This document shows positions 1 to 64,000 of a stretch of DNA of 64,000 nt, piece after piece; position 1 is the first letter of the stretch, and the number at the start of each line of letters is the position of its first letter. The translations under genes and the position numbers were made by a program. Source of the DNA: Brachyspira hampsonii (GTDB lineage: Bacteria > Spirochaetota > Brachyspiria > Brachyspirales > Brachyspiraceae); the NCBI RefSeq assembly GCF_002214805.1, contig NZ_CP019914.1, positions 1,426,001 through 1,490,000 on the forward strand, read 5' to 3'. The notes beneath the pieces are model-generated. The model made no database searches, was not told the DNA's origin, and saw nothing but the letters and a program-made list of their open reading frames with translations.

Positions 1-851
1 TCCGCTTTTGAATATTGAATATTTTCCGGTGAGATTACTGTTACTATTTTATTATATTTCGCTGAAATAGGAACGCCGTCATCTCTTAATGTTATATCAA
101 GCTTATAATTATAATCTATAAATATAAAATTTAATTTATCTACATTGGCTTTAATATTAGAATTTTGACTATTAATCCAAACACCGCTATACAAAAGCCC
201 TGAGAATACAGTATATCCTAATTTATTATTTTCATCTTTTGAAAGCTCAAGAAAAGAATAAGGTATCTTGAGTTTAACAGTATTATTTTCAGAATATGTA
301 ACAAAATTATCTGATATATTTAATGATCTTTTATTATCATCAGCTGTATAATTACCTTGAAATACTTTTTCTATTTTTTCTTTAACATCTGGAGCCTTAT
401 CAATAATTCCTGCTATTATATCTGAATTTCTTTTATTTCTTATATACACATATCCTACAGTTTCATATTCATCTGTAGGAAATTGAATCTCACCAACCCA
501 ATTTGGAGAACTTACTATATATCCGAAATATCTGTCATAATATTTATTTTTCTTTTCATCTGCAATGCTGTAAATATCATCTTTGGTAAAATTTACTTCT
601 GTTGTTTTATTCGATACAATTAAACCCTTTATTCCCCCATTATCTATAACAACATCTACTGCATTATTTCCTGTTTTATCATCATTAAAAAATTTCCAAA
701 CAGTATTATATTTGGCATCTAAACCTTTAACTGTATACTCACTGCTTTCTTTAGCAATAGGTGATGTTGAATTATTGACATTTTTACCGCAGCTTATAAT
801 CGGTAAAAATAATAGAATTGTAAAAATTAAATAGATTGTTTTTTTTATCAT
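1..851 (-). CDS. Partial lipoprotein of unknown function (3' end beyond window)
   Basis: The ATG at 851-849 opens a frame that runs leftward without a stop to base 3, so at least 283 codons are present and the C-terminus lies outside the window. The protein begins MIKKTIYLIFTILLFLPIISC, a signal peptide ending in a lipobox with the cysteine at about residue 21, so it is probably exported and lipid-anchored. The mature part is hydrophilic (GKNVNNSTSPIAKESSEYTV, then a segment containing VWKFFNDDKTGNNAVDVVIDN) and rich in predicted beta-type segments. I do not recognise a family. It is divergently oriented to the MATE gene that follows. Confidence 0.8.
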   Translation of the reverse strand, partial: MIKKTIYLIFTILLFLPIISCGKNVNNSTSPIAKESSEYTVKGLDAKYNTVWKFFNDDKTGNNAVDVVIDNGGIKGLIVSNKTTEVNFTKDDIYSIADEKKNKYYDRYFGYIVSSPNWVGEIQFPTDEYETVGYVYIRNKRNSDIIAGIIDKAPDVKEKIEKVFQGNYTADDNKRSLNISDNFVTYSENNTVKLKIPYSFLELSKDENNKLGYTVFSGLLYSGVWINSQNSNIKANVDKLNFIFIDYNYKLDITLRDDGVPISAKYNKIVTVISPENIQYSKA

Positions 852-1213
852 AGTATATCCTTTATAAAAAATTTACTATTATGTAATATGCTTTTACATA
901 AGAATAATTACTAAATAGTAATTTAATAATAAATATAATAAAAATTATCAATTTATTTATAACTTTTTTAGAAAATGTATGAAAAATTATATATTATAAT
1001 GCTGATATAAAAACATATAATGAATACATATAATTGACAATTAATAAAAATAAATATATCATAACAATATGAAACTTGTTATTGAATAAAGCTCCGGCAA
1101 TATTTTATCATTATTGTTGGGGCATACTAAAAAACAGTATGCTATAGTTCTTTATAGTCATTAAAAATTATAAAATTTTTAATATGTTTTTTGTTTATTC
1201 AAAGGAAAGTTTC
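852..1213 (+). other. Intergenic leader with two consecutive stem-loops upstream of the MATE gene
   Basis: There is no convincing gene here. An 11-bp stem pairs 1092-1102 (CTCCGGCAATA) with 1112-1122 (TATTGTTGGGG); three of its pairs are G.U wobbles, so it is stable as + strand RNA rather than as a DNA palindrome. A second stem follows at once, GCATACT at 1122-1128 with AGTATGC at 1136-1142. No U-run follows the second stem, so it is not an obvious terminator. The pair lies about 70 nt before the likely MATE start and could be an attenuator or ligand-sensing leader. I cannot match it to a known riboswitch class. Confidence 0.4.
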
Positions 1214-2484
1214 ATGTATTTAATAAAATTTTCATTTATTTTATTCATTTCAAATATATTACAATACTTATACAGCATTACGGATATAATATTTATTTCT
1301 CATTTGCTTGGCGACAATGGGGTTATAGCATTAGGAAACTGTGCTTCTATAATGTTTATAATAACTTCAATATCTTTAGGTTTATCAATAGGCGGATCTG
1401 TTATAATATCAAAGTATAAAGGTGCTTATGATAATACAAGATATAAGCAGGCAATAGGAAGTTTGTTATTTTTATCTTCAGCAGCAGCTTTAATAATTTC
1501 AATAATAGGATTAATATTTTCAAAGAAGATATTATTATTTATGAATATTCCGAAAGAATCATTTAAGTATGCTGATGATTATATAAAAATAATTTTTTTA
1601 GGAATATTTTTTATATTTCTATATTCTTCTCTATCATCTGTAATAAAATCAAGCGGAAAAGAAAAAGCATCATTATATTTTATGATAATCGCTGCATTAC
1701 TAAATTTTATACTAAATTTTTTATTTTGTTATATTTTAAAATTATCTGTAAAAGGTGCAGCATTAGCTACTGTAACATCTCAGGCTGTTTCATTTTTACT
1801 ATCTTTATATTATACAAGAAAATTATTAACTTTTAATTTCGATATAAAAATAATAAGGAATTAATATTTATTTCTTTACCATGCATATTTCAAATGCTCA
1901 TAATAAATACATCATATTTTTTTGTTAATATAATGATGAATAAATATGACACTCTTGCAGGATTCACAATAGGATTAAAAATAAATACTTTTATAGGTAT
2001 GATTTCTTGGTCTATAGGAGAGGCTTTAAGTATAATTGTTTCAAATAGTATAGGAAAAAAAGATTATATCAAAATAAAAAGCTCTGTTAAATTTGCTATA
2101 TTCTTTAATATATCCGCTACAGCAGCAGCAATAATATTTATACATATATTCCTTAAAAATATAATAGGTATATTCTACAGCGGAGATGAGAAAGTCATTA
2201 ATGATATTATATTTTATATAAAAATATGTGCTTCATTCAATGGTATTACCTATGCTTTAATGTATGTATTAGATAGTTTTTTAATAGGCATTCAAAAATC
2301 ATATTTGGCTTTTATTAATTCATTTATAGATTCTATAATATTTAAAGTGATAATATCAAAAATATTAGAAATATACATAGGATATTTAGGTATATATGTT
2401 GCTATGTCATTGTCAAGTATAGTTCCTGCTTTTATAGGTATAATTTACTTCTGTATTTTTAAAAAAAAGTATAGAACTTATTGA
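1214..2484 (+). pseudogene. MATE-family multidrug efflux transporter, frameshifted
   Basis: Two adjacent frames together make one MATE (multi-antimicrobial extrusion) transporter of about 420 residues, normal for the family. The first half (to the stop at 1862-1864) contains the typical TDIIFISHLLGDNGVIALGN start. The second half continues as ISLPCIFQMLIINTSYFFVN in frame +1 from about 1864. Both frames overlap between 1837 and 1864, and loss of one base near the A-rich stretch 1844-1858 would explain the switch. I chose ATG 1214 because AAAGGA precedes it at 1201-1206; the ATG at 1184 has no ribosome-binding site. Such pumps exchange Na+ or H+ for drugs. Expression of a working pump is unlikely unless the shift is a sequence error. 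Confidence 0.8.
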
Positions 2485-2537
2485 ATTATTTTAATTTTTT
2501 TCATATTATTCTTATAAAAATATAATTGGAGTTATAT

Positions 2538-3821
2538 ATGTTAAAAGACATAAGAAGCAAGCTGCTTATTATAATATTAATAAGTTTGATTATAGGTGCT
2601 ATATTAGGTATAATAGTTTCATCTTCAGCATCAGAAGCTACAATAGTAAAATTAATATCAATAGCAGATCCAATTGGTAATTTATTTGTAAGATTATTGA
2701 AGATGATAGTTATGCCTGTAATCATTTTTACACTTATAAGCGGAGTTGCAAGCATATCGCCTAAACATTTAGGAGTTGTTGGAATAGCAATATTGGCATT
2801 TTATATGATAACTTCTGTATTTGCATCTATATTAGGTTTAGCAGTAGGAAATATATTTAATCCTGGAGTAGGGTTGAAATTAGATGATGCTATGGCTGTT
2901 ACAAAAGAGTTGGTAAAGCCAAATTTAGTTGATACATTACTTGCTATAGTACCGACAAATCCTTTTGCTTCATTTGCTAAAGGCGACGGAGATGTTCTTC
3001 CTACAATATTATTTTCTATTTTCTTCGGTATATCATTAGCATTTTGCAGGGATAATGAAAAAACAAGAGAAAGTGCGGAAATAGTATACAAGTTCTTTGA
3101 AGGATGTACACAAATTATTATAAAAATTGTAGGATGGATAATGTTCTATGCTCCTATAGGGGTTTTAGCATTAATATTTTCTGTATTTGTTAAAAACGGA
3201 TCTCAGGCTTTCGGACAATTATTAAAAGTTACATCTACTGTTTATATAGGACTTATATTACAGCTACTTGTAGTTTATACTGTAATAAATATCATATTCG
3301 GATTAAAGCCTATAAAATTCTTGAAATATATTTCAGAAGCCTGCTTTACAGCTTTTGTTACTCGTTCTTCAAACGGAACTCTTCCTATATCTATGAAGAT
3401 TGCCGATGAAAAAATGGGAATACAAAAAGGGGTTTATAGCTTTACTTTACCTTTAGGTGCTACTATTAATATGGATGGTACAACAATATATTTGGGTATT
3501 TGTGCTATATTTATTGCTAATGCTACAGGACACTTTTTAAATTTCTCTTCTGAGCTTACAATAATAGCTGTATCCGTATTAGCTTCTATAGGAACTGCAG
3601 GTGTACCGGGAGCAGGTTCTATAATGCTATTAATGGTGCTTAATTCTATAGGGCTTAGTGTTGACAGTAATCCTAATATTGCTGCTGCGTACGGAATGAT
3701 ACTTGGTATAGATGCTTTATTAGATATGGGAAGAACTGCATTAAATATATCCGGTGATTTATGCGGTACAGCTGTTGTAGCGAAAATTACAAAGCAAATG
3801 GATATGAGTAAGTGGAACTGA
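2538..3821 (+). CDS. Dicarboxylate/amino acid:cation symporter (DAACS family)
   Basis: A 427-residue polytopic membrane protein of the glutamate/aspartate/C4-dicarboxylate:Na+(H+) symporter family (GltP/DctA type). Family landmarks are visible: the serine-rich TRSSNGTLPIS reentrant loop, TLPLGATINMDGTTIYLGI with the cation-binding NMDG motif, the AGVPGAG loop, and DMGRTALNISGD, whose Asp and Asn/Arg line the substrate site. It should import glutamate, aspartate or a C4-dicarboxylate using a cation gradient. The exact substrate is not decided by these motifs. ATG 2538 is preferred because GGAG lies at 2528-2531; an upstream TTG at 2526 overlaps that site. Confidence 0.93.
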   Translation: MLKDIRSKLLIIILISLIIGAILGIIVSSSASEATIVKLISIADPIGNLFVRLLKMIVMPVIIFTLISGVASISPKHLGVVGIAILAFYMITSVFASILGLAVGNIFNPGVGLKLDDAMAVTKELVKPNLVDTLLAIVPTNPFASFAKGDGDVLPTILFSIFFGISLAFCRDNEKTRESAEIVYKFFEGCTQIIIKIVGWIMFYAPIGVLALIFSVFVKNGSQAFGQLLKVTSTVYIGLILQLLVVYTVINIIFGLKPIKFLKYISEACFTAFVTRSSNGTLPISMKIADEKMGIQKGVYSFTLPLGATINMDGTTIYLGICAIFIANATGHFLNFSSELTIIAVSVLASIGTAGVPGAGSIMLLMVLNSIGLSVDSNPNIAAAYGMILGIDALLDMGRTALNISGDLCGTAVVAKITKQMDMSKWN

Positions 3822-3882
3822 TATAAGTTAATTTTTAAATATTAAGTATTTAAAAATAAAATTATTCAGATTAAAACTATAT

Positions 3883-4117
3883 AGGGAGGAAAGTGTAATT
3901 AAATTTAAAAAACTAATTACATACCCCGCCCTTTAGATTTTAGAATTCTATTTACAACTAATAAATATATTTAAATTTAAAGTTTAAATTATAAAAGCAC
4001 ACCCACCCTAGCTGTGTTTAAATTTAAATTTTTTTTAACGCACGATAAATGCATTTATATATATTATTAAAATTGTAATTGAAATATTTTTATATTTTAA
4101 ATTTTATTTACCGTGCG
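3883..4117. repeat. Modular intergenic repeat, copy a (A'-A-B-C-C')
   Basis: This convergent intergenic region (symporter and ftsQ ends) carries box A' (gggagga, 3883-3889), A (ccccgccc, 3924-3931), B (cccaccc, 4002-4008), C (CGCACG, 4039-4044) and C' (ACCGTGCG, 4110-4117). Spacing is A to B 78 bp, B end to C start 31 bp, and C to C' 79 bp overall. The same boxes at the same spacing recur at six other sites in the window. The DNA between boxes is AT-rich and differs between copies. It is not a gene. Confidence 0.75.
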
Positions 4118-4146
4118 TAAATATAAAAATAATAAAATATATTTTA

Positions 4147-4180
4147 ATTAACTATATACTATTTAAATCTGAAATCTATT
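4147..4180 (-). repeat. Short duplicated copy of the ftsQ 3' end
   Basis: Bases 4147-4180 resemble 4257-4290, the last codons of the ftsQ-like gene; both contain tttaaatctgaaatctatt. The copies are 110 bp apart and about four fifths identical by eye. The outer copy is not in an open reading frame, so it looks like a remnant of an earlier gene end or of a local duplication. Confidence 0.5.
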
Positions 4181-4253
4181 TATACTAAAGTATAAATATG
4201 CTACGCAATTTTTATAAAGTGCATTAAACATTAAATAAAGAGATAAAAATATA

Positions 4254-5017
4254 TTAATTGACTATAGCTTCTTTAAATCTGAAATCTATTCTGTGAGTTT
4301 GATTATCCTGATTCTGCAATGTCTTTAATATAGCAGCCAAATCTACAAATTTATCAGTTTTCACATACTTTTCCAATATCACCTGCACCTGATATCCCCT
4401 AGGATAAAGTATCAAATCATCTCCATAGGCATTAATCTCTGATATAAGATTATATATTTCATTATGATTAGTTTTCAAATCATATATAACAGATGAAAGA
4501 TATTTAGAATAATCATTTTCTACCATTCTGTTTGCAGGATTAATACTTAATCCTGTTATATATGGAACATCATAATTGTGAATAATATTATCTTTGATAA
4601 TATATCCGTCATCTGTGATTTCATATATTCCGCTGCTGGATTCCAGTAAAAATAATGTTCCTCTTTCTATTACATTTATAATAAGTAAATCAGGAAAAGA
4701 AGTTTTTATGCTTTCTACCTGAAGTCTTGGATTATTTTCTATATCAGACTTTATTTCTTTCTTAGGTATATTAAAAATACTTACATTATTGTACTTTGAT
4801 AATCCGGCTTCTTCCATTATATCTATAGCATTTAAAACTTCTAATCCTCGTATTTCCACTCTTAATATTCTAGCTTTATTTATAATCACAACAAGAGATA
4901 ACATTATAACAGCCGAAACAAAAAAGATAATTATTTTCTTTAAAATATTTTTCTGCTTATCGCTAAGTTTATTTTTTTAAGCTTTTTTCTAAGTTTATTA
5001 TCTTTAAAATCTTTCAT
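4254..5017 (-). CDS. ftsQ: FtsQ/DivIB-like cell-division protein, apparent frameshift near the N-terminus
   Basis: The main frame (4254-4976) encodes a basic segment, one transmembrane helix (KKIIIFFVSAVIMLSLVVI) and a POTRA-type domain (ILRVEIRGLEVLNAIDIMEEAGL, then FPDLLIINVIERGTLFLL), the architecture of FtsQ/DivIB, which bridges FtsA/FtsW and FtsBL at the septum. The frame has no start codon upstream of the membrane helix except ATG 4904, which would remove it. ATG 5017 opens a different frame encoding MKDFKDNKLRKKLKK, a fitting cytoplasmic tail, that must shift by -1 at an A7 run (4978-4972 on the minus strand) to continue. This is either a homopolymer error, slippage or a real mutation. 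The gene follows metG by 35 bp on the same strand. Confidence 0.65.
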
Positions 5018-5052
5018 TATAATATCAGCTTTTAATGTTTAATTATAAATTA

Positions 5053-7008
5053 TTAATTAACAGAACATCCTGCATCGAAACCTTTTTCTGCAGTCATAAG
5101 AGAAAGGGTTTCTCCATTATCAGCTAAAAGAAGCATACCATGAGATGTAACGCCTCTGAATTTTTTAGGCTTTAAATTAGCTAAATAAAGTACAGTTTTG
5201 CCAACCATTTCCTCAGGCTTGTAATATTCTGCTATAGAAGATACAACCACTCTCTGCTCACCTCCACCAATATCAAGTACAAATTTTAAAAGTTTATCAG
5301 CATTTTCTACTTTTTCAGCCACTAGTATTTTAGCAGTTAATAATTCTAATTTTTCAAAATCTTCTTTTTCTATATTAGGTTTATGCTTATCTTCTTTAGG
5401 AGGATTAACCTGTTTTTTATTATCCTCAGAAGAAGCACCTATTTCTTTTTCTATATCATATCTATTGAATAAAGGCTCCCCTTTTTCTATTTTTATTCCA
5501 GCTTTTAAAGAACCCCATTGCTTAGCACTTTCCAAAGAAACACTGTCTCCAATTCCTAATCTATTAAAAACTTTCTTAGGTGTTTCTATAAAAAATATTT
5601 GTAAATATGCAGTTACTATATAATAAACTTGGAAAGAAATATACATTACATTGGCAAGATGCTCTCTTTTACTTTCATCTTTAGCCAAATTCCAAGGTGC
5701 ACTCTCTTCAACATATTTATTAGTAGTTCTAATCACTTCCCAAATATAAGCCAAAGCCTCATGAAATTTAAAACTATCTAAAGCAGATTCTACATTAGCA
5801 TCAAGAGTAAGAACCATTTTTTTAAGTTCTTTTTCTCTATCACCATAAACACTCTCTGATTCATTAGGAAGAACACCATCAAAATATTTTCCAAGCATAG
5901 TAGTGATTCTATGCCATAAGTTGCCGTAATCATTAGCTAAGTCGCTGTTTATTCTCTTTAAAAAAAGCTCCTGAGAATAATATCCGTCAGAACCGAAATT
6001 AATCTCTCTCATAAGGAAATATCTTAAAGCATCAACTCCGTATTTATCTATTAAAGTATTAGGATCAACTACATTTCCCCTGCTTTTACTCATTTTCTTT
6101 CCGTCATCAAAAAGCACCCAGCCATGACCGAATACTTTCTTAGGAAGCGGTATATCAAGCATTTTAAGCATTATAGGCCATATAATAGCATGAAAACGGA
6201 CAATTTCCTTTCCTACAAAATGTACATCTGCAGGCCAATATTTTTTATATAATTCATCTTGTCCCTCTTCAGGATATCCTAAAGCTGTTATATAATTAGC
6301 CAAAGCATCAATCCATACATATATACTATGTTCGCTGTCAACAGGACAAGGTATGCCCCATTGCAATCCCTTACGGCTTACTGCTAAATCCTCTAAACCC
6401 GGAAGTAAAAAGTTTTTAAGCATTTCATTTTGTCTTTCTTTAGGTTCTAAAAACTCAGGATGCTCTTTATAATAATCTATTAACCATTGTCCATATTCTG
6501 AAAGTTTAAGATAATAGCATTCTTCTTCTTTATATTCCAATTCTTTTTCACAGTCCGGACAATAAAACTTTCCGTCATCTTTTTTTACTACCTGACTTTC
6601 AGTAAAAAATGCTTCGTCGCTTACGCAATAAAGTCCTTTATAAGCCCCCTTATAAATATATCCTTTATCATAAAGAATTTTAAATATTTTCTGAACTCTT
6701 CTCTCATGATAGTCATCAGTAGTTCTTATATAATGACTGTAATCAATATGAAGTCTTTTCCATAACTCTTTAGTGGCATTGACAATATTATCAACATAAG
6801 CCTTAGGAGTAGTTCCTGCTGCTTCTGCTTTTCTTGCGATTTTTTCACCATGCTCATCAGTACCTGTTAGAAAATAAACATCATATCCCATTATCTTCTT
6901 ATATCTAGCCATAGTATCTGTAGCTATAGTACAGTAGCAATGCCCTATGTGAAGATAATCTGAAGGATAATATATCGGAGTTGTAATATAAAACTTTTTA
7001 TCTGTCAT
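5053..7008 (-). CDS. metG: Methionyl-tRNA synthetase
   Basis: A 651-residue class I aminoacyl-tRNA synthetase that charges tRNA-Met. The N-terminal Rossmann fold carries the HIGH-type motif (YLHIGH near residue 20) and the KMSKS loop (DGKKMSKSRGN near residue 305). A zinc-type knuckle region includes FYCPDCEKE. The C-terminal 105 residues (LELLTAKILVAEKVENADKLLKF to LLLADNGE) form the EMAP/Trbp111-type tRNA-binding domain found in dimeric MetRS, reached through a lysine/glutamate-rich linker (about 520-550). The length matches two-domain bacterial MetRS. It lies directly upstream of the ftsQ-like gene and is probably co-transcribed with it. Confidence 0.97.
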   Translation of the reverse strand: MTDKKFYITTPIYYPSDYLHIGHCYCTIATDTMARYKKIMGYDVYFLTGTDEHGEKIARKAEAAGTTPKAYVDNIVNATKELWKRLHIDYSHYIRTTDDYHERRVQKIFKILYDKGYIYKGAYKGLYCVSDEAFFTESQVVKKDDGKFYCPDCEKELEYKEEECYYLKLSEYGQWLIDYYKEHPEFLEPKERQNEMLKNFLLPGLEDLAVSRKGLQWGIPCPVDSEHSIYVWIDALANYITALGYPEEGQDELYKKYWPADVHFVGKEIVRFHAIIWPIMLKMLDIPLPKKVFGHGWVLFDDGKKMSKSRGNVVDPNTLIDKYGVDALRYFLMREINFGSDGYYSQELFLKRINSDLANDYGNLWHRITTMLGKYFDGVLPNESESVYGDREKELKKMVLTLDANVESALDSFKFHEALAYIWEVIRTTNKYVEESAPWNLAKDESKREHLANVMYISFQVYYIVTAYLQIFFIETPKKVFNRLGIGDSVSLESAKQWGSLKAGIKIEKGEPLFNRYDIEKEIGASSEDNKKQVNPPKEDKHKPNIEKEDFEKLELLTAKILVAEKVENADKLLKFVLDIGGGEQRVVVSSIAEYYKPEEMVGKTVLYLANLKPKKFRGVTSHGMLLLADNGETLSLMTAEKGFDAGCSVN

Positions 7009-7211
7009 CTGTATGCCTCCATGTCAGGTTATGTATCTTTAATATTTTAAAAACAAATCAATTATACTAAAATTAATGTTTTTTGTAAAGCTAAAAAATT
7101 AATATAGTATTTCATTATTATTTATGCTTAAACTTATAATCAAATTATTTTGCTTTGAAGTTTGAATATATATTATAAGACTCTAAACATGTTTTATAAG
7201 AATACATAAGT

Positions 7212-7240
7212 TTGACTTATTTAAAATAAAATAGTATAAT
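7212..7240 (+). promoter_or_regulatory. Sigma-70-type promoter ahead of the heptamer repeat and chemoreceptor 1
   Basis: TTGACT at 7212-7217 and TATAAT at 7235-7240 are separated by exactly 17 bp, a near-consensus promoter. Transcription would start near 7247, placing the 98-bp heptamer array inside a leader of about 290 nt before the receptor start at 7534. Confidence 0.6.
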
Positions 7241-7273
7241 TTATTTGAATTTATTAAGGTTTAAGTATTATGT

Positions 7274-7371
7274 CATCAAGCATCAAGCATCAAGCATCAA
7301 GCATCAAGCATCAAGCATCAAGCATCAAGCATCAAGCATCAAGCATCAAGCATCAAGCATCAAGCATCAAG
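7274..7371 (+). repeat. 14 perfect tandem copies of the heptamer CATCAAG
   Basis: Bases 7274-7371 are exactly 14 uninterrupted copies of a 7-bp unit. Because 7 is not a multiple of 3, every gain or loss of a copy changes the reading frame of any ORF crossing it. One such ORF is ATG 7270 to TAA 7377 (35 codons, repeating SSIKHQA), with AAGG at 7257-7260 as a possible ribosome-binding site. Perfect arrays of this length are prone to slipped-strand mispairing. It sits between metG and chemoreceptor gene 1. Confidence 0.95.
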
Positions 7372-7533
7372 TTTTAAATATTATTATATTCATATCGTTA
7401 TTGCATAAAATAATATTCATAAAAATCTATTTTTTTAATAATAATTCTAATAAAAAAATATCTGCGTCATTTTTTGACACATAACTAATTTATACTTAAG
7501 AAAAAATATATTTATTTTAGGGAGAATAATTTT

Positions 7534-9378
7534 ATGAAAAAAAGATATTCTATAAGATTTAAAATGCCTTTAATTATAAGTATAATAACTACAATATTTC
7601 TAATTATTACAATAACTATATTATCTTACAGGTCATTTTTAGGCGTTAGTAAAACTACTTTTTCCGGATTTTCAAGCACAATAGAAGGTTATAAATCTAT
7701 GATGGATTCATGGCTTTCTGATAATAAAACTCTTATAAAAACTTATTCTATAACTCCAGCAGTAATTAATTATCTATTAAACAGCTACAGTACGAATGCA
7801 AATATGCAATTAAATGAAACATTACAGAAATTTGAATCTATAAATAAATTTTCTTTAGATATAGGTGTAACAGATATAAACGGTATTGTACTCGATAATG
7901 CCAAACATAATGAAATAGGTCAGAATATACAGGATTTAAGACCGGGTATATGGGATAATTTTAAACAAAACAATTATGATACTGTTTATGGAAGCAAAAT
8001 ATTAAAATACGGCGATGATGATAAATGGTCTCTTACATTAATATCCGGAGTGCGAGATGCTAATAATAACTTAATAGGCTCTATATATATTACAATGAAT
8101 TGGCAGGAACTTATAAATAAATTAAAAAAATTAAAATTAGATGAAACAGGAAGACTATTTGCATTAGATAATGACGGAATTATAGTTGCAGACACATATG
8201 ATTATATAAATGAAAATGGTGGAGCTTATTTTAATCTAATAAAAAAAGATAATAAGCAAAGCGGAATAATTAAATATAAAAATACCAGCAGCACTTCAAG
8301 AACAGCAGTATACACAAAATTGGAAGAAATGCCTTGGACATTGACTATGTCTATGAATGATAATATCATATATAAAGAAAATATAACCATGATTAAAATA
8401 GCTATAATAGTATGTATATTATCCGTTTTATTTATTAATACCTTTACTTTATCGTATATTAAAAAAACAATGTCCCCATTAGAAAGTTTAATGAAACAGG
8501 CATAAAATATATCAGAAGGACATATTGAAGTAAAAGAAATAAAAAAAGAAAGAAAAGATGAGTTTGGAATATTAGAAAAAACATTTAATATAATGAGCGA
8601 AAAATTAGCAGAAGTTATTAATGAAGTAAATGAAACATCTAAAGAAATATTAGAATCATCTAAGAATATGATGGAAAGCAGCAGCGAATTATCATCAAGA
8701 ACTGAATCGCAAGCCTCTAGTTTGGAAGAAACAGCAGCAAGTGTAGAAGAGATAGTTTCTACAATACAGTCATCAACTGAAAATGCGGCAAATGGTAAAG
8801 ATATGATGAATGAATCTATTAATCATATAGGAGAGGCAGCAGCAATTATCGCAGAAACTTCTTCAAATATAGAGGAAGTTTATAAATCTAGTGAAAAAAT
8901 AAAAGACATAACAAAAATAATAGAAGATATAGCTTTTCAAACCAATATATTAGCTTTAAATGCTTCTGTAGAGGCGGCAAGAGCAGGAGATCAGGGTAAA
9001 GGTTTTGCGGTAGTGGCAAGCGAAGTAAGAAATCTGGCACAAACTACTCAGGCTTCGGTAAAAGATATTACTCATTTAGTAGATAATACGGCAGAGCAAA
9101 TTAATAATGCCACACAAACTGCTAGGAAATCTCAGGAATTATTTGAAGAACTTCAAAATAAAGTTAAAGAGACTTCCAATTTAATGGAAAGTATATCAAA
9201 TACTGCATTAGAACAGCAGTCTGGTGTTAATCAAATAAGCACAGCAATAAATAATATGGAAAGTGCAACAACTCAAAATGCCTCTTTAGCTATTGATTCT
9301 AATAATTTGTCTAAAAATCTTTTAAGCAGAGCAGAAAAACTTCAGCAAAGCATTTCATTTTTCAAATTATATAAATAA
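7534..9378 (+). pseudogene. Methyl-accepting chemotaxis protein 1, interrupted by one in-frame TAA
   Basis: The frame encodes a 614-residue chemoreceptor broken only by TAA at 8503-8505; the intact paralogue at 11330 has CAA (Gln) there, so a single C-to-T change explains it. Order: transmembrane helix 1 (about 12-33), extracytoplasmic double-Cache-type sensor (about 40-275), helix 2 (about 284-305), HAMP (after the stop), and the MCP signalling domain with [24 protein letters not shown]-type hairpin tip. No C-terminal CheR-binding pentapeptide is present. The truncated product would keep the sensor and both membrane helices but lose signalling. A fragment could start at ATG 8593. The 5' leader contains the heptamer array. 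Confidence 0.88.
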
Positions 9379-9465
9379 TAATAGTAGAAAAAAGCATAAT
9401 ACCTTTATGTATTAATTATATTTTTATGTTTTAAAATAAATAAAAATATAATTGTTTATTAATAT

Positions 9466-9499
9466 AAAAAGAGAAGCTGTAAATTCAGCCTCTCTTTTT
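9466..9499. terminator. Bidirectional terminator between chemoreceptor 1 and fumarase
   Basis: AAAAAGAGAAGCTG (9466-9479) pairs with CAGCCTCTCTTTTT (9486-9499) around a 6-nt loop with one A.C mismatch. A- and T-runs on both sides make it work in either direction, which suits the convergent genes. Confidence 0.75.
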
Positions 9500-9531
9500 A
9501 TTAAATATTAAAAAATAAAATACTTTATATA

Positions 9532-10062
9532 TCAAACAGTCAAAGCATTATTGCCATGTGAGTCTATTGTAACTATTAACGGCATATCCTCAACAAACAT
9601 TTCTCTAATTGCCTCTGTACCTAAATCTTCAAAAGCTATAATTTTTGCTTCTTTAACGCAATTAGACATATATGCAGCAGCACCTCCTATAGCTGTAAAA
9701 TAGCATCCTCCATATTTTACTATAGCATCTATAACTTCTTTACCCCTTTTTCCCTTACCTATCATAGATAAAAGTCCTAGTTCTATAAGTTTAGGAGAAT
9801 AAGCATCCATTCTATAACTAGTAGTAGGTCCTACGCTTCCTATAACTTCATTAGGTTTATTAGGAGAAGGTCCTGCATAAAATACTGTCTGATTTTCTAA
9901 ATCAAAAGGCAGTTTTTCATTTTTATCTATCATTTCTATCAATCTCTTATGAGCTGCATCTCTGGCTGTATATATAGTTCCTGTTAAACTTACCATATCT
10001 CCGGCTTTTAATACTGATAAAACTTCTTTAGTTAAAGGGCCTGTAAGTTTTTTTACTTCCAT
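9532..10062 (-). CDS. Class I fumarate hydratase, beta subunit (C-terminal type)
   Basis: A 176-residue protein matching the beta (C-terminal) half of oxygen-sensitive [4Fe-4S] fumarases, or of the related L-tartrate dehydratase. Visible landmarks are TGTIYTARDAAHKR, FYAGPSPNKP, GPTTSYRMD, MIGKGKRG, YGGCYFTAIGGAAAYM and the acidic EDLGTEAIREMFVEDMPL. With the alpha subunit it interconverts fumarate and malate. It starts 18 bp after the alpha gene, with AAAGGAG before ATG 10062. In an anaerobe this step belongs to the reductive or oxidative C4 branch around malate and fumarate; a malic enzyme lies elsewhere in the window. The choice of fumarate over tartrate is inferred. Confidence 0.9.
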   Translation of the reverse strand: MEVKKLTGPLTKEVLSVLKAGDMVSLTGTIYTARDAAHKRLIEMIDKNEKLPFDLENQTVFYAGPSPNKPNEVIGSVGPTTSYRMDAYSPKLIELGLLSMIGKGKRGKEVIDAIVKYGGCYFTAIGGAAAYMSNCVKEAKIIAFEDLGTEAIREMFVEDMPLIVTIDSHGNNALTV

Positions 10063-10080
10063 AAAATCATTACTCCTTTA

Positions 10081-10923
10081 TTATAATACCGCTTCAGAAT
10101 GTCTGGTAACATGACATCCGGTACAAACACAAACAGGAAGTGCAGCTATATGAGTGGCATACATATTAATATGAACGCATAAAGCTGTTGTTTTGCCGCC
10201 AAATCCGGAAGGACCAATATTCATTTTATTTATATTTTCAAGCAACTCTTTTTCAAGTTTATCCAAACGAGGATCTTGATTGCTGGATCCTATCTCTCTA
10301 AGTAAAGCCCTTTTAGCTATATCCGCACATTTTTCCATAGTGCCTCCAAGTCCTATGCCTATAATCATTGGAGGACAGGCATTGGCACCTGCCATTTCTA
10401 CTGTCTCATATACAAATTCTTTTACACCTTCTATACCAGCTGACGGAGGAAACATTTTTAATCTGCTCATATTTTCGCTTCCAAATCCCTTTGGAGCTAC
10501 TACTATTTTTACTTTATCCCCTTCAACTATATTATAATGAATTATAGCAGGCGTATTGTCATTAGTATTTTTTCTTTCAATAGGATCATTGACTACAGAT
10601 TTTCTTAAATATCCGCTAGTATATCCCAATGCCACACCTTTATTTATAGCATCCGTAAGATTCCCGCCTATAAAATGAACATCTGTTCCGATATCCATAT
10701 AAACTATTGCCATGCCTGTATCCTGGCATATTGGCTTGGCATTTTTTAAAGCTATTTCTGAATTTTCTATCAAAATATTTAAAATATTCTTAGCAAGAAG
10801 ATTTTCCTCTTTTTTCTCATTTTCAATAAAAGCATTCTTAATATCTTTATTTAAATTAATATTCGCTTCTATACATAATTTTGATATAATATCCGTTATA
10901 GCATCAACATGTAAATCACGCAT
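10081..10923 (-). CDS. Class I fumarate hydratase, alpha subunit (N-terminal type)
   Basis: A 280-residue alpha subunit of two-subunit class I fumarase/tartrate dehydratase. Candidate iron-sulfur ligands lie in AKPICQDTG (about residue 64), NACPPMIIGIGLGG (about residue 185) and the C-terminal PVCVCTGCHVTRHSE, and GPSGFGGKTTALCVHIN is typical of the family. The start is ATG 10923 with GGCGGGAT upstream. It forms an operon with the beta subunit. The operon sits exactly between two chemoreceptor paralogues, which read towards and away from it; a link between fumarate/malate metabolism and their ligand is possible but only inferred. Confidence 0.92.
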   Translation of the reverse strand: MRDLHVDAITDIISKLCIEANINLNKDIKNAFIENEKKEENLLAKNILNILIENSEIALKNAKPICQDTGMAIVYMDIGTDVHFIGGNLTDAINKGVALGYTSGYLRKSVVNDPIERKNTNDNTPAIIHYNIVEGDKVKIVVAPKGFGSENMSRLKMFPPSAGIEGVKEFVYETVEMAGANACPPMIIGIGLGGTMEKCADIAKRALLREIGSSNQDPRLDKLEKELLENINKMNIGPSGFGGKTTALCVHINMYATHIAALPVCVCTGCHVTRHSEAVL

Positions 10924-11329
10924 AAAACATATCCCGCCTATTTTATTTCAATACCATATTAATATTTTTTATACAATTCAAATGAAGTATAATATATAGT
11001 ATATTAATAAATTAGATATTTTCAATTGTAATAAAACATTAATAATATTATTATAGGATTATATATTTTTTATTAAAAGTTTATATTATTTACCCTTTAT
11101 GTTATAAAATATAAAAAATATATTTTACAGTATATTTTTATAATAGTTTTATATAAAATAAAAATATTGCAGGTTTATAAAAAATTATTATGTATTAATT
11201 TCTAGTATAAAAATACTTTATATTGCTAAATATAAAAATTGTAAACATTCATCAATTTTACTTTACAGCCACTTTTGACTTACAATTTTTATCAGAAAAT
11301 AAATAATAATTTACGGAGAGAATACTAAT
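10924..11329 (+). other. Intergenic leader of chemoreceptor 2 with a long inverted repeat
   Basis: No gene is visible in this stretch. A perfect 11-bp inverted repeat, AAAAATTGTAA at 11234-11244 and TTACAATTTTT at 11280-11290, encloses 35 bases and ends 40 bp before the chemoreceptor 2 start. It could be an operator or a leader hairpin. The heptamer array of chemoreceptor 1 is absent here, so the two near-identical receptors have different upstream control regions. Confidence 0.4.
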
Positions 11330-13171
11330 ATGAAAAAAAGACATTCAATAAGATTTAAAATGCCTTTAACTATCAGTATAATAACCACAATATTTCTAAT
11401 CATTACTATCATTCTTTTATCATACAGATCATTTGTCGGAGTAAGCAATACAACATTTTCAGGATTTGCAAGCACAATAGAAGGATATAAATCTATGATG
11501 GATTCATGGATTTTTGACAATAAAACCCTTATAAAAACTTATTCTATAACTCCAGCAGTAATTAATTATCTATTAAACAGCTACAGTACAAATGCAAATA
11601 TACAATTAAATGAAACATTACAGAAATTTGAATCTATAAATAAATTTTCTTTAGATATAGGTGTAACGGATACAAATGGTTATATATTGGATAATGCTAA
11701 ACATGTAGAAATAGGTAAAAATATACAGGATTTAAGACCGGGTATATGGGATAATTTTAAACAAAACAATTATGATACCGCTTACGGAACTAAAATATTA
11801 AAATCAAGTGCTGATAATAAATGGTCATTGGCAATAATATCCGGAGTAAGAGATGCCAATAATAATTTAATAGGCTCTATATATATGATAATAAATTGGG
11901 AAGAACTTATAAATAAATTAAAAAAATTAAAACTTGATGAAACAGGAAGATTATTTGCATTAGATAATGACGGAATTATAGTTGCAGACACCTATGATTA
12001 TATAAATGAAAATGGTGGAGCTTATTTTAATCTAATAAAAAAAGATAATAAGCAAAGCGGAATAATTAAGTATAAAAATACCAGCAGCACTTCAAGAACA
12101 GCAGTATACACAAAATTGGAAGAAATGCCTTGGACATTAACTATGGCTATGGATAATAAAATCATATATAAAGAAAATATAAGAATGATAAGAATAGCTG
12201 TTATAGTATGTATATTATCTATAATTTGTATAAACACATTCCTTATTTCATATATAAAGAAAACTATGTCTCCTTTAGACAGTATAATGAAACAGGCACA
12301 AAATATATCAGAAGGACATATAGGAATAAAAGAAATAAAAAAAGAAAGAAAAGATGAGTTTGGAAAATTAGAAAAAACATTTAATATAATGAGTGAAAAA
12401 TTAGTCGAAGTTATTAATGAAGTAAATGAAACATCTAAAGAAATATTAGAATCATCTCAGAATATGATGGAAAGCAGCAGCGAATTATCATCAAGAACTG
12501 AATCGCAAGCCTCTAGTTTGGAAGAAACAGCAGCAAGTGTAGAAGAGATAGTTTCTACAATACAGTCATCAACTGAAAATGCGGTAAATGGTAAAGATAT
12601 GATGAATGAATCTATTAATCATATAGGAGAAGCTGCTGAAATAATAACTGAAACATCTGCAAATATAGAAGAAGTTTATAAATCTAGTGAAAAAATAAAA
12701 GACATAACAAAAATAATAGAAGATATAGCTTTTCAAACCAATATATTAGCTTTAAATGCTTCTGTAGAGGCGGCAAGAGCAGGAGATCAGGGTAAAGGTT
12801 TTGCGGTGGTGGCAAGCGAAGTAAGAAATCTGGCACAAACTACTCAGGCTTCGGTAAAAGATATTACTCATTTAGTAGATAATACGGCAGAGCAAATTAA
12901 TAATGCCACACAAACTGCTAGGAAATCTCAGGAATTATTTGAAGAACTTCAAAATAAAGTTAAAGAGACTTCCAATTTAATGGAAAGTATATCAAATACT
13001 GCATTAGAACAGCAGTCTGGTGTTAATCAAATAAGTACTGCAATAAACAGTATGGAAAGTGCAACAACTCAAAATGCCTCTTTAGCTGTTGATTCTAATA
13101 ATTTGTCTAAAAATCTTTTAAGCAGAGCAGAAAAACTTCAGCAAAGTATTTCATTCTTCAAATTATCTTAA
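11330..13171 (+). CDS. Methyl-accepting chemotaxis protein 2 (double-Cache type)
   Basis: An intact 613-residue chemoreceptor. Helix 1 lies at about 12-33, the periplasmic Cache sensor at about 40-275, helix 2 at about 284-305, HAMP at about 306-360, then a long coiled-coil signalling domain whose hairpin tip ([20 protein letters not shown]) begins near residue 463. It binds CheA/CheW at the tip and signals to the flagellar motor. There is no C-terminal pentapeptide for CheR/CheB. It is the intact paralogue of the gene at 7534. Many stretches are identical at the DNA level, including third positions, while others differ, which suggests recent duplication or gene conversion. GGAGAG precedes ATG 11330. 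Confidence 0.96.
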
Positions 13172-13187
13172 ATTAAAAATATAAATT

Positions 13188-13228
13188 AAAAGCAATAGGC
13201 ATTAAATGTCTGTTGCTTTTTTTAATTA
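13188..13228 (+). terminator. Terminator of chemoreceptor 2
   Basis: AAAAGCAATAGGCAT pairs with ATGTCTGTTGCTTTT around a 3-nt loop (13188-13220), with two G.U pairs, and is followed by a T-run. The remaining AT-rich DNA to 13470 shows nothing else I can support. Confidence 0.75.
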
Positions 13229-13470
13229 TAAAATCTTTATTTTTATTATTATATATAAAAACTTTTGATAATTATAGTTTTGAATATGATATTATAATTT
13301 TTTCTTTTAAATAAAATTTAATTGCAATTATATGCCAAATGATTTATATATTTAAATAGTATATAATTATTAAAAAACATTATTATAATAAAATTAATGA
13401 AATTTAAAATCTAAATAAATAATTTATATGTTAATATAAGATCCTTCTTTTGCAAAAGCAAGATGCAGAT

Positions 13471-14307
13471 CTATTTCTTCTTTTTGAGGAAAGCCATTAA
13501 TTTACTATGTATTAAATCTATCTGAGCATCTGTTCTTTCCTGATTATGATGATGAAGTATAACATAAGGCACATCAGCATCAAGACCTACCTGAATAGCA
13601 TCATTCAAAGTAGAATGTCCCCAGCCTACATGTCCGTTATAATATTCACTTTTTGTATATTCGCCTTCTATTATAAGAACATTAGCACCTCGTACAAAGT
13701 CTATCAATCTTGCATGAAGCAAATCAGCATTATGATTGTAATGAGAAAGAGAAGGATGCTGTGCATGAAGACGCTTTTTATAAGGCTCATGATCTGTAAG
13801 ATATACAACTGTTTTATTGCCTGAAGTTATTTTATATGAAAGAGTATGACAAGGATGATTAACCCATAAACCTTCTATAGTCATATTTCCGAATGTTATT
13901 TTCTTTCCCTCATAAAATGCTTCAAATTTAAGATTAGCGGCAAACTGCTCCAAATTAACAGGGAAATAATCTTTAGCTAGTATATTATTTATAGTATCAT
14001 ACATTTCTGTATAAGAATCTTTAGGACCGTATATTGTAAAGCTGTATTTATCAGAGAAAAATGGGGCAAAGAAAGGTATGCCTATTATATGATCCCAATG
14101 GAAATGAGTTAATAATATTATGCTTTCAGTCTTTTCTGATTTTAAAGCATAATAACTTGCATTTTTAAGTCCGCTTCCGGCATCTAATATTATATAAGTA
14201 CCGTCATCATCTACAACTTGAATGCAAGATGTATTTCCGCCATATACACTAAAACTACTACCAGGGGTTGGTATAGATCCTCTGCTTCCAAGAAATCTTA
14301 CTTTCAC
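13471..14307 (-). CDS. Metallo-beta-lactamase-fold hydrolase
   Basis: A 278-residue MBL-fold protein with the zinc motif THFHWDH (about residues 87-93), an upstream LDAGSGL strand, NHPCHTLSYKI and a late HHHNQ segment. Opening with MKVRFLGSRGSIPTPG, it resembles the RNase Z/phosphodiesterase-like branch (often annotated MBL fold metallo-hydrolase), which acts on phosphodiesters such as cyclic nucleotides. The substrate cannot be fixed from the sequence. It is cytoplasmic, with no signal peptide. It stands alone, divergent from the exonuclease III gene. Confidence 0.85.
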   Translation of the reverse strand: MKVRFLGSRGSIPTPGSSFSVYGGNTSCIQVVDDDGTYIILDAGSGLKNASYYALKSEKTESIILLTHFHWDHIIGIPFFAPFFSDKYSFTIYGPKDSYTEMYDTINNILAKDYFPVNLEQFAANLKFEAFYEGKKITFGNMTIEGLWVNHPCHTLSYKITSGNKTVVYLTDHEPYKKRLHAQHPSLSHYNHNADLLHARLIDFVRGANVLIIEGEYTKSEYYNGHVGWGHSTLNDAIQVGLDADVPYVILHHHNQERTDAQIDLIHSKLMAFLKKKK

Positions 14308-14474
14308 AAATAAACCTTAAATTATTATATTTATACTATATATCATAATACAATAATAAAAAAAAATCAATCTAATTTAAATTTTTAAAAAACTATACAA
14401 TCTTTATATAGTTGTATTATTACAGCATAAAGTTTATAATAAATATACAATTATATAAAAAGGCAATTAAAATA

Positions 14475-15260
14475 ATGAGTATATTAAAAATAATATCTTG
14501 GAATGTAAACGGAATAAGAGCAGCATACAAAAAAGGTTTGGTAGATTTTATAAAAAAAGAAAATCCGGATATAATATGTCTTCAGGAAACTAAGGCATTT
14601 GAAGAACAGCTGCCTGAAGATTTAAGAAATATAGAGGGCTATGAGCTTTTTATTAATCCTGCCGATCCTGAAGTAAAAAAAGGATACAGCGGAGTTGCTA
14701 TATATACTAAATTAAAACCAAATAAAGAAATAAAAAACAAATTAGGAAGTAAATTCTCAGACAGAGAAGGAAGAATATTGTCATTAGAATTTGATGATTT
14801 TACTATATTTAATGTATATTTCCCAAACGGCGGAAAATCTGAAGAACATTTTCAATATAAACTTTCCTTCTATGATGAAATCACAAAACATCTAACTAAA
14901 TTAAAAAGCAAGACTAATGTAATATTATGCGGCGACATGAATATTGCACATGAGGCTATAGACTTAGCAAGACCAAAAGAAAATGAAAAGAGTATAGGTT
15001 TCTTACCAGAGGAACGCGAAAAAATAACAGAATTCTTAAATAAGGGCTTTACAGATACATTTAGAATGTTTGTAAAAGAAGGCGGACATTACAGCTGGTG
15101 GGATATGAAAACTAGATCAAGAGAAAAAAATGTGGGCTGGAGAATAGATTATTTCTTTGTTAACAATGAAATAGCACCTAATATAAAAAGGGCTGATATA
15201 TTAACTGATGTTATGGGAAGCGATCATTGTCCTATACTGATTGAATGGGATAAACAATAA
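14475..15260 (+). CDS. xth: Exodeoxyribonuclease III / AP endonuclease
   Basis: A 262-residue exonuclease III family enzyme that incises DNA at abasic sites and removes 3' blocking groups during base-excision repair. Motifs in order: SWNVNGIRAA, CLQETKAFEE (metal-binding Glu), YSGVAIYTK, NVYFPNGG, GDMNIAHEAIDLARP (Asp/Asn pair), HYSWWDM, GWRIDYFF and the catalytic GSDHCPI. ATG 14475 is chosen because the protein then starts at the conserved MSILKIISWN; the in-frame ATG at 14412 would add 21 atypical residues. Confidence 0.95.
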   Translation: MSILKIISWNVNGIRAAYKKGLVDFIKKENPDIICLQETKAFEEQLPEDLRNIEGYELFINPADPEVKKGYSGVAIYTKLKPNKEIKNKLGSKFSDREGRILSLEFDDFTIFNVYFPNGGKSEEHFQYKLSFYDEITKHLTKLKSKTNVILCGDMNIAHEAIDLARPKENEKSIGFLPEEREKITEFLNKGFTDTFRMFVKEGGHYSWWDMKTRSREKNVGWRIDYFFVNNEIAPNIKRADILTDVMGSDHCPILIEWDKQ

Positions 15261-15358
15261 AAACTGTAAATTAAAAAACTGCTTGATTTTTTAAGGTTTT
15301 ATAATATATTAAAAACTATTAAATATGGTTCTATTTTCATCTTATTAAAGGAGTTTGC

Positions 15359-15691
15359 ATGGTTCGTACAATTATTGAGGATAAAACGGCAATAATAAAT
15401 ATAGAAAAAAATATTATATCTGAGAATGTTGATATATTAGAAGAAAAATTAAATTATATTAAAAATGTAGATATTTATAATTTGATATTTGATTTTCATA
15501 ATATAGAATATATGTGTTCTTCAGCATTAGGATTGATTGCATTAGCTTTAAGGGTGTCTTCAGAAAATGGAGGAGTTGTTTATTTTTGTTCTCTAAGCAA
15601 ACAGTTAAAATCATTATTCGAGGCTACTAAATTTTTAACCATTGTAAAAACTGCTGATAATATAGATGAAGCCTTAAAAAATATTAAATAA
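15359..15691 (+). CDS. STAS-domain anti-sigma-factor antagonist-like protein
   Basis: A 110-residue single STAS domain (SpoIIAA/RsbV type). The phosphorylatable-serine region reads YMCSSALGLIALALR (about residues 58-72), where the SS pair stands at the site phosphorylated by anti-sigma kinases. Such proteins switch partner binding through this phosphorylation. The partner kinase is not in the window, and spirochaetes also use this fold in chemotaxis and motility control, so the pathway is open. AAAGGAG lies 5 bases before ATG 15359. It is the first gene of a close trio with the YggT and TPR genes. Confidence 0.85.
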   Translation: MVRTIIEDKTAIINIEKNIISENVDILEEKLNYIKNVDIYNLIFDFHNIEYMCSSALGLIALALRVSSENGGVVYFCSLSKQLKSLFEATKFLTIVKTADNIDEALKNIK

Positions 15692-15714
15692 TATAAACAG
15701 GATATATATGTTAT

Positions 15715-16035
15715 ATGTTAATAGAAACAATTAGATTTATATACTATTTATTAATGCAAACTCTAAGACTTTATTCTTTTATATGGTTTGTATGGATTAT
15801 ACTAAGCTGGCTTCAGGCTTTCGGAGCTATGCACTTAGACTATTATAATCCTATAGTAAACTTTTTTTATAAAATAACTGACGGAGTTATAGATAAAATA
15901 TTCGGCGGAAGAAGACTTATTGTAGGTATTCTTGATTTATCTCCATTAGTATTTCTTTTAGTACTTCAATTAGTTGTTCCTATTGTACTTAGAGTAGTAT
16001 TTCAGTTTTTACTAAATCTAGCAGTTAGGATATAA
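15715..16035 (+). CDS. YggT-family membrane protein
   Basis: A 106-residue integral membrane protein with an N-terminal hydrophobic pair (LLMQTLRLYSFIWFVWIILSW), a loop with NPIVNFFYKITDGVIDKIF, and a second hydrophobic half following LDLSPLVFLLVLQL. The LSPL-rich second repeat and the length fit the YggT family (bacterial and chloroplast membrane factors linked to cell division and membrane-protein organisation). The gene lies 23 bp after the STAS gene and 8 bp before the TPR gene. AGGA at 15699-15702 supports ATG 15715. Confidence 0.8.
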   Translation: MLIETIRFIYYLLMQTLRLYSFIWFVWIILSWLQAFGAMHLDYYNPIVNFFYKITDGVIDKIFGGRRLIVGILDLSPLVFLLVLQLVVPIVLRVVFQFLLNLAVRI

Positions 16036-16043
16036 AGTATATT

Positions 16044-18182
16044 ATGAGTTCTTTAGATGATATAAGTAAATATATTGATGATGGTGATTATAGAAAAGCA
16101 ATAGAAGAATTGGATATTATTATATCAAGAGAACCGGATAATGCCAGAGCTTTTTATATGAGGGGAAAATCGGCATTCATAGAACTTCAGAGTGAAGAAT
16201 TTGATAAAAATAAATATGATGCTAGAAGGGCTTTGATATATTCAACTATAGAATACGATCTTAATAAATCAATAGATATAGATCCTAATATAACAGATGC
16301 ATATAGAGGATTAATGTATCTTAACAGAGATTTAAAAAATGCTGATAAAGAAAGAGAATATGCACAGATACTTTTTGAAAAAGACAATACTGCTTATGAT
16401 GCTCTATTAATACTAGCAAGCAGCTATCTTAATAACGGAGAAAATGAAGCAGATTTCTATCAGGCTATAGGCTATTATGATGATTTTATCAGCAAGGTAA
16501 AACCTGAAAAAAGCAAAGTGGCAAGATTTGAAAGAGGACTTTGCTACTATAATCTTAATATACTTACAAAAGCTGATATAGAAGCTAATAAACTTATTTA
16601 TGATTTTCCTTTTTATGATGATGCTTATTTTCTTAAAGGTATAATACTAGCTAAAAATGGTATAAAATCTGAGTTTTATGATGATGCTATATTCTTTTTG
16701 GACAGGGCTATAGAATTAAATGCATCCAATTTTAATGCAATATATGAAAGAGCAGAATGGTATTTTAATAAAGAAAATTACAGAAAAGCTATAGAAAATT
16801 ATAATGAACTTTTAAAACATAATAATAAATATAGATTAGATGCTTTACTTGGTAAAATTCAGGCACTGCATGATTTAATTATAGAAAATGATGATAAAAA
16901 TTATCCGGACAGTCAGGAAGAAGGAAAAGATTTAGCAGAAGTTTTTTATTTATTAGATAAAGTGATAGATGTAATAGGAATAAAAAGTCTTCAGTACAGA
17001 TACTATAGAGGAAATTTATATGCTTATCAGGGTGAAATAAAAAAGGCAATAGCAGAATTCAAAAAAATACTTAATGAAAATAAAGAAGCTTGGATTTATG
17101 AAAAAATTGCAGAATTATATCATAATTATGCTAAAAATGATGATGACTATAGAGAGACATTAAAATACTTATCTCATATAGATAAAATAGAATATAAATA
17201 CTCTACATATTACCTATCAATATTTTCAAATTATGAAATAAGAAATTATGAGGCAGCAGCTCAATTATGCAAAGAATTTTTTGAATATGTGAATGACAAT
17301 GATGATGAGATATATTATATAAGATTTATATATGCTCATTCTTTGCAGATGATAGGCTCTAATGATTATAAATTAATACTAGATAATTTTAAGATATGTT
17401 TAAATGGCAATCTTGATAAAGCTCCTATATACAGATCCATAGCAAAAATAATGATTTATAATATGCCTAATGAATATATTAATGAAGGCATATATATGTT
17501 AAAGAAAGCTTTAGAATTAAATGATGCTGTATCATACTATATATATGCTAAGGAATTATTTTACGGAGATATTATTACTCCGTATCCTGAATTAGCTATT
17601 TCTATGGCGAATATAGCATTTGATATAGATAATACTTTGGAATGTGCTTTAACTGTTGTTGGAAAAGCCTATGAATTAGGACGAGGAATAGAGCAAAATG
17701 ATTCTAAGGCTTTTGAAATGTATAATAAAGCTATGACAATATGCAAAAATAGTAATTCTAAATGCTCATGCTCTAATGGGTTTATAGCACATTGTTATTA
17801 TAAGGGAATAGGAGTAGAAAAAGATGAGCAAATGGCTTATGATATAATAAGAAAAACTGTTAATGCTTTAGGAAATAATTCTCATGATTATGCGGCATTA
17901 TTATATTCATATTTTGCATTGAATAATATAGAAGGATTTGATTTAGTTACTTCTTTAACATTATTTGAAAATATAGAAAATTATTCTCATAATATATATA
18001 TTATAATGATATTGAAAAGAATATATAAAAAATTAGGAAAGAATAAAGATGTTAAAAGAATGTCTAAAATGGAAAAAAAGGCATTAGAAACTACAGGAGA
18101 GTTAAATTTAAATTATATAAGAAAATATATTAAAAATTTCAATAACTTCTATCCTATTTTAAATAGAGATTTTACACTTTGA
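16044..18182 (+). CDS. Large tetratricopeptide/Sel1-like repeat protein
   Basis: A 712-residue soluble protein built of helical repeats. Clear TPR units are DDGDYRKAIEELDIIISREPDNARAFYMRG (about 11-40), a region near 230-260 (ASNFNAIYERAEWYFNKENYRKAIENYNELL) and one near 325-350. Sel1-type units follow near 540-600 (VGKAYELGRGIEQNDSKAFEMYNKAM and ...YYKGIGVEKDEQMAYDII). There is no signal peptide or enzymatic motif, so it is probably a scaffold. It follows the YggT gene by 8 bp and is likely co-transcribed. Several other TPR proteins occur in the window. Confidence 0.85.
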   Translation: MSSLDDISKYIDDGDYRKAIEELDIIISREPDNARAFYMRGKSAFIELQSEEFDKNKYDARRALIYSTIEYDLNKSIDIDPNITDAYRGLMYLNRDLKNADKEREYAQILFEKDNTAYDALLILASSYLNNGENEADFYQAIGYYDDFISKVKPEKSKVARFERGLCYYNLNILTKADIEANKLIYDFPFYDDAYFLKGIILAKNGIKSEFYDDAIFFLDRAIELNASNFNAIYERAEWYFNKENYRKAIENYNELLKHNNKYRLDALLGKIQALHDLIIENDDKNYPDSQEEGKDLAEVFYLLDKVIDVIGIKSLQYRYYRGNLYAYQGEIKKAIAEFKKILNENKEAWIYEKIAELYHNYAKNDDDYRETLKYLSHIDKIEYKYSTYYLSIFSNYEIRNYEAAAQLCKEFFEYVNDNDDEIYYIRFIYAHSLQMIGSNDYKLILDNFKICLNGNLDKAPIYRSIAKIMIYNMPNEYINEGIYMLKKALELNDAVSYYIYAKELFYGDIITPYPELAISMANIAFDIDNTLECALTVVGKAYELGRGIEQNDSKAFEMYNKAMTICKNSNSKCSCSNGFIAHCYYKGIGVEKDEQMAYDIIRKTVNALGNNSHDYAALLYSYFALNNIEGFDLVTSLTLFENIENYSHNIYIIMILKRIYKKLGKNKDVKRMSKMEKKALETTGELNLNYIRKYIKNFNNFYPILNRDFTL

Positions 18183-18244
18183 CAAAAAAATATATTAATA
18201 GTATTATAAACATATAAATAAAAATAAAAAAAGAGGTAATAAAT

Positions 18245-18454
18245 ATGATAAACAAAACTATGAGTATAGGTGAAATTATACAGATATTTCCTGATTCTGT
18301 AGAAATAATGATGGGCAGAGGTCTTCATTGCGTAGGATGTCATGTTGCAAGCTGGGAAAGTTTAGAAGAAGGATGCAGAGGACATGGAATGAGCGATGAA
18401 GTTATAGACAGTATAGTTAAAGAAATAAATGATAAATTAGAAGCAAGCAAATAA
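18245..18454 (+). CDS. DUF1858-domain small redox-type protein
   Basis: A 69-residue protein matching DUF1858 (hybrid-cluster-protein-associated redox disulfide domain; ScdA N-terminus-like). The signature MSIGEIIQIFPDSVEIMMGRGLHCVGCHVASWESLEEG has the conserved CVGC cysteine pair. Its role is presumed to be redox or metal-cluster related, but no partner is adjacent. AGAGG at 18231-18235 precedes ATG 18245. Confidence 0.88.
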   Translation: MINKTMSIGEIIQIFPDSVEIMMGRGLHCVGCHVASWESLEEGCRGHGMSDEVIDSIVKEINDKLEASK

Positions 18455-18468
18455 TTGGTTTTCATATT

Positions 18469-18503
18469 AAAAAAAGAGATAGTAAATATACCATCTCTTT
18501 TTT
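18469..18503. terminator. Bidirectional terminator
   Basis: AAAAAAGAGATAGTA and the right arm ending CATCTCTTTTTT form an A/T-flanked hairpin that can end both the DUF1858 gene (+) and the DUF3108 gene (-), which converge here. Confidence 0.75.
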
Positions 18504-18530
18504 AATAATTTTTATAATATATATAAAATA

Positions 18531-19277
18531 TTATTTTCCATCTTTATATTCTCTAATTATCCCTCTAACCCTTATTGTAAGTCCGTAAACTTTCTGTTCT
18601 GCTATGATTACATCGAGAGGCACCTGATTATATTTATCTTTAGCAATCAATGCATCTGTTCCGTATTTATCTTTTTCATAAACTCTTATAGTAGATAATT
18701 TATCCCGCTCTAACTTTGTTTTTAAATCTTCTCCATTTTCTATAGTAAATCTTATATCTTTTTTGACATTTTTTCCTTCAAGCCAATTTACTTTAAATGT
18801 ACCGATATTTTTGTCTACGAAACGCATAAAGAATACAAGAGATAAAGCATCAAATGCCATACCTTCAAATTCTACTTTTTCATCAACCGTTCTCTTATCA
18901 TTGAATAAATAATAATTATCATAAAAAGTTAAAGATTCTCTATTAGTCCAATCTCCTTCCGAGGTATCTTTCTTAAGAACTATAGGTTTAAAATCATTGG
19001 TACTTATCCATGCCTCAAATATATCGCTTACTTTATAAACCCAATTAGCTGCTCCTGTAGTATAAACATGGGCATATAAATGGTATGCTGGTACTCCGTT
19101 TACATTACTTATCGCAAGAACTTTGGCTTCAAGCGTACCGACTTTTCCGCTTATATTAAATTCCGGAACCTGTGCTAAAACATCATACTTTATATATTCA
19201 CCTACTTTAAATGTCTGATTGTATCCGAAAACTATATTAGAAATCAATACCATTATGATAAAAATGTACTTCTTCAT
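18531..19277 (-). CDS. Exported DUF3108-like protein
   Basis: A 248-residue protein with a cleavable signal peptide (MKKYIFIIMVLISNIVFG) and a mature domain rich in beta strands. VGEYIKYDVLAQVPEFNISG, DIFEAWISTNDFKPI and the late VPLDVIIAEQKVYGLTIRVRG resemble the DUF3108 family of periplasmic or outer-membrane-associated proteins of unknown function. The divergent upstream region holds intergenic repeat copy b. Confidence 0.7.
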   Translation of the reverse strand: MKKYIFIIMVLISNIVFGYNQTFKVGEYIKYDVLAQVPEFNISGKVGTLEAKVLAISNVNGVPAYHLYAHVYTTGAANWVYKVSDIFEAWISTNDFKPIVLKKDTSEGDWTNRESLTFYDNYYLFNDKRTVDEKVEFEGMAFDALSLVFFMRFVDKNIGTFKVNWLEGKNVKKDIRFTIENGEDLKTKLERDKLSTIRVYEKDKYGTDALIAKDKYNQVPLDVIIAEQKVYGLTIRVRGIIREYKDGK

Positions 19278-19421
19278 AAGACAAAATAAGCTCCTTTACT
19301 GAAATATTAAATCCTTACATATTATATATACTGAAAAATTGAACTTTTGTCAAAGAGTTTTTACAATTTTTTATTGAATTTACAAAACAAAATTATTAAA
19401 AAATAAAATTTTATCCTAACT

Positions 19422-19735
19422 CCCCGCCCTCTATGCTTTTTATTTTATTTTGAAATTTCTAATTTCTACCTTTTATATTGTCAAATTAGAAATAAAGGCA
19501 CCCACCCTGCTTTATTTTGAATTTATTGCCTCCTAAACCGCACGCAGAATAAAATTTTTAATATATGATTATTTTGAAATTATAATTAAAACAATAAATA
19601 AAAGCTCATTTACCGTGCGTTAAATAATTTTTTAAATCTAATCAATACTAGGGCGGGCATGCTTTTTTAAAATTAAGCAAAATATATAAATGATGCCGTC
19701 ATTTGAAATGAATGCAAAAAACCTAAAGGGCGGGG
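19422..19735. repeat. Modular intergenic repeat, copy b (complete A-B-C-C'-B'-A')
   Basis: A full 314-bp copy with mirror-symmetric boxes: A ccccgccc 19422-19429, B cccaccc 19501-19507, C CGCACG 19539-19544, C' ACCGTGCG 19612-19619, B' gggcggg 19651-19657 and A' gggcgggg 19728-19735. B to C and C' to B' gaps are the same on both sides, as are the outer arms (78-79 bp). Interior sequences of the two arms are only weakly complementary. It fills the divergent region between the DUF3108 and EamA genes. Confidence 0.85.
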
Positions 19736-19835
19736 TTTAGAGAAAAATATTTAAATTTAATAGTTTGAATGCATTTATCTTGCAATAGTATTTTTTTAGT
19801 ATATTATATTGTAATTAATTTAAGGTTTAATTTTT

Positions 19836-20705
19836 ATGGCTTTATTCTTACTTATAGGAGTTATGGCATTATCTGCTTCTGCAATATTTGTTAAGCTTGC
19901 TAATGCTCCTTCATCTATAATAGCATTTTACAGAATATTTATATCATTTTGTTTTATATCTGTGATAACAATATCAAAAAAATCTTCAAGAGAAGAACTT
20001 TTATCTGTTAATAAAAAAGAAATAATACTCTCTGTGATATCAGGATTTTCACTAGCACTTCATTACTTTTTATGGTTTCAATCATTAAGCCTTACATCTG
20101 TTGCAAGCTCTACAGTTATAGTAACATTGCAGCCTTTATTTGCATTCATAGCAGGACATTTATTTTTTAAAGAGGAGTACACTAAATTAGCTATTTTAGG
20201 TTTTATTATAGCAGTTATGGGTTCTGTCATAATAGGCTGGGGCGATTTTCAGATAAGCTCAAAAGCATTGCTTGGAGATTTTATAGCTTTTATATCTGCA
20301 GGACTTATAAGTACATATTTTATTATAGGGCAATATACAAGAAAAAGATTATCCGCTTTAACTTGGATTAGTTTAACATATTTCAGTGCATTTATCTTTT
20401 TAGGAATTTTATCATATATAATGCATACACCTTTTACAGGCTATTCATTAAATACTTGGATTAATATATTAGGAATTACATTCATATCAACTATGCTCGG
20501 ACAGGTAATATTTACTTGGCTTTTAAAATATTTCTCAGCAACTATCATATCTATGACTATATTAGGAGAAGCTGTAGGAACTTGTATACTAGGATACTTT
20601 ATATTGCATGAAAGCATAAGTTTTAAACAGTTTATAGGAATAACTGTTATATTAGCTGGAATAGGTTTATTTTTATGGGAAAAGAGAAAAACTATTTCTA
20701 AATAA
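19836..20705 (+). CDS. EamA/DMT-superfamily transporter
   Basis: A 289-residue membrane protein with ten predicted hydrophobic segments in two EamA halves (first from LLIGVMALSASAIFVKLANAPSSIIAFYR, second from ALLGDFIAFISAGLISTYFIIG). The SSTVIVTLQPLF and MTILGEAVGTCILGYFILHE segments are typical. Members export metabolites or amino acids; the substrate is unknown. Its stop overlaps the ribosome-binding site of the following ATPase gene, so the two are co-transcribed. Confidence 0.88.
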   Translation: MALFLLIGVMALSASAIFVKLANAPSSIIAFYRIFISFCFISVITISKKSSREELLSVNKKEIILSVISGFSLALHYFLWFQSLSLTSVASSTVIVTLQPLFAFIAGHLFFKEEYTKLAILGFIIAVMGSVIIGWGDFQISSKALLGDFIAFISAGLISTYFIIGQYTRKRLSALTWISLTYFSAFIFLGILSYIMHTPFTGYSLNTWINILGITFISTMLGQVIFTWLLKYFSATIISMTILGEAVGTCILGYFILHESISFKQFIGITVILAGIGLFLWEKRKTISK

Positions 20706-20716
20706 AGGAGTTTGTT

Positions 20717-21835
20717 ATGACAATGAAAAAAGATAATAATAATGAAGAAAAAATACATCAGAAACCTTTAATGGAAGAACTTTATAAAGATGAACTTGAA
20801 TCTTTAAAAAAAGAAGATAAAAATAGTAAGCCGAAAAATTGGAATTTATCTCCTCAGGCTGTTAGAGATTTCATATTAGGTAAAAAATTAAAAAGCGGCG
20901 TAGAGATAAAAAGAAAATTTTACGGAGATGATGCCTTAGTAGAAAGAGCAATAATAACATTAGCAGGCAACAGAGGATTAATGCTTGTAGGAGAACCCGG
21001 TACTGCCAAAACTATGCTAAGCGAATTATTATCAGCTGCCATAAGCGGAAACAGTACAATAACAATACAGGGAACTGCCGGAACTAATGAAGATAATATA
21101 AAATACTCTTGGAATTATGCCATGCTTTTTGCTAAAGGACCTGTAGAAGAAGCACTTATACCTTCCCCGATTTATATAGGAATGAATGAAGGAATAATAA
21201 CAAGATTCGAAGAGATTACAAGATGCCCGCTTGAAATACAGGATTCACTTATAAGTATATTAAGCGATAAAATTATGAATATTCCGGAACAGAACAGAGT
21301 ATTATTTGCAAATTCCGGCTTTAATATTATAGCTACTGCCAATACCAGAGATAAAGGCATCAATGAAATGAGCAGTGCCTTAAAAAGAAGATTCAATTTT
21401 GAAACAGTTGAACCTATAAAAAATCCGAAACTTGAAGGTGAAATCATTACTAATCAATGCCAAACATTATTAGAGCTTGCTGATATAGATGTTGATATAG
21501 AATATGATGTTGTTGATATACTTGCCACTACATTTAATGAACTTAGAAGCGGCAAAAGTTTTGAAAATGCCAAAATACAGGAATTAAATTCGGTGATGAG
21601 TACTGCTGAAGCTGTATCGGTTTATTATCAATCAGCACTGCATTCCTATTATTACGGTGATAAAAGTATAAAAATGGATACTGTAGTTGGAAATTTGATA
21701 GGAAGTGTTGCTAAAGAAAATAAAGATGATTTGCCAAAATTAAAAAACTATTTCAATAATTCTGTAAAAATAAAAGCTGAAAAATTCGGCAAAAGATGGA
21801 AAGAGTATTATGAAAGCAGAAATCTTATTAAATAA
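20717..21835 (+). CDS. MoxR-type AAA+ ATPase
   Basis: A 372-residue AAA+ ATPase with Walker A GEPGTAKT (about residues 92-99), Walker B-type FEEITRCP, sensor-1 ATANTRD and the arginine-finger segment ALKRRFNFE. MoxR proteins act as chaperone-like remodelers, usually paired with a VWA-domain protein. No VWA gene follows: the next gene is vsp1, 309 bp away. The N-terminal 60 residues are charged and linker-like. AAAGGAG at 20704-20710 fits ATG 20717 (MTMKKDN). Confidence 0.88.
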   Translation: MTMKKDNNNEEKIHQKPLMEELYKDELESLKKEDKNSKPKNWNLSPQAVRDFILGKKLKSGVEIKRKFYGDDALVERAIITLAGNRGLMLVGEPGTAKTMLSELLSAAISGNSTITIQGTAGTNEDNIKYSWNYAMLFAKGPVEEALIPSPIYIGMNEGIITRFEEITRCPLEIQDSLISILSDKIMNIPEQNRVLFANSGFNIIATANTRDKGINEMSSALKRRFNFETVEPIKNPKLEGEIITNQCQTLLELADIDVDIEYDVVDILATTFNELRSGKSFENAKIQELNSVMSTAEAVSVYYQSALHSYYYGDKSIKMDTVVGNLIGSVAKENKDDLPKLKNYFNNSVKIKAEKFGKRWKEYYESRNLIK

Positions 21836-22144
21836 TATTATGTGCTAATAATCAATATTAAAAACAAAAATAATATTTTTAATTATTCTGTATTCGGCAA
21901 AATAAAATCAAATATATTTTTATTTTAGTATTTTTTATATATAATTCTAAATTTCATATTTTATAACTATATATTAACACATATATTAACAATATAGCAG
22001 TACAAATTAAAGCAAAAAATTTTATTTATTGTAAAAAAGAATATGTATATTATCAAAATATAAAAATTTTTGTATTTTTTATAGAATTTCAAAAAAAAAT
22101 TTATATAATAGTATCTATATATAAAAATTTAGGAGAAAATAAAA
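21836..22144 (+). other. Leader/intergenic region of vsp1
   Basis: No gene is visible. The region is almost pure A/T and ends in TTTAGGAG (22127-22134), a strong ribosome-binding site shared with vsp2 and vsp4. I see no clear -35/-10 pair and none of the stem-loops found before vsp2 and vsp4. Confidence 0.4.
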
Positions 22145-23305
22145 ATGAAAAAGTTTTTATTAACTGTAATGGCTATTTTAACGGTAGCTAGCGGATCAGT
22201 GTTTGGTATGTATGGTGCGGATAATACTTGGCTGTTCTTCCTTATACATGGCAACCAATTAAGAGCTAGAATGAATCAGTTCGGATTCGTTTTAGGAAAC
22301 GGCACTATCAAAGGTACTTTCGGTTTTAAAGCTAATACTCTTATTAATGGAAACATTTTGAGTACAGGCAGTAAAGACAACAAAAATCCATTAGATGCTA
22401 CTATTTCTGCCGGTATAGGATACACTGGAGACGGCTTCGGAATAGGTGTTGGTTATAACTATACTTATGCTACTACTGTAAATAATGCTAGTACTAGCTC
22501 TAAAGGAATAAATACTCATACTCCTGTAGTAACTATGAATTTCCTAAATAATAATTTGAGAATAGCATTGCCTGTAAGCATAGCAATAGAGAATAGTATA
22601 GGAGCTTCTGGAGCATTAACCGATAGAAAAGATTATTTGGGCTTAAGCATACCTGCTCAGATAAGATATTATACAGGAATAGATGCATTTAACTACATAA
22701 GATTTGAATTTAACTACGGATTAAATAGATATAATGGCGTGGAGGCTGACAATACAACTACAAAATATGAAGCACAAACTATAAGTTTCCAATTAAGACT
22801 TCATTTCTTAAATACAGTTATAGGAAATAATGTAACTGTAAATCCATTCTTAAGAATTGACTTTGCTTCTACTATAGGTGCTAAAGGAAAAGCCAATGTA
22901 AACTTCCCTGCCAATTTTGCATTTGACGGAAGACTTACAGCTTGGGCTGCAAATGCTTGGGCTGATGATCCAAACAGCATTTATGAAAGAGAAGCTTATG
23001 ATTTAAAAATCATACCTAGCATATCTTTAAGTGTTAATACAGACATTATCAATTTAATATTTGAACCTGGTTTAGGATACAGAATACAAGATGACGGAAT
23101 TAGAGGAAGCAAACTTACTCATTCATTATATTGGCAGGCTTACGGAGAAATTTATATAAGACCTGTTCAGGATCTTGAATGGTACTTTGAAATGGATGTT
23201 AATAACGGCGTACCTAAACTTCAAGGAAATCCAGTTGGTAATGGAGTACCTGTTGTATTCGGAGCTAATACAGGTATAACTTGGTATTTACCTGCTTTAA
23301 ATTAA
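22145..23305 (+). CDS. Variable surface protein, Vsp family, copy 1
   Basis: A 386-residue outer-membrane-type protein. The signal peptide MKKFLLTVMAILTVASGSVFG is followed by the family start MYGADNTWLFFLIHGNQLRARMNQFGFVLGNGTIKGTFGF, then alternating aromatic/glycine-rich strands and a terminal TGITWYLPALN with aromatic near the C-terminus, as in beta-barrel surface proteins. It is the most divergent member (IHGN, LPALN rather than VHGN, LPAFN). In Brachyspira hyodysenteriae Vsp proteins are major membrane antigens encoded in tandem sets. TTTAGGAGAAAAT precedes ATG 22145. A terminator follows at 23339. Confidence 0.93.
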   Translation: MKKFLLTVMAILTVASGSVFGMYGADNTWLFFLIHGNQLRARMNQFGFVLGNGTIKGTFGFKANTLINGNILSTGSKDNKNPLDATISAGIGYTGDGFGIGVGYNYTYATTVNNASTSSKGINTHTPVVTMNFLNNNLRIALPVSIAIENSIGASGALTDRKDYLGLSIPAQIRYYTGIDAFNYIRFEFNYGLNRYNGVEADNTTTKYEAQTISFQLRLHFLNTVIGNNVTVNPFLRIDFASTIGAKGKANVNFPANFAFDGRLTAWAANAWADDPNSIYEREAYDLKIIPSISLSVNTDIINLIFEPGLGYRIQDDGIRGSKLTHSLYWQAYGEIYIRPVQDLEWYFEMDVNNGVPKLQGNPVGNGVPVVFGANTGITWYLPALN

Positions 23306-23338
23306 TTAGAAATTAACTAGAAAATATATATAACTTAT

Positions 23339-23367
23339 AGGGGGGCTTTAAGCCCTCCTTTTTTATT
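23339..23367 (+). terminator. vsp1 terminator
   Basis: AGGGGGGCTT pairs with AAGCCCTCCT across a 2-nt loop and is followed by T6. The same GC-rich hairpin follows every vsp gene in the array. Confidence 0.85.
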
Positions 23368-23420
23368 GGTTATTTATAATTTTTTTCAATAGGCTTACAA
23401 AAAATTCTTACCATTAGGCT

Positions 23421-23463
23421 TATTTCGTTAAAAATGTTTGTTTAACTAGAGTGGGCGGGCGGG
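23421..23463 (+). repeat. vsp1 downstream hairpin and G-run (gggcgggcggg)
   Basis: GTTAAA/TTTAAC bound a short loop (atgtttg) just before three G3 tracts at 23453-23463. The same hairpin-plus-G-run block follows the other vsp genes. Further on, 23550-23570 reads tttacctgcttta, a relic of a vsp 3' end. Confidence 0.75.
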
Positions 23464-23844
23464 CTAATTTGAGCTATAAAAAATTTTAGGCTTTATTTTT
23501 ATATTAAGCAGTATTTCTGTATAATTAAAACTATACCAATATAACTTAATATTTACCTGCTTTATAAAGTGTAATTAAATCATAAATAACTAATTTTTAA
23601 TATTAGTATGCTTTAAAAAGCCGCTTTTTTATTGCAAAAACAATTATTAATAACTATAACATAATTAATACAGATCATTAATTTAATTAAATATCATCAA
23701 AGTAATATATAATAAAATTTAAAAATTCATAAAAATAAAAATCATAATTATACAGTTTTTAGAAAAATTCATAATTTTTTATTAAAAAACTATGTAAATA
23801 TGTATTTATATGATGATTTTTTTATATAATTCTGTTTATATGTA

Positions 23845-23872
23845 TTGACATTTTATAAGTTTTTCCTATAAT
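23845..23872 (+). promoter_or_regulatory. vsp2 promoter
   Basis: TTGACA at 23845-23850 and TATAAT at 23867-23872, 16 bp apart, give a start near 23880. The transcript would then begin with AGAGGATCTTTAT, the segment complementary to the vsp4 leader loops. Confidence 0.7.
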
Positions 23873-23879
23873 AAATTAT

Positions 23880-23931
23880 AGAGGATCTTTATGGTGTCTA
23901 TTGAGTTTTTAAGCAATCTCTCAATAGACAC
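23880..23931 (+). promoter_or_regulatory. vsp2 leader: anti-loop segment and perfect stem-loop
   Basis: AGAGGATCTTTAT (23880-23892) is the exact reverse complement of ATAAAGATCCTCT, present three times in the vsp4 leader. It is followed by a perfect 12-bp stem, GTGTCTATTGAG (23894-23905) with CTCAATAGACAC (23920-23931), whose 14-nt loop contains TAAGCAATCT (23910-23919), the exact complement of AGATTGCTTA in the first vsp4 leader loop. Confidence 0.75.
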
Positions 23932-23965
23932 TGTCAAAAGACTATAAAAAATTTAGGAGAAAAAA

Positions 23966-25102
23966 ATGAAAAAGGTTTTATTAACCGCTATGGCTTTATT
24001 AACCATAGCAAGTGCATCAGTGTTTGGTATGTACGGCGACAGAGATTCTTGGATCGACTTCTTAGTACATGGTAATCAGTTAAGAGCTAGAATGGATCAA
24101 TTCGGATTCGTTTTGGGCAACGGTACTATTAAAGGTACTTTCGGCTTCAGATCTCAAGCTGCTTCAACAGCATTAGGAAACATACTTACAACAGGTGCTA
24201 CAGGCGATGTTAACCTAACATCAACTATTTCTGCAGGTATAGGCTACACTTCTGAGCCTTTCGGTATCGGTCTTGGTTATAATTACACTTTCATAAATAA
24301 CAAATTAGGCGTTCATACCCCTGTACTTATGATCAATGCTTTAAATAACAATTTAAGAATAGCTGTTCCTCTACAAATAGCTGTTACTGATAATCCTTTT
24401 GGTAGTTTATTACCTCAAACTTATAATGTATCAGATTATTTAGGAATAAGCACTGATGTTCAAATAAGATACTATACAGGAATAGATGCTTTCAATGCTA
24501 TAAGAATATACTTCAAATACGGACAATCCGGATTTAAAGTATCAGATCCTACTGGTGTTGCTCCTAATAGTGAAGCTTTTGCTCAGTCAGTTGGATTTGA
24601 AGCTAGATTCTATTTCTTAAATACTCCTGTTGGAAATGTAACTATCAATCCTTTTGTTAAAGTTGCATATAACACTGCTTTATATGGATCAGCAAGACAA
24701 GTTAGAGCAGGAGATATTGTTTATAATGCAATTAATAATGGTCAACTTGTGTGGGGTGATAAAGATGTTAAATGGGAAAAAAATCCTTATGATGTAACTG
24801 CTCAGGTTGTATTAGGAATCACTGCTAACAGCGATATAGTATCTCTTTATGTTGAGCCTTCTTTAGGTTATAAAGCTTTATATACTGGAAAAGCACAAAA
24901 TGCTGTTGATTCTAAAGTACAGCATGGATTAGCTTGGGGAGCTTATACAGAACTTTATGTAAGACCTGTTCAAGACTTAGAATGGTACTTCGAGATGAAT
25001 GTTAATAATGACGGTTACGGAAATCCTTCACAGGCTTACAACCTTCCTGTATACTTTGAAACTACTACAGGTATAACTTGGTATTTACCTGCTTTCAATT
25101 AA
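23966..25102 (+). CDS. Variable surface protein, Vsp family, copy 2
   Basis: A 378-residue Vsp protein with signal peptide MKKVLLTAMALLTIASASVFG, then MYGDRDSWIDFLVHGNQLRARMDQFGFVLG. The middle (about 130-270) is the variable part; the core RYYTGIDAFNAIRIYFKYGQSG and the C-terminal DLEWYFEMNVNNDG to TGITWYLPAFN are shared with copies 3 to 5. It is likely an exported outer-membrane surface antigen. The leader is about 86 nt, with a promoter at 23845 and TTTAGGAG before ATG 23966. Vsp2 and Vsp4 share the promoter/leader type; Vsp3 and Vsp5 share another. Confidence 0.95.
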   Translation: MKKVLLTAMALLTIASASVFGMYGDRDSWIDFLVHGNQLRARMDQFGFVLGNGTIKGTFGFRSQAASTALGNILTTGATGDVNLTSTISAGIGYTSEPFGIGLGYNYTFINNKLGVHTPVLMINALNNNLRIAVPLQIAVTDNPFGSLLPQTYNVSDYLGISTDVQIRYYTGIDAFNAIRIYFKYGQSGFKVSDPTGVAPNSEAFAQSVGFEARFYFLNTPVGNVTINPFVKVAYNTALYGSARQVRAGDIVYNAINNGQLVWGDKDVKWEKNPYDVTAQVVLGITANSDIVSLYVEPSLGYKALYTGKAQNAVDSKVQHGLAWGAYTELYVRPVQDLEWYFEMNVNNDGYGNPSQAYNLPVYFETTTGITWYLPAFN

Positions 25103-25124
25103 TTAGAAATTAACTAGATAAAAT

Positions 25125-25152
25125 AAGGGGGGCTTTAAGCCCTCCTTTTTTA
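25125..25152 (+). terminator. vsp2 terminator
   Basis: AGGGGGGCTT/AAGCCCTCCT hairpin with a T-run, as after vsp1. Confidence 0.85.
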
Positions 25153-25213
25153 TTGGCTCTTTATAATTTTTTTTCAATAAACTTATAAAAAAATTCTTGC
25201 CTTTAGGCTCATT

Positions 25214-25248
25214 TAGTTAAAAATGTTTGTTTAACTAGGGCGGGCGGG
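25214..25248 (+). repeat. vsp2 downstream hairpin and G-run
   Basis: TAGTTAAA (25214-25221) and TTTAACTA (25230-25237) form a perfect 8-bp stem immediately followed by GGGCGGGCGGG (25238-25248). Downstream, 25335-25360 (tttaccgtctttaaattaatt) resembles the last codons of a vsp gene, a remnant. Confidence 0.8.
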
Positions 25249-25461
25249 CTAATTTAAGCTATAAAAAATTTAGAATTTAGTTTTATATTAAGCTGTATTT
25301 ATCTATACTTTTCAACTATTAAAGGTATTACTTAATATTTACCGTCTTTAAATTAATTAGATAAATTTAAATGGTGATTTAACGACCTGTTTTTTATTTG
25401 CATTTTTTAATCAAATTTTAAATACTTTTTACAGTAAAGTAAATTAAATGAAAATTATATA

Positions 25462-25489
25462 TTTACATTTAAAAATATTACTATATAAT
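25462..25489 (+). promoter_or_regulatory. vsp3 promoter (second promoter class)
   Basis: TTTACA (25462-25467), a 16-bp spacer and TATAAT (25484-25489). The surrounding tatatttacatttaaaaata is shared with the vsp5 upstream region but not with vsp1, vsp2 or vsp4. Confidence 0.65.
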
Positions 25490-25529
25490 AATGTAGAAAA
25501 AAATTTTAATATATATGGAGAAAATAAAA

Positions 25530-26624
25530 ATGAAAAAACTTTTATTAACAGCTGCTGCCATATTAAGCATAATAAGTGCATCAGCATTCGGTATGTACGG
25601 AGATCAGGACGACTGGATTGATTTTCTTACAGACGGAAATCAGTTCAGAGCGAGAATGGACCAATTCGGATTCGTTTTAGGAAACAATACTATCAAAGGT
25701 ACTTTCGGTCTTAGATCCCAAGCGGCAATAACTTTATTGGGAAGTATAATATCTGGAGAAACTGACAATGTATCACTTAATTCAACTATTTCTGCAGGTA
25801 TAGGCTACACTTCTGATATTTTTGGTATAGGCGTTGGTTATAATTTTACTTATTATAACAGCACTTTAGGTGTTCATACTCCTGTACTTACTATTAATGC
25901 TTTAAATAATAATTTAAGAATAGCTATTCCTATACAAATTGCTGCATCAAAAAATCCTTTTGGAAAAGGCACTGAAAATCTATATAAGGATTATTTGGGA
26001 ATAAGCACTGATACGCAGATAAGATATTATACAGGCATAGATGCTTTCAATGCTATTAGAATATACTTCAAATACGGACAATCCGGATATAAAAATGTTG
26101 CAAACAATTCAGATATGTTTGCTCAGTCAGTTGGATTTCAAGCAAGATTTTATTTCTTAAATACTCCTATTGGAAATGTAACAATTAATCCTTATGTTAA
26201 AGTAGAATACAACACTGCTTTAATTGGTAATAATACAATGGTTAGAGCAGGAGACTCTCTCATGAACACACTATACACACCAAAAGATACTAAATGGGAT
26301 AAAAACCCTTATGATGTAACTGCTCAGGCTGTATTAGGAATCACTGCTAACAGTGATATAGTATCTCTTTATGTTGAGCCTTCTTTAGGATACAGAGCAG
26401 TATACGGAGGAAAAGCACAAAATGCTGTTGATTCTAAAGTTCAGCATGGATTAGCTTGGGGAGCTTATGCCGAGCTTTATATAACACCTGTTGAGGATCT
26501 TGAATGGTATTTTGAAATGGATGTTAATAATGATGGTTTCGGAAACCCTTCACAGGCTTCCAGTCTTCCTGTATACTTTGAAACTACTACAGGTATAACT
26601 TGGTACTTACCTGCTTTCAATTAA
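25530..26624 (+). CDS. Variable surface protein, Vsp family, copy 3
   Basis: A 364-residue Vsp protein: signal peptide MKKLLLTAAAILSIISASAFG, then MYGDQDDWIDFLTDGNQFRARMDQFGFVLGN and the family C-terminus TGITWYLPAFN. It is closest to Vsp2 in the second half (KNPYDVTAQAVLGITANSDIVSLYVEPSLGYRA). ATG 25530 is preferred because the in-frame ATG at 25515 overlaps the GGAG ribosome-binding site (25517-25520). It has a short leader with no stem-loops, unlike vsp2 and vsp4. Confidence 0.94.
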   Translation: MKKLLLTAAAILSIISASAFGMYGDQDDWIDFLTDGNQFRARMDQFGFVLGNNTIKGTFGLRSQAAITLLGSIISGETDNVSLNSTISAGIGYTSDIFGIGVGYNFTYYNSTLGVHTPVLTINALNNNLRIAIPIQIAASKNPFGKGTENLYKDYLGISTDTQIRYYTGIDAFNAIRIYFKYGQSGYKNVANNSDMFAQSVGFQARFYFLNTPIGNVTINPYVKVEYNTALIGNNTMVRAGDSLMNTLYTPKDTKWDKNPYDVTAQAVLGITANSDIVSLYVEPSLGYRAVYGGKAQNAVDSKVQHGLAWGAYAELYITPVEDLEWYFEMDVNNDGFGNPSQASSLPVYFETTTGITWYLPAFN

Positions 26625-26658
26625 TTTAGAAAGTTAACTAAAGAATATATATAACTAC

Positions 26659-26687
26659 AAGGGGGCTTTAATGCCCTCTTTTTTTGG
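26659..26687 (+). terminator. vsp3 terminator
   Basis: AGGGGGCTTTAATGCCCTCTTTTTTT hairpin, equivalent to those after the other vsp genes. Confidence 0.8.
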
Positions 26688-26738
26688 CATTTTATAATTT
26701 TTTTTTCAATAGACTTATAAAAAAATTCTTAGCTTTAG

Positions 26739-26786
26739 GCTTATTTAGTTAAAAATGTTTGTTTAACTAAGGGGTGGGCTGGCGGG
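26739..26786 (+). repeat. vsp3 downstream hairpin and G-rich run
   Basis: The TAGTTAAA/TTTAACTA stem is followed by GGGGTGGGCTGGCGGG (26771-26786), an imperfect four-tract G run. Confidence 0.7.
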
Positions 26787-26867
26787 ATAGCTATAAAAAA
26801 TGTTAGGCTTTATTTTTATATTAAGCCTTATTTCTGTATACTCTTTTAAGCTGCTAAAGGCATAACT

Positions 26868-27145
26868 AACATTACCTGCTTTCAATTATTAGAAATTAAG
26901 CAGAGAATATATATATAATTGGTTTTAAGTCTTCCTTAATATTAATTATTATAAAATTAACTATAGTATATAATGAGACATCTTTTTTATTGGATTTTTA
27001 TAATTTTTTTAATAGGCTTATAAAAAAATTATTATCTTTAGGCTCATATAGTTAAAAAATATTTGTTTAATTAAATGGAAGTATAATTAAAACTATATGC
27101 TCTATTTCATATTAAGCAGTGTTTTAAAATATTAAAGACATATTT
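26868..27145 (+). repeat. Degenerate second copy of the vsp 3' end and downstream block
   Basis: attacctgctttcaattattag (26868-26889) encodes the LPAFN-stop end of a vsp gene but has no gene body in front. It is followed by a worn copy of the downstream block, including tagttaaaaaatatttgttta near 27050 without its G-run. This indicates a deleted or recombined vsp copy. From 27146 to 27455 I see only AT-rich DNA without a gene. Confidence 0.65.
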
Positions 27146-27455
27146 TAATTTAGAAGAATTTGAATAGATAAAAAACTAATTTTATTAATTACTGTACTAT
27201 CTATTAATTTACAGAACACACCTATTTTGTGCCGTATGCAAGAGAAATCTTTAAATATTATCAAGTATTTTTTAAACAGCTATAAATTAATTATTAAAAA
27301 AAATTAATGGATTTGATTAAATAAATCAGTATTATTTTTTATTAAAAAATTATAAAAAAATTCAATTAACTATTTACATAACAAAATAATCAACTGTTTT
27401 TTATATATTTTAATTATTATTTTTAAAAAAAATTATAAATTTATGATTATTAGTG

Positions 27456-27484
27456 TTGACTTTTTTATGTAAATTTATTAGAAT
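27456..27484 (+). promoter_or_regulatory. vsp4 promoter
   Basis: TTGACT at 27456-27461, a 17-bp spacer and TAGAAT at 27479-27484. The start would fall near 27491, which gives a leader of about 340 nt before the vsp4 ATG. Confidence 0.65.
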
Positions 27485-27501
27485 GAAATTGTTGGTATGA
27501 C

Positions 27502-27762
27502 ATAGACATTAGAAAAAAAGATTGCTTATAATGTCTATAACCAATGTTTGGAACAATAAAGATCCTCTAAATCCTTATTATTCCCAACTAACCACACTAG
27601 TAAAAGCAGCATAATTTTTCTGTTAGTTAACTGTTTTTACGGAGAATAAAGATCCTCTAAATCTTATTATTCTCACTGATTTTTTATAGTCCGTTAGAAT
27701 TAAGCTTAAAGGTTCTAACGCATTCGGAAACAATAAAGATCCTCTAAATCTTTGTTGTTTCC
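27502..27762 (+). promoter_or_regulatory. Structured vsp4 leader RNA: six stem-loops, three with an invariant loop
   Basis: H1 27502-27511/27529-27538 (ATAGACATTA/TAATGTCTAT). H2 27550-27559/27575-27584. H3 27586-27592/27622-27628 (AACTAAC/GTTAGTT). H4 27641-27649/27664-27674. H5 27692-27699/27713-27720 (CGTTAGAA/TTCTAACG). H6 27726-27738/27750-27762 (13 bp, one G.U). H2, H4 and H6 enclose the same 19-nt core AATAAAGATCCTCTAAATC (27555, 27645, 27732) on stems of different sequence: the stem changes but stays paired, while the loop does not change. The loops are complementary to the vsp2 leader. Confidence 0.8.
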
Positions 27763-27832
27763 TAAATTATTTTTGGAGTTACTGCTCATAAAGAGTATTA
27801 ACTATATATAAAAAAATTTAGGAGAAAAAACG

Positions 27833-29038
27833 ATGAAAAAAGTTTTATTGACAGCTATGGCTTTATTAACTATAGCTAGTGCATCTGCTTTCGGTATGTA
27901 TGGCGACAGAGATTCTTGGATTGACTTTTTAGTACATGGTAATCAATTAAGAGCTAGAATGGATCAATTCGGATTTGTTTTGGGCAACGGTACTATTAAA
28001 GGTACTTTCGGCTTCAGATCTCAGGCTGCAACAACTGCATTAGGAAACATACTTAGAACAGGTAATACAGGTGCTGTAGATTTAACAACAACTATTTCTG
28101 CTGGTATAGGCTACACTTCTGAGCCTTTCGGTATAGGTTTAGGCTACAACTATACTCATATACATGACAGATTAGGTGTTCATACTCCTGTACTTATGAT
28201 TAATGCTTTAAATAACAATTTAAGAATAGCTGTTCCTGTACAAATAGCTACTTCTCATAATCCTTTAAATAAGATTGCTTATAATGGTGCTCCAGATAAC
28301 ACTGAAAAAGATTATTTAGGAATAAGTACTGATATTCAAATAAGATACTATACAGGAATAGATGCTTTCAATGCTATAAGAGTATATTTCAAATATGGAC
28401 AAGCTTCATACAAAAATAGAGTTACTACAGATCCTGAAACATATTCTGATGTTATGGCTCAGTCAGTTGGTTTTGAAACTAGATTCTATTTCTTAAATAC
28501 TCCTCTTGGAAATGTAACTATCAATCCATTCCTTAAAGTTGCTTTCAATACTTCTTTAAAAGGAAAAGCAACAGATAATCAAGTTAGAGCTGGCGGTGTT
28601 GGAGATGGTACAATTACAGGTGGCTATTATAGTTACAGCTATAACGATTATTCTGAAAAATATGAATGGGAAAAAAGCCCTTATGATGTAACTGTTCAAG
28701 CTGTATTAGGAATAACTGCTAACAGCGATATAGTAACTCTTTATGTTGAGCCTTCTTTAGGCTATAAAGCTACTTACAGTGGAAAATCTAAATATACTTA
28801 TACTGTTGCTGGTGAGACAAGAACTACCACAAGTGATGATCCTAAAGTAATACATAACTTAGCTTGGGGAGCTTATACAGAACTTTATATAAGACCTGTT
28901 CAAGACTTAGAATGGTACTTCGAAATGGATGTTAATAACAATACTGATTATGCTATTGGTAATGATACTTACAATGGTGTTCCTGTTAAATTCGCAGCTA
29001 CTACAGGTATAACTTGGTACTTACCTGCTTTCAATTAA
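27833..29038 (+). CDS. Variable surface protein, Vsp family, copy 4
   Basis: A 401-residue Vsp protein, the longest intact copy. The signal peptide MKKVLLTAMALLTIASASAFG and the first about 60 residues are almost identical to Vsp2. Extra length lies in surface-type loops near residues 240-275 (GVGDGTITGGYYSYSYNDY) and 325-345 (threonine-rich). The C-terminus is TGITWYLPAFN. It is likely an outer-membrane surface antigen. TTTAGGAG lies 10 bases before ATG 27833. It is expressed behind the long structured leader. Confidence 0.95.
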   Translation: MKKVLLTAMALLTIASASAFGMYGDRDSWIDFLVHGNQLRARMDQFGFVLGNGTIKGTFGFRSQAATTALGNILRTGNTGAVDLTTTISAGIGYTSEPFGIGLGYNYTHIHDRLGVHTPVLMINALNNNLRIAVPVQIATSHNPLNKIAYNGAPDNTEKDYLGISTDIQIRYYTGIDAFNAIRVYFKYGQASYKNRVTTDPETYSDVMAQSVGFETRFYFLNTPLGNVTINPFLKVAFNTSLKGKATDNQVRAGGVGDGTITGGYYSYSYNDYSEKYEWEKSPYDVTVQAVLGITANSDIVTLYVEPSLGYKATYSGKSKYTYTVAGETRTTTSDDPKVIHNLAWGAYTELYIRPVQDLEWYFEMDVNNNTDYAIGNDTYNGVPVKFAATTGITWYLPAFN

Positions 29039-29815
29039 TTTAGAAAGTTAACTAGAGAATATATATAACTACGAAGGGGGGCTTTAATGCCCTCCTTTTT
29101 TTATTGGCGTTTTATAATTTTTTTTCAATAAACTTATAAAAAAATTCCTGCCTTTAGCTTATTTAGTTAAAAATGTTTGTTTAATTAAAGGGTGGGCGGG
29201 CGGGCTAATTAAAGCTATAAAAAATGTTAGGCTTTACTTTTATATTAGTCCGTATTTCTACTGCGGTATGATTTAATCTGCTTTCTATTTTAGGTATTAA
29301 CTAGAGAATATATGATTTACAAGTGTGAATTTAAAAACTCCTTTCTATTAGCATTTATAATTATTTCAATAACCTTATAAAAAAATTCCTACCTTTAGGC
29401 TCATTTAGTTAAAAATGTTTGTTTAGCTAAGGGGTGGGCGGGATAATTAAAGCTATAAAAAATGTTAGCCTTTATTTTTATATTAAGCCGTATTTCTACT
29501 GCGGTATGGTTTAATCTGCTTTCTATTTTAGGTATTAACTAGAGAATATATGATTTACAAGTGTGAATTTAAAAACTCCTTTCTATTAGCATTTATAATT
29601 ATTTCAATAAACTTATAAAAAAATTCTTAGCTTTAGCTCATTTAGTTAAAAATATTTGTTTAACTAATGGGTGGGCGGGCGGGATAATTAAAGCTATAAA
29701 AATGTTAGGCTTTATTTTTATATTAAGCCGTATTTCTACTGCGGTATGATTTAATCTGCTTTCTATTTTAGGTATTAACTAGAGAATATATAATTACAAG
29801 GTGGCTTTAAGCATC
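29026..29815 (+). repeat. Tandem about 239-bp repeats, each opening with a vsp 3'-end remnant
   Basis: Units start at 29026 (the true vsp4 end), 29278, 29516 and 29756 (partial), with periods of 252, 238 and 240 bp. Each later unit opens with ctgctttctattttaggtat, a decayed form of the vsp end ctgctttcaattaatt. Each complete unit then holds the TAGTTAAA-type hairpin, a G-run, and a tail around tgttaggctttatttttat. GGGTGGGCGGGCGGG occurs at 29190-29204 and 29669-29683, and GGGGTGGGCGGG at 29431-29442. A vsp terminator is at 29074-29107 in the first unit only. The 29278-29951 stretch contains no gene. Confidence 0.8.
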
Positions 29816-29876
29816 ATTTTTTTATTTGAATTTTTTATCAATTTTATAGTAAATTGAATGAAACAAAAATTATATA

Positions 29877-29905
29877 TTTACATTTAAAAAATATTACTAT
29901 ACAAT
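29877..29905 (+). promoter_or_regulatory. vsp5 promoter (vsp3-like)
   Basis: TTTACA (29877-29882) with TACAAT (29900-29905), 17 bp apart, in a context shared with vsp3 (atttacatttaaaaa then attacta). The promoter and the GGAG site at 29940 are intact although the gene is broken. Confidence 0.55.
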
Positions 29906-29951
29906 GTAATGTAATGAATAAAAAACATTTAATATTTATGGAGAAAATAAG

Positions 29952-31104
29952 ATGAAAAAAATTTTATTAACCGCTATAGCTCTATTGACTATGGCAAGTG
30001 CATCAGCATTCGCTATGTATGGCAGAGGTGATTCATGGATTGACTTTTTAGTACATGGCAACCAATTCAGAGCTAGAATGGACCAAATAGGATTTGTTTT
30101 AGGTAATAATACTATTAAAGGTACTTTTGGTTTTAGAGCTAATTCTATTAACTTAAATAATTGAGGCAATATACTTAGCGGTAATACCGGAAGTGTTAAA
30201 TTAGATTCAACTATTTCTGCTGGTATAGGCTACACTTCTGAGGCTTTTAGTATAGGTGTTGGTTATAACTATACTTTGGCAACTGATAATTTGGACGACA
30301 GATATATAGGCGTACATACTCCTGTACTTATGGTTAATGCTTTAAATAACAATTTAAGAATATCTATACCTATACAAGTAGCTGTAAAAGATTATGGTTC
30401 TGGTAATAATAAAGCAACATATACAGGCGTAGCTTTCAATAATATACAGTTAAGATACTATACAGGCATAGATGCTTTCAATGCTATAAGATTATATTTA
30501 TATTATAGAAATTCTACACTTAAATTTCATGATATTACTTTTAATTCAGAAATTTTTGGCTTCCAAACAAGATTCTACTTCTTAAATACTCAAATAGGAA
30601 ATGTAACTGTTAATCCTTATTTGAAAGTTGCATTTGATACTGCTTTAAGAGGCGGACTAGCTAAATCTGGTGTCTACACATATACAATTGAGGATTTTGG
30701 TAACTTGTTTATGGAAAATAGTATGAAACAATCAGTTATATATGACAAAAGTGCTTATAAAGTATCAGTTGCTGCTGTATTGGGTATAACTGCTAACAGT
30801 GATATAGTTACTTTATGTTGAACCTTCTTTAGGTTATACTGCTACTTATGATGGAAAACTAAGAGCTAACGCTTTTGGTGTTCCTACTGATCCTAAAGTA
30901 ATACATAGCTTAGCTTGGGGTGCTTATACAGAGCTTTATATCAGACCTACTCAAGACTTAGAATGGTACTTTGAGATGGATGTTAATAACAGCGGAACAA
31001 AACAAGGTTATACAGATGCAAACGATAATTTTACAGGAAGCGGTATTCCTGTATACTTTGAAACTACTACAGGTATAACTTGGTATTTACCTGCTTTCAA
31101 TTAA
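29952..31104 (+). pseudogene. Variable surface protein, Vsp family, copy 5, broken
   Basis: The frame reads as a full Vsp protein (signal peptide MKKILLTAIALLTMASASAFA, MYGRGDSWIDFLVHGNQFRARMDQ ... TGITWYLPAFN), but TGA at 30162-30164 stops it after 70 codons. Near 30815 two bases are missing relative to the other copies (ACTTTATGTT against ACTCTTTATGTT), which shifts the TLYVEPSLGY segment. The region between and after both lesions remains clearly vsp-like and has its own unique middle sequence. It could act as a donor of variable sequence. Terminator at 31139-31167. Confidence 0.9.
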
Positions 31105-31138
31105 TTAGAAAGTTAACTAGAGAATATATATAACTTAC

Positions 31139-31167
31139 AAGGGGGGAATTAAAGCCCTCCTTTTTTA
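31139..31167 (+). terminator. vsp5 terminator
   Basis: AGGGGGGAATT/AAAGCCCTCCT hairpin with a T-run, a weakened version of the vsp terminators. Confidence 0.65.
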
Positions 31168-31307
31168 TTAGCCTTTATAATTATTTCAATAGGCTTATAA
31201 AAATTCCTACCTTTAAGCTCATTTAGTTAAAAATGTTTGTTTAATTAAAGGGCGTATAATGAAAACTACATGCTTTACTTTTATGTTTTTTTTAATATAA
31301 TATAATT

Positions 31308-32285
31308 ATGGACGGTTTCAAAAAATTAGAACAATTATTCAAAGAACCTATTACCATTGATAATATTAATAGGATTAATGACTGCTTTATACGATACTTA
31401 TTTTCTGCTGATGGTTCTGAAAGTATAGTGCTGAGCTTTATAAACTCTGTTATGAAAGATTTAGACTTTGAAACTTTCGTAAAAGTAGAAATATTAACCC
31501 CTTTCAGCCTCTCAAAATATTTAAAATCAAAAGAATCTATAATGGACATAAGATGCGTTACTGAAAGCGGAGAGGTTGTAATTATAGAGATACAGCTTCA
31601 AGGAAATAATGAATTTATTTACAGAAGTTTATTTTATTGGGCTAAAGGCTATAGTGTGATGCTTGATAAGGGTGAAGATTATAATAAACTTCAGGCTTTA
31701 ATCATCATTAATATTTTAGATTTTAAATTAATAGAAAATATTGATGATATACATACATGCTATGTGCTTAAAGAAATAAAGCATAATAATATTTTAACAG
31801 ACCATTGTCAAATACATTTCCTAGAGCTTCCAAAGTTTAGTAATAATACCGATATAAAAAATATAAAGAAAGAATTTTTGTCTTGGATAAAATTTTTTAA
31901 GGGGGAAGATATGAAAACATTATTAAAAGAAGATACAGTTTTTGAATTAGTAAAAGAGAAATCAGAATCTTTTCTTTGCGATAATCCATTAATCGATACC
32001 TACAAACGAAAAGAGATAGATGAATATTTTAATAAAAGAATGCTTGACTATGAAATAAAAAACGCTATGAATAAAGGAATTCAGCAAGGTATAGAGCAGG
32101 GCATAGAAAAAGGTATAAAGCAAGGTATAGAAAAAGGCATAGAACAGGGTATAGAACAGGGCATAGAGCAAGGTATAGAAAAGAGTAAAATTGAAATAGC
32201 AAGTAATCTCAAAAAATCAGGAATAGATATTAAAATAATAAATGAAAATACAGGATTAAGCATAGAGCAAATAGAAAAGCTATAA
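31308..32285 (+). CDS. Rpn-family recombination-promoting nuclease / PD-(D/E)XK nuclease-transposase
   Basis: A 325-residue protein of the Rpn/YhgA-like (PDDEXK-family) group. NDCFIRYLFSADGSESIVLSFINSVM is the N-terminal signature; the nuclease core is MDIRCVTESGEVVIIEIQLQ (Asp and Glu-x-Gln), followed by FIYRSLFYWAKGYS. Rpn proteins are DNA nucleases that stimulate RecA-independent recombination in E. coli. The C-terminus has nine GI(E/Q/K)(Q/K) tetrapeptide repeats (about residues 256-291), as in many Rpn proteins. An in-frame ATG at 32067, just before the repeats, could give a short C-terminal form like the intragenic antitoxins described for E. coli RpnA. It directly follows the vsp array. 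Confidence 0.88.
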   Translation: MDGFKKLEQLFKEPITIDNINRINDCFIRYLFSADGSESIVLSFINSVMKDLDFETFVKVEILTPFSLSKYLKSKESIMDIRCVTESGEVVIIEIQLQGNNEFIYRSLFYWAKGYSVMLDKGEDYNKLQALIIINILDFKLIENIDDIHTCYVLKEIKHNNILTDHCQIHFLELPKFSNNTDIKNIKKEFLSWIKFFKGEDMKTLLKEDTVFELVKEKSESFLCDNPLIDTYKRKEIDEYFNKRMLDYEIKNAMNKGIQQGIEQGIEKGIKQGIEKGIEQGIEQGIEQGIEKSKIEIASNLKKSGIDIKIINENTGLSIEQIEKL

Positions 32286-32290
32286 TACTA

Positions 32291-34450
32291 TTAAAATATT
32301 TTATAGCTTTCTATATATATTCTAGCATCTTCGCTTCCCCCGAAACGATTAACTTTCAATTTATAAATAATATCTATATAATCAGATGATAATAATTTGT
32401 CAGCCTCCTCATCGCTTTTATCCCACATAATAGCATTAACTTTTTTATTATCCTGTAATAATTCAAGCCTTAAATGTATTTTATTATTTTTTTTCATTTT
32501 ATTGATGCTATTAACTTTAACTTTTTTAGACATAAATAAAGGCTCTTCATTTCCGCATCCGTAAGGCTCAAACAATTCCAACAATCTTGCAAATTTTATA
32601 TCTATCTCTTTAAAACTAAGCTCCATATCAAATACATCATCATTTTTTTCAGTTTGGAAATTCTGATTTGATGCATACTTTATTATCTTACTCTGAAACT
32701 TCTCAAAATTATCCGTATTCAAAGTAAATCCGGCAGCATTCTTATGACCTCCGAATTTAGTTAAATAAATATTGGCATACTCAAGCATATCTCTTGCATT
32801 ATCCTCTCCCCTACTCCTTATGCTTCCTATACAAATACCCTCATCGCTCTCATGCATAATCACTGCAGTTTTTCCGTATTCGCTCAATACCTTTCCAGCA
32901 ATAAGTCCTGTAAGCCCCTGCTCTATCTTTTTACTTTTTACCACTATAATAGGCAAATCTAAACAGCTATTAGCCTTTATATATTCATTTACAATAGTAA
33001 AATTAGATTCAGTCAAAGATTTTCTAGTCTCATTCATATTGTAAACTTCATTTGATAAAGTCAAAGCCTCCTCTTTTATCTCGCATGTAAGGAGTTTTAA
33101 CGCTGTTTCAGGGCTTCCCATTCTTCCAGCCGCATTTATAAAAGGAGCAAGCCTCCAGCTTATAGCCTGAGTATCTATCTTTGTATTTAATAAATTAATT
33201 CTCTCAAGTATAATATTATATCTAATATGGCTAGGCTTTTCTAATTCTTTTAAAGCACATTTCACATAAGCCCTATTTTCTTCTATAAGCGGCACAACAT
33301 CAGCAACACTGCCGAATAATACAAGTATAGACTTCTTCTTTATATAACTGTGAAGCTGTTTCTGACTTATATAAAATAGCCTTCTGAATATTTCCATTTT
33401 TATAATTAAATCTCTATACTCTATATTATCATATCTGTAAATATTAACATTAAGAGCCAAAGCAAAATCATCTAAAGTCTTTGTTGTTTTTATATTAACA
33501 TTACCGTATTTAGCACCTAATTGAAGCAGATCATATACATTGTCATATTCAGGCAAATATATTTCATATTTCCCATAAAGATGAATAAGCCTTTTTAATC
33601 GGTCTTCTCCGCCTGTAAGCACCAATACGCAGCCGTCGCCTTCAAACATATAACTAGCAAGCTCTTCTAAAACCTCATCTTCGCTCATAAGCTCATCATA
33701 ATAATCAGCATATATTGACTTATAGCGATTATCACTATTAATAAGCTCAAACCCAAATACCTCATCGCTTATAACAAAGTTAGTAGATTTCAAAGCCCTT
33801 ATTCTTTTTAATACATTTTTAGACCTATCAATCTCATAATCCAATACTATTATATCCTTATTATATAACTTGGTATAAGAAAACACGAAAGCCTGCATAA
33901 GTTTAAAAGCAACCGCACAGCCTGAAAAATTCTTCGACACAAAACCTGTATTTGAAATTTTAGGATTAAATACCGCATAAGCATTCGGAAGTATCTCCGG
34001 TATATCATGATGATCTGTTACTATAATATCTATTGATAAATCCCTTGCAAACTCCACTTCTTCAGCATTAGATATACCGCAGTCAACTGTTATAATAAGG
34101 CTTATACCTGAATTGGCATATTCCTCTATAACTGCCTTAGAAAGTCCGTATCCTGTTGTATGATTAGGTACAAATGCCTCAACATTCTTTGTAACCATTT
34201 TTAATGTATTGTATATAATAGATGCAGCTGTTATACCGTCTGCATCTTTATCACCATATATTAATATCTTCTCATCATTTTCTATAGCTTCTTTTACTCT
34301 GTCTACAAATACATTAATATCCCTTATATTAAAAGGATTAGACAGTGAATATATATCCTGAAAAAAGAAATCATAAATATCTTCTTTTGAAGTTATACCC
34401 CTTAATTTTAAAAGTTCTAATATTGATGTATTTAAGTTATTTATATCCAT
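32291..34450 (-). CDS. recJ: Single-stranded-DNA-specific exonuclease RecJ with a central insertion
   Basis: A 719-residue DHH/DHHA1 protein. Phosphoesterase motifs: DKDADG (67-72), TVDCGIS (121-127), DHHD (147-150), GSVADVVPL (380-388), and the DHHA1 KFGGHKNAAGF. RecJ degrades single strands 5' to 3' in the RecF pathway and mismatch repair. Between VAFKLMQAF and the VADVVPL motif, where typical RecJ has about 25-30 residues, this protein has about 185 (roughly 190-375), so it is some 150 residues longer than usual. The insert is not recognised. It converges with the Rpn gene, 5 bp apart. Confidence 0.93.
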   Translation of the reverse strand: MDINNLNTSILELLKLRGITSKEDIYDFFFQDIYSLSNPFNIRDINVFVDRVKEAIENDEKILIYGDKDADGITAASIIYNTLKMVTKNVEAFVPNHTTGYGLSKAVIEEYANSGISLIITVDCGISNAEEVEFARDLSIDIIVTDHHDIPEILPNAYAVFNPKISNTGFVSKNFSGCAVAFKLMQAFVFSYTKLYNKDIIVLDYEIDRSKNVLKRIRALKSTNFVISDEVFGFELINSDNRYKSIYADYYDELMSEDEVLEELASYMFEGDGCVLVLTGGEDRLKRLIHLYGKYEIYLPEYDNVYDLLQLGAKYGNVNIKTTKTLDDFALALNVNIYRYDNIEYRDLIIKMEIFRRLFYISQKQLHSYIKKKSILVLFGSVADVVPLIEENRAYVKCALKELEKPSHIRYNIILERINLLNTKIDTQAISWRLAPFINAAGRMGSPETALKLLTCEIKEEALTLSNEVYNMNETRKSLTESNFTIVNEYIKANSCLDLPIIVVKSKKIEQGLTGLIAGKVLSEYGKTAVIMHESDEGICIGSIRSRGEDNARDMLEYANIYLTKFGGHKNAAGFTLNTDNFEKFQSKIIKYASNQNFQTEKNDDVFDMELSFKEIDIKFARLLELFEPYGCGNEEPLFMSKKVKVNSINKMKKNNKIHLRLELLQDNKKVNAIMWDKSDEEADKLLSSDYIDIIYKLKVNRFGGSEDARIYIESYKIF

Positions 34451-34592
34451 AATTTATCTTTATCACTTATATAATAATTCTAAAATAGTATATTTTATTT
34501 ATGATATTCTTTCAAGTGCTATATATTTTAATTGAGTTTTTTCGATATTATTATAATATAAAACAATAATATAAAATATAAGGTTTTAATTT

Positions 34593-35771
34593 ATGGCTGA
34601 AAAGGATATTAACAATTTTTTTAATAAGGCTTATGATGCTTTTAAAAATAAGAATTATAACTTAGCAATAGAATATTTTTCTGAAGTTATAAAATTAGAT
34701 TCAACTATTTACGAAGCATACTATAACAGAGCAAATGCAAAAGCAAATATAGATAATGAAAATTCATATAAAAGTGCGGTAGAAGATTATACTTGGGCTT
34801 TAAAATTAAATGATAAATTTGCAGCAGCATATTATAACAGAGGAATCATAAACAGAAGTTTAGGTAATACTGAAAATGCTTTGAAAGATTTTGACAAGGC
34901 AATAGAGCTTAATTATAATCTTGAAGAGGCTTATTATGTAAGGGCAAATACAAAAGCTAGTTTGAAAGACTATAAAGGCTCTATAGAAGATTATAACAAG
35001 GCTATTGAAGTTTATCCTCATTTCGCTGATGCTTATTATAATAGGGCTTTATCTAAAAATGCACTTGGAGAATATAAAGAAGCTATAAAAGATTATGACA
35101 AAGCAATAGAATATAATTCTCACTTTATTGATGCATACAATAATAGGGGAAATGTAAAAGAAAAACTTGGCAATTATAATGAAGCTATAGATGATTATAC
35201 AAATGCAATTCATATCAACAGAGAGTTTGCAGATGGGTATTTCAACAGAGCAAATGCTAAATTTCATATAAAAGATTATAAAGGTGCTGTAGAAGACTTT
35301 GATGAATTAATAAAGATTGCTCCAAATTATTTAAAAGCATATTTAAATAGAGGAATAATTGCTATGACTATGGAAGCATATCAGGAGGCTATTAAAGACT
35401 TTGATAAAGTGATAGAATTAGATCCGAATATTGCCGATGCATATTATAATAAAGCAGTAGCTCTTAATCATTTAGGAATATATGATGAGGCTATACTTTA
35501 TTATGATCAAGCTATAAAATTAAATCCTGATTATTCTGAAAGCTATTTCAACAGAGGAATTTCAAAATCAAAAACGGCATATACAAAAAAAGACAAAATA
35601 AACAAAGATGAATACAATAAACTAATAAAAGAATCTGAAGATGATTTTGATAAAGCATATGATTTAGCTAATGAGCATATAAAGAATATCATTTCTGAAG
35701 GTCTTAAAAAATTATCTTTTCTTAATATGGAAGCTGCTGAAAATTTCTGTAAAAAGCATAATATTAATTGA
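34593..35771 (+). CDS. Tetratricopeptide repeat protein
   Basis: A 392-residue protein made of about nine or ten TPR units of 34 residues with the standard pattern (for example NYNLAIEYFSEVIKLDSTIYEAYYNRA, then GNTENALKDFDKAIELNYNLEEAYYVRA, each ending in AYYNRG/N). The last 70 residues are a charged helical cap. No signal peptide or catalytic domain is present; a protein-binding scaffold is likely. AAGG lies upstream of ATG 34593. Confidence 0.9.
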   Translation: MAEKDINNFFNKAYDAFKNKNYNLAIEYFSEVIKLDSTIYEAYYNRANAKANIDNENSYKSAVEDYTWALKLNDKFAAAYYNRGIINRSLGNTENALKDFDKAIELNYNLEEAYYVRANTKASLKDYKGSIEDYNKAIEVYPHFADAYYNRALSKNALGEYKEAIKDYDKAIEYNSHFIDAYNNRGNVKEKLGNYNEAIDDYTNAIHINREFADGYFNRANAKFHIKDYKGAVEDFDELIKIAPNYLKAYLNRGIIAMTMEAYQEAIKDFDKVIELDPNIADAYYNKAVALNHLGIYDEAILYYDQAIKLNPDYSESYFNRGISKSKTAYTKKDKINKDEYNKLIKESEDDFDKAYDLANEHIKNIISEGLKKLSFLNMEAAENFCKKHNIN

Positions 35772-35817
35772 AAATTGATTATGATGCTTTAAACTTAAAA
35801 AAATCTTGGGTGGGTGC

Positions 35818-36010
35818 TAATAAATTCTAATTTAACAATAAAAAAATAATGATTTTGATTGCAGATTAAAATTATAAATATATAGGGTGGGCAAATGTAA
35901 TTAAACTTTAAAACTTAATTACATACCCCGCCCTTTATATTTAAAAGCTATATTTACAATTAAGAAATTTATTAATATTTAAAGTTTAAATTATAAAAGC
36001 ATGCCCGCCC
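35818..36010. repeat. Modular intergenic repeat, copy c (B'-A'-A-B)
   Basis: Boxes B' gggtggg 35818-35824, A' gggtggg 35885-35891, A ccccgccc 35926-35933 and B cccgccc 36004-36010; C boxes are absent. A' and A are joined by an inverted repeat (atgtaatta ... taattacat), giving a hairpin with a G/C clamp. It lies between convergent gene ends. Confidence 0.75.
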
Positions 36011-36034
36011 AAGTTTTATTTAAGTAAATAAACT

Positions 36035-38326
36035 TTATTTATTATTTAATTCATTCAAAACCTCATGATAAGTTTCTAAAACTTCTGATACCTGTAAACT
36101 TCTCCACTCTTTTAATTTATTTTCTCTTTTATATTTTAAAAATATTTTATTTCCTACAAAAATAACATGATTATTAGAATAATGAATATTCAAAGAATAA
36201 CTTAATCTATTTAAACGCATAGACTCTGACCTTAATGCCTTTTTTATAATATAGAAAGGACATTTTACTTTTACCATAAATCCTTTGCTGTCTTCAAAAA
36301 CCACTCCCTCATAGTCTATAGAAAAATCATCAGTATATTTATTAATCATTTCTTCTATATATTTATTATAATTATCTTTTGGAGCTTCAAATATTTCTAT
36401 TCTCTCTTTAACTTTGAATTGCTCTGTTATTTCTTTGCTTGATAGTTCTTCATAAGAAAGTTTTCTGAAACTCTCTTCATTATATATAATATCAAGCAAA
36501 ATCAAAAACGATTCATCATAAACAATAGGATGAGAAGAATCTTCTAAGTGTATGCATTCAAAAACAAATGTAGTATTATTTTTTTTACAGTATTCTTTAA
36601 TAAAATTTTTATTTTCTTTCGTTAATAAACTTTCTGCCCAATAGGTCATTTTAGTATTAATAGAGCTTTTAGTAGCAAATATTAACTCATCTCTAGTTTT
36701 ATCTAAAAATACCAAAAATAAATATCCATTATATTTTTTGTATACACTTACAGGAAACTCTATATTTTTCTCTAAACTTTTTAATTTAGTTTCATTAACT
36801 TCATCATAATTAAAAAATTTATCATAACTTCTTCCTGCAATTTCATTTGTTTCATTATATCTGTATAATCCTCTAGCCTTAATAGTCTGTTCATTCCATA
36901 ATCTTTTATAAAATACCCTATCTGAAAAATTAGTAGAATAAACTGTATCATAGTATTTATGACGAACAAGATTATCATCTGTTTTTGCTTTGTCAAATAG
37001 ATTTTATATTTCTCTGTCATTCTTATAACTCTCAATAGATAAATCTTTTAAATTAAGAATAATTAAATCCTCTCCATATTCCACAGAGTTTTCTATACAA
37101 TATGCATTATCATTTATTTTGCATAACTTGTCTTCCAATTCTTCCTGAAGCACATTTCTATGACCGAATATCTGAATAATATCATTGTGATTTTCTTTAA
37201 ATCTGTTTCCTACTTCTATATAAGATTTATAACTGTCATCATCTTCTTTATATCCGTAAGTTATAATACCATTCAAGAGAGAAGCCGGTATATGATCATA
37301 CATTTTATCTATACCAGAATGATTAATAAAAAATTTCTTTCCATTAAAAGTGAAAAAATAATAAAGTCTGAACTTCTTATAAAAATTTCTTATTTTCTTT
37401 TTATAATTATTTAATTCGCTTTCATTTAATATTTTTTCTCCTGTAATATTATTGCTGTCATCTTTTATTTGTTTGGTTATGGTAAATGATTTTTTTATTT
37501 CCTTATATGTTGTTTTATAAAAATCCTGACTTGTAACTTTTATGTCATTAGCAAAGAAATTCAAATTCACATCATGATTGCCTTCGATAAAATAAACATT
37601 ACTTTCAATATCATTATTAAGAAAATAATCAAGTAATTCTTTTGATTTAGAGCCTCTGTCTATTAAATCGCCTACGAATATATAAGCAGTTTTTTTATCT
37701 TGAAAATAATTCTCTTTTTTTAAAAATTTTTTAAATACATCATATTCGCCATGCAAATCTGGTATTACTTTTATATTATCATATTTTTCAAACTCTTTTT
37801 CATTTAAATAAAAACTGTCCCATTTTGAAGCCTCAAGCAATGCAGTTTCAGCACTGTCATAATCCGAAGCCTTATAAATATTAGCTCCAGACAATTTAAA
37901 ATCTTTCATACGCATAAAAAAGTCTTTTATAACTTCTTCTGATATATTATTTCCAACTTCTCTATTTCTTACATTATCAATGCATTCTTTAAGAGATACA
38001 TTATCAAATAAAACAGCAGCTATTCTGTATCCGTATTTTTTGGCAAGCTCTGTAATACTCTTCAAATTAAAAAGCCCAGTACTGTCTAATATAGTAAATA
38101 GCCCCAAACGAAATCTATTTTCTAATATGCTTAATATTAAATTATTCCAAATATAAGAATTGTCTTTTTCAGAAATAGAAAGCCCATTTTCTCCATCTGG
38201 AAAAATACCTGAATATAATATTCTTAAACTATCAGAACTTACACTGTAATTTTCAAGTTTAGCTTTTTTTATTGTGTAAGTTTTACCGCTTCCCTGAGCT
38301 CCTACTGTTATAATTAATACTTTCAA
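36035..38326 (-). pseudogene. Kinase-metallophosphatase-RNA ligase (RNA end-healing and sealing), split by one in-frame TAA
   Basis: One frame of 764 codons runs from TTG 38326 (AGAGG 6 bases before) to 36035, broken only by TAA at 37006-37004. Residues 1-160: P-loop kinase (VGAQGSGKT). Residues about 190-430: calcineurin-type phosphatase (IPDLHGEYD, FVGDLIDRG, EGNHD, GHRN). After the stop: T4 Rnl1-like RNA ligase with nucleotidyl-transferase motif I VYKKYNGYLF, then LIFATKSSINT, TFVFECIHL, DYEGVVFE and MVKVK. The layout parallels bacterial Pnkp and T4 Pnkp plus Rnl1, which repair cleaved tRNA. The first 440 residues form a complete kinase-phosphatase; the ligase half has no start codon after the stop before motif I, so it needs readthrough or is dead. 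Confidence 0.82.
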
Positions 38327-38361
38327 TTTAAACCTCTTTTAATCATTAAACTATTTTTTTA

Positions 38362-38862
38362 TTATTTAAGTTTATCATAAATATCATAAAAATATCTTAT
38401 AGAAGATACAATTTTTTTGTTTTTGCACATCTCAAAATATTTTTCTCTGTCTACTATCATAGCTTCACTTACTTCATTTTCCTGCAAAATTAAATTTTCT
38501 AATTTTACATCTCTTCTAAACATAAAGGCATCTATTATAGTTTTTGAACGCTCCAGTATAAAAGAAGTTAAAAATATACCTTCTTCTTTTTCAAATGACA
38601 AACCAATCTCCTCTTTAATCTCTCTTATAGCTCCTTCAATACTGCTTTCCCCAGTAAGTATAGAGCCTTCTGTACATTCCCATTTATTAGGACATATTTT
38701 TTTACTTTTGTGCCTTTTAGTCATTATAACTTCATCATTACTATTTACCACCCAAGCATGTATAACTATATGATATTCATTTTTTCTTAAAGGAAGTCCC
38801 CTTTGATGAATGCGTCCTGTTTTTTGCTTGTTTCTATTATAAACGTCCCAAATCTCTGTCAT
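38362..38862 (-). CDS. Nudix hydrolase
   Basis: A 166-residue Nudix protein. The Nudix box follows GSILTGESSIEGAIREIKEEIGL (G-x5-E-x7-REVxEE-x-GU pattern). The N-terminus EIWDVYNRNKQKTGRIHQRG resembles the IPP isomerase-like/MutT-type Nudix branch. It hydrolyses a nucleoside diphosphate linked to another moiety; the substrate is unknown. ATG 38862 (MTEIWDVY) matches the family start; ATG 38874 in the same frame is possible. It is 35 bp upstream of the kinase-phosphatase-ligase gene on the same strand, so the two are likely co-transcribed. Confidence 0.85.
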   Translation of the reverse strand: MTEIWDVYNRNKQKTGRIHQRGLPLRKNEYHIVIHAWVVNSNDEVIMTKRHKSKKICPNKWECTEGSILTGESSIEGAIREIKEEIGLSFEKEEGIFLTSFILERSKTIIDAFMFRRDVKLENLILQENEVSEAMIVDREKYFEMCKNKKIVSSIRYFYDIYDKLK

Positions 38863-38904
38863 AGTATTTTCCATAAATAAATTAAATAATAATTCTTGAT
38901 AATA

Positions 38905-38945
38905 AAAAAGCCCCCTTAAAAAGACTTATTTTTTAAGAAGGCTTT
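38905..38945 (-). terminator. Terminator downstream of the M55 peptidase gene
   Basis: AAAGCC-type arms (38908-38922 and 38929-38945) form a long A/T-rich hairpin with two mismatches, followed on the minus strand by a T-run. Confidence 0.65.
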
Positions 38946-38976
38946 CATAAGTTATCGGACTTTTATATTATAAAAT

Positions 38977-39783
38977 TTATAATATAAATTTCAAGGCTCT
39001 TAATATCTCATAATAGTCATTATTTTCAAAAACTACAGTGGTATCATTAATTTTTTTAGCATTAGGATAGAATGATACTTTATGAGCATATCCATGTTCT
39101 TTATAGCAAACTTCAAGTTTAAAATGATTAGGAAGTTTTAATAATTTGCCCTTAAAATCCTGACTTAATGCTTCTTTAGTCTTTTCTTTAATCATTTTTA
39201 CCATTAAATTTGGAGAATAATTAATAGTAGAATATCCTATACCCTCTTTTACAGGAAGTGTTATTAAATTGGGGTGATTAGGATTCATCTTCATAGCTTC
39301 TTCACATAATCCTTTATCGCCAGACAAAAATACTGTAGGAACTTTCCTATAGGCTGCAGCATAACTAAAAAACATAAACTCGCTTGCCAAAACTTCATTA
39401 AGTTTCACATATACATTTCTATTATTCATAGTATGCGAAAGAGGATTATTGCCGATTGAAGCTGCATTATGATATCCTATAAACATTGCCGCATCAAAGC
39501 TATCATCAATACCTTCTACCATAGAATAAGGATCTCCGCTCCATCTTCTGTGTATCTTTACGCATTCAGGCAAAGCAGTTTGATCTATATTCATAGCAGA
39601 GTCATGTGCATCTTTTACAAATATTTCTTTAGCTCCTGCCGCTATAGCTCCTTCGCATGCTGCATTAACTTCTTTAGTCATTTGCAGAGTATGCTCTTTA
39701 TAAGTTAAACTTCCTGCATCCGTATCAGGCCATTGCGTAGTTGTAGTAATTCCCTCAATATCCGCACTAATAAAAACTTTCAT
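38977..39783 (-). CDS. M55-family metallopeptidase (D-aminopeptidase DppA-like)
   Basis: A 268-residue member of peptidase family M55. The zinc-ligand signature SADIEGITTTTQW opens the protein (residues 5-10 region), followed by IFVKDAHDSAMN, FIGYHNAA (about residues 102-109) and YSTINYSPN. DppA releases N-terminal D-amino acids from peptides and forms a self-compartmentalising decamer; here it may serve D-amino-acid peptide or peptidoglycan fragment use. AGAGGAATTAT precedes ATG 39783. It is a single-gene unit with its own terminator. Confidence 0.92.
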   Translation of the reverse strand: MKVFISADIEGITTTTQWPDTDAGSLTYKEHTLQMTKEVNAACEGAIAAGAKEIFVKDAHDSAMNIDQTALPECVKIHRRWSGDPYSMVEGIDDSFDAAMFIGYHNAASIGNNPLSHTMNNRNVYVKLNEVLASEFMFFSYAAAYRKVPTVFLSGDKGLCEEAMKMNPNHPNLITLPVKEGIGYSTINYSPNLMVKMIKEKTKEALSQDFKGKLLKLPNHFKLEVCYKEHGYAHKVSFYPNAKKINDTTVVFENNDYYEILRALKFIL

Positions 39784-39917
39784 ATAATTCCTCTAACATT
39801 TAAAAATTTATTTTAATGATTAAAAACTATATTATATTTCTCATTTTATTCAATATGTTAATTATTAGTTTTTATAAAAATATGCTATAATAAAAAATAT
39901 ATTAGGAGTTTGTATTT

Positions 39918-42650
39918 ATGGCTAATTTATCTTGGAATGAAATAAAAAACAGAGCTTTAGACTTTCAAAAAAAATGGCAGAATGAAAAAAGAGAGAATGC
40001 AGAAAAGCAGACTTTTTATAATGAGTTTTTTGAAGTTTTCGGAATAAGCAGGAGAAGAGTTGCTAGTTTTGAAGAACCTATAAAAAAATTAAATAATAAA
40101 CAAGGATTTATAGATTTATTTTGGAAGGGTGTATTATTAGTTGAGCATAAATCATTAGGCAAAAACTTAGAAGAAGCAAAAGCACAGGCATTTGAATATT
40201 TTGAGGGATTAAAAGAAAGCGAACTTCCTAGATATATATTAGTTTCTGACTTTAATAATTTTGAACTTTTTGATTTAGATGAAAATCAAGAATACAAGTT
40301 TGAGTTTAAAGATTTTTATAAAAATATAAAATTATTCGGATTTATAGCGGGATATCAGAAAAGGGTTTATAAAGATTTAGAGCCTGCCAATATAAAGGCT
40401 TCAGAACTTATGGGAAAACTATATGATAAGCTTGCAAAAAACAATTATAAACAGCATGATTTAGAATTATTTTTGGTGAGGGTGCTTTTTTGTTTATTTG
40501 CTGATGATACAGGAATATTCAAAAATGAAGATTTTAAATATTTGATAGAAGATAAAACAAAAGAAGACGGAAGCGATACAGGAATATGGCTTCATCAATT
40601 ATTTGAAGTGCTTGATACAAAAATAGAAGATAGACAAACTAATTTAGATGAAACATTAAAGGAGTTCCCTTATATTAATGGTTCTTTATTTGAAAATACT
40701 GTAAGGATACCTTCATTTGATAAAGAGATGAGAGATGCTTTGATTGAATGCTGTTATTTTGATTGGAGCAATATATCTCCTGCAATATTCGGATCGCTTT
40801 TTCAATGCGTTGCTGATAAAGAAAAAAGGAGAAGTTTCGGAGAGCATTATACAAGCGAAAAAAATATAATGAAAACTATAAGTGCATTATTTTTAGATGA
40901 ATTAAGAGAAGAGTTTGAGAAAGTAAAGACAAATAAAAATAAATTAAAAGAGTTTCATCAGAAGATATCAAAATTGAAATTTTTAGACCCTGCATGCGGC
41001 TGCGGAAACTTCTTAATTATAGCATACCGAGAAATAAGAGAATTAGAAATAGATATATTAACAGAGCTTTATAAAGAAGATTTAAAAGACGGAGTATTAT
41101 CTATAGACATTTCAAATTTATCTTTGATAGATGTTGATAATTTTTACGGCATAGAGATAAATGAATTTCCTGCTAAAATAGCGGAAGTGGCTTTATGGCT
41201 TATGGATCATTTGATGAATTTAAAACTTTCTATTAAATTCGGCAGAGCATTTGAAAGAATACCATTAAAAAAATCGGCAGTTATAAAAAATGAAAATGCT
41301 TTGATTATAGATTGGAAAAATATAATAGATGTAAAAGAACTTTCGTATATACTTGGAAATCCTCCTTTTGTTGGAGCTAGAATGAAGAGCAAAGAACAAA
41401 GCGAGGAGATGAAAAAAGTATTTAATAATATGAAAGGATACGGCGATTTAGACTATGTAAGTGCTTGGTATAAAAAGTCAGCTGAACTTATAAAGGGTAC
41501 AAAAATAAAAGCTGCATTTGTTTCAACTAACTCTATAACGCAGGGTACACAGGTGAGCATATTATGGGAAAATCTTATAAAAGAATGCGGAGTTTATATA
41601 CATTTTGCCCATAGAACTTTTGAATGGAATAATGAAGCTAAGGGCAAGGCACATGTTTACTGCGTAATAATAGGTTTTGCTAACTTTAATATTGATAAGA
41701 AAAGACTTTTTGACTATGAGGATATAAAGGGCGAGCCTCATGAAATAATATCTGAAAATATTAATCCTTATTTAATAGATTTTGAAAATATTTTTATAGG
41801 GAGCAGAAAAGAATCAATATGTGAAATACCAAAGATGGTATTTGGAAGTATGCCTAATGATGGCGGATATTTATTATTTGAAACAGAAGAAGAAAAAGAA
41901 GAATTTATAGAAAAAGAACCGAATTCAGAAAAATATATAAAAAGATTTATAGGAAGTGATGAATATATAAATAATATAAAAAGATATTGTTTATGGCTTG
42001 AAAATATTTCACCTTCCGAATTAAAAAAAATGCCTTTAGTTATGGAAAGAATAGAAAAAGTAAAAAAACATAGATTAAATTCTAAAAGAGATGCAACTGT
42101 TAAACTTGCAAACACTCCGTATTTATTTGGAGAAATAAGACAGCCAAAAAATAATTATATAGTAGTTCCTTTAAATACTTCATCAAGAAGAACTTACATA
42201 CCTGTAGGCTTTATTGATAAAAATATAATAGCTAGTAATGCCTGTTCTATGATAAATACTTCTGAGTTATATTATTTTGGGGTAATTACTTCAATCATGC
42301 ATATGGTTTGGACAAAATATGTATGCGGCAGGCTTAAGAGTGATTATAGATATTCCAAAGATATAGTATACAATAATTTTCCTTGGCCGCTATCCATATC
42401 TGAAGAGCTTAAAACCAGCATAGAGATTAGGGCTAAAGGGGTGCTTAGTGCTAGGGCTATGTTTCCAGACTCCTCACTTGCTGATCTTTATGACCCTTTG
42501 ACTATGCCTAAAGTGTTGATTGATGCTCACAGCAAATTAGATTTAGAAGTTGATAAGGCGTACGGCGTCAAAAAAAATGAACTCAAAAACGAAAGTGAGA
42601 GGATTAAATTCCTATTCAAAATGTATGAAAAGTATATTGATAATTTATGA
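39918..42650 (+). CDS. MmeI-like (type IIL) restriction-modification protein
   Basis: A 910-residue single-chain enzyme joining nuclease, DNA methyltransferase and target recognition. N-terminal PD-(D/E)XK motif: FIDLFWKGVLLVEHKSLG (about residues 62-80). A helical linker is followed by adenine-methyltransferase motif I LDPACGCGNFL (about 355-365), YGIEINEFPAKIAEVALWL, and motif IV LGNPPFVG (about 478-485). The C-terminal 350 residues should hold the recognition domain (for example YCLWLENISPSELKKMPLVMERIEK). Type IIL enzymes methylate one strand and cut about 20 bp away. AGGAG precedes ATG 39918. No separate S or R subunit is nearby. Confidence 0.92.
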   Translation: MANLSWNEIKNRALDFQKKWQNEKRENAEKQTFYNEFFEVFGISRRRVASFEEPIKKLNNKQGFIDLFWKGVLLVEHKSLGKNLEEAKAQAFEYFEGLKESELPRYILVSDFNNFELFDLDENQEYKFEFKDFYKNIKLFGFIAGYQKRVYKDLEPANIKASELMGKLYDKLAKNNYKQHDLELFLVRVLFCLFADDTGIFKNEDFKYLIEDKTKEDGSDTGIWLHQLFEVLDTKIEDRQTNLDETLKEFPYINGSLFENTVRIPSFDKEMRDALIECCYFDWSNISPAIFGSLFQCVADKEKRRSFGEHYTSEKNIMKTISALFLDELREEFEKVKTNKNKLKEFHQKISKLKFLDPACGCGNFLIIAYREIRELEIDILTELYKEDLKDGVLSIDISNLSLIDVDNFYGIEINEFPAKIAEVALWLMDHLMNLKLSIKFGRAFERIPLKKSAVIKNENALIIDWKNIIDVKELSYILGNPPFVGARMKSKEQSEEMKKVFNNMKGYGDLDYVSAWYKKSAELIKGTKIKAAFVSTNSITQGTQVSILWENLIKECGVYIHFAHRTFEWNNEAKGKAHVYCVIIGFANFNIDKKRLFDYEDIKGEPHEIISENINPYLIDFENIFIGSRKESICEIPKMVFGSMPNDGGYLLFETEEEKEEFIEKEPNSEKYIKRFIGSDEYINNIKRYCLWLENISPSELKKMPLVMERIEKVKKHRLNSKRDATVKLANTPYLFGEIRQPKNNYIVVPLNTSSRRTYIPVGFIDKNIIASNACSMINTSELYYFGVITSIMHMVWTKYVCGRLKSDYRYSKDIVYNNFPWPLSISEELKTSIEIRAKGVLSARAMFPDSSLADLYDPLTMPKVLIDAHSKLDLEVDKAYGVKKNELKNESERIKFLFKMYEKYIDNL

Positions 42651-42666
42651 TTTTTTTATTGTTTAT

Positions 42667-42728
42667 TTGCGTGGCTTTGCCCCACACCCCAGTTCTTTTG
42701 TTGGCACAAAGAACCAAAAAGACTGCAA
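42667..42728 (+). repeat. Short GC-richer repeat-like element with hairpin
   Basis: This block (gcgtggctttgccccacacc and following) is richer in GC than its surroundings. It carries a perfect 7-bp stem, GTTCTTT and AAAGAAC, around tgttggcac. It lies in the 3' untranslated region of the restriction-modification gene and is not part of an ORF. It resembles dispersed intergenic repeat sequences, but only one copy is in the window. Confidence 0.4.
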
Positions 42729-42816
42729 TTTTTTATATATAATATACCAGCTATAAAAGATTTAATTTATAGCTAATATATTGTAAAATGTATTTATTAG
42801 TGTTTAGGATTTAATT

Positions 42817-44682
42817 ATGAATGATAAAGAAAAACGATTAAAAAAAATTTTTAAGCAAATAGAAAAATATAATGATGGAAAACATGATAATAAAATAATA
42901 GAGTTATGTGATGAAGGCTTAAATACTGATAATAAAAATATTCAATTATATTTATTTAAGTGTAATTCTTTAAAAAGATTAGAAAAGTACCATAATAATA
43001 AAAATTATTGTTTTCAAATTATAGAGAATTATACAAAAGTTATAGAATTAAGTAATAATAATTATACTTTGTTTGAGGCATATTTTAATAGAGGAGCAAA
43101 TTATAACTTTATAGAAAAATACAATAAAGCTATAGAAGATTTTAATAAAGCTATAGAAATAAATCCTAATTATTGTGTAACATATTATAATAGAGGAATA
43201 TCTTATTTTAAATTAGGATATTATGAAAAATCAGTAGAAGATTTTAGTAAAACTATAAAAATATTTTCTGATTATTACATAGCATATTATAATAGGGGAA
43301 TATCTTATTTTTATTTAGAAGATTATAACAAATCTATTGAGGATTTAAATGAATTTTTTACTGCTAAAAATAACTTTGATAAAATAAAAAATAATAAAAA
43401 TATTCCATATATAGAAAATAATATTAGAGATTATCATGTATATGAGTCTTTAGGTATTTCTCATTCTTATTTAAAATATTATGATAAAGCTATAGAGTAT
43501 TTTAATAAAGCTATAGAAATAAATCCTAATTATCATAGAGCATATTATAATATGGCTGTTACTTATTTACAGTATAAAAATGAAAATTTAGATTTAGCAA
43601 ATTATTATTTAGATAAAGTTATAGAAATAAATTCTGATGATTATATGTCATATAATGGTAAAGGATTTATTTATAACTATAAGGGAGAAGATGAAAATGC
43701 TATAAATAATTTTCAAAAATCAATAGAATTAAATGATAAATATGAATCTCCATATTATGGTATATTAACTCCATATTTAAAAAAAGAACAATATGATAGA
43801 TGTATAGATGTAATAAAAAATATATTATCAGTATTTGAGTATCCAAAAACTTATAGATTAATTAGAGCATTTTTAGAAATAAAAGATAAAAATATAAAAA
43901 ATAATAATATAGAACTTTTTAATAATATTGTAAAAAAAATAAATATTGAATTTCAATTATTTAATAGAAAAATTGAAAAAATGAGTTTATTTAATTATAT
44001 AAAAATTAATAAAAATACAATAGATGTTATTTATAATAATAAAATATGGATTGGACATTCAAAATATTTTAATGACCCAATTGATCCTTATATAAAAACA
44101 GATATATCTTACAAGGAAATACTTGATAAAATAAAAGTATCTTGTTTAACAACACATAATGATAATACTTTAATGTGGAGCCATTATGCTGATAAACATC
44201 AAGGTATATGTATTGAATATGATATTACTTCAATACATAATAGAGAAAATTTAATTTTAAAAAAAGTTAATTATGAAGCAAGTTTAACAACTAATAATAT
44301 AAATTATTACACAGATACAATGGGAAAATTATTTAATAATGTCAAAACATCAGATAATAGAAATATAGATTATATAATAGATACTTTTACAGTTAAATCA
44401 AAAGAATGGGAATATGAAGACGAGTACCGTATACTTTTTTATGATGAAGAAAATAAAAATCCTAATGGTAGAAGTATTGATTTACAAATAAAAAGTATTT
44501 GTTTTGGAGTGCAGACATCAAAAGAAGATAAAGAACTTGTATACAATATAGTGAACTCAATAAATGAAAAAAGACTTGATTATAATAATGACATAATTAA
44601 ATTATATCAGGCTGAACTTGATGATAATGAGCTTTTTAAGATTAATATCAAGCCTTATAAACATGGAAATGACGGTTCATAA
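42817..44682 (+). CDS. TPR-DUF2971 fusion protein
   Basis: A 621-residue protein. The first about 330 residues are TPR units (AIEDFNKAIEINPNYCVTYYNRG, AIEYFNKAIEINPNYHRAYYNMA and others). The C-terminal about 240 residues match DUF2971: MSLFNYIKINKNTIDVIYNNKIWIGHSKYFNDPID, then TLMWSHYADKHQGICIEYDI and KSKEWEYEDEYRIL. DUF2971 is found in proteins often located in defence-rich neighbourhoods; the biochemical activity is not established. Here it follows the type IIL gene, so a defence role is an inference. It is very A-rich with few C/G, even for this genome. Confidence 0.85.
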   Translation: MNDKEKRLKKIFKQIEKYNDGKHDNKIIELCDEGLNTDNKNIQLYLFKCNSLKRLEKYHNNKNYCFQIIENYTKVIELSNNNYTLFEAYFNRGANYNFIEKYNKAIEDFNKAIEINPNYCVTYYNRGISYFKLGYYEKSVEDFSKTIKIFSDYYIAYYNRGISYFYLEDYNKSIEDLNEFFTAKNNFDKIKNNKNIPYIENNIRDYHVYESLGISHSYLKYYDKAIEYFNKAIEINPNYHRAYYNMAVTYLQYKNENLDLANYYLDKVIEINSDDYMSYNGKGFIYNYKGEDENAINNFQKSIELNDKYESPYYGILTPYLKKEQYDRCIDVIKNILSVFEYPKTYRLIRAFLEIKDKNIKNNNIELFNNIVKKINIEFQLFNRKIEKMSLFNYIKINKNTIDVIYNNKIWIGHSKYFNDPIDPYIKTDISYKEILDKIKVSCLTTHNDNTLMWSHYADKHQGICIEYDITSIHNRENLILKKVNYEASLTTNNINYYTDTMGKLFNNVKTSDNRNIDYIIDTFTVKSKEWEYEDEYRILFYDEENKNPNGRSIDLQIKSICFGVQTSKEDKELVYNIVNSINEKRLDYNNDIIKLYQAELDDNELFKINIKPYKHGNDGS

Positions 44683-44694
44683 AATTTATATTTA

Positions 44695-45900
44695 TTAAAT
44701 ATTTTTATCTATATATTTGTTGTCTATCTCATTTATCATCTTGTTAAATTTTTCTTTAAGCAAAGCAGTTCTTTTCTTCTGCCACATAGTGTATATCGCT
44801 ATAATGTAGCATATTAAAGATACGCCCATCATAAATAAAAACCCAACGAAATATGAGAAATTAGAAGCTAAATATCCCATTACAAAAGGTATAAGCAAAG
44901 CAGCAACACCTGTTAAAGCCTCATTAACAGCAACATTTCTAGGAGCATTGTCATGATCTGCCAAAGCATAATAAAGCCCAAAGAAATATCCAAAACCGCT
45001 TACAAAACCCAAAAACATAAACGCTATCAAAAATAACCAGAAATTCCTAGTGAATGTTATTAAAAGCAAAGCCGCAGGAGTAAGAAGACCTACTATAGTA
45101 AATACTCTCTTTTTCTCTAAAAATCTCAAACAAAAAGCAGATGATAAAGAACCTAAAGCCATAAAAGCTGATAAACTTCCTACCAATAAGGAGGAATCGG
45201 CTTCAGAAAAACCAATTACATTTATTCCATAATCAAGAAACATAAACCTCAAAGTATGTAAAACCATAGCACCTACAAATATAACAAGCCAGCCTATATG
45301 CACTTTATATCTAGGAGCACGCGTAAAAGGTATATTCCAATTTCTTTTTTTGTTGTTAGCCTTAAATCTCAAATGCCTTGAAAGATAAAATAGTATAAAC
45401 ATTATTACGCTTACTGCTATAACAAAATAAAAACCCAATTTATAATCAAACTTATATATAAAACCAGTAATAGTAGGACCTACAGCAAAACCTAAAGACC
45501 AAGAAAATATAAATAATGCCCCGCTTAATGTAACAGGCAAATCCTTTGATACTACATCTAATGAGGATTGAAAGCATACAAAAAATATAGTAGCACAGCA
45601 TCCGTATAAAAATGAATAAAATAAAGACATCTCAGGCGGAAGAAATATCAAACATGCTGCTGCAATAATAAGCTGAAGTAACGCTTCAACATATATTAAA
45701 TTTGTATAATATTTCTTTTGTATTTTGATGCGGGAGAAAGTACCAGCAGTGAGCATCATACCCATACCATAAGAAACCCCAAGCAATGATACAAAAAAAG
45801 GGCTGGCTCCTGATATAGAAGCATTTATAACTAAAACCGTACTGAATATGCTTGAACATAAGTAAAGCAGAAACGGCATAGAATATACCAATATAGTCAT
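44695..45900 (-). CDS. Major facilitator superfamily transporter
   Basis: A 401-residue membrane protein with 12 predicted helices. The first half contains SPFFVSLLGVSYGMGMMLTAG and the second GFSEADSSLLVGSLSAFMALGSLSSAF. Helix 4-5 features (SLGFAVGPTITGFIY) resemble the motif-C region of drug:H+ antiporters, so an efflux role is plausible but the substrate is unknown. It converges with the TPR-DUF2971 gene, 12 bp apart. Confidence 0.88.
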   Translation of the reverse strand: MTILVYSMPFLLYLCSSIFSTVLVINASISGASPFFVSLLGVSYGMGMMLTAGTFSRIKIQKKYYTNLIYVEALLQLIIAAACLIFLPPEMSLFYSFLYGCCATIFFVCFQSSLDVVSKDLPVTLSGALFIFSWSLGFAVGPTITGFIYKFDYKLGFYFVIAVSVIMFILFYLSRHLRFKANNKKRNWNIPFTRAPRYKVHIGWLVIFVGAMVLHTLRFMFLDYGINVIGFSEADSSLLVGSLSAFMALGSLSSAFCLRFLEKKRVFTIVGLLTPAALLLITFTRNFWLFLIAFMFLGFVSGFGYFFGLYYALADHDNAPRNVAVNEALTGVAALLIPFVMGYLASNFSYFVGFLFMMGVSLICYIIAIYTMWQKKRTALLKEKFNKMINEIDNKYIDKNI

Positions 45901-46147
45901 TATTATTCATTCCTAACAATTATTATTTTAATGATGAGATATTATATATATTATTTATAAAAAATGTATAATATTTTGTAATTTTTTTATAATTTTGTAG
46001 TATATAAAAATATTTTTTTTCATTATATATTCTGCTATTTGTATCGTAATGAATAATGCGGATTTTACACTATAAATATGTTTCAAAGTTAGTAAAATCC
46101 AATAACAAAATTATAACTATATATAATTAAAACAAGTATAATATTTT

Positions 46148-46513
46148 TTAATGAATTATGGTATACACAATATTAATATCTTCATAATTGATATTATTTG
46201 GATCTGGAGCATAATAATACTTGCCGTCTTTATTTTGAAAATTTAAATATGAAGGATTCAGCATGATACATATTTTTCCAGAAGTTGAATGAGATTCAAT
46301 CACCTCAAAAGTTTTCTCTCCTGAAAATGTACTATTTATAGTATTTACATACTGTCCTTGAGAATCATAAACATTTCTAGTTACTTTTATTTCTTTTACA
46401 ATAACTATTTCATCAAGTTTCATATTTTCATTATCAATTTCAAATCAGGTATTAATATAGGTTGTTCCGTTATAGCTATATGAATACTCTCTTAAATTTA
46501 TTATAGTATATAA
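46148..46513 (-). pseudogene. Small unknown gene, 5'-truncated with an in-frame TGA
   Basis: The open part starting at ATG 46423 encodes 91 residues (MKLDEIVIVKEIKVTRNVYD ... NIVYTIIH) with no known family. In the same frame upstream, reading continues as REYSYSYNGTTYINT, then TGA at 46447-46445, then FEIDNEN, so coding-like sequence extends across the stop to 46513 but has no start codon. It is probably a decayed fragment of a longer secreted or surface protein. No ribosome-binding site precedes ATG 46423. The flanks, 45901-46147 and 46517-46779, show no gene. Confidence 0.5.
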
Positions 46514-46779
46514 TTAATAATATTACAATATTTAATACTTTTTTAATTAAGAAATATGCAATTTTATTATTTTAATGAAAATATATACACATATATTAAT
46601 ATACTCTTTACAAAATAATCAATAATTTTACAATATATAAATAAAATTACATAATGTATTGATTTATATTGATTAATTTTATAAAATAAGTTCTATTATT
46701 TTATTGTTAAAACTTGATAATTCAATAAATAAAATAATTTGACCGATAATAAATTAAATTAATTGTTAGGCTTTTAATT

Positions 46780-47205
46780 ATGTATAAAATTTACTCTGCA
46801 TCTATAATAATAATCTTATTTATTATATCTTGTAATGATAAAAAATTAGAAAGTAAACAATACAGACTCAATATTGCCGAAACAAATGAAGTAATAGACA
46901 TTAAAAGCAGAAGTTTTGACGGAATAAGCCTAATAAAAAACAGCTCATTTACAGCATATCCTAATATCACAATCAATGAACTTATATCCCCTTTTAGTTC
47001 TGTAGAATGGCAGGATTTCATATCAGAAGATGATTATAATCGCTATATAGATATAGTAGCAAGATATGATACTAATGAATATATAATACAGTTTCAGATA
47101 ACAGATCAATACAGATGGGAATTGTATGCATTTGAAATAAATAAAACTCCATACACTATAGATATAGCAGCAAGTGAATTATATAAATTGTATACAAATA
47201 AATAA
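46780..47205 (+). CDS. Small lipoprotein of unknown function
   Basis: A 141-residue protein with signal peptide MYKIYSASIIIILFIISC; the lipobox cysteine is residue 18. The mature part (NDKKLESKQYRLNIAETNEV, later FSSVEWQDFISEDDYNRYIDIVARY) is not recognised. It is likely anchored in the membrane facing the periplasm or surface. It is a single gene followed by a strong terminator. Confidence 0.75.
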   Translation: MYKIYSASIIIILFIISCNDKKLESKQYRLNIAETNEVIDIKSRSFDGISLIKNSSFTAYPNITINELISPFSSVEWQDFISEDDYNRYIDIVARYDTNEYIIQFQITDQYRWELYAFEINKTPYTIDIAASELYKLYTNK

Positions 47206-47224
47206 TAGAAGATAATTTCATAAA

Positions 47225-47252
47225 AAGCTGATTATAAAAATCAGCCTTTTTC
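47225..47252 (+). terminator. Terminator after the small lipoprotein gene
   Basis: AGCTGAT and ATCAGC pair perfectly around tataaaa, followed by CTTTTT. Confidence 0.8.
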
Positions 47253-47273
47253 AGTACTCCATAGATTCAAATA

Positions 47274-47810
47274 TCAATTAAACGCTAAAGATATACTTCC
47301 TCTTTTTATATCTATAGGACCTGCTATATTTCTTGATAATTTTATTTGAATAGACAAACTTCTGTCTATATCATTACCTGTAGTCCAATCATTTTTCTGA
47401 GGCTCGAATATTCCTACAATAGTTCCTGTTCCTGTTCTTTTACCCAAGAATACTTTTACATCATAATATGTAACAACTATGCCTCTTGTACCATTAATTG
47501 TTTCTTCGGTAACTTTTAAAGGTGCTACTAAAGATGATTTTTTTATTTCCGCTTCTGTCATATTCTGAACATCTTTTCCGCCTATTACATAATAAACTTT
47601 TTCATTTATTTCTACAGCTTGAATTTCCTTATCTGCTCCGTAAACTCTAACTTTCATTTTTGGAGTATCTTCTCTAGTTATAGTTTCCTCTTTTTTATCT
47701 TCATTAGTTGTATCATCCTTTGTAATAGTATTATTATTTTTAGGCTGCATAGTTACACATCCAGTAAGTATAGTTACCAATCCCGCAACAATAAAAAGTT
47801 TTTTTAACAT
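47274..47810 (-). CDS. Lipoprotein of unknown function
   Basis: A 178-residue protein with signal peptide MLKKLFIVAGLVTILTGC (lipobox cysteine 18), an acidic/threonine-rich linker (about 20-50) and a compact beta-rich domain (MKVRVYGADKEIQAVEINEKVYYVIGG ... RGSISLAFN). No family is recognised. A clear GGAGG precedes ATG 47810. Confidence 0.78.
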   Translation of the reverse strand: MLKKLFIVAGLVTILTGCVTMQPKNNNTITKDDTTNEDKKEETITREDTPKMKVRVYGADKEIQAVEINEKVYYVIGGKDVQNMTEAEIKKSSLVAPLKVTEETINGTRGIVVTYYDVKVFLGKRTGTGTIVGIFEPQKNDWTTGNDIDRSLSIQIKLSRNIAGPIDIKRGSISLAFN

Positions 47811-47970
47811 GATGCCTCCAAAAGTACTTTATTTAAAATAGACACTGTTAAAACTATCGGAAACTATTTTCGTAATATTGAATATTTTTTACATTTTATA
47901 CTTGAATTATATAATAATAAAATCTATAATTAATGAATATACAATTATTTTTCATAAAAGGACTATAAAA

Positions 47971-48957
47971 ATGCAAATTTCTGAAAATAGATATGATAAT
48001 ATTATATATAATAGATGCGGTAAAAGCGGATTAAAACTTCCTATAGTTTCTTTAGGTCTTTGGCATAATTTCGGTGAAAACTGCGATTATAATAATATGA
48101 AGGATATGATAAAAACAGCTTTTGATAATGGAATAACACATTTTGATTTAGCTAATAATTACGGTCCGCCTTATGGTTCTGCTGAAATCAGTATGGGCAA
48201 AATATTAAATGACGGATTAAATAAATACAGAGATGAACTTATAATAAGCACTAAAGCCGGTTATGATATGTGGAAAGGTCCTTATGGAGATTGGGGCAGT
48301 AAGAAGTATTTAATAGCAAGCATCAATCAAAGTTTGAAAAGATTAGGACTTGAATATGTTGATATATTTTACCATCATAGAATGGATCCTGAAACTCCTT
48401 TAGAAGAAACTATTGAGGCATTAACTAGAATAGTAAAGAGCGGAAAAGCTTTATATGCAGGGCTTTCAAATTATGATGGTCCTACAATGGAAAAAGCTTC
48501 TAAATTACTTTATATGGCAAATGTACCATTCATCATAAATCAAAATAGGTATTCTATATTTGACAGAACTATAGAAAACAACGGATTAAAATTAAAAGCT
48601 AAAAAGTTAGGAAAAGGTATAATAGCATATAGCCCATTAGCTCAGGGATTATTAACAGATAAATATTTAAATGGTATTCCTAAAGACAGCAGAATAGCCG
48701 CTGACGGCAGATATTTAAAACAAGATTCTATAACTAGAAAAAGATTAGAGCAAATTAAAAACCTTAATGATTTAGCAAAGGAAAGAGGTGAAAGTTTAGC
48801 ACAAATGGCTTTAAGATGGGTATTAAAAGATGATGAGGTTACAAGCGTTTTAATAGGGGCTTCAAAGCCTAGTCAAATAATAGAAAACCTAAAAATCATA
48901 AATAAAATGCCTATCACCGATGATGAATTAAGAAAGATTGACGATTTTAGCTTATAA
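47971..48957 (+). CDS. Aldo/keto reductase (YghZ/GAP-reductase-like)
   Basis: A 328-residue NADPH-dependent TIM-barrel reductase. The family signature THFDLANNYGPPYGSAE includes the catalytic Asp and Tyr; STKAGYDMWKGPYGDWGSKKYL carries the Lys, and VDIFYHHRMD the His. QNRYSIFDR and YSPLAQGLLTDKYLNGIP fit the YghZ-like (L-glyceraldehyde 3-phosphate reductase, Kv-beta-like) group that detoxifies aldehydes. ATG 47971, preceded by AAAGGAC, is chosen; the in-frame ATG at 47878 would add 31 atypical residues. Confidence 0.92.
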   Translation: MQISENRYDNIIYNRCGKSGLKLPIVSLGLWHNFGENCDYNNMKDMIKTAFDNGITHFDLANNYGPPYGSAEISMGKILNDGLNKYRDELIISTKAGYDMWKGPYGDWGSKKYLIASINQSLKRLGLEYVDIFYHHRMDPETPLEETIEALTRIVKSGKALYAGLSNYDGPTMEKASKLLYMANVPFIINQNRYSIFDRTIENNGLKLKAKKLGKGIIAYSPLAQGLLTDKYLNGIPKDSRIAADGRYLKQDSITRKRLEQIKNLNDLAKERGESLAQMALRWVLKDDEVTSVLIGASKPSQIIENLKIINKMPITDDELRKIDDFSL

Positions 48958-48985
48958 TATCAATTATCTATATTAATTTCTTTAA

Positions 48986-49180
48986 CGCACGGTAAACTAA
49001 TTTATCTATATAATGAAATAAATTTTTATTATATGCCTCTATGCTAAAAATTCATTCACCGTGCGGTATATAATTTACAATTTTAAAAAAATCTTGGGTG
49101 GGCATGCTTTTATAATTTAAATTATGAAGAATTATTTAATAAGACATTTTTAATTAAAGCAGCAAATATAAAGGGCGGGT
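48986..49180. repeat. Modular intergenic repeat, copy d (C-C'-B'-A')
   Basis: Box C CGCACG 48986-48991 and C' ACCGTGCG 49058-49065 span 80 bp; B' gggtggg is at 49096-49102 and A' gggcggg at 49173-49179, at the standard distances of 30-31 and 77 bp. This right-hand half-element lies between tandem + strand genes (aldo/keto reductase and malic enzyme). Confidence 0.8.
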
Positions 49181-49274
49181 TTTCAAAATAATTTAAAAAA
49201 TAAAAAAATTGACAAAATTATATTGTTTATATAATATTACTTATAAATCATACAAAATATATAAGGAAATATTT

Positions 49275-50561
49275 ATGTCAGATGAATTGAAAATTAAAGC
49301 ATTGGAATATCATTCCAAAGGAAAAGCTGGAAAGATAGAAGTTATAGCCACAAAGCCATGTAAAACGGCTGATGATTTATCTTTAGCATATACTCCGGGA
49401 GTAGCTAAACCTGTACTTGAAATAGCTGAAAATCCCAATGAAGCATACAAATACACTTCAAAGGGAAATTTAGTAGCAGTTATTTCAAACGGAACTGCAA
49501 TACTTGGTTTAGGAGACAGAGGGGCTTTAGCCTCAAAACCTGTTATGGAAGGAAAGGGAATATTATTCAAACGCTTTGCTGATATTGATGTATTTGATAT
49601 AGAGATAAATGAAAAAGACCCAGATAAAATTATAGATATAGTAAAAGCAATAGAGCCTACTTTCGGAGGAGTTAATCTTGAAGATATAAAAGCTCCTGAA
49701 TGCTTTAAAATAGAAAAAACTTTAATAGAAAAATGCTGTATTCCTGTTTTTCATGATGATCAGCATGGTACTGCTATAATATGCTCTGCTGCTTTGATTA
49801 ATGCTTTGGAAATTGCTAATATAGATAGGAAAAATGCTAAGATAGTATTTAATGGTGCCGGTTCTGCTGGTATTTCATGTGCTAAAATGTTTGTAGCATT
49901 GGGTGTACCTAGAGAGAATATCATTATGTGCGATAGTAAAGGTGTAATTACTAAAGATAGAATAGAATCAGTTACTGAAGAGAAAAGAGAATTTGCAACT
50001 GATTTAAAAGTTAAGAACTTAGAAGAAGCCATGAAGGGAGCCAATGTTTTTGCCGGACTTTCTGTTGCTGACTGCGTTACTGAAGATATGGTGAAATCTA
50101 TGGCTAAAAATCCAATAATATTTGCTATGGCTAATCCCAACCCTGAAATACAATACGAAAAGGCTATAGCTATAAGAGACGATTTGATTATGGCTACAGG
50201 AAGAAGCGATTATCCTAATCAGATTAATAATGTATTAGGATTTCCTTTCATATTCAGAGGGGCTTTGGATGTAAAATCAAAAGCTATATCAGAAAAAATG
50301 AAAATGGCTGCTTCATTGGCTCTAGCTGCACTTGCTAAAGAAAAAGTTCCTGAAGAAGTTTTCAAGGCTTATGATAATAAAACTTTTGAATATGGTAAAA
50401 ATTATATAGTACCTAAACCTTTTGATCCTAGGGTTATTGAATGGGTATCGCCTGCTGTTGCTAAGGCTGCTTGTGATGAAGGGCTTGCTAGAGAGCCTAT
50501 TGATGATTTTGAAAAATATAGGGCTTCTCTAAAAGAGAGAATGAAAAAGTATTGGGAATAA
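49275..50561 (+). CDS. Malic enzyme (oxaloacetate-decarboxylating malate dehydrogenase)
   Basis: A 428-residue short-form bacterial malic enzyme that converts malate to pyruvate and CO2 with NAD(P). Visible: [10 protein letters not shown] (catalytic Tyr region), [38 protein letters not shown] (metal site), [14 protein letters not shown] (dinucleotide fold), MANPNPEI and [25 protein letters not shown]. Cofactor choice is not settled. ATG 49275 follows AAGGAA. Together with the fumarase it gives a malate node in central carbon metabolism. Confidence 0.95.
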
Positions 50562-50673
50562 TTTTTAAAATTTACATTTACTTATAGTAATTCAAATTGA
50601 AAAACTTATACTTTAATTTGAATTACTATAAAATTTATACTATAATTGTTAATTATACTATTAAGGATTTATT

Positions 50674-50913
50674 ATGGATAATAATACTATCAAAGATTTA
50701 CAATTATGTACATCTGAGGATATGGTTAAAGAATTCTTCATAAAAAATGGGATAGAAGAAAATGATTATCAACAAAAAATACAATTATTAACTGAAGCTT
50801 GTTGTTCTGATAATATAAAATTTTTTAATAAAGATATATCAGATGAAAAAAAATATAGGTCTATATTGAAAATGTTTCTAAATAAAGAATTTAGATTTTA
50901 CAGAGGAATATAA
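50674..50913 (+). CDS. Small unknown protein, first gene of a two-gene cassette
   Basis: A 79-residue soluble protein (MDNNTIKDLQLCTSEDMVKEFFIKNGIEEND ...). It contains a predicted helical start and two adjacent cysteines (ACCSD). No helix-turn-helix motif is obvious. AAGGA precedes ATG 50674, and the stop lies 7 bases before the next start, so the pair is translated together. The partner carries a HELGH zinc motif; this protein may be its regulator or substrate, an inference only. Confidence 0.6.
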   Translation: MDNNTIKDLQLCTSEDMVKEFFIKNGIEENDYQQKIQLLTEACCSDNIKFFNKDISDEKKYRSILKMFLNKEFRFYRGI

Positions 50914-50920
50914 TTAAAAG

Positions 50921-51676
50921 ATGTATGATATCAATTTATATGATATATTAAAAAATTGTGTAGGTAGTATTTTTTATAATAATGAACCAAATGAAAAAAT
51001 ATTAATAGATTTAATAGATGATAACTTATTTAAGTCAATTTTTCATAAATATATTAAAGCTTCTTATTTATCACATTGGAAGAGTACCATAGAAAATTTA
51101 GTACTCCAAAATAGACAAAGACAGATTAAAAATAATTTATTTGATAATACAGATTTCAATAACTTATTTAAAGTAATTTTAGACGAAAATAATATCGGTA
51201 ATCTATTAAATAATATTTCAAGTTTAGATAATAATTTAAAAGAATCATTTAAAAATATATTTTGTAGAGATTTCAATAAAACATCTTCATATATTAAAAG
51301 AATAATATTAAATTCTCTTTATAAAATAATTATAATACAAGATGATATAGATATACCTGCTATGTATTCACCTGATAGTAATTTCTTTACTGACATTATT
51401 TTTATAAAAAAAGATATGGAGGTAGAAGAAAAAAGAATAATAATATCACATGAACTTGGACATATAATAATAAATAGAATATTAAAGGAGAACAATTCAT
51501 TTACTATAGATTGGAATTTTGTTAATGAAGAAAATTTATCTAACTTGTTTATGTATTATATTTTATATGATAAAAGCTGCTTCTATAGTAATAAAGATTA
51601 TTTGAATAATTTCATCAAAGATTCAGCATTAGATTTTAAATTATCATATAAAAATATATTAAATAAATATTCATAA
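50921..51676 (+). CDS. ImmA/IrrE-like HELGH metalloprotease-type protein
   Basis: A 251-residue protein whose only clear motif is IIISHELGHIIINRI (His177-Glu-Leu-Gly-His181), the zinc-binding HExxH helix of ImmA/IrrE-type peptidases. The rest, asparagine-rich and hydrophobic-helical, is not recognised; the N-terminal 150 residues do not look like a known domain. ImmA-like enzymes cleave repressors or antitoxins, so this may be the active partner of the small upstream gene. Base composition is strongly A-rich. No phage or transposon genes are near. Confidence 0.6.
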   Translation: MYDINLYDILKNCVGSIFYNNEPNEKILIDLIDDNLFKSIFHKYIKASYLSHWKSTIENLVLQNRQRQIKNNLFDNTDFNNLFKVILDENNIGNLLNNISSLDNNLKESFKNIFCRDFNKTSSYIKRIILNSLYKIIIIQDDIDIPAMYSPDSNFFTDIIFIKKDMEVEEKRIIISHELGHIIINRILKENNSFTIDWNFVNEENLSNLFMYYILYDKSCFYSNKDYLNNFIKDSALDFKLSYKNILNKYS

Positions 51677-51727
51677 ATAATTAATTTATATTAATAATTA
51701 TTGTTAATCAATATTTAAGTAATGAAT

Positions 51728-51965
51728 GGTAGGGTATGTAATTTAAGTTTAAAAAATTTAATTACATTTGCCCACCCTTTATATTTTTTATTTAATTTGT
51801 AATTTTTGTACTATATTTCTTTTTGACTTTAAACTGTTATTATAACACCCGCCCAAGATGTATGAAAATTCTTTACTTTACTCAACGCACGAATAGAAAA
51901 ATTAAAAATATAGATTTAGTTAAAATTCAAATTTTATTATATTAGTAAATTTCATTTACCGTGCG
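51728..51965. repeat. Modular intergenic repeat, copy e (A'-A-B-C-C')
   Basis: Degenerate A' (ggtaggg, 51728-51734), A gcccaccc 51770-51777, B cccgccc 51848-51854, C CGCACG 51886-51891 and C' ACCGTGCG 51958-51965. A to B is 78 bp, B to C gap 31, and C to C' 80 bp. It is the same arrangement as copy a, between convergent gene ends. Confidence 0.8.
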
Positions 51966-52004
51966 TTAAATAAATTCAAAACTTAATTCCAGCATTTATG
52001 CAAT

Positions 52005-52045
52005 AAAAAAGTGCAAACCCTAATTTTGATTTGCACTTTTTAATT
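52005..52045 (-). terminator. serS terminator
   Basis: AAAAAAGTGCAAA (52005-52017) pairs with TTTGCACTTTTT (52030-52041); on the minus strand a T-run follows. It is near-perfect and may act in both directions. Confidence 0.85.
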
Positions 52046-52059
52046 TTTTTACTAAAGAA

Positions 52060-53340
52060 TTAATTAGGCTTTTCTATCTTATCAAATCCTGTAAACGGTC
52101 TTAAAGCCTCCGGTATAATCACACTTCCGTCTGCCTGCTGATAATTTTCAAGTATGGCAATCCAAGTTCTTCCTACAGCAATACCGGAACCATTTAAAGT
52201 ATGTACTAATTCTGTTTTTCCATTTCTTCTAGTTCTCATCTGCATTCTTCTTGCCTGATAATCCCAACAGTTACTAACGCTTGAAATTTCTCTGTAAGTG
52301 TTCTGTGAAGGAAGCCAAACTTCTATATCAAAAGTTTTATAAGCTGCATTTCCTATATCTCCTGAAGAAAGAACTACTACTCTGTATGGAAGTTCTAATG
52401 CCTGTAAAATACTTTCTGCATCTTTAAGCATCTTTTCATGCTCTTCTTTAGATTTGTCAGCAGCACATACTTTCACAAGCTCAACTTTATCGAATTGATG
52501 CTGTCTTATTAAACCTCTCATATCCTTACCATAAGAACCAGCTTCAGAACGAAAACATGGTGTATAAGCAGTACAATATAGAGGAAGCATGCTTTCAGGT
52601 ATGATTTCTTCTCTGTATATATTTGTAAGAGGAACTTCTGCAGTAGGTATAAGGTATAAAGCAGGATCATCTGTAGTTTTAAATAGATCCTCTTCAAATT
52701 TTGGAAGCTGACCTGTACCTGTCATAGTTCTTGAATTAACAAGCATAGGAGGTACATATTCTGTATAGCCATTTTCAGAAGTGTGTTTTTTTAACATAAA
52801 GTTAATTAATGCTCTTTCTAATGCTGCACCTTTGCCTTTCATAAGCGAAAAACGAGTTCTAGCCATTCTCACAGCTCTTTCTATATCAAGAATATCAAGA
52901 CCCACAGCTATATCCACATGGTCTTTCACTTCAAAATCAAATTTACGAGGCTCTCCCCATCTGATTATTTCTTTATTTGCTTTCTCATCATCTCCATCCG
53001 GAACATCTTCAGAAAGCATATTAGGCAAATAAAGTATTTCATTATTAACCGATTCTTCTAATTCTGTTAATTTCTCTTCTTTTTTATTTAAGGATTCTGT
53101 GAAATTTTTCATCTCTTCTTTTATTTTTTCTGCTTCATCTTTATTTCCAGCTTTCATACATTCGCCGATTTTTTTTGAAGCTTCATTTTTTTTCGCCCTG
53201 TCCTGTTCAACTTCTTTTAATAAATTAAGTCTTTCATGTTCTAATTCTTTTAACTTGTCTAAAGATACTTTACTTCTTCTCTTTCTCAAGTTTTCTTCTA
53301 CCAATTCAATATTTTCTCTTATTAATTTTACATCTATCAT
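52060..53340 (-). CDS. serS: Seryl-tRNA synthetase
   Basis: A 426-residue class II synthetase that charges tRNA-Ser and tRNA-Sec. The N-terminal long antiparallel coiled coil (about 25-100, rich in Lys/Glu) contacts the tRNA extra arm. Motif 2 is in CFRSEAGSYGKDMRGLIRQHQFDKVELVK and motif 3 in LNGSGIAVGRTWIAILENYQ. TAEVPLTN and RMQMRTRR are also typical. The length is normal for the family. Minus strand, own terminator; repeat copy f lies upstream. Confidence 0.97.
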   Translation of the reverse strand: MIDVKLIRENIELVEENLRKRRSKVSLDKLKELEHERLNLLKEVEQDRAKKNEASKKIGECMKAGNKDEAEKIKEEMKNFTESLNKKEEKLTELEESVNNEILYLPNMLSEDVPDGDDEKANKEIIRWGEPRKFDFEVKDHVDIAVGLDILDIERAVRMARTRFSLMKGKGAALERALINFMLKKHTSENGYTEYVPPMLVNSRTMTGTGQLPKFEEDLFKTTDDPALYLIPTAEVPLTNIYREEIIPESMLPLYCTAYTPCFRSEAGSYGKDMRGLIRQHQFDKVELVKVCAADKSKEEHEKMLKDAESILQALELPYRVVVLSSGDIGNAAYKTFDIEVWLPSQNTYREISSVSNCWDYQARRMQMRTRRNGKTELVHTLNGSGIAVGRTWIAILENYQQADGSVIIPEALRPFTGFDKIEKPN

Positions 53341-53425
53341 AATAAAATCCTTAAATAAAATTTGTATAAATTATACAGCTTTTTTAAAAATAGTAAATTG
53401 TATTTTATTAAATTTTATTCTAAAT

Positions 53426-53735
53426 CCCCACCCTCTAGGCTTGATAACTCGTATTAGTATATTTTATTTTTACTATATAATTAACATCATAAGAAATTTC
53501 AGCACCCACCCAAGTTGATTCTAAATTTGCAGCTATATACCCGCACGCAGAATAAAATCATGAATATAAATTAAATTATCAATCGAAATTAAATTATATA
53601 TAAAATTCCGCTCACCGTGCGATTAATAGACTTTAAATATAGAATAAAGTTGGGCGGGCATGCTTTTTCTAAATTAGCTTTAAATATAATAAAGCTTTTA
53701 ATTGTAAATAAAGTTAACAAAAATAAAGGGCGGGG
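53426..53735. repeat. Modular intergenic repeat, copy f (complete A-B-C-C'-B'-A')
   Basis: A full 310-bp copy: A ccccaccc 53426-53433, B cccaccc 53505-53511, C CGCACG 53542-53547, C' ACCGTGCG 53614-53621, B' gggcggg 53652-53658 and A' gggcgggg 53728-53735. The left and right arms are equal within 2 bp. It occupies the divergent region between serS and the alcohol dehydrogenase gene. Confidence 0.85.
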
Positions 53736-53771
53736 TATGTAATAAAAATTCAAAAATATGTATATTGCCTA

Positions 53772-53802
53772 TTGACATTGGAGTGTACTTCAATGTTATA
53801 AT
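53772..53802 (+). promoter_or_regulatory. MerR-type promoter/operator of the alcohol dehydrogenase gene
   Basis: TTGACA (53772-53777) and TATAAT (53797-53802) are 19 bp apart, the overlong spacer typical of MerR-family control. A 20-bp dyad (CATTGGAGTG-TACTTCAATG, 53776-53795, 16 of 20 positions symmetric) sits in the spacer. This resembles AdhR/NmlR-type operators ahead of aldehyde-responsive dehydrogenases. No merR gene is in the window. Confidence 0.7.
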
Positions 53803-53830
53803 AATGATATATTATAAAAAGGAGTTATTT

Positions 53831-54916
53831 ATGCTGCTTGATAAAAATTTGGAAGAAGCTAATTCAGGTAAAAGAATAAATGCTAAGGGCTATGCCGTTC
53901 ATAGCAAAACAGATACTTTTAAACCATTTGAATTTTCAAGACATTCAATGGGAGATAATGATATATTAATAGAAATAATGTATGCCGGAATATGCCATAG
54001 CGATATACACTCAGCAAGAAGCGAATGGCATGAAGGAATATACCCTATGGTTCCGGGACATGAAATTGCTGGTAAGGTTGTAGCTGTAGGTAAAAATGTT
54101 ACTAAGTTTAAAATAGGAGATTATGCAGGCGTTGGCTGTATGGTAAACTCATGCGGAGAATGTGAAGCCTGTAAAAGAAGCCATGAGCAATTCTGTGAAA
54201 GAGGTCAGACAGTGCTTACTTATGACTGTAAAGATCATTTTCATAATGATGAGCCTACTTACGGAGGATATTCTAATAATATAGTAGTAAGTGAAAAATT
54301 TGCTATTACTGTACCAAAAGATGCCCCAATGGAAAAAGTAGCTCCATTACTATGTGCAGGAATAACAACTTATTCTCCTTTGAAATTCTCAGGAGTAAAG
54401 GAAGGCGATATAGTTGGTGTTGCTGGTTTCGGAGGACTTGGCTCTATGGCTGTAAAATACGCCGTTAATATGGGTGCTCAAGTTTATGTATTTGCCCGTA
54501 ATGACAAAAAGAAAAAAGAAGCATTAGAAATGGGGGCAAAAGATTTATTTACTTCTACAAAAGATGTGCCTATTCGTTTTGATTTAATTATATCAACTAT
54601 ACCTACAGGATATAATGTTAATGATTATGTTGATTTACTTAAATACGGCGGAGAAATGGCTATTGTAGGACTTCCTCCTGCTGAATTAAAACAAAGTATA
54701 GATTTAGCAAGATTAATATTTTCAGGAGGTAAAAAAGTTTACGGCTCTATGATAGGAGGTATTAAAGAAACTCAGGAGATGCTTGATTTCTCTTTAAAAC
54801 ATAAAATATATCCTGAAACAGAAATTATAGCTGCAAATCAAATTGATGAAGCATACAATAAACTTACTACAGGTCAGGCAAAATTCAGATATGTTATTGA
54901 TATGAAAACTCTTTAA
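53831..54916 (+). CDS. Zinc-dependent alcohol dehydrogenase (cinnamyl-alcohol-dehydrogenase-like)
   Basis: A 361-residue medium-chain dehydrogenase. Catalytic zinc ligands are in AGICHSDIH, GHEIAGKV and the later ACKRS region; the structural-zinc loop is CGECEACKRSHEQFC. The coenzyme fold is VAGFGGLGSMAVKYA. GYNVNDYVDLLKYGGEMAIVG and GSMIGGIKETQEMLDF resemble YahK/AdhA-like NADPH aldehyde reductases. It probably reduces or oxidises a range of aldehydes/alcohols. GGAG before ATG 53831; the in-frame ATG 53765 lies upstream of the promoter and is rejected. Confidence 0.93.
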   Translation: MLLDKNLEEANSGKRINAKGYAVHSKTDTFKPFEFSRHSMGDNDILIEIMYAGICHSDIHSARSEWHEGIYPMVPGHEIAGKVVAVGKNVTKFKIGDYAGVGCMVNSCGECEACKRSHEQFCERGQTVLTYDCKDHFHNDEPTYGGYSNNIVVSEKFAITVPKDAPMEKVAPLLCAGITTYSPLKFSGVKEGDIVGVAGFGGLGSMAVKYAVNMGAQVYVFARNDKKKKEALEMGAKDLFTSTKDVPIRFDLIISTIPTGYNVNDYVDLLKYGGEMAIVGLPPAELKQSIDLARLIFSGGKKVYGSMIGGIKETQEMLDFSLKHKIYPETEIIAANQIDEAYNKLTTGQAKFRYVIDMKTL

Positions 54917-54960
54917 TAAATAATAAAAAGATTTTGTTTATCATTTACCTTTATAAATTT

Positions 54961-54994
54961 GAGGCAGCATTAAAAAATATGCTGTCTCTTTTTA
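54961..54994 (+). terminator. Terminator of the alcohol dehydrogenase gene
   Basis: GAGGCAGCAT (54961-54970) pairs with ATGCTGTCTC (54979-54988) with one G.U, followed by T6. Confidence 0.8.
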
Positions 54995-55038
54995 TTATAA
55001 ATGATATAATAAAAGAAATTATTAAAAAGGATTATTAT

Positions 55039-55860
55039 ATGACTGCAGATTATCATGTACATACAGAGTTTAGTGATGATTCTAATTATCCATTAGAAGA
55101 AGTTATAAAAGATGCTGTAAAACTCAATATAGATGATATTTGTATTACGGATCATGTAGATTACGGTATAAAAAGAGATTGGGATGAAATTGAAATAAAA
55201 GACGGGAAAACTATTACAAATGTCAATTATCCAAAGTACATAGAAGATATAAAAAGAATGAAAGAAATATATGGAAAACAAATTAATATAAAAACAGGAT
55301 TAGAATGCGGTATACAAACTCATACTATCAATAAATATGAAGCTCTTTTAAAAAAATACGATTTCGATTTTATTATATTCTCAATTCATCAGGTAAATGA
55401 TAAAGAATTCTGGACTCAGGATTTTCAAAAAAACAAAACCCAAAAAGAATATAATGAAGCTTATTATGAAGAAATGCTCAATGTTGTAAAAATGTTTAAA
55501 AATTATTCAGTGCTTGGGCATTTGGATTTGATTATACGATACGATAAAAAAGGTATTTACCCATTTGAAAAAGTAAAACCTATCATAGAAGATATATTAA
55601 AAATAGTTATAGAAGACGGTAAAGGAATAGAATTTAATACTTCATATCATAGATACGGTTTGAAAGATACTACACCTTCAATAGATATATTGAATCTATA
55701 TCATAAATTAGGCGGCAATATTATAACTATAGGAAGCGACAGTCATCAGCCTAGTCATTTGGGATTTCATATAAATGAAGCAAAAGAAATTTTAAAGGAT
55801 ATAGGATTTAAACAATTCTGTACATATAATAAAATGATTCCTTCTTTTCATAATTTGTAG
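55039..55860 (+). CDS. PHP-domain histidinol-phosphatase-like protein
   Basis: A 273-residue PHP phosphoesterase of the HisK type. Metal motifs: DYHVHTEFSDDS (residues 4-15), ITDHVDYG, GLECGIQT, FIIFSIHQV, SVLGHLDLI and TIGSDSHQPSHLG. HisK removes phosphate from histidinol phosphate; no other histidine-synthesis genes are in the window, so a different phosphate-ester substrate is possible. ATG 55039 follows AAAAAGGA; an in-frame ATG at 54934 lies before the upstream terminator and is rejected. Confidence 0.88.
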   Translation: MTADYHVHTEFSDDSNYPLEEVIKDAVKLNIDDICITDHVDYGIKRDWDEIEIKDGKTITNVNYPKYIEDIKRMKEIYGKQINIKTGLECGIQTHTINKYEALLKKYDFDFIIFSIHQVNDKEFWTQDFQKNKTQKEYNEAYYEEMLNVVKMFKNYSVLGHLDLIIRYDKKGIYPFEKVKPIIEDILKIVIEDGKGIEFNTSYHRYGLKDTTPSIDILNLYHKLGGNIITIGSDSHQPSHLGFHINEAKEILKDIGFKQFCTYNKMIPSFHNL

Positions 55861-55921
55861 AATATGTAAATATTGACAGACAAAAAATATAAGTTATAAT
55901 GTCCAAATCTATGGAGGTTGT

Positions 55922-56305
55922 ATGATATTAGACGAAGTAAAAAAATACTTTGATAGGGTGGAGTATTCTGAATTAAAAGCTCTTTATGAAGATGATTTTC
56001 AATTTGAAGTTTTAAAAAATAGAGAAGAATTGGAAAATCATATATATGATTTAGATAATTATGAAAAAGATAGAATCAGAAATGCCGTATCAAATGAATT
56101 AAAAAATAATAATGAAATAGTTTTTTATACTTCGGAAAGTGCTGGAGAAGTATATTCAAGTGTTGAAGATTTTTTGGTTTATCTTCTTAATGAAATCTTA
56201 TATCAAAAATTATTAGTAAAAAGCGAAAGAAAAACATTATCCAATAATTTTATGGAATTGGAAATCAGCATAAAAAAACTGCTTATATTAATTTGGACTA
56301 GATAA
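55922..56305 (+). CDS. Small unknown protein
   Basis: A 127-residue soluble helical protein (MILDEVKKYFDRVEYSELKALYEDDF ... LILIWTR). It has no signal peptide and no recognised domain. GGAGG at 55914-55918 strongly supports ATG 55922. The next gene starts 20 bp later on the same strand. Confidence 0.7.
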   Translation: MILDEVKKYFDRVEYSELKALYEDDFQFEVLKNREELENHIYDLDNYEKDRIRNAVSNELKNNNEIVFYTSESAGEVYSSVEDFLVYLLNEILYQKLLVKSERKTLSNNFMELEISIKKLLILIWTR

Positions 56306-56325
56306 AAATAAAGAGGTTTATGATT

Positions 56326-56970
56326 ATGAAAAAAGTTTATATTTTATTATTTTTAAGTTTTATATTTATTTCATGCTATTCACCTGCAAAATCATATTTT
56401 AATATATTATCAGCAAATAAAGAAAATGATAGTATAAAAGTAATAGTAGAAGCTAAGAAATCAGTCAGACAATCAGAAAATATATTTTTAGTTTCTCAAT
56501 TTTTAAATGATGATGATGTTATAGTTAATACTTCTATGTCTCAAATAGGTCCTATGATGTTTGATGCCGGAAAATATGAGTTTAATGTAGCTTTTCCTAC
56601 AAATAGTTTTACCAAATATACAAACTTTATTGAAGAAATTCAGCCTGAAAAAGCTCAAAGAATTGCAAACAGCGGCGGATTTGGAAGCAGTTTCTTTACA
56701 TATATGATGCTTATGAATATGATGGATAATAGAAGACCTGCATATTATGATGATTATGGTCAAAGAAGAACTATTAATAGAGATTACTATGATGACAGAT
56801 ATACTAGAACTTCAACAAGAAGAAGCATATTCAATAATTCAACAACTAAAAAAACAACTGTAGATAATAATAATTCTACTACCAAAAGAAGAACATTATT
56901 TAAACCTAGTTCAGGAAGCTCTACAAGAAAGCAATCTACTTTCAGAAGATCTTCCACTAGAAGAAGATAA
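56326..56970 (+). CDS. Lipoprotein with a basic Ser/Thr/Arg-rich tail
   Basis: A 214-residue protein with signal peptide MKKVYILLFLSFIFISC (lipobox cysteine 17). The first half is a beta-type domain; residues about 120-150 are GGFGSSFFTYMMLMNMMDNRRPAYYDD; the last 60 residues are low-complexity and strongly basic (RSIFNNSTTKKTT ... STFRRSSTRRR). The tail might bind the acidic cell surface or peptidoglycan. ATG 56326 is spaced better from AGAGG than ATG 56320. No family is recognised. Confidence 0.75.
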   Translation: MKKVYILLFLSFIFISCYSPAKSYFNILSANKENDSIKVIVEAKKSVRQSENIFLVSQFLNDDDVIVNTSMSQIGPMMFDAGKYEFNVAFPTNSFTKYTNFIEEIQPEKAQRIANSGGFGSSFFTYMMLMNMMDNRRPAYYDDYGQRRTINRDYYDDRYTRTSTRRSIFNNSTTKKTTVDNNNSTTKRRTLFKPSSGSSTRKQSTFRRSSTRRR

Positions 56971-57355
56971 TGAAATTTCATAGTATAAAAGATTAAAATT
57001 TTACTAATAATACATTTTTTATATTGACTTTATTTTTTAAGAATATAATATTACTACTTACTTATAATCATATAGAAATTTATATAAATTACTGCTGTTT
57101 TATTTATAATTGATAGTATTGCTGTAATATATAATTTTTTCTATCTCTTTATAATGAGAATATGATTAAATCTATTTTGATTTATAAAAAATATAATCTT
57201 ATGCATTATATTTTTTAATGCTTTTATACTTTTTAAACTTTTTTCTATAAAAAATAAAATAATAAAAAAGTTATATATTTTTTTAAGAATAATATATTTC
57301 AATACAAATTTTTTATGATAAATAAAACAATATAAAAATATACTAGAGGACAATT
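56971..57355 (+). other. AT-rich intergenic region upstream of the MATE pair
   Basis: Nothing gene-like is visible. A 9-bp A/T stem (AACTTTTTT 57236-57244, AAAAAAGTT 57264-57272) exists but carries no clear meaning. AGAGGAC before 57356 is the ribosome-binding site of the next gene. Confidence 0.4.
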
Positions 57356-58741
57356 ATGCAAAAAAACAAGATGTTGGAGCTTACTGAAGGTAATGTAAGT
57401 AAAGGACTTATAAAGTTAGTTATACCTATGATATTAGGAAACCTATTAAATATTGCATATAATATAGTTGATACTATATGGATAGGTCAGATGATAGGTC
57501 CTAAAGGGCTTGGTGCTATTGCGGTAAGTTTCCCAATTATATTAATACTTATGGCTATAGCTTCAGGCGTTACAGTAGCTTCTAATGTTTTAATAGGACA
57601 GTATTTCGGGGCAAATGATCATAATTCTGTAATATATGTTTCCAGAGTTTCAACTACTATAAGTTTAATTACTTCTTTGGCATTGGCAATTATAGGATAT
57701 ATATTTGCTCCTTATATGATGCGTTTTTTAAATGCTGCAGATAGTATAATGGAATATTCTGTAAGTTATTTCAGAATAAGCATGATAGGTTTTCCGTTTA
57801 TGTTTTATTATTTTTTAGTCTCTGCTTTGCTTAGAGGAATAGGAGATACTGTAAGACCTTTAATATTCTTAGCTATTGCTTCCATTTTAAACTTGATATT
57901 AGATCCGCTTATGATAAAGGGAATAGGACCTTTTCCTGCTATGGGACTTGACGGAGCTGCTTATGCTACAGCTTTCTCTCAATTTGTTTCCGTTGCTGTA
58001 AGTATGATATATTTAAAAATGAAAAACAGTATTGTTAAAGCTAATCCTTTTGATTTGGCATTTGATTTCAGCATAACTAAATTAATGTTTAAAATAGGAC
58101 TTCCTTTTGCTGCTATGCAATTAATTGTATCTGTAAGCTGGTTATTTTTAAACAGACTAATAAATACTTACGGTGAATCTGCTTCTGCTTCTGTTGCCGT
58201 ATCTATGAGAGTGGATTCTTTATCTTTTCTTCCGCTTTTAGCATTATCTGCAGGTATTGCCACTATGACAGCACAAAATATTGGGGCTGGTAAAATGGAA
58301 AGGGTAAAGGAAATATTCAAAGCCGGGATAAAATTATCAGTAGGAATATCTGTATTTATGGCTCTTTTTTCTATATTATTTCCTGAACTTATTGTAAGAA
58401 TGTTTACTAAAGATATGAGTGTGTTAAAATATACTAAAAGCTATATTTATGTTGTTATGCCTTCTATAATAATGCTTGCTGTAATGTTTACGGCAAATGG
58501 GGTTATTAATGGGGCTGGTAAAACTTTTATGCTTATGCTCTTTGCTTTTTGTGCTCATATAATAATTAGAGTACCTCTTGCATATATAATATCTCCTCAA
58601 ATGGAATTATGGGGTATATGGACTGCAATGGCTATAGGGAACTTTTTTAGTATGACTTTCAGCTTAATATATTATTTTTCAAACAAGTGGAAAAAAGATG
58701 CCAATATAGCTTCCCATTCTGCAGCTGAGCATAATATATAA
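57356..58741 (+). CDS. MATE-family efflux transporter, copy 1
   Basis: A 461-residue 12-helix MATE protein (NorM/DinF-like). Landmarks: GLIKLVIPMILGNLLNIAYNIVDTIWIGQMIGPKGLGAIAVSFP, GQYFGANDHNS, LLRGIGDTVRPLIFLAIASILNLILDPLMIKG and TAQNIGAGKMERVKEIF. It should export cationic compounds by Na+ or H+ exchange. It is about half identical to the next gene, so the two form a tandem duplication; they might also act as partners. AGAGGAC precedes the start. The start of the coding order is 86 bp before the second copy's start codon. Confidence 0.94.
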   Translation: MQKNKMLELTEGNVSKGLIKLVIPMILGNLLNIAYNIVDTIWIGQMIGPKGLGAIAVSFPIILILMAIASGVTVASNVLIGQYFGANDHNSVIYVSRVSTTISLITSLALAIIGYIFAPYMMRFLNAADSIMEYSVSYFRISMIGFPFMFYYFLVSALLRGIGDTVRPLIFLAIASILNLILDPLMIKGIGPFPAMGLDGAAYATAFSQFVSVAVSMIYLKMKNSIVKANPFDLAFDFSITKLMFKIGLPFAAMQLIVSVSWLFLNRLINTYGESASASVAVSMRVDSLSFLPLLALSAGIATMTAQNIGAGKMERVKEIFKAGIKLSVGISVFMALFSILFPELIVRMFTKDMSVLKYTKSYIYVVMPSIIMLAVMFTANGVINGAGKTFMLMLFAFCAHIIIRVPLAYIISPQMELWGIWTAMAIGNFFSMTFSLIYYFSNKWKKDANIASHSAAEHNI

Positions 58742-58826
58742 ATACTGATACTTATTGACTTTTATATATCTTTTGTATAAAATTGCTAAATTATTTGATA
58801 TTAAAAATAATTTAGGTAAATTAATA

Positions 58827-60233
58827 ATGAAAAAAGAAAAATATGAATTAGATTTAACAGAATGTAATGTAGCAAAAGGTCTTTTAATATTAGTTATTCC
58901 TATGGTACTTGGCAACCTATTAAATGTGGCATACTCTACAGTTGATGCTATTTGGATAGGTCAGATAGTTGGTTCTAAAGGACTTGCTGCTGTTGCGGTA
59001 AGTTTTCCTCTTACAATGGTCGTTACTGCCATAGCATCGGGAATATCAACGGCAGTAAATGTTTTAATAGGTCAGTATTTTGGGGCAAATGACAAGGAAT
59101 ATGTAACATATATTTCTAAAGTTTCAACTACTGTAAGTTTAATAACCTCTTTAACTTTGGCAATATTAGGATATGTATTTGCTCCTAATTTAATGGTATT
59201 TTTAAATACTTCTGAAAGTATAATGGAAGATGCTGTAAATTATTTTAGAATAAGTATGATAGGTTTTCCGTTTGTGTTTTATTACACTTTCATTTCTGCT
59301 TTGCTTAGAGGGATAGGCGATACTGTAAGACCTTTAATATTTTTGATAATATCTTCTGTGATAAATATAATTTTAGATCCTCTTATGATAAAAGGAATAT
59401 ACCCTTTTCCTGCTATGGGGGTCTCCGGTGCTGCTTATGCTACAGTATTTGCTCAGGCTGTATCTGTAATAGTGAGTATGATTTATTTAAAAGCGAAAAA
59501 CAGTATTATAAGGGTTAATCCCATTAATTTTAAATTTGATTTGAACATAACAAAATTAATATTGAAAATAGGGCTTCCTTTTACTTTTATGCAGTTAATA
59601 TCTTCTATAAGCTGGCTATTTTTAAATAAAGTTATTAACTCTTATGGGGAATTATCTTCAGCAGCTTTTGCGGTAGCCGCTAGAATAGATGCTTTATCAT
59701 TCGTACCTCTTTCTGCCATTCTTTCCGGTATAGGAACTATGGCTGCTCAAAATATAGGGGCTAATAAAATGTATAGAATCAAAGAAATATTTAGTACAGG
59801 ATTAAAAGTTTCTTTAACTATAGCATTAATTATGACCGCATTATGTATGCTGTTTCCTGATTTCATTATCAAAATATTTGTACAAGATGATAATATAATG
59901 CCTTATATGAAAAGTTATATATATGCCGGTGTTCCTTCCACAATATTAGTTGCCGTGATATTTTCAGCAAATGGTATTATTAATGCTTCAGGAAAAACTT
60001 TTATAATAATGATGTTTACACTATTTACACATTTCTTGATAAGAATTCCTGTTGTTTATTTATTGTCTCCAAAAATAGGTTTATGGGGCGTTTGGATTTC
60101 TATGTCTGTAAGTAATTTATTTAATATGATTTTCCATTTAGTTTATTATTATTCAAACAAATGGAAAAAGAATGCTAATATCACATTGAATTCATATTCC
60201 AAAGATGATAATGAAAATAAAATTATAAATTAA
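58827..60233 (+). CDS. MATE-family efflux transporter, copy 2
   Basis: A 468-residue MATE protein closely related to the preceding one (ECNVAKGLLILVIPMVLGNLLNVAYSTVDAIWIGQIVGSKGLAAVAVSFP; LLRGIGDTVRPLIFLIISSVINIILDPLMIKG; AAQNIGANKMYRIKEIF). Twelve predicted helices; efflux of cationic compounds inferred from family. ATG 58827 (MKKEKYELDLTECNV) is chosen because it matches the N-terminus of copy 1; the ATG at 58755 adds 24 residues and lacks a good ribosome-binding site. Confidence 0.93.
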   Translation: MKKEKYELDLTECNVAKGLLILVIPMVLGNLLNVAYSTVDAIWIGQIVGSKGLAAVAVSFPLTMVVTAIASGISTAVNVLIGQYFGANDKEYVTYISKVSTTVSLITSLTLAILGYVFAPNLMVFLNTSESIMEDAVNYFRISMIGFPFVFYYTFISALLRGIGDTVRPLIFLIISSVINIILDPLMIKGIYPFPAMGVSGAAYATVFAQAVSVIVSMIYLKAKNSIIRVNPINFKFDLNITKLILKIGLPFTFMQLISSISWLFLNKVINSYGELSSAAFAVAARIDALSFVPLSAILSGIGTMAAQNIGANKMYRIKEIFSTGLKVSLTIALIMTALCMLFPDFIIKIFVQDDNIMPYMKSYIYAGVPSTILVAVIFSANGIINASGKTFIIMMFTLFTHFLIRIPVVYLLSPKIGLWGVWISMSVSNLFNMIFHLVYYYSNKWKKNANITLNSYSKDDNENKIIN

Positions 60234-60242
60234 AAGAAACTT

Positions 60243-60658
60243 GGGCGGGTGCTTATAAATTCTAATTAAGCTGTAAAGATAATAAATGTAGAAAAGCAAA
60301 ATAAAGCTATAAATTTTAAAGGGCGGGGTATGTAAATAAAGTTTTAAAATTAATTACATCTGCCCACCCTTTAGGCTTTCAATATCATTAAGTCATTTCT
60401 ATATTATTTTTCTTTTTTGTTTTCAGCTGTTTTTTTTGCTTCCCACCCAGAATTTTTTTAAAGTTGTTATGCATATACCGCACGCAGAGTAAAATTTAAA
60501 ATATATGCAGATTTAAAATTATAATTTAAATTATATAAAAATATTCATACACCGTGCGTTATAAATATAACTTGGGCGGGTGCTTATAAATTCTAATTAA
60601 GCTGTAAAGATAATAAATGTAAAAAATCAAAATAAAGCCTTAATTTTAAAGGGCGGGG
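60243..60658. repeat. Modular intergenic repeat, copy g (B'-A'-A-B-C-C'-B'-A')
   Basis: The longest copy: B' gggcggg 60243-60249, A' gggcgggg 60321-60328, A gcccaccc 60362-60369, B cccaccc 60442-60448, C CGCACG 60479-60484, C' ACCGTGCG 60551-60558, B' gggcggg 60574-60580 and A' gggcgggg 60651-60658. The B'-A' segment occurs twice almost unchanged (60243-60328 and 60574-60658), and the C'-to-B' gap is 15 bp rather than 30-31, as if a segment was duplicated with loss of 15 bp. Confidence 0.85.
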
Positions 60659-60674
60659 TATGTAAATAAATTGC

Positions 60675-61445
60675 TTATATAATAATACCAAATCCATAAT
60701 CTTTTAATATATTAATACTTTTTTCTGAACATAAGTAATCAATGAAACCTCTTGCCTCTTTCTCTTTTAAAGATTTTTTCAATACGGCAATACTATAAAT
60801 TATTTCTGTATGACTTTTATTTTCAGCAGCTATTTTTAAATCATTATTACTATTGAGTATAGCTTCTGTTATATAAACTATACCGCAGTCTATTTTATCA
60901 TTTTTTACTAAATCAATTACTTCTCTTGTATCTTTTCCAAATATAATTTTATCTGAAATAATATCATATATTCCTAAATTATTTAATGTTTCCTCTGTAT
61001 ATCGTCCTATAGGGGAAGTTATAGATTCTCCTATAGCTACCTGATTTATATAATCATTAGTTAAATCATAAAAAGAATTAATATTTATATTTGAATCTTT
61101 AGGAATAACTAAAACTATTTCATTTTTAACTATATTTGTTATGCTGTCATTATATAAAAGATCCATATCTTTTAGAATATTCATTTCATAAGGAGAAGAT
61201 GAAAAATATAAATCAGCATAAGCTCCTGATTGTATTTGTTCTCTTAGCCTTCCTGATGAATCAAATGAACATCCTATTTTTTCACCTGTTTCTTTTTCAT
61301 AGTTAGTACATATTTCAGTTAATGGATTCATCAAACTAGAAGAAGCAAATATAATAATATCATCTTTTTCTTCTTTGTTTTTTGAACATGAAAATAATAA
61401 TATTGATATAATGAAATATAAAATAATGTTTATTTTGTTATTCAT
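60675..61445 (-). CDS. modA: Molybdate-type ABC transporter substrate-binding lipoprotein
   Basis: A 256-residue periplasmic binding protein with a lipoprotein signal peptide (NIILYFIISILLFSC, cysteine about 20). The ModA pattern is clear: IIIFASSSLMNPLTEICTNYEKETGEKIGCSFDSSGRLREQIQSGAYADLYFSSS, then IAIGESITSPIGRYTEETL-type and DCGIVYITEA. It should bind molybdate or tungstate and hand it to a ModB permease. No modB or modC lies beside it within the window (the next feature downstream is repeat copy g), so it is an orphan or the operon is elsewhere. Confidence 0.9.
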   Translation of the reverse strand: MNNKINIILYFIISILLFSCSKNKEEKDDIIIFASSSLMNPLTEICTNYEKETGEKIGCSFDSSGRLREQIQSGAYADLYFSSSPYEMNILKDMDLLYNDSITNIVKNEIVLVIPKDSNININSFYDLTNDYINQVAIGESITSPIGRYTEETLNNLGIYDIISDKIIFGKDTREVIDLVKNDKIDCGIVYITEAILNSNNDLKIAAENKSHTEIIYSIAVLKKSLKEKEARGFIDYLCSEKSINILKDYGFGIII

Positions 61446-61829
61446 AAAAATTTTCCATTAATAATATATATTCTATATTAAATATATATAAAATATAGAA
61501 TTAGTCTATATTTTTTTATTTATATTAAATGAAATATGATTTTGTATGCTTATATGAAACTTTTCAATATATCTTGACTATGGCGGAAGTTTTGGGTGAT
61601 ATATGTATTAGCTATTTATTACTATATATTCATACTTCTGTAGATTTACTTCCATATCCCCCATCTTCCAGAATGATATTAGTATTCATATTTACCTCCA
61701 AAAAAGATAAAGTTAACTTTACATTTAGAGGAAGCGAAGAACATAATACTGAACATATAATGATAAATGCTATAAACATCAACATCTTTTTCTATATAAA
61801 ACAAATTTATTTTATTATAGTAAAATAAA
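61446..61829 (-). other. Region upstream of modA with a 19-codon ORF behind a strong ribosome-binding site
   Basis: GGAGGT (61699-61694, minus strand) lies 5 bases before ATG 61689, which opens MNTNIILEDGGYGSKSTEV and then TGA at 61632-61630. This is either a leader peptide or the start of a decayed gene; no longer frame continues. The 99-codon + strand frame crossing the region lacks a ribosome-binding site and is probably chance. Confidence 0.35.
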
Positions 61830-63125
61830 TCATATATGCTTTATAATCCACTCATACCTTTTTTTGAGTTCCCGCTCTTCACCTATATCTACAGGCTCAT
61901 AATACTCTTTTTTTATACCATGTTCTAAATAGTCCTGCTTTACTATATGATAAGGATAATCATGAGGATATTTATATTCTTCATCGCTTTTTTTATCGAA
62001 TGAGGCAGAATGATTATCTTTTAAATAGTTAGGTATAGAATATAGCTCTCCGTTTCTTATATCTCTTATAGCTTTATTAATTGCATTATAGGCCGAATTT
62101 GATTTAGGGCATAATGCTAAATAAATAGTAACCTCAGCTAATGGAATTCTTCCTTCAGGCATACCTATAAAATCAACAATGCTTACAAGAGAAGAAGCAA
62201 TATTCATAGCATTAGGCTCAGCAAGTCCAATATCTTCAGAAGCTAATATACATAATCGTCTTGCTATATATCTAGGATCCTCGCCGGATTCAAGCATTCT
62301 AGCTAAATAGTAAATTGCCGCATTAGGATCGCTTCCCCTTACACTTTTTATAAATGCACTTATAGTATTGTAATGCTCATCTTCATCGAAAGTTATAGAC
62401 TGCTTGCTTGTAACATCTCTAACTATTTCTTCTGTAATTGTGAGTTTTTCTTTAGTTTCATCAATTTGAGTTGCTAAATATGATGCTTCAAGATATGTAA
62501 AAGCCTTTCTCACATCGCCATGAGAATAACGGACTATTAAATTAACGGCCTCATCTTCAACATACACATCATCTTCGCCTAAACCTCTTTTATCAGTAAT
62601 AGCTTTTAATACTGCTTCTCTTATATCATTATCATCAAGATTCCTAAACTCAAAAAGCATTATACGAGAAAGAAGGGCATTATTTAAATAGAAGTACGGA
62701 TTTAATGTGGTGCTTCCTATAAGTATAACAGCTCCGTTTTCAACTGCCGGAAGTAAAGCATCTTGCTGGCTTTTATTGAATCTATGTATCTCATCTATAA
62801 ACAGTATAGTTTTTTTTCTGTTTTCTAAATTTTTCTCTGCTTTTTTTATAGCTTCTCTTATTTCAGAAACATTTGAAAGAACGGCATTAAGTTTAATATA
62901 TTCGCTTTTAGTTTTTTTTGCTATAATTGATGCTACAGTAGATTTTCCTACACCGGGAGGTCCAAAGAAAACCATAGATGTTATTTTATCATTATCTATC
63001 ATTTTCCTTAAAGTTTTATTCTTATCTAGTATATGATGCTGCCCGAAAACTTCTTCTATAGTAAGAGGACGCATTCTTTCAGCCATAGGTCTGAAATTAT
63101 TAATATCCTCTTCAAAATCAAACAT
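61830..63125 (-). CDS. rarA: Replication-associated recombination protein A (RarA/MgsA)
   Basis: A 431-residue AAA+ clamp-loader-like ATPase that acts at stalled replication forks. Walker A GPPGVGKST, Walker B FIDEIHRFNKSQQDALLPAVE, the sensor segment STTLNPYFYLNNALLSRI (arginine finger) and the RarA tetramerisation domain (SDPNAAIYYLARMLESGEDPRYIARRL; ASEDIGLAEP) are all visible. ATG 63125 (MFDFEED) is preferred; a TTG at 63137 in frame lies upstream. Its start overlaps the stop of the preceding gene by 6-8 bases, so translation is probably coupled. Confidence 0.96.
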   Translation of the reverse strand: MFDFEEDINNFRPMAERMRPLTIEEVFGQHHILDKNKTLRKMIDNDKITSMVFFGPPGVGKSTVASIIAKKTKSEYIKLNAVLSNVSEIREAIKKAEKNLENRKKTILFIDEIHRFNKSQQDALLPAVENGAVILIGSTTLNPYFYLNNALLSRIMLFEFRNLDDNDIREAVLKAITDKRGLGEDDVYVEDEAVNLIVRYSHGDVRKAFTYLEASYLATQIDETKEKLTITEEIVRDVTSKQSITFDEDEHYNTISAFIKSVRGSDPNAAIYYLARMLESGEDPRYIARRLCILASEDIGLAEPNAMNIASSLVSIVDFIGMPEGRIPLAEVTIYLALCPKSNSAYNAINKAIRDIRNGELYSIPNYLKDNHSASFDKKSDEEYKYPHDYPYHIVKQDYLEHGIKKEYYEPVDIGEERELKKRYEWIIKHI

Positions 63126-64000
63126 TGAGTTTTTCAATATGTTCCTCTACAAGCGGTATATAATTCATAATATTTTCTATTCTTTCTTTGATTTCATATT
63201 CAAGCAAATCGGCTATTGATATATAATCTTCATTTGCAAAAGCATCTAAAACATTATTCATCATTTCATTAAAATCACTTATGGCATCTGTAAGAGTAAC
63301 AGAATTCAAAGAAATTTGAGAATAATCTATGGAATAAATAGAAGCTACATTTGAAAGTATGCTGAATGCATAACTTACTATACGCGAAAATTTTTCTGCA
63401 TATATAAAAGCCTCTTTATCATTTCCGGACTGAAGTTTATTGACAATAGAATCCAATATATCTAGTATTAGCGGTAAGAACTTAGGCAGACTTCCTACTT
63501 TGTATAGAGCATTACTGCTTGTTATATTTCCTGCAAAAAGGAATATCGTATTTATTTTAGCCTCCTCTATAACAATGTACATAGTAGGAAGCATTTTTTC
63601 ACTTAAAAAAGGCTTAAACTCATTATTAAAAAATTCATTAAATTTATCTATATTATCTGAAGCATTATTAAATTTTTCCAATTTCACTTCAAGCATTTTT
63701 AATATATGAATAATTCCGTAGGACTCTAAACTCATATTAAATAGGAATATAGTTCTAGGTATGGAATCCAATACCCAATACATACCATCTTTTAAATCTT
63801 CTATATCTTTACTGCTGACTGAATCGGTATTTAATACCTTTTCTATATACTCAGCAATAGACACAATAGAATATAAAGAATATTCAGCCTGACTTAATGC
63901 CTCTACTTCTATTTTTTGTATATTTTCTATCGGTATAGTTTCATATTCTTCATCTATATACGGCTGCATTTCTTTATTATCTATAATAACTTTATTGATT
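63118..64000 (-). CDS. Unknown helical protein, start beyond the right edge
   Basis: The frame is open from 64000 to TGA at 63120-63118. ATG 63969 (MQPYIDEEYETIPIENIQKIEVEALSQA) is a possible start, but coding sequence continues upstream of it (NKVIIDNKE), so the true start may lie outside the window. The at least 283 residues are almost entirely helical, with many hydrophobic/acidic heptads (for example SLYSIVSIAEYIEKVLNTD, FNEFFNNEFKPFLSEKMLPTMYIVIEEAK). No family is recognised. It overlaps rarA by a few bases and is likely its operon partner. Confidence 0.75.
   Translation of the reverse strand, partial: INKVIIDNKEMQPYIDEEYETIPIENIQKIEVEALSQAEYSLYSIVSIAEYIEKVLNTDSVSSKDIEDLKDGMYWVLDSIPRTIFLFNMSLESYGIIHILKMLEVKLEKFNNASDNIDKFNEFFNNEFKPFLSEKMLPTMYIVIEEAKINTIFLFAGNITSSNALYKVGSLPKFLPLILDILDSIVNKLQSGNDKEAFIYAEKFSRIVSYAFSILSNVASIYSIDYSQISLNSVTLTDAISDFNEMMNNVLDAFANEDYISIADLLEYEIKERIENIMNYIPLVEEHIEKLNV

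Follow-up and report, generated by a model that had tools for sequence, protein, structure and literature searches.

Compact G-Runs Punctuate a Tandem vsp Array

In Brachyspira hampsonii, genes for variable surface proteins (Vsp) stand in a tandem array and are followed by short, compact runs of guanines that resemble G-quadruplex (G4) motifs. Does this locus carry a signal devoted to Vsp recombination, as the initial annotation proposed by analogy with the pilE G4 of Neisseria, or does the motif belong to something more general? We addressed this question in a window of 64,000 nucleotides (G000:C1:1426001-1490000), the whole stretch of DNA that was analysed, which lies within a 3.19-Mb single-contig genome.

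The array comprises four intact genes on the forward strand, vsp1 (22145..23305), vsp2 (23966..25102), vsp3 (25530..26624) and vsp4 (27833..29038), which match the profile of the Serpulina variable surface protein family (Serpulina_VSP; PF05540) above cut-off (E 1.1e-150 for vsp1 and E 1.1e-110 for vsp4). Each has its own start and its own intrinsic terminator (23339..23359, 25125..25147, 26659..26680 and 29073..29098, respectively; all +). At the end of the array lies vsp5 (29952..31104, +), a pseudogene with an in-frame TGA stop codon and a frameshift, which is likewise followed by an intrinsic terminator (31139..31162, +). A gene of the Rpn family/PD-(D/E)XK nuclease type (31308..32285, +; TIGR01784, PF12784; E 6.6e-42 and 3.2e-41), whose TIGR01784 match is above cut-off, closes the array.

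A pattern search placed the canonical four-tract sequence GGGTGGGCGGGCGGG exactly where it had been reported, at 29190-29204 and 29669-29683 (both +), and also recovered the three-tract or imperfect relatives at 23453 (GGGCGGGCGGG), 25238 (GGGCGGGCGGG), 26771 (GGGGTGGGCTGGCGGG) and 29431 (GGGGTGGGCGGG). The two canonical sites are the only matches to (GGGN)3GGG in the window, and the pattern was absent from 100 dinucleotide shuffles, in keeping with the earlier statement that such runs are very unlikely to arise by chance. What is rare beyond chance is the compact, short-loop pattern and not the G4Hunter score; the latter (1.36-1.44 for the window G-runs) is not unusual for this base composition and was rejected as evidence of rarity. 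In the ViennaRNA gquad MFE predictions, a G4 is present for the two sequences with the canonical motif (modules 4 and 6, see below).

The G-Runs Are the 3' End of a Conserved Intergenic Module

The G-runs form the 3' end of an intergenic, Brachyspira-specific module of ~85 bp, in which an A-tract is followed by a conserved AT-rich core (GGCTTATTTTGTTAAAAATGTTTGTTTAA), 3-9 linking bases and the G-run itself, usually with three to four G3 tracts arranged as (GGGY)3-4 or GGGYGGG-TTN-GGGTGGG. When the vsp unit is compared with unrelated loci, homology extends over ~60-100 bp and ends at the G-run or a few bases beyond it. Eight copies of the module, seven clear and one decayed, are present in the tandem vsp array of the window, all on the forward strand. 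Modules 1 to 3 follow vsp1 to vsp3 and occupy 23390..23466 (core 23417-23445; G-run 23453-23463; profile match G000:1449394-1449472, E 4.9e-17), 25179..25251 (core 25206-25234; G-run 25238-25248) and 26711..26789 (core 26738-26766; G-run 26771-26786); the G-runs of the first two have three G3 tracts each, and that of the third is imperfect. Module 4, at 29129..29207 (core 29156-29184; E 1.3e-18), follows vsp4 and carries the canonical motif at 29190-29204. Module 5 (29371..29445; G-run 29431-29442 with three tracts) lies in a ~240-bp tandem duplicate that also holds a decayed vsp 3' end, and module 6 (29608..29686), with the canonical motif at 29669-29683, lies in a second tandem duplicate. 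Two copies had been overlooked by the initial annotation, namely a decayed module without a G-run at 27017..27078 (84% over 62 bp; profile E 5.2e-7), and module 7 at 31189..31250 (E 2.0e-11), which follows the vsp pseudogene ~60 bp upstream of the Rpn-type gene and has a single G3 tract remaining. Four G3 tracts are retained at only two of the seven clear modules.

Because all of these copies are homologous, and those at 29190, 29431 and 29669 are ~240-bp tandem duplicates, the modules of the array do not count as independent occurrences. The three 240-bp repeats hold a decayed vsp 3' end, remnants of a similar kind follow other modules, and the sequence after several array modules resembles the rpn upstream region, as would be expected if the ancestral unit had been vsp-module-rpn; the window modules were copied along with the vsp array.

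The claim that a TAGTTAAA/TTTAACTA hairpin precedes each G-run stood in part: the stem is perfectly paired (8/8) at only three of the seven window copies, and a single mismatch interrupts it at the remaining four. The core is near-invariant between species. Across 50 copies from the genus, conservation is about equal in the AATGTTTG loop and in the stem, whose outer pairs are not kept and change without compensation. We therefore rejected a conserved hairpin; the module has the look of a sequence that is recognised as such, and not of a conserved RNA or DNA fold. Searches against Rfam gave no match at the gathering score in the window, none at E<=1 for one spacer of a restriction-modification (RM) island, and sub-threshold matches only near a terminator. 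Nor is the module an intrinsic terminator, given that it lacks the combination of GC stem and T-tract and that the true terminators lie upstream of it. An integron attC site was dismissed, since the inverted repeats read GTT..AAC and not AAC..GTT. A mobile element with defined ends seems less likely as well: neither terminal repeats nor a target duplication or clean empty site was found against module-free orthologous spacers, which were too diverged for a close comparison.

Distribution and Loop Designs of the Module

In a genome collection holding one genome per species, a strict search for the core with three mismatches allowed found 53 places in 15 of the 26 Brachyspira genomes, and the reversed control found none. 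A sequence-only profile model built from 38 copies gave about 110 matches, a few of them weak, in 20 of the 26 genomes of the genus and none in the 172 non-Brachyspira genomes of our 198-genome sample of the phylum (spirochaetes). On this sample, the module appears to be genus-specific.

The canonical four-tract G4 motif is present in 31 of 51 distinct copies, and at least three tracts are present in 41 of them. Two main loop designs can be distinguished, a GGGTGGGCGGGCGGG-like form with loops of 1-1-1 and GGGYGGGTTNGGGTGGG with loops of 1-3-1. Four-tract forms include GGGTGGGCGGGCGGG and GGGCGGGTTTGGGTGGG; several of the vsp-associated copies have three tracts.

Gene Neighbours and Polarity

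The module is intergenic and nearly always lies just 3' of a gene transcribed in the direction of its own G-rich strand. Of 25 loci, 23 have such a same-strand upstream gene (binomial p 2e-5 against an expectation of 0.5, and 0.009 against 0.7), and the strand of the downstream gene is unbiased (16/27). A hand count, made on contigs that differ in completeness, places ~30 of roughly 44 module loci beside vsp, RM or rpn genes, and some 12-13 are without an evident variable gene, with the reservation that neighbours were assigned via ORFs and a small query set, so that some of these "other" loci may be misfiled. The initial annotation had tied the motif to vsp genes and had named, as a finding that would speak against its view, a motif equally common elsewhere; this is largely what we see, as the module occurs away from vsp at least as often.

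Apart from vsp, three classes of loci recur. In class (i), the module lies at a syntenic hot spot beside an HD-domain gene and an RND-type transporter gene. The occupants of this spot are RM genes of type IIG (Eco57I; PADLOC REase_MTase_IIG, E 1.3e-183) together with further defence genes such as Gabija (GajA, E 6e-190; GajB, E 1e-104). Since about a dozen species have inherited one and the same site, the RM-hot-spot loci are not independent of each other. A GajA/GajB pair stands beside a module copy at L069:12435-15270, and a DarTG pair beside a copy at another locus (L199:7868-9570). Class (ii) consists of type I loci, in which the module is found directly 3' of hsdS in two species and beside hsdS in L125 and L203. 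Class (iii) is formed by rpn-type nuclease genes, with four places in one genome.

An Rpn-type gene adjoins not only the window module but about ten module loci in other species, and in one genome (G021) the vsp-module-rpn unit is found twice in tandem. The core, sometimes without the G-run, is placed directly upstream of several rpn genes. In the B. hampsonii genome studied here this applies to only two of 22 rpn genes (the window rpn and one other, without G-run), and a role of the module as a general upstream element of rpn genes was rejected on this count. No two-ended element was found at the rpn-adjoining modules.

Probable Traces of Exchange at RM Islands and Type I Loci

Many Brachyspira species have, at this one hot spot, type IIG RM islands that combine a full gene with headless target-recognition (TRD) cassettes; they were observed at L069, L196, L197, L198, L202, L209, L211-L214 and L255. 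They are laid out as a full-length RM gene followed by headless cassettes with a TRD and a shared C-terminus, and all headless cassettes start near QYKINCFDW..NPPY, ~45 residues before NPPY. The islands are likely to be specificity-switching. No description of TRD cassettes or type IIG cassette islands in Brachyspira was found in our literature search.

Sequences shared between full genes and cassettes were found in several species. The G018 full gene has its TRD start, VDSEEMVKSSPLERNYCSSNY, in common with a headless cassette located ~8 kb from it, at 92% identity over 1,390 bp, and this cassette begins shortly beyond two modules. The TRD of the G015 full gene matches a headless cassette of G025. 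In G016, two different cassettes each match a separate part of the full gene, and the spacer repeats that bear the module stop where cassette homology begins. Because TRDs are common to full genes and to headless cassettes just beyond the module, recombination at the RM islands is supported. At the type I loci, interspecies identity is 91-97% for hsdM and hsdR, in contrast to a variable hsdS; there, a 232-bp block at 97% consists of the hsdS 3' end plus the module and ends at the G-run.

A (CACAG)n tract is positioned right after the start codon of the type IIG RM gene at L069:9229 and L196:4742, the two genomes having 14 and 8 repeats, which suggests on/off phase variation of these two full RM genes.

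The vsp Genes Show Little Sign of Frequent Conversion

All five vsp genes of the array, the pseudogene included, have a module on their 3' side. The five dispersed vsp genes of the same genome are without it (the best core match has at least 9 mismatches), as are the majority of vsp loci in other species. The module lies 100-127 nt after the stop codons of vsp1-4, past the terminator, and none was found upstream of vsp1. Since a strong intrinsic terminator stands before each of the modules that follow vsp1-4 and the pseudogene, the modules are probably outside most vsp mRNA. Promoter-like sites amounted to 67, against 60.4 +/- 7.9 expected from shuffles, and on this count an sRNA promoter of the pilE kind does not stand out from chance.

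An arrangement of one expressed locus with truncated silent donors is absent from the vsp genes and present at the RM islands. In a windowed comparison with B. hampsonii (L081), vsp1, vsp3 and vsp4 had their positional counterpart as nearest relative in almost all windows (89, 84 and 88% overall, respectively). Only vsp2 departs from this pattern, its 5' end being nearest to vsp4 and its 3' end nearest to vsp3, and it looks slightly mosaic. Frequent gene conversion would erase orthology, and the positional orthology that has been kept argues against it; in this, the vsp genes are unlike a rapidly converting system, and gene conversion among them was set aside as a weak signal seen in vsp2 only.

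Upstream of vsp4, at 27500-27770 of the window, we noted GATCCTCTAAAT repeats in a hairpin-like arrangement (AATAAAGATCCTCTAAATCTTTGTT), one of which has a terminator-like score; this stretch is possibly the vsp4 regulatory region.

A Possible Boundary Signal and Its Rivals

The module, its boundaries, distribution, polarity and gene neighbours as well as the shared TRDs are direct observations, to which we add, by inference, folding of the G4 in cells and a causal role for it. We favour, tentatively and at somewhat less than an even chance, a reading of the module as a genus-specific recombination or cassette-boundary signal at the junctions of exchangeable units, that is, of vsp-module-rpn units, of type IIG RM units with headless TRD cassettes, and of type I hsdS genes. 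A G4 formed on the opened G-rich strand, together with the shared spacer sequence, would stall DNA transactions and supply homology, and exchange and unequal crossing-over would thereby be favoured at module junctions. At the RM islands, cassettes would in this way more easily supplant the TRD of the expressed gene; for the vsp array, the outcome would mainly be tandem duplication or deletion of whole units and not frequent segmental conversion. The module may thus mark recombination boundaries in general, without being specific to Vsp. The evidence for exchange consists of sequence correlations, and recombination and shared repeats can be associated in either causal direction. Four G3 tracts at only two of the seven window modules, the loci without an evident variable gene, the common origin of the RM-hot-spot loci and the mostly stable vsp orthology also count against this reading. 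A more far-reaching version, in which the AT core fused to the pilE-like G4 serves several unrelated gene families (type IIG TRD cassettes, hsdS and vsp arrays) as a common signal for programmed diversification, possibly through a trans-acting nuclease such as the Rpn-type proteins encoded next to some copies, strikes us as unlikely.

Since recombination-prone regions gather and copy repeats, a strong rival is that the module is a passive, REP- or MITE-like intergenic repeat, tolerated between accessory genes and multiplied with vsp and RM duplications, its G-run being incidental; we judge this somewhat improbable. The module is indeed multi-copy and extragenic and occurs at unrelated loci, those in the window have plainly been duplicated together with vsp units, the 240-bp tandem repeats included, many copies are decayed, and the genome harbours a much larger GGGYGGG repeat family and yet another G4 class (see below). 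A merely tolerated repeat would, however, not readily account for the strong polarity to the upstream gene, the near-invariant core across species, the four-tract potential retained in two loop designs and the repeated presence at variable-gene loci, and the ends expected of such an element, terminal repeats or target-site duplications, were not found. A further possibility is that the module acts in transcription as a 3'-end or regulatory element duplicated with genes, either a backup terminator or insulator or, by rpn, an upstream operator. In its favour, module and upstream gene share a strand at 23 of 25 loci, the distance to each of vsp1-4 is 100-127 nt, and the core, at times without G-run, directly precedes several rpn genes. 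This explanation appears decidedly doubtful to us, as a strong intrinsic terminator already stands before every intact-gene module of the vsp array, the hairpin is without a following T-tract and its pairs do not covary, and the core is upstream of only two of the 22 rpn genes in this genome.

Least probable, and in our estimate very improbable, is the pilE-like Vsp antigenic variation envisaged at the outset, with each G4 starting gene conversion among vsp genes. The pilE precedent (PMC3547852, PMC10094033), the canonical G4 at two copies, the vsp pseudogene in the array, and a nearest relative of vsp2 that changes from vsp4 at the 5' end to vsp3 at the 3' end all speak in its favour; against it stand the position of the module 3' of vsp and past the terminator, its absence from the dispersed vsp genes and from most vsp loci of other species, the kept positional orthology of vsp1, vsp3 and vsp4, and promoter-like sites not beyond chance. 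Of the original proposal, the idea of pilE-like recombination survives in altered form, in that a module with a pilE-like G4 marks several variable or duplicated loci and signs of cassette exchange are seen at RM islands. The part that is specific to Vsp is not supported, given dispersed vsp genes without the module, a module 3' of vsp and stable orthology.

Very few bacterial loci have a firmly established link to G4-triggered programmed recombination. With ~100 natural copies of the module in two loop designs, plus decayed versions, the generality of a G4-triggered mechanism would become testable by comparison. The type IIG RM cassette islands, which are likely phase-variable, could have an influence on phage resistance and on gene transfer among Brachyspira.

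Other G-Rich Repeats

A larger dispersed family, GGGYGGG-N(60-90)-AAAGGGYGGG, reaches 120 copies by a strict search of this genome, against 1 in the control, and is present in 23 of the 26 Brachyspira genomes. In the window it occurs at 3924-4008, 19422-19735, 35808-36010, 49096-49179, 51771-51854, 53426-53735 and 60243-60658. Its units are arranged head-to-head around a CGCACGGT...ACCGTGCG centre, alternating with a tail-to-tail orientation as a hairpin, with a period of ~345 bp, and they are dense at about 1.1-1.97 Mb. The family is BIME-like, and our literature search found no description of it. A third four-tract G4 class, (GGGY)3GGG followed by CAGAATAAAT-like sequence, is represented by single intergenic copies between ordinary genes, in G000:C1 near 1684202, 2044616, 2118266, 2215012, 2259867, 2398267 and 3101648 (loci L072, L103-L107 and L109); one L085 copy suggests that this class is conserved in another species.

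Comparison with Known Systems

We found no paper on G-quadruplex DNA in Brachyspira. The pilE G4 of Neisseria gonorrhoeae is GGGTGGGTTGGGTGGG (PMC10094033), and an RM-island copy of the Brachyspira module, GGGTGGGTTAGGGTGGG (L069, module at 18876), differs from it by one extra middle-loop base. Both share a compact four-tract G3 motif with 1-nt outer loops, and the Brachyspira RM islands, too, contain truncated silent copies of an expressed gene. The Neisseria G4 was concluded to form only during transcription of an adjacent sRNA, whose transcript starts in the G4 (PMC3547852), whereas no sRNA promoter was seen beyond chance at the Brachyspira modules. Moreover, the pilE G4 lies upstream of the expressed promoter, but the Brachyspira module lies 3' of the upstream gene, is present in many copies per genome and at several gene families, and has its G4 fused to a conserved AT core that has no pilE counterpart.

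Borrelia vlsE is likewise a variable surface-antigen locus of a spirochaete with G-clusters on the coding strand (PMC11499132). The Borrelia vls regions are without compact canonical G4 arrangements (PMC11499132), whereas the compact Brachyspira G4 lies between genes and belongs to a dispersed module. The Rpn proteins of Escherichia coli (PMC5350276) belong to another Pfam family, PF04754, than the window gene (TIGR01784/PF12784), and most Brachyspira rpn genes are without the module.

With REP/BIME and MITE elements, the module has in common that it is short, multi-copy, extragenic and genus-restricted; it differs from them in that it has no covarying conserved palindrome and no detected terminal repeats or target duplications, is polar to the upstream gene and bears a G4 at one end. 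RM systems that switch by TRD exchange resemble the Brachyspira islands in their headless cassettes and in the shared 5' and 3' blocks around variable TRDs, and the Brachyspira islands are set apart from them by cassette spacers that carry the G4 module.
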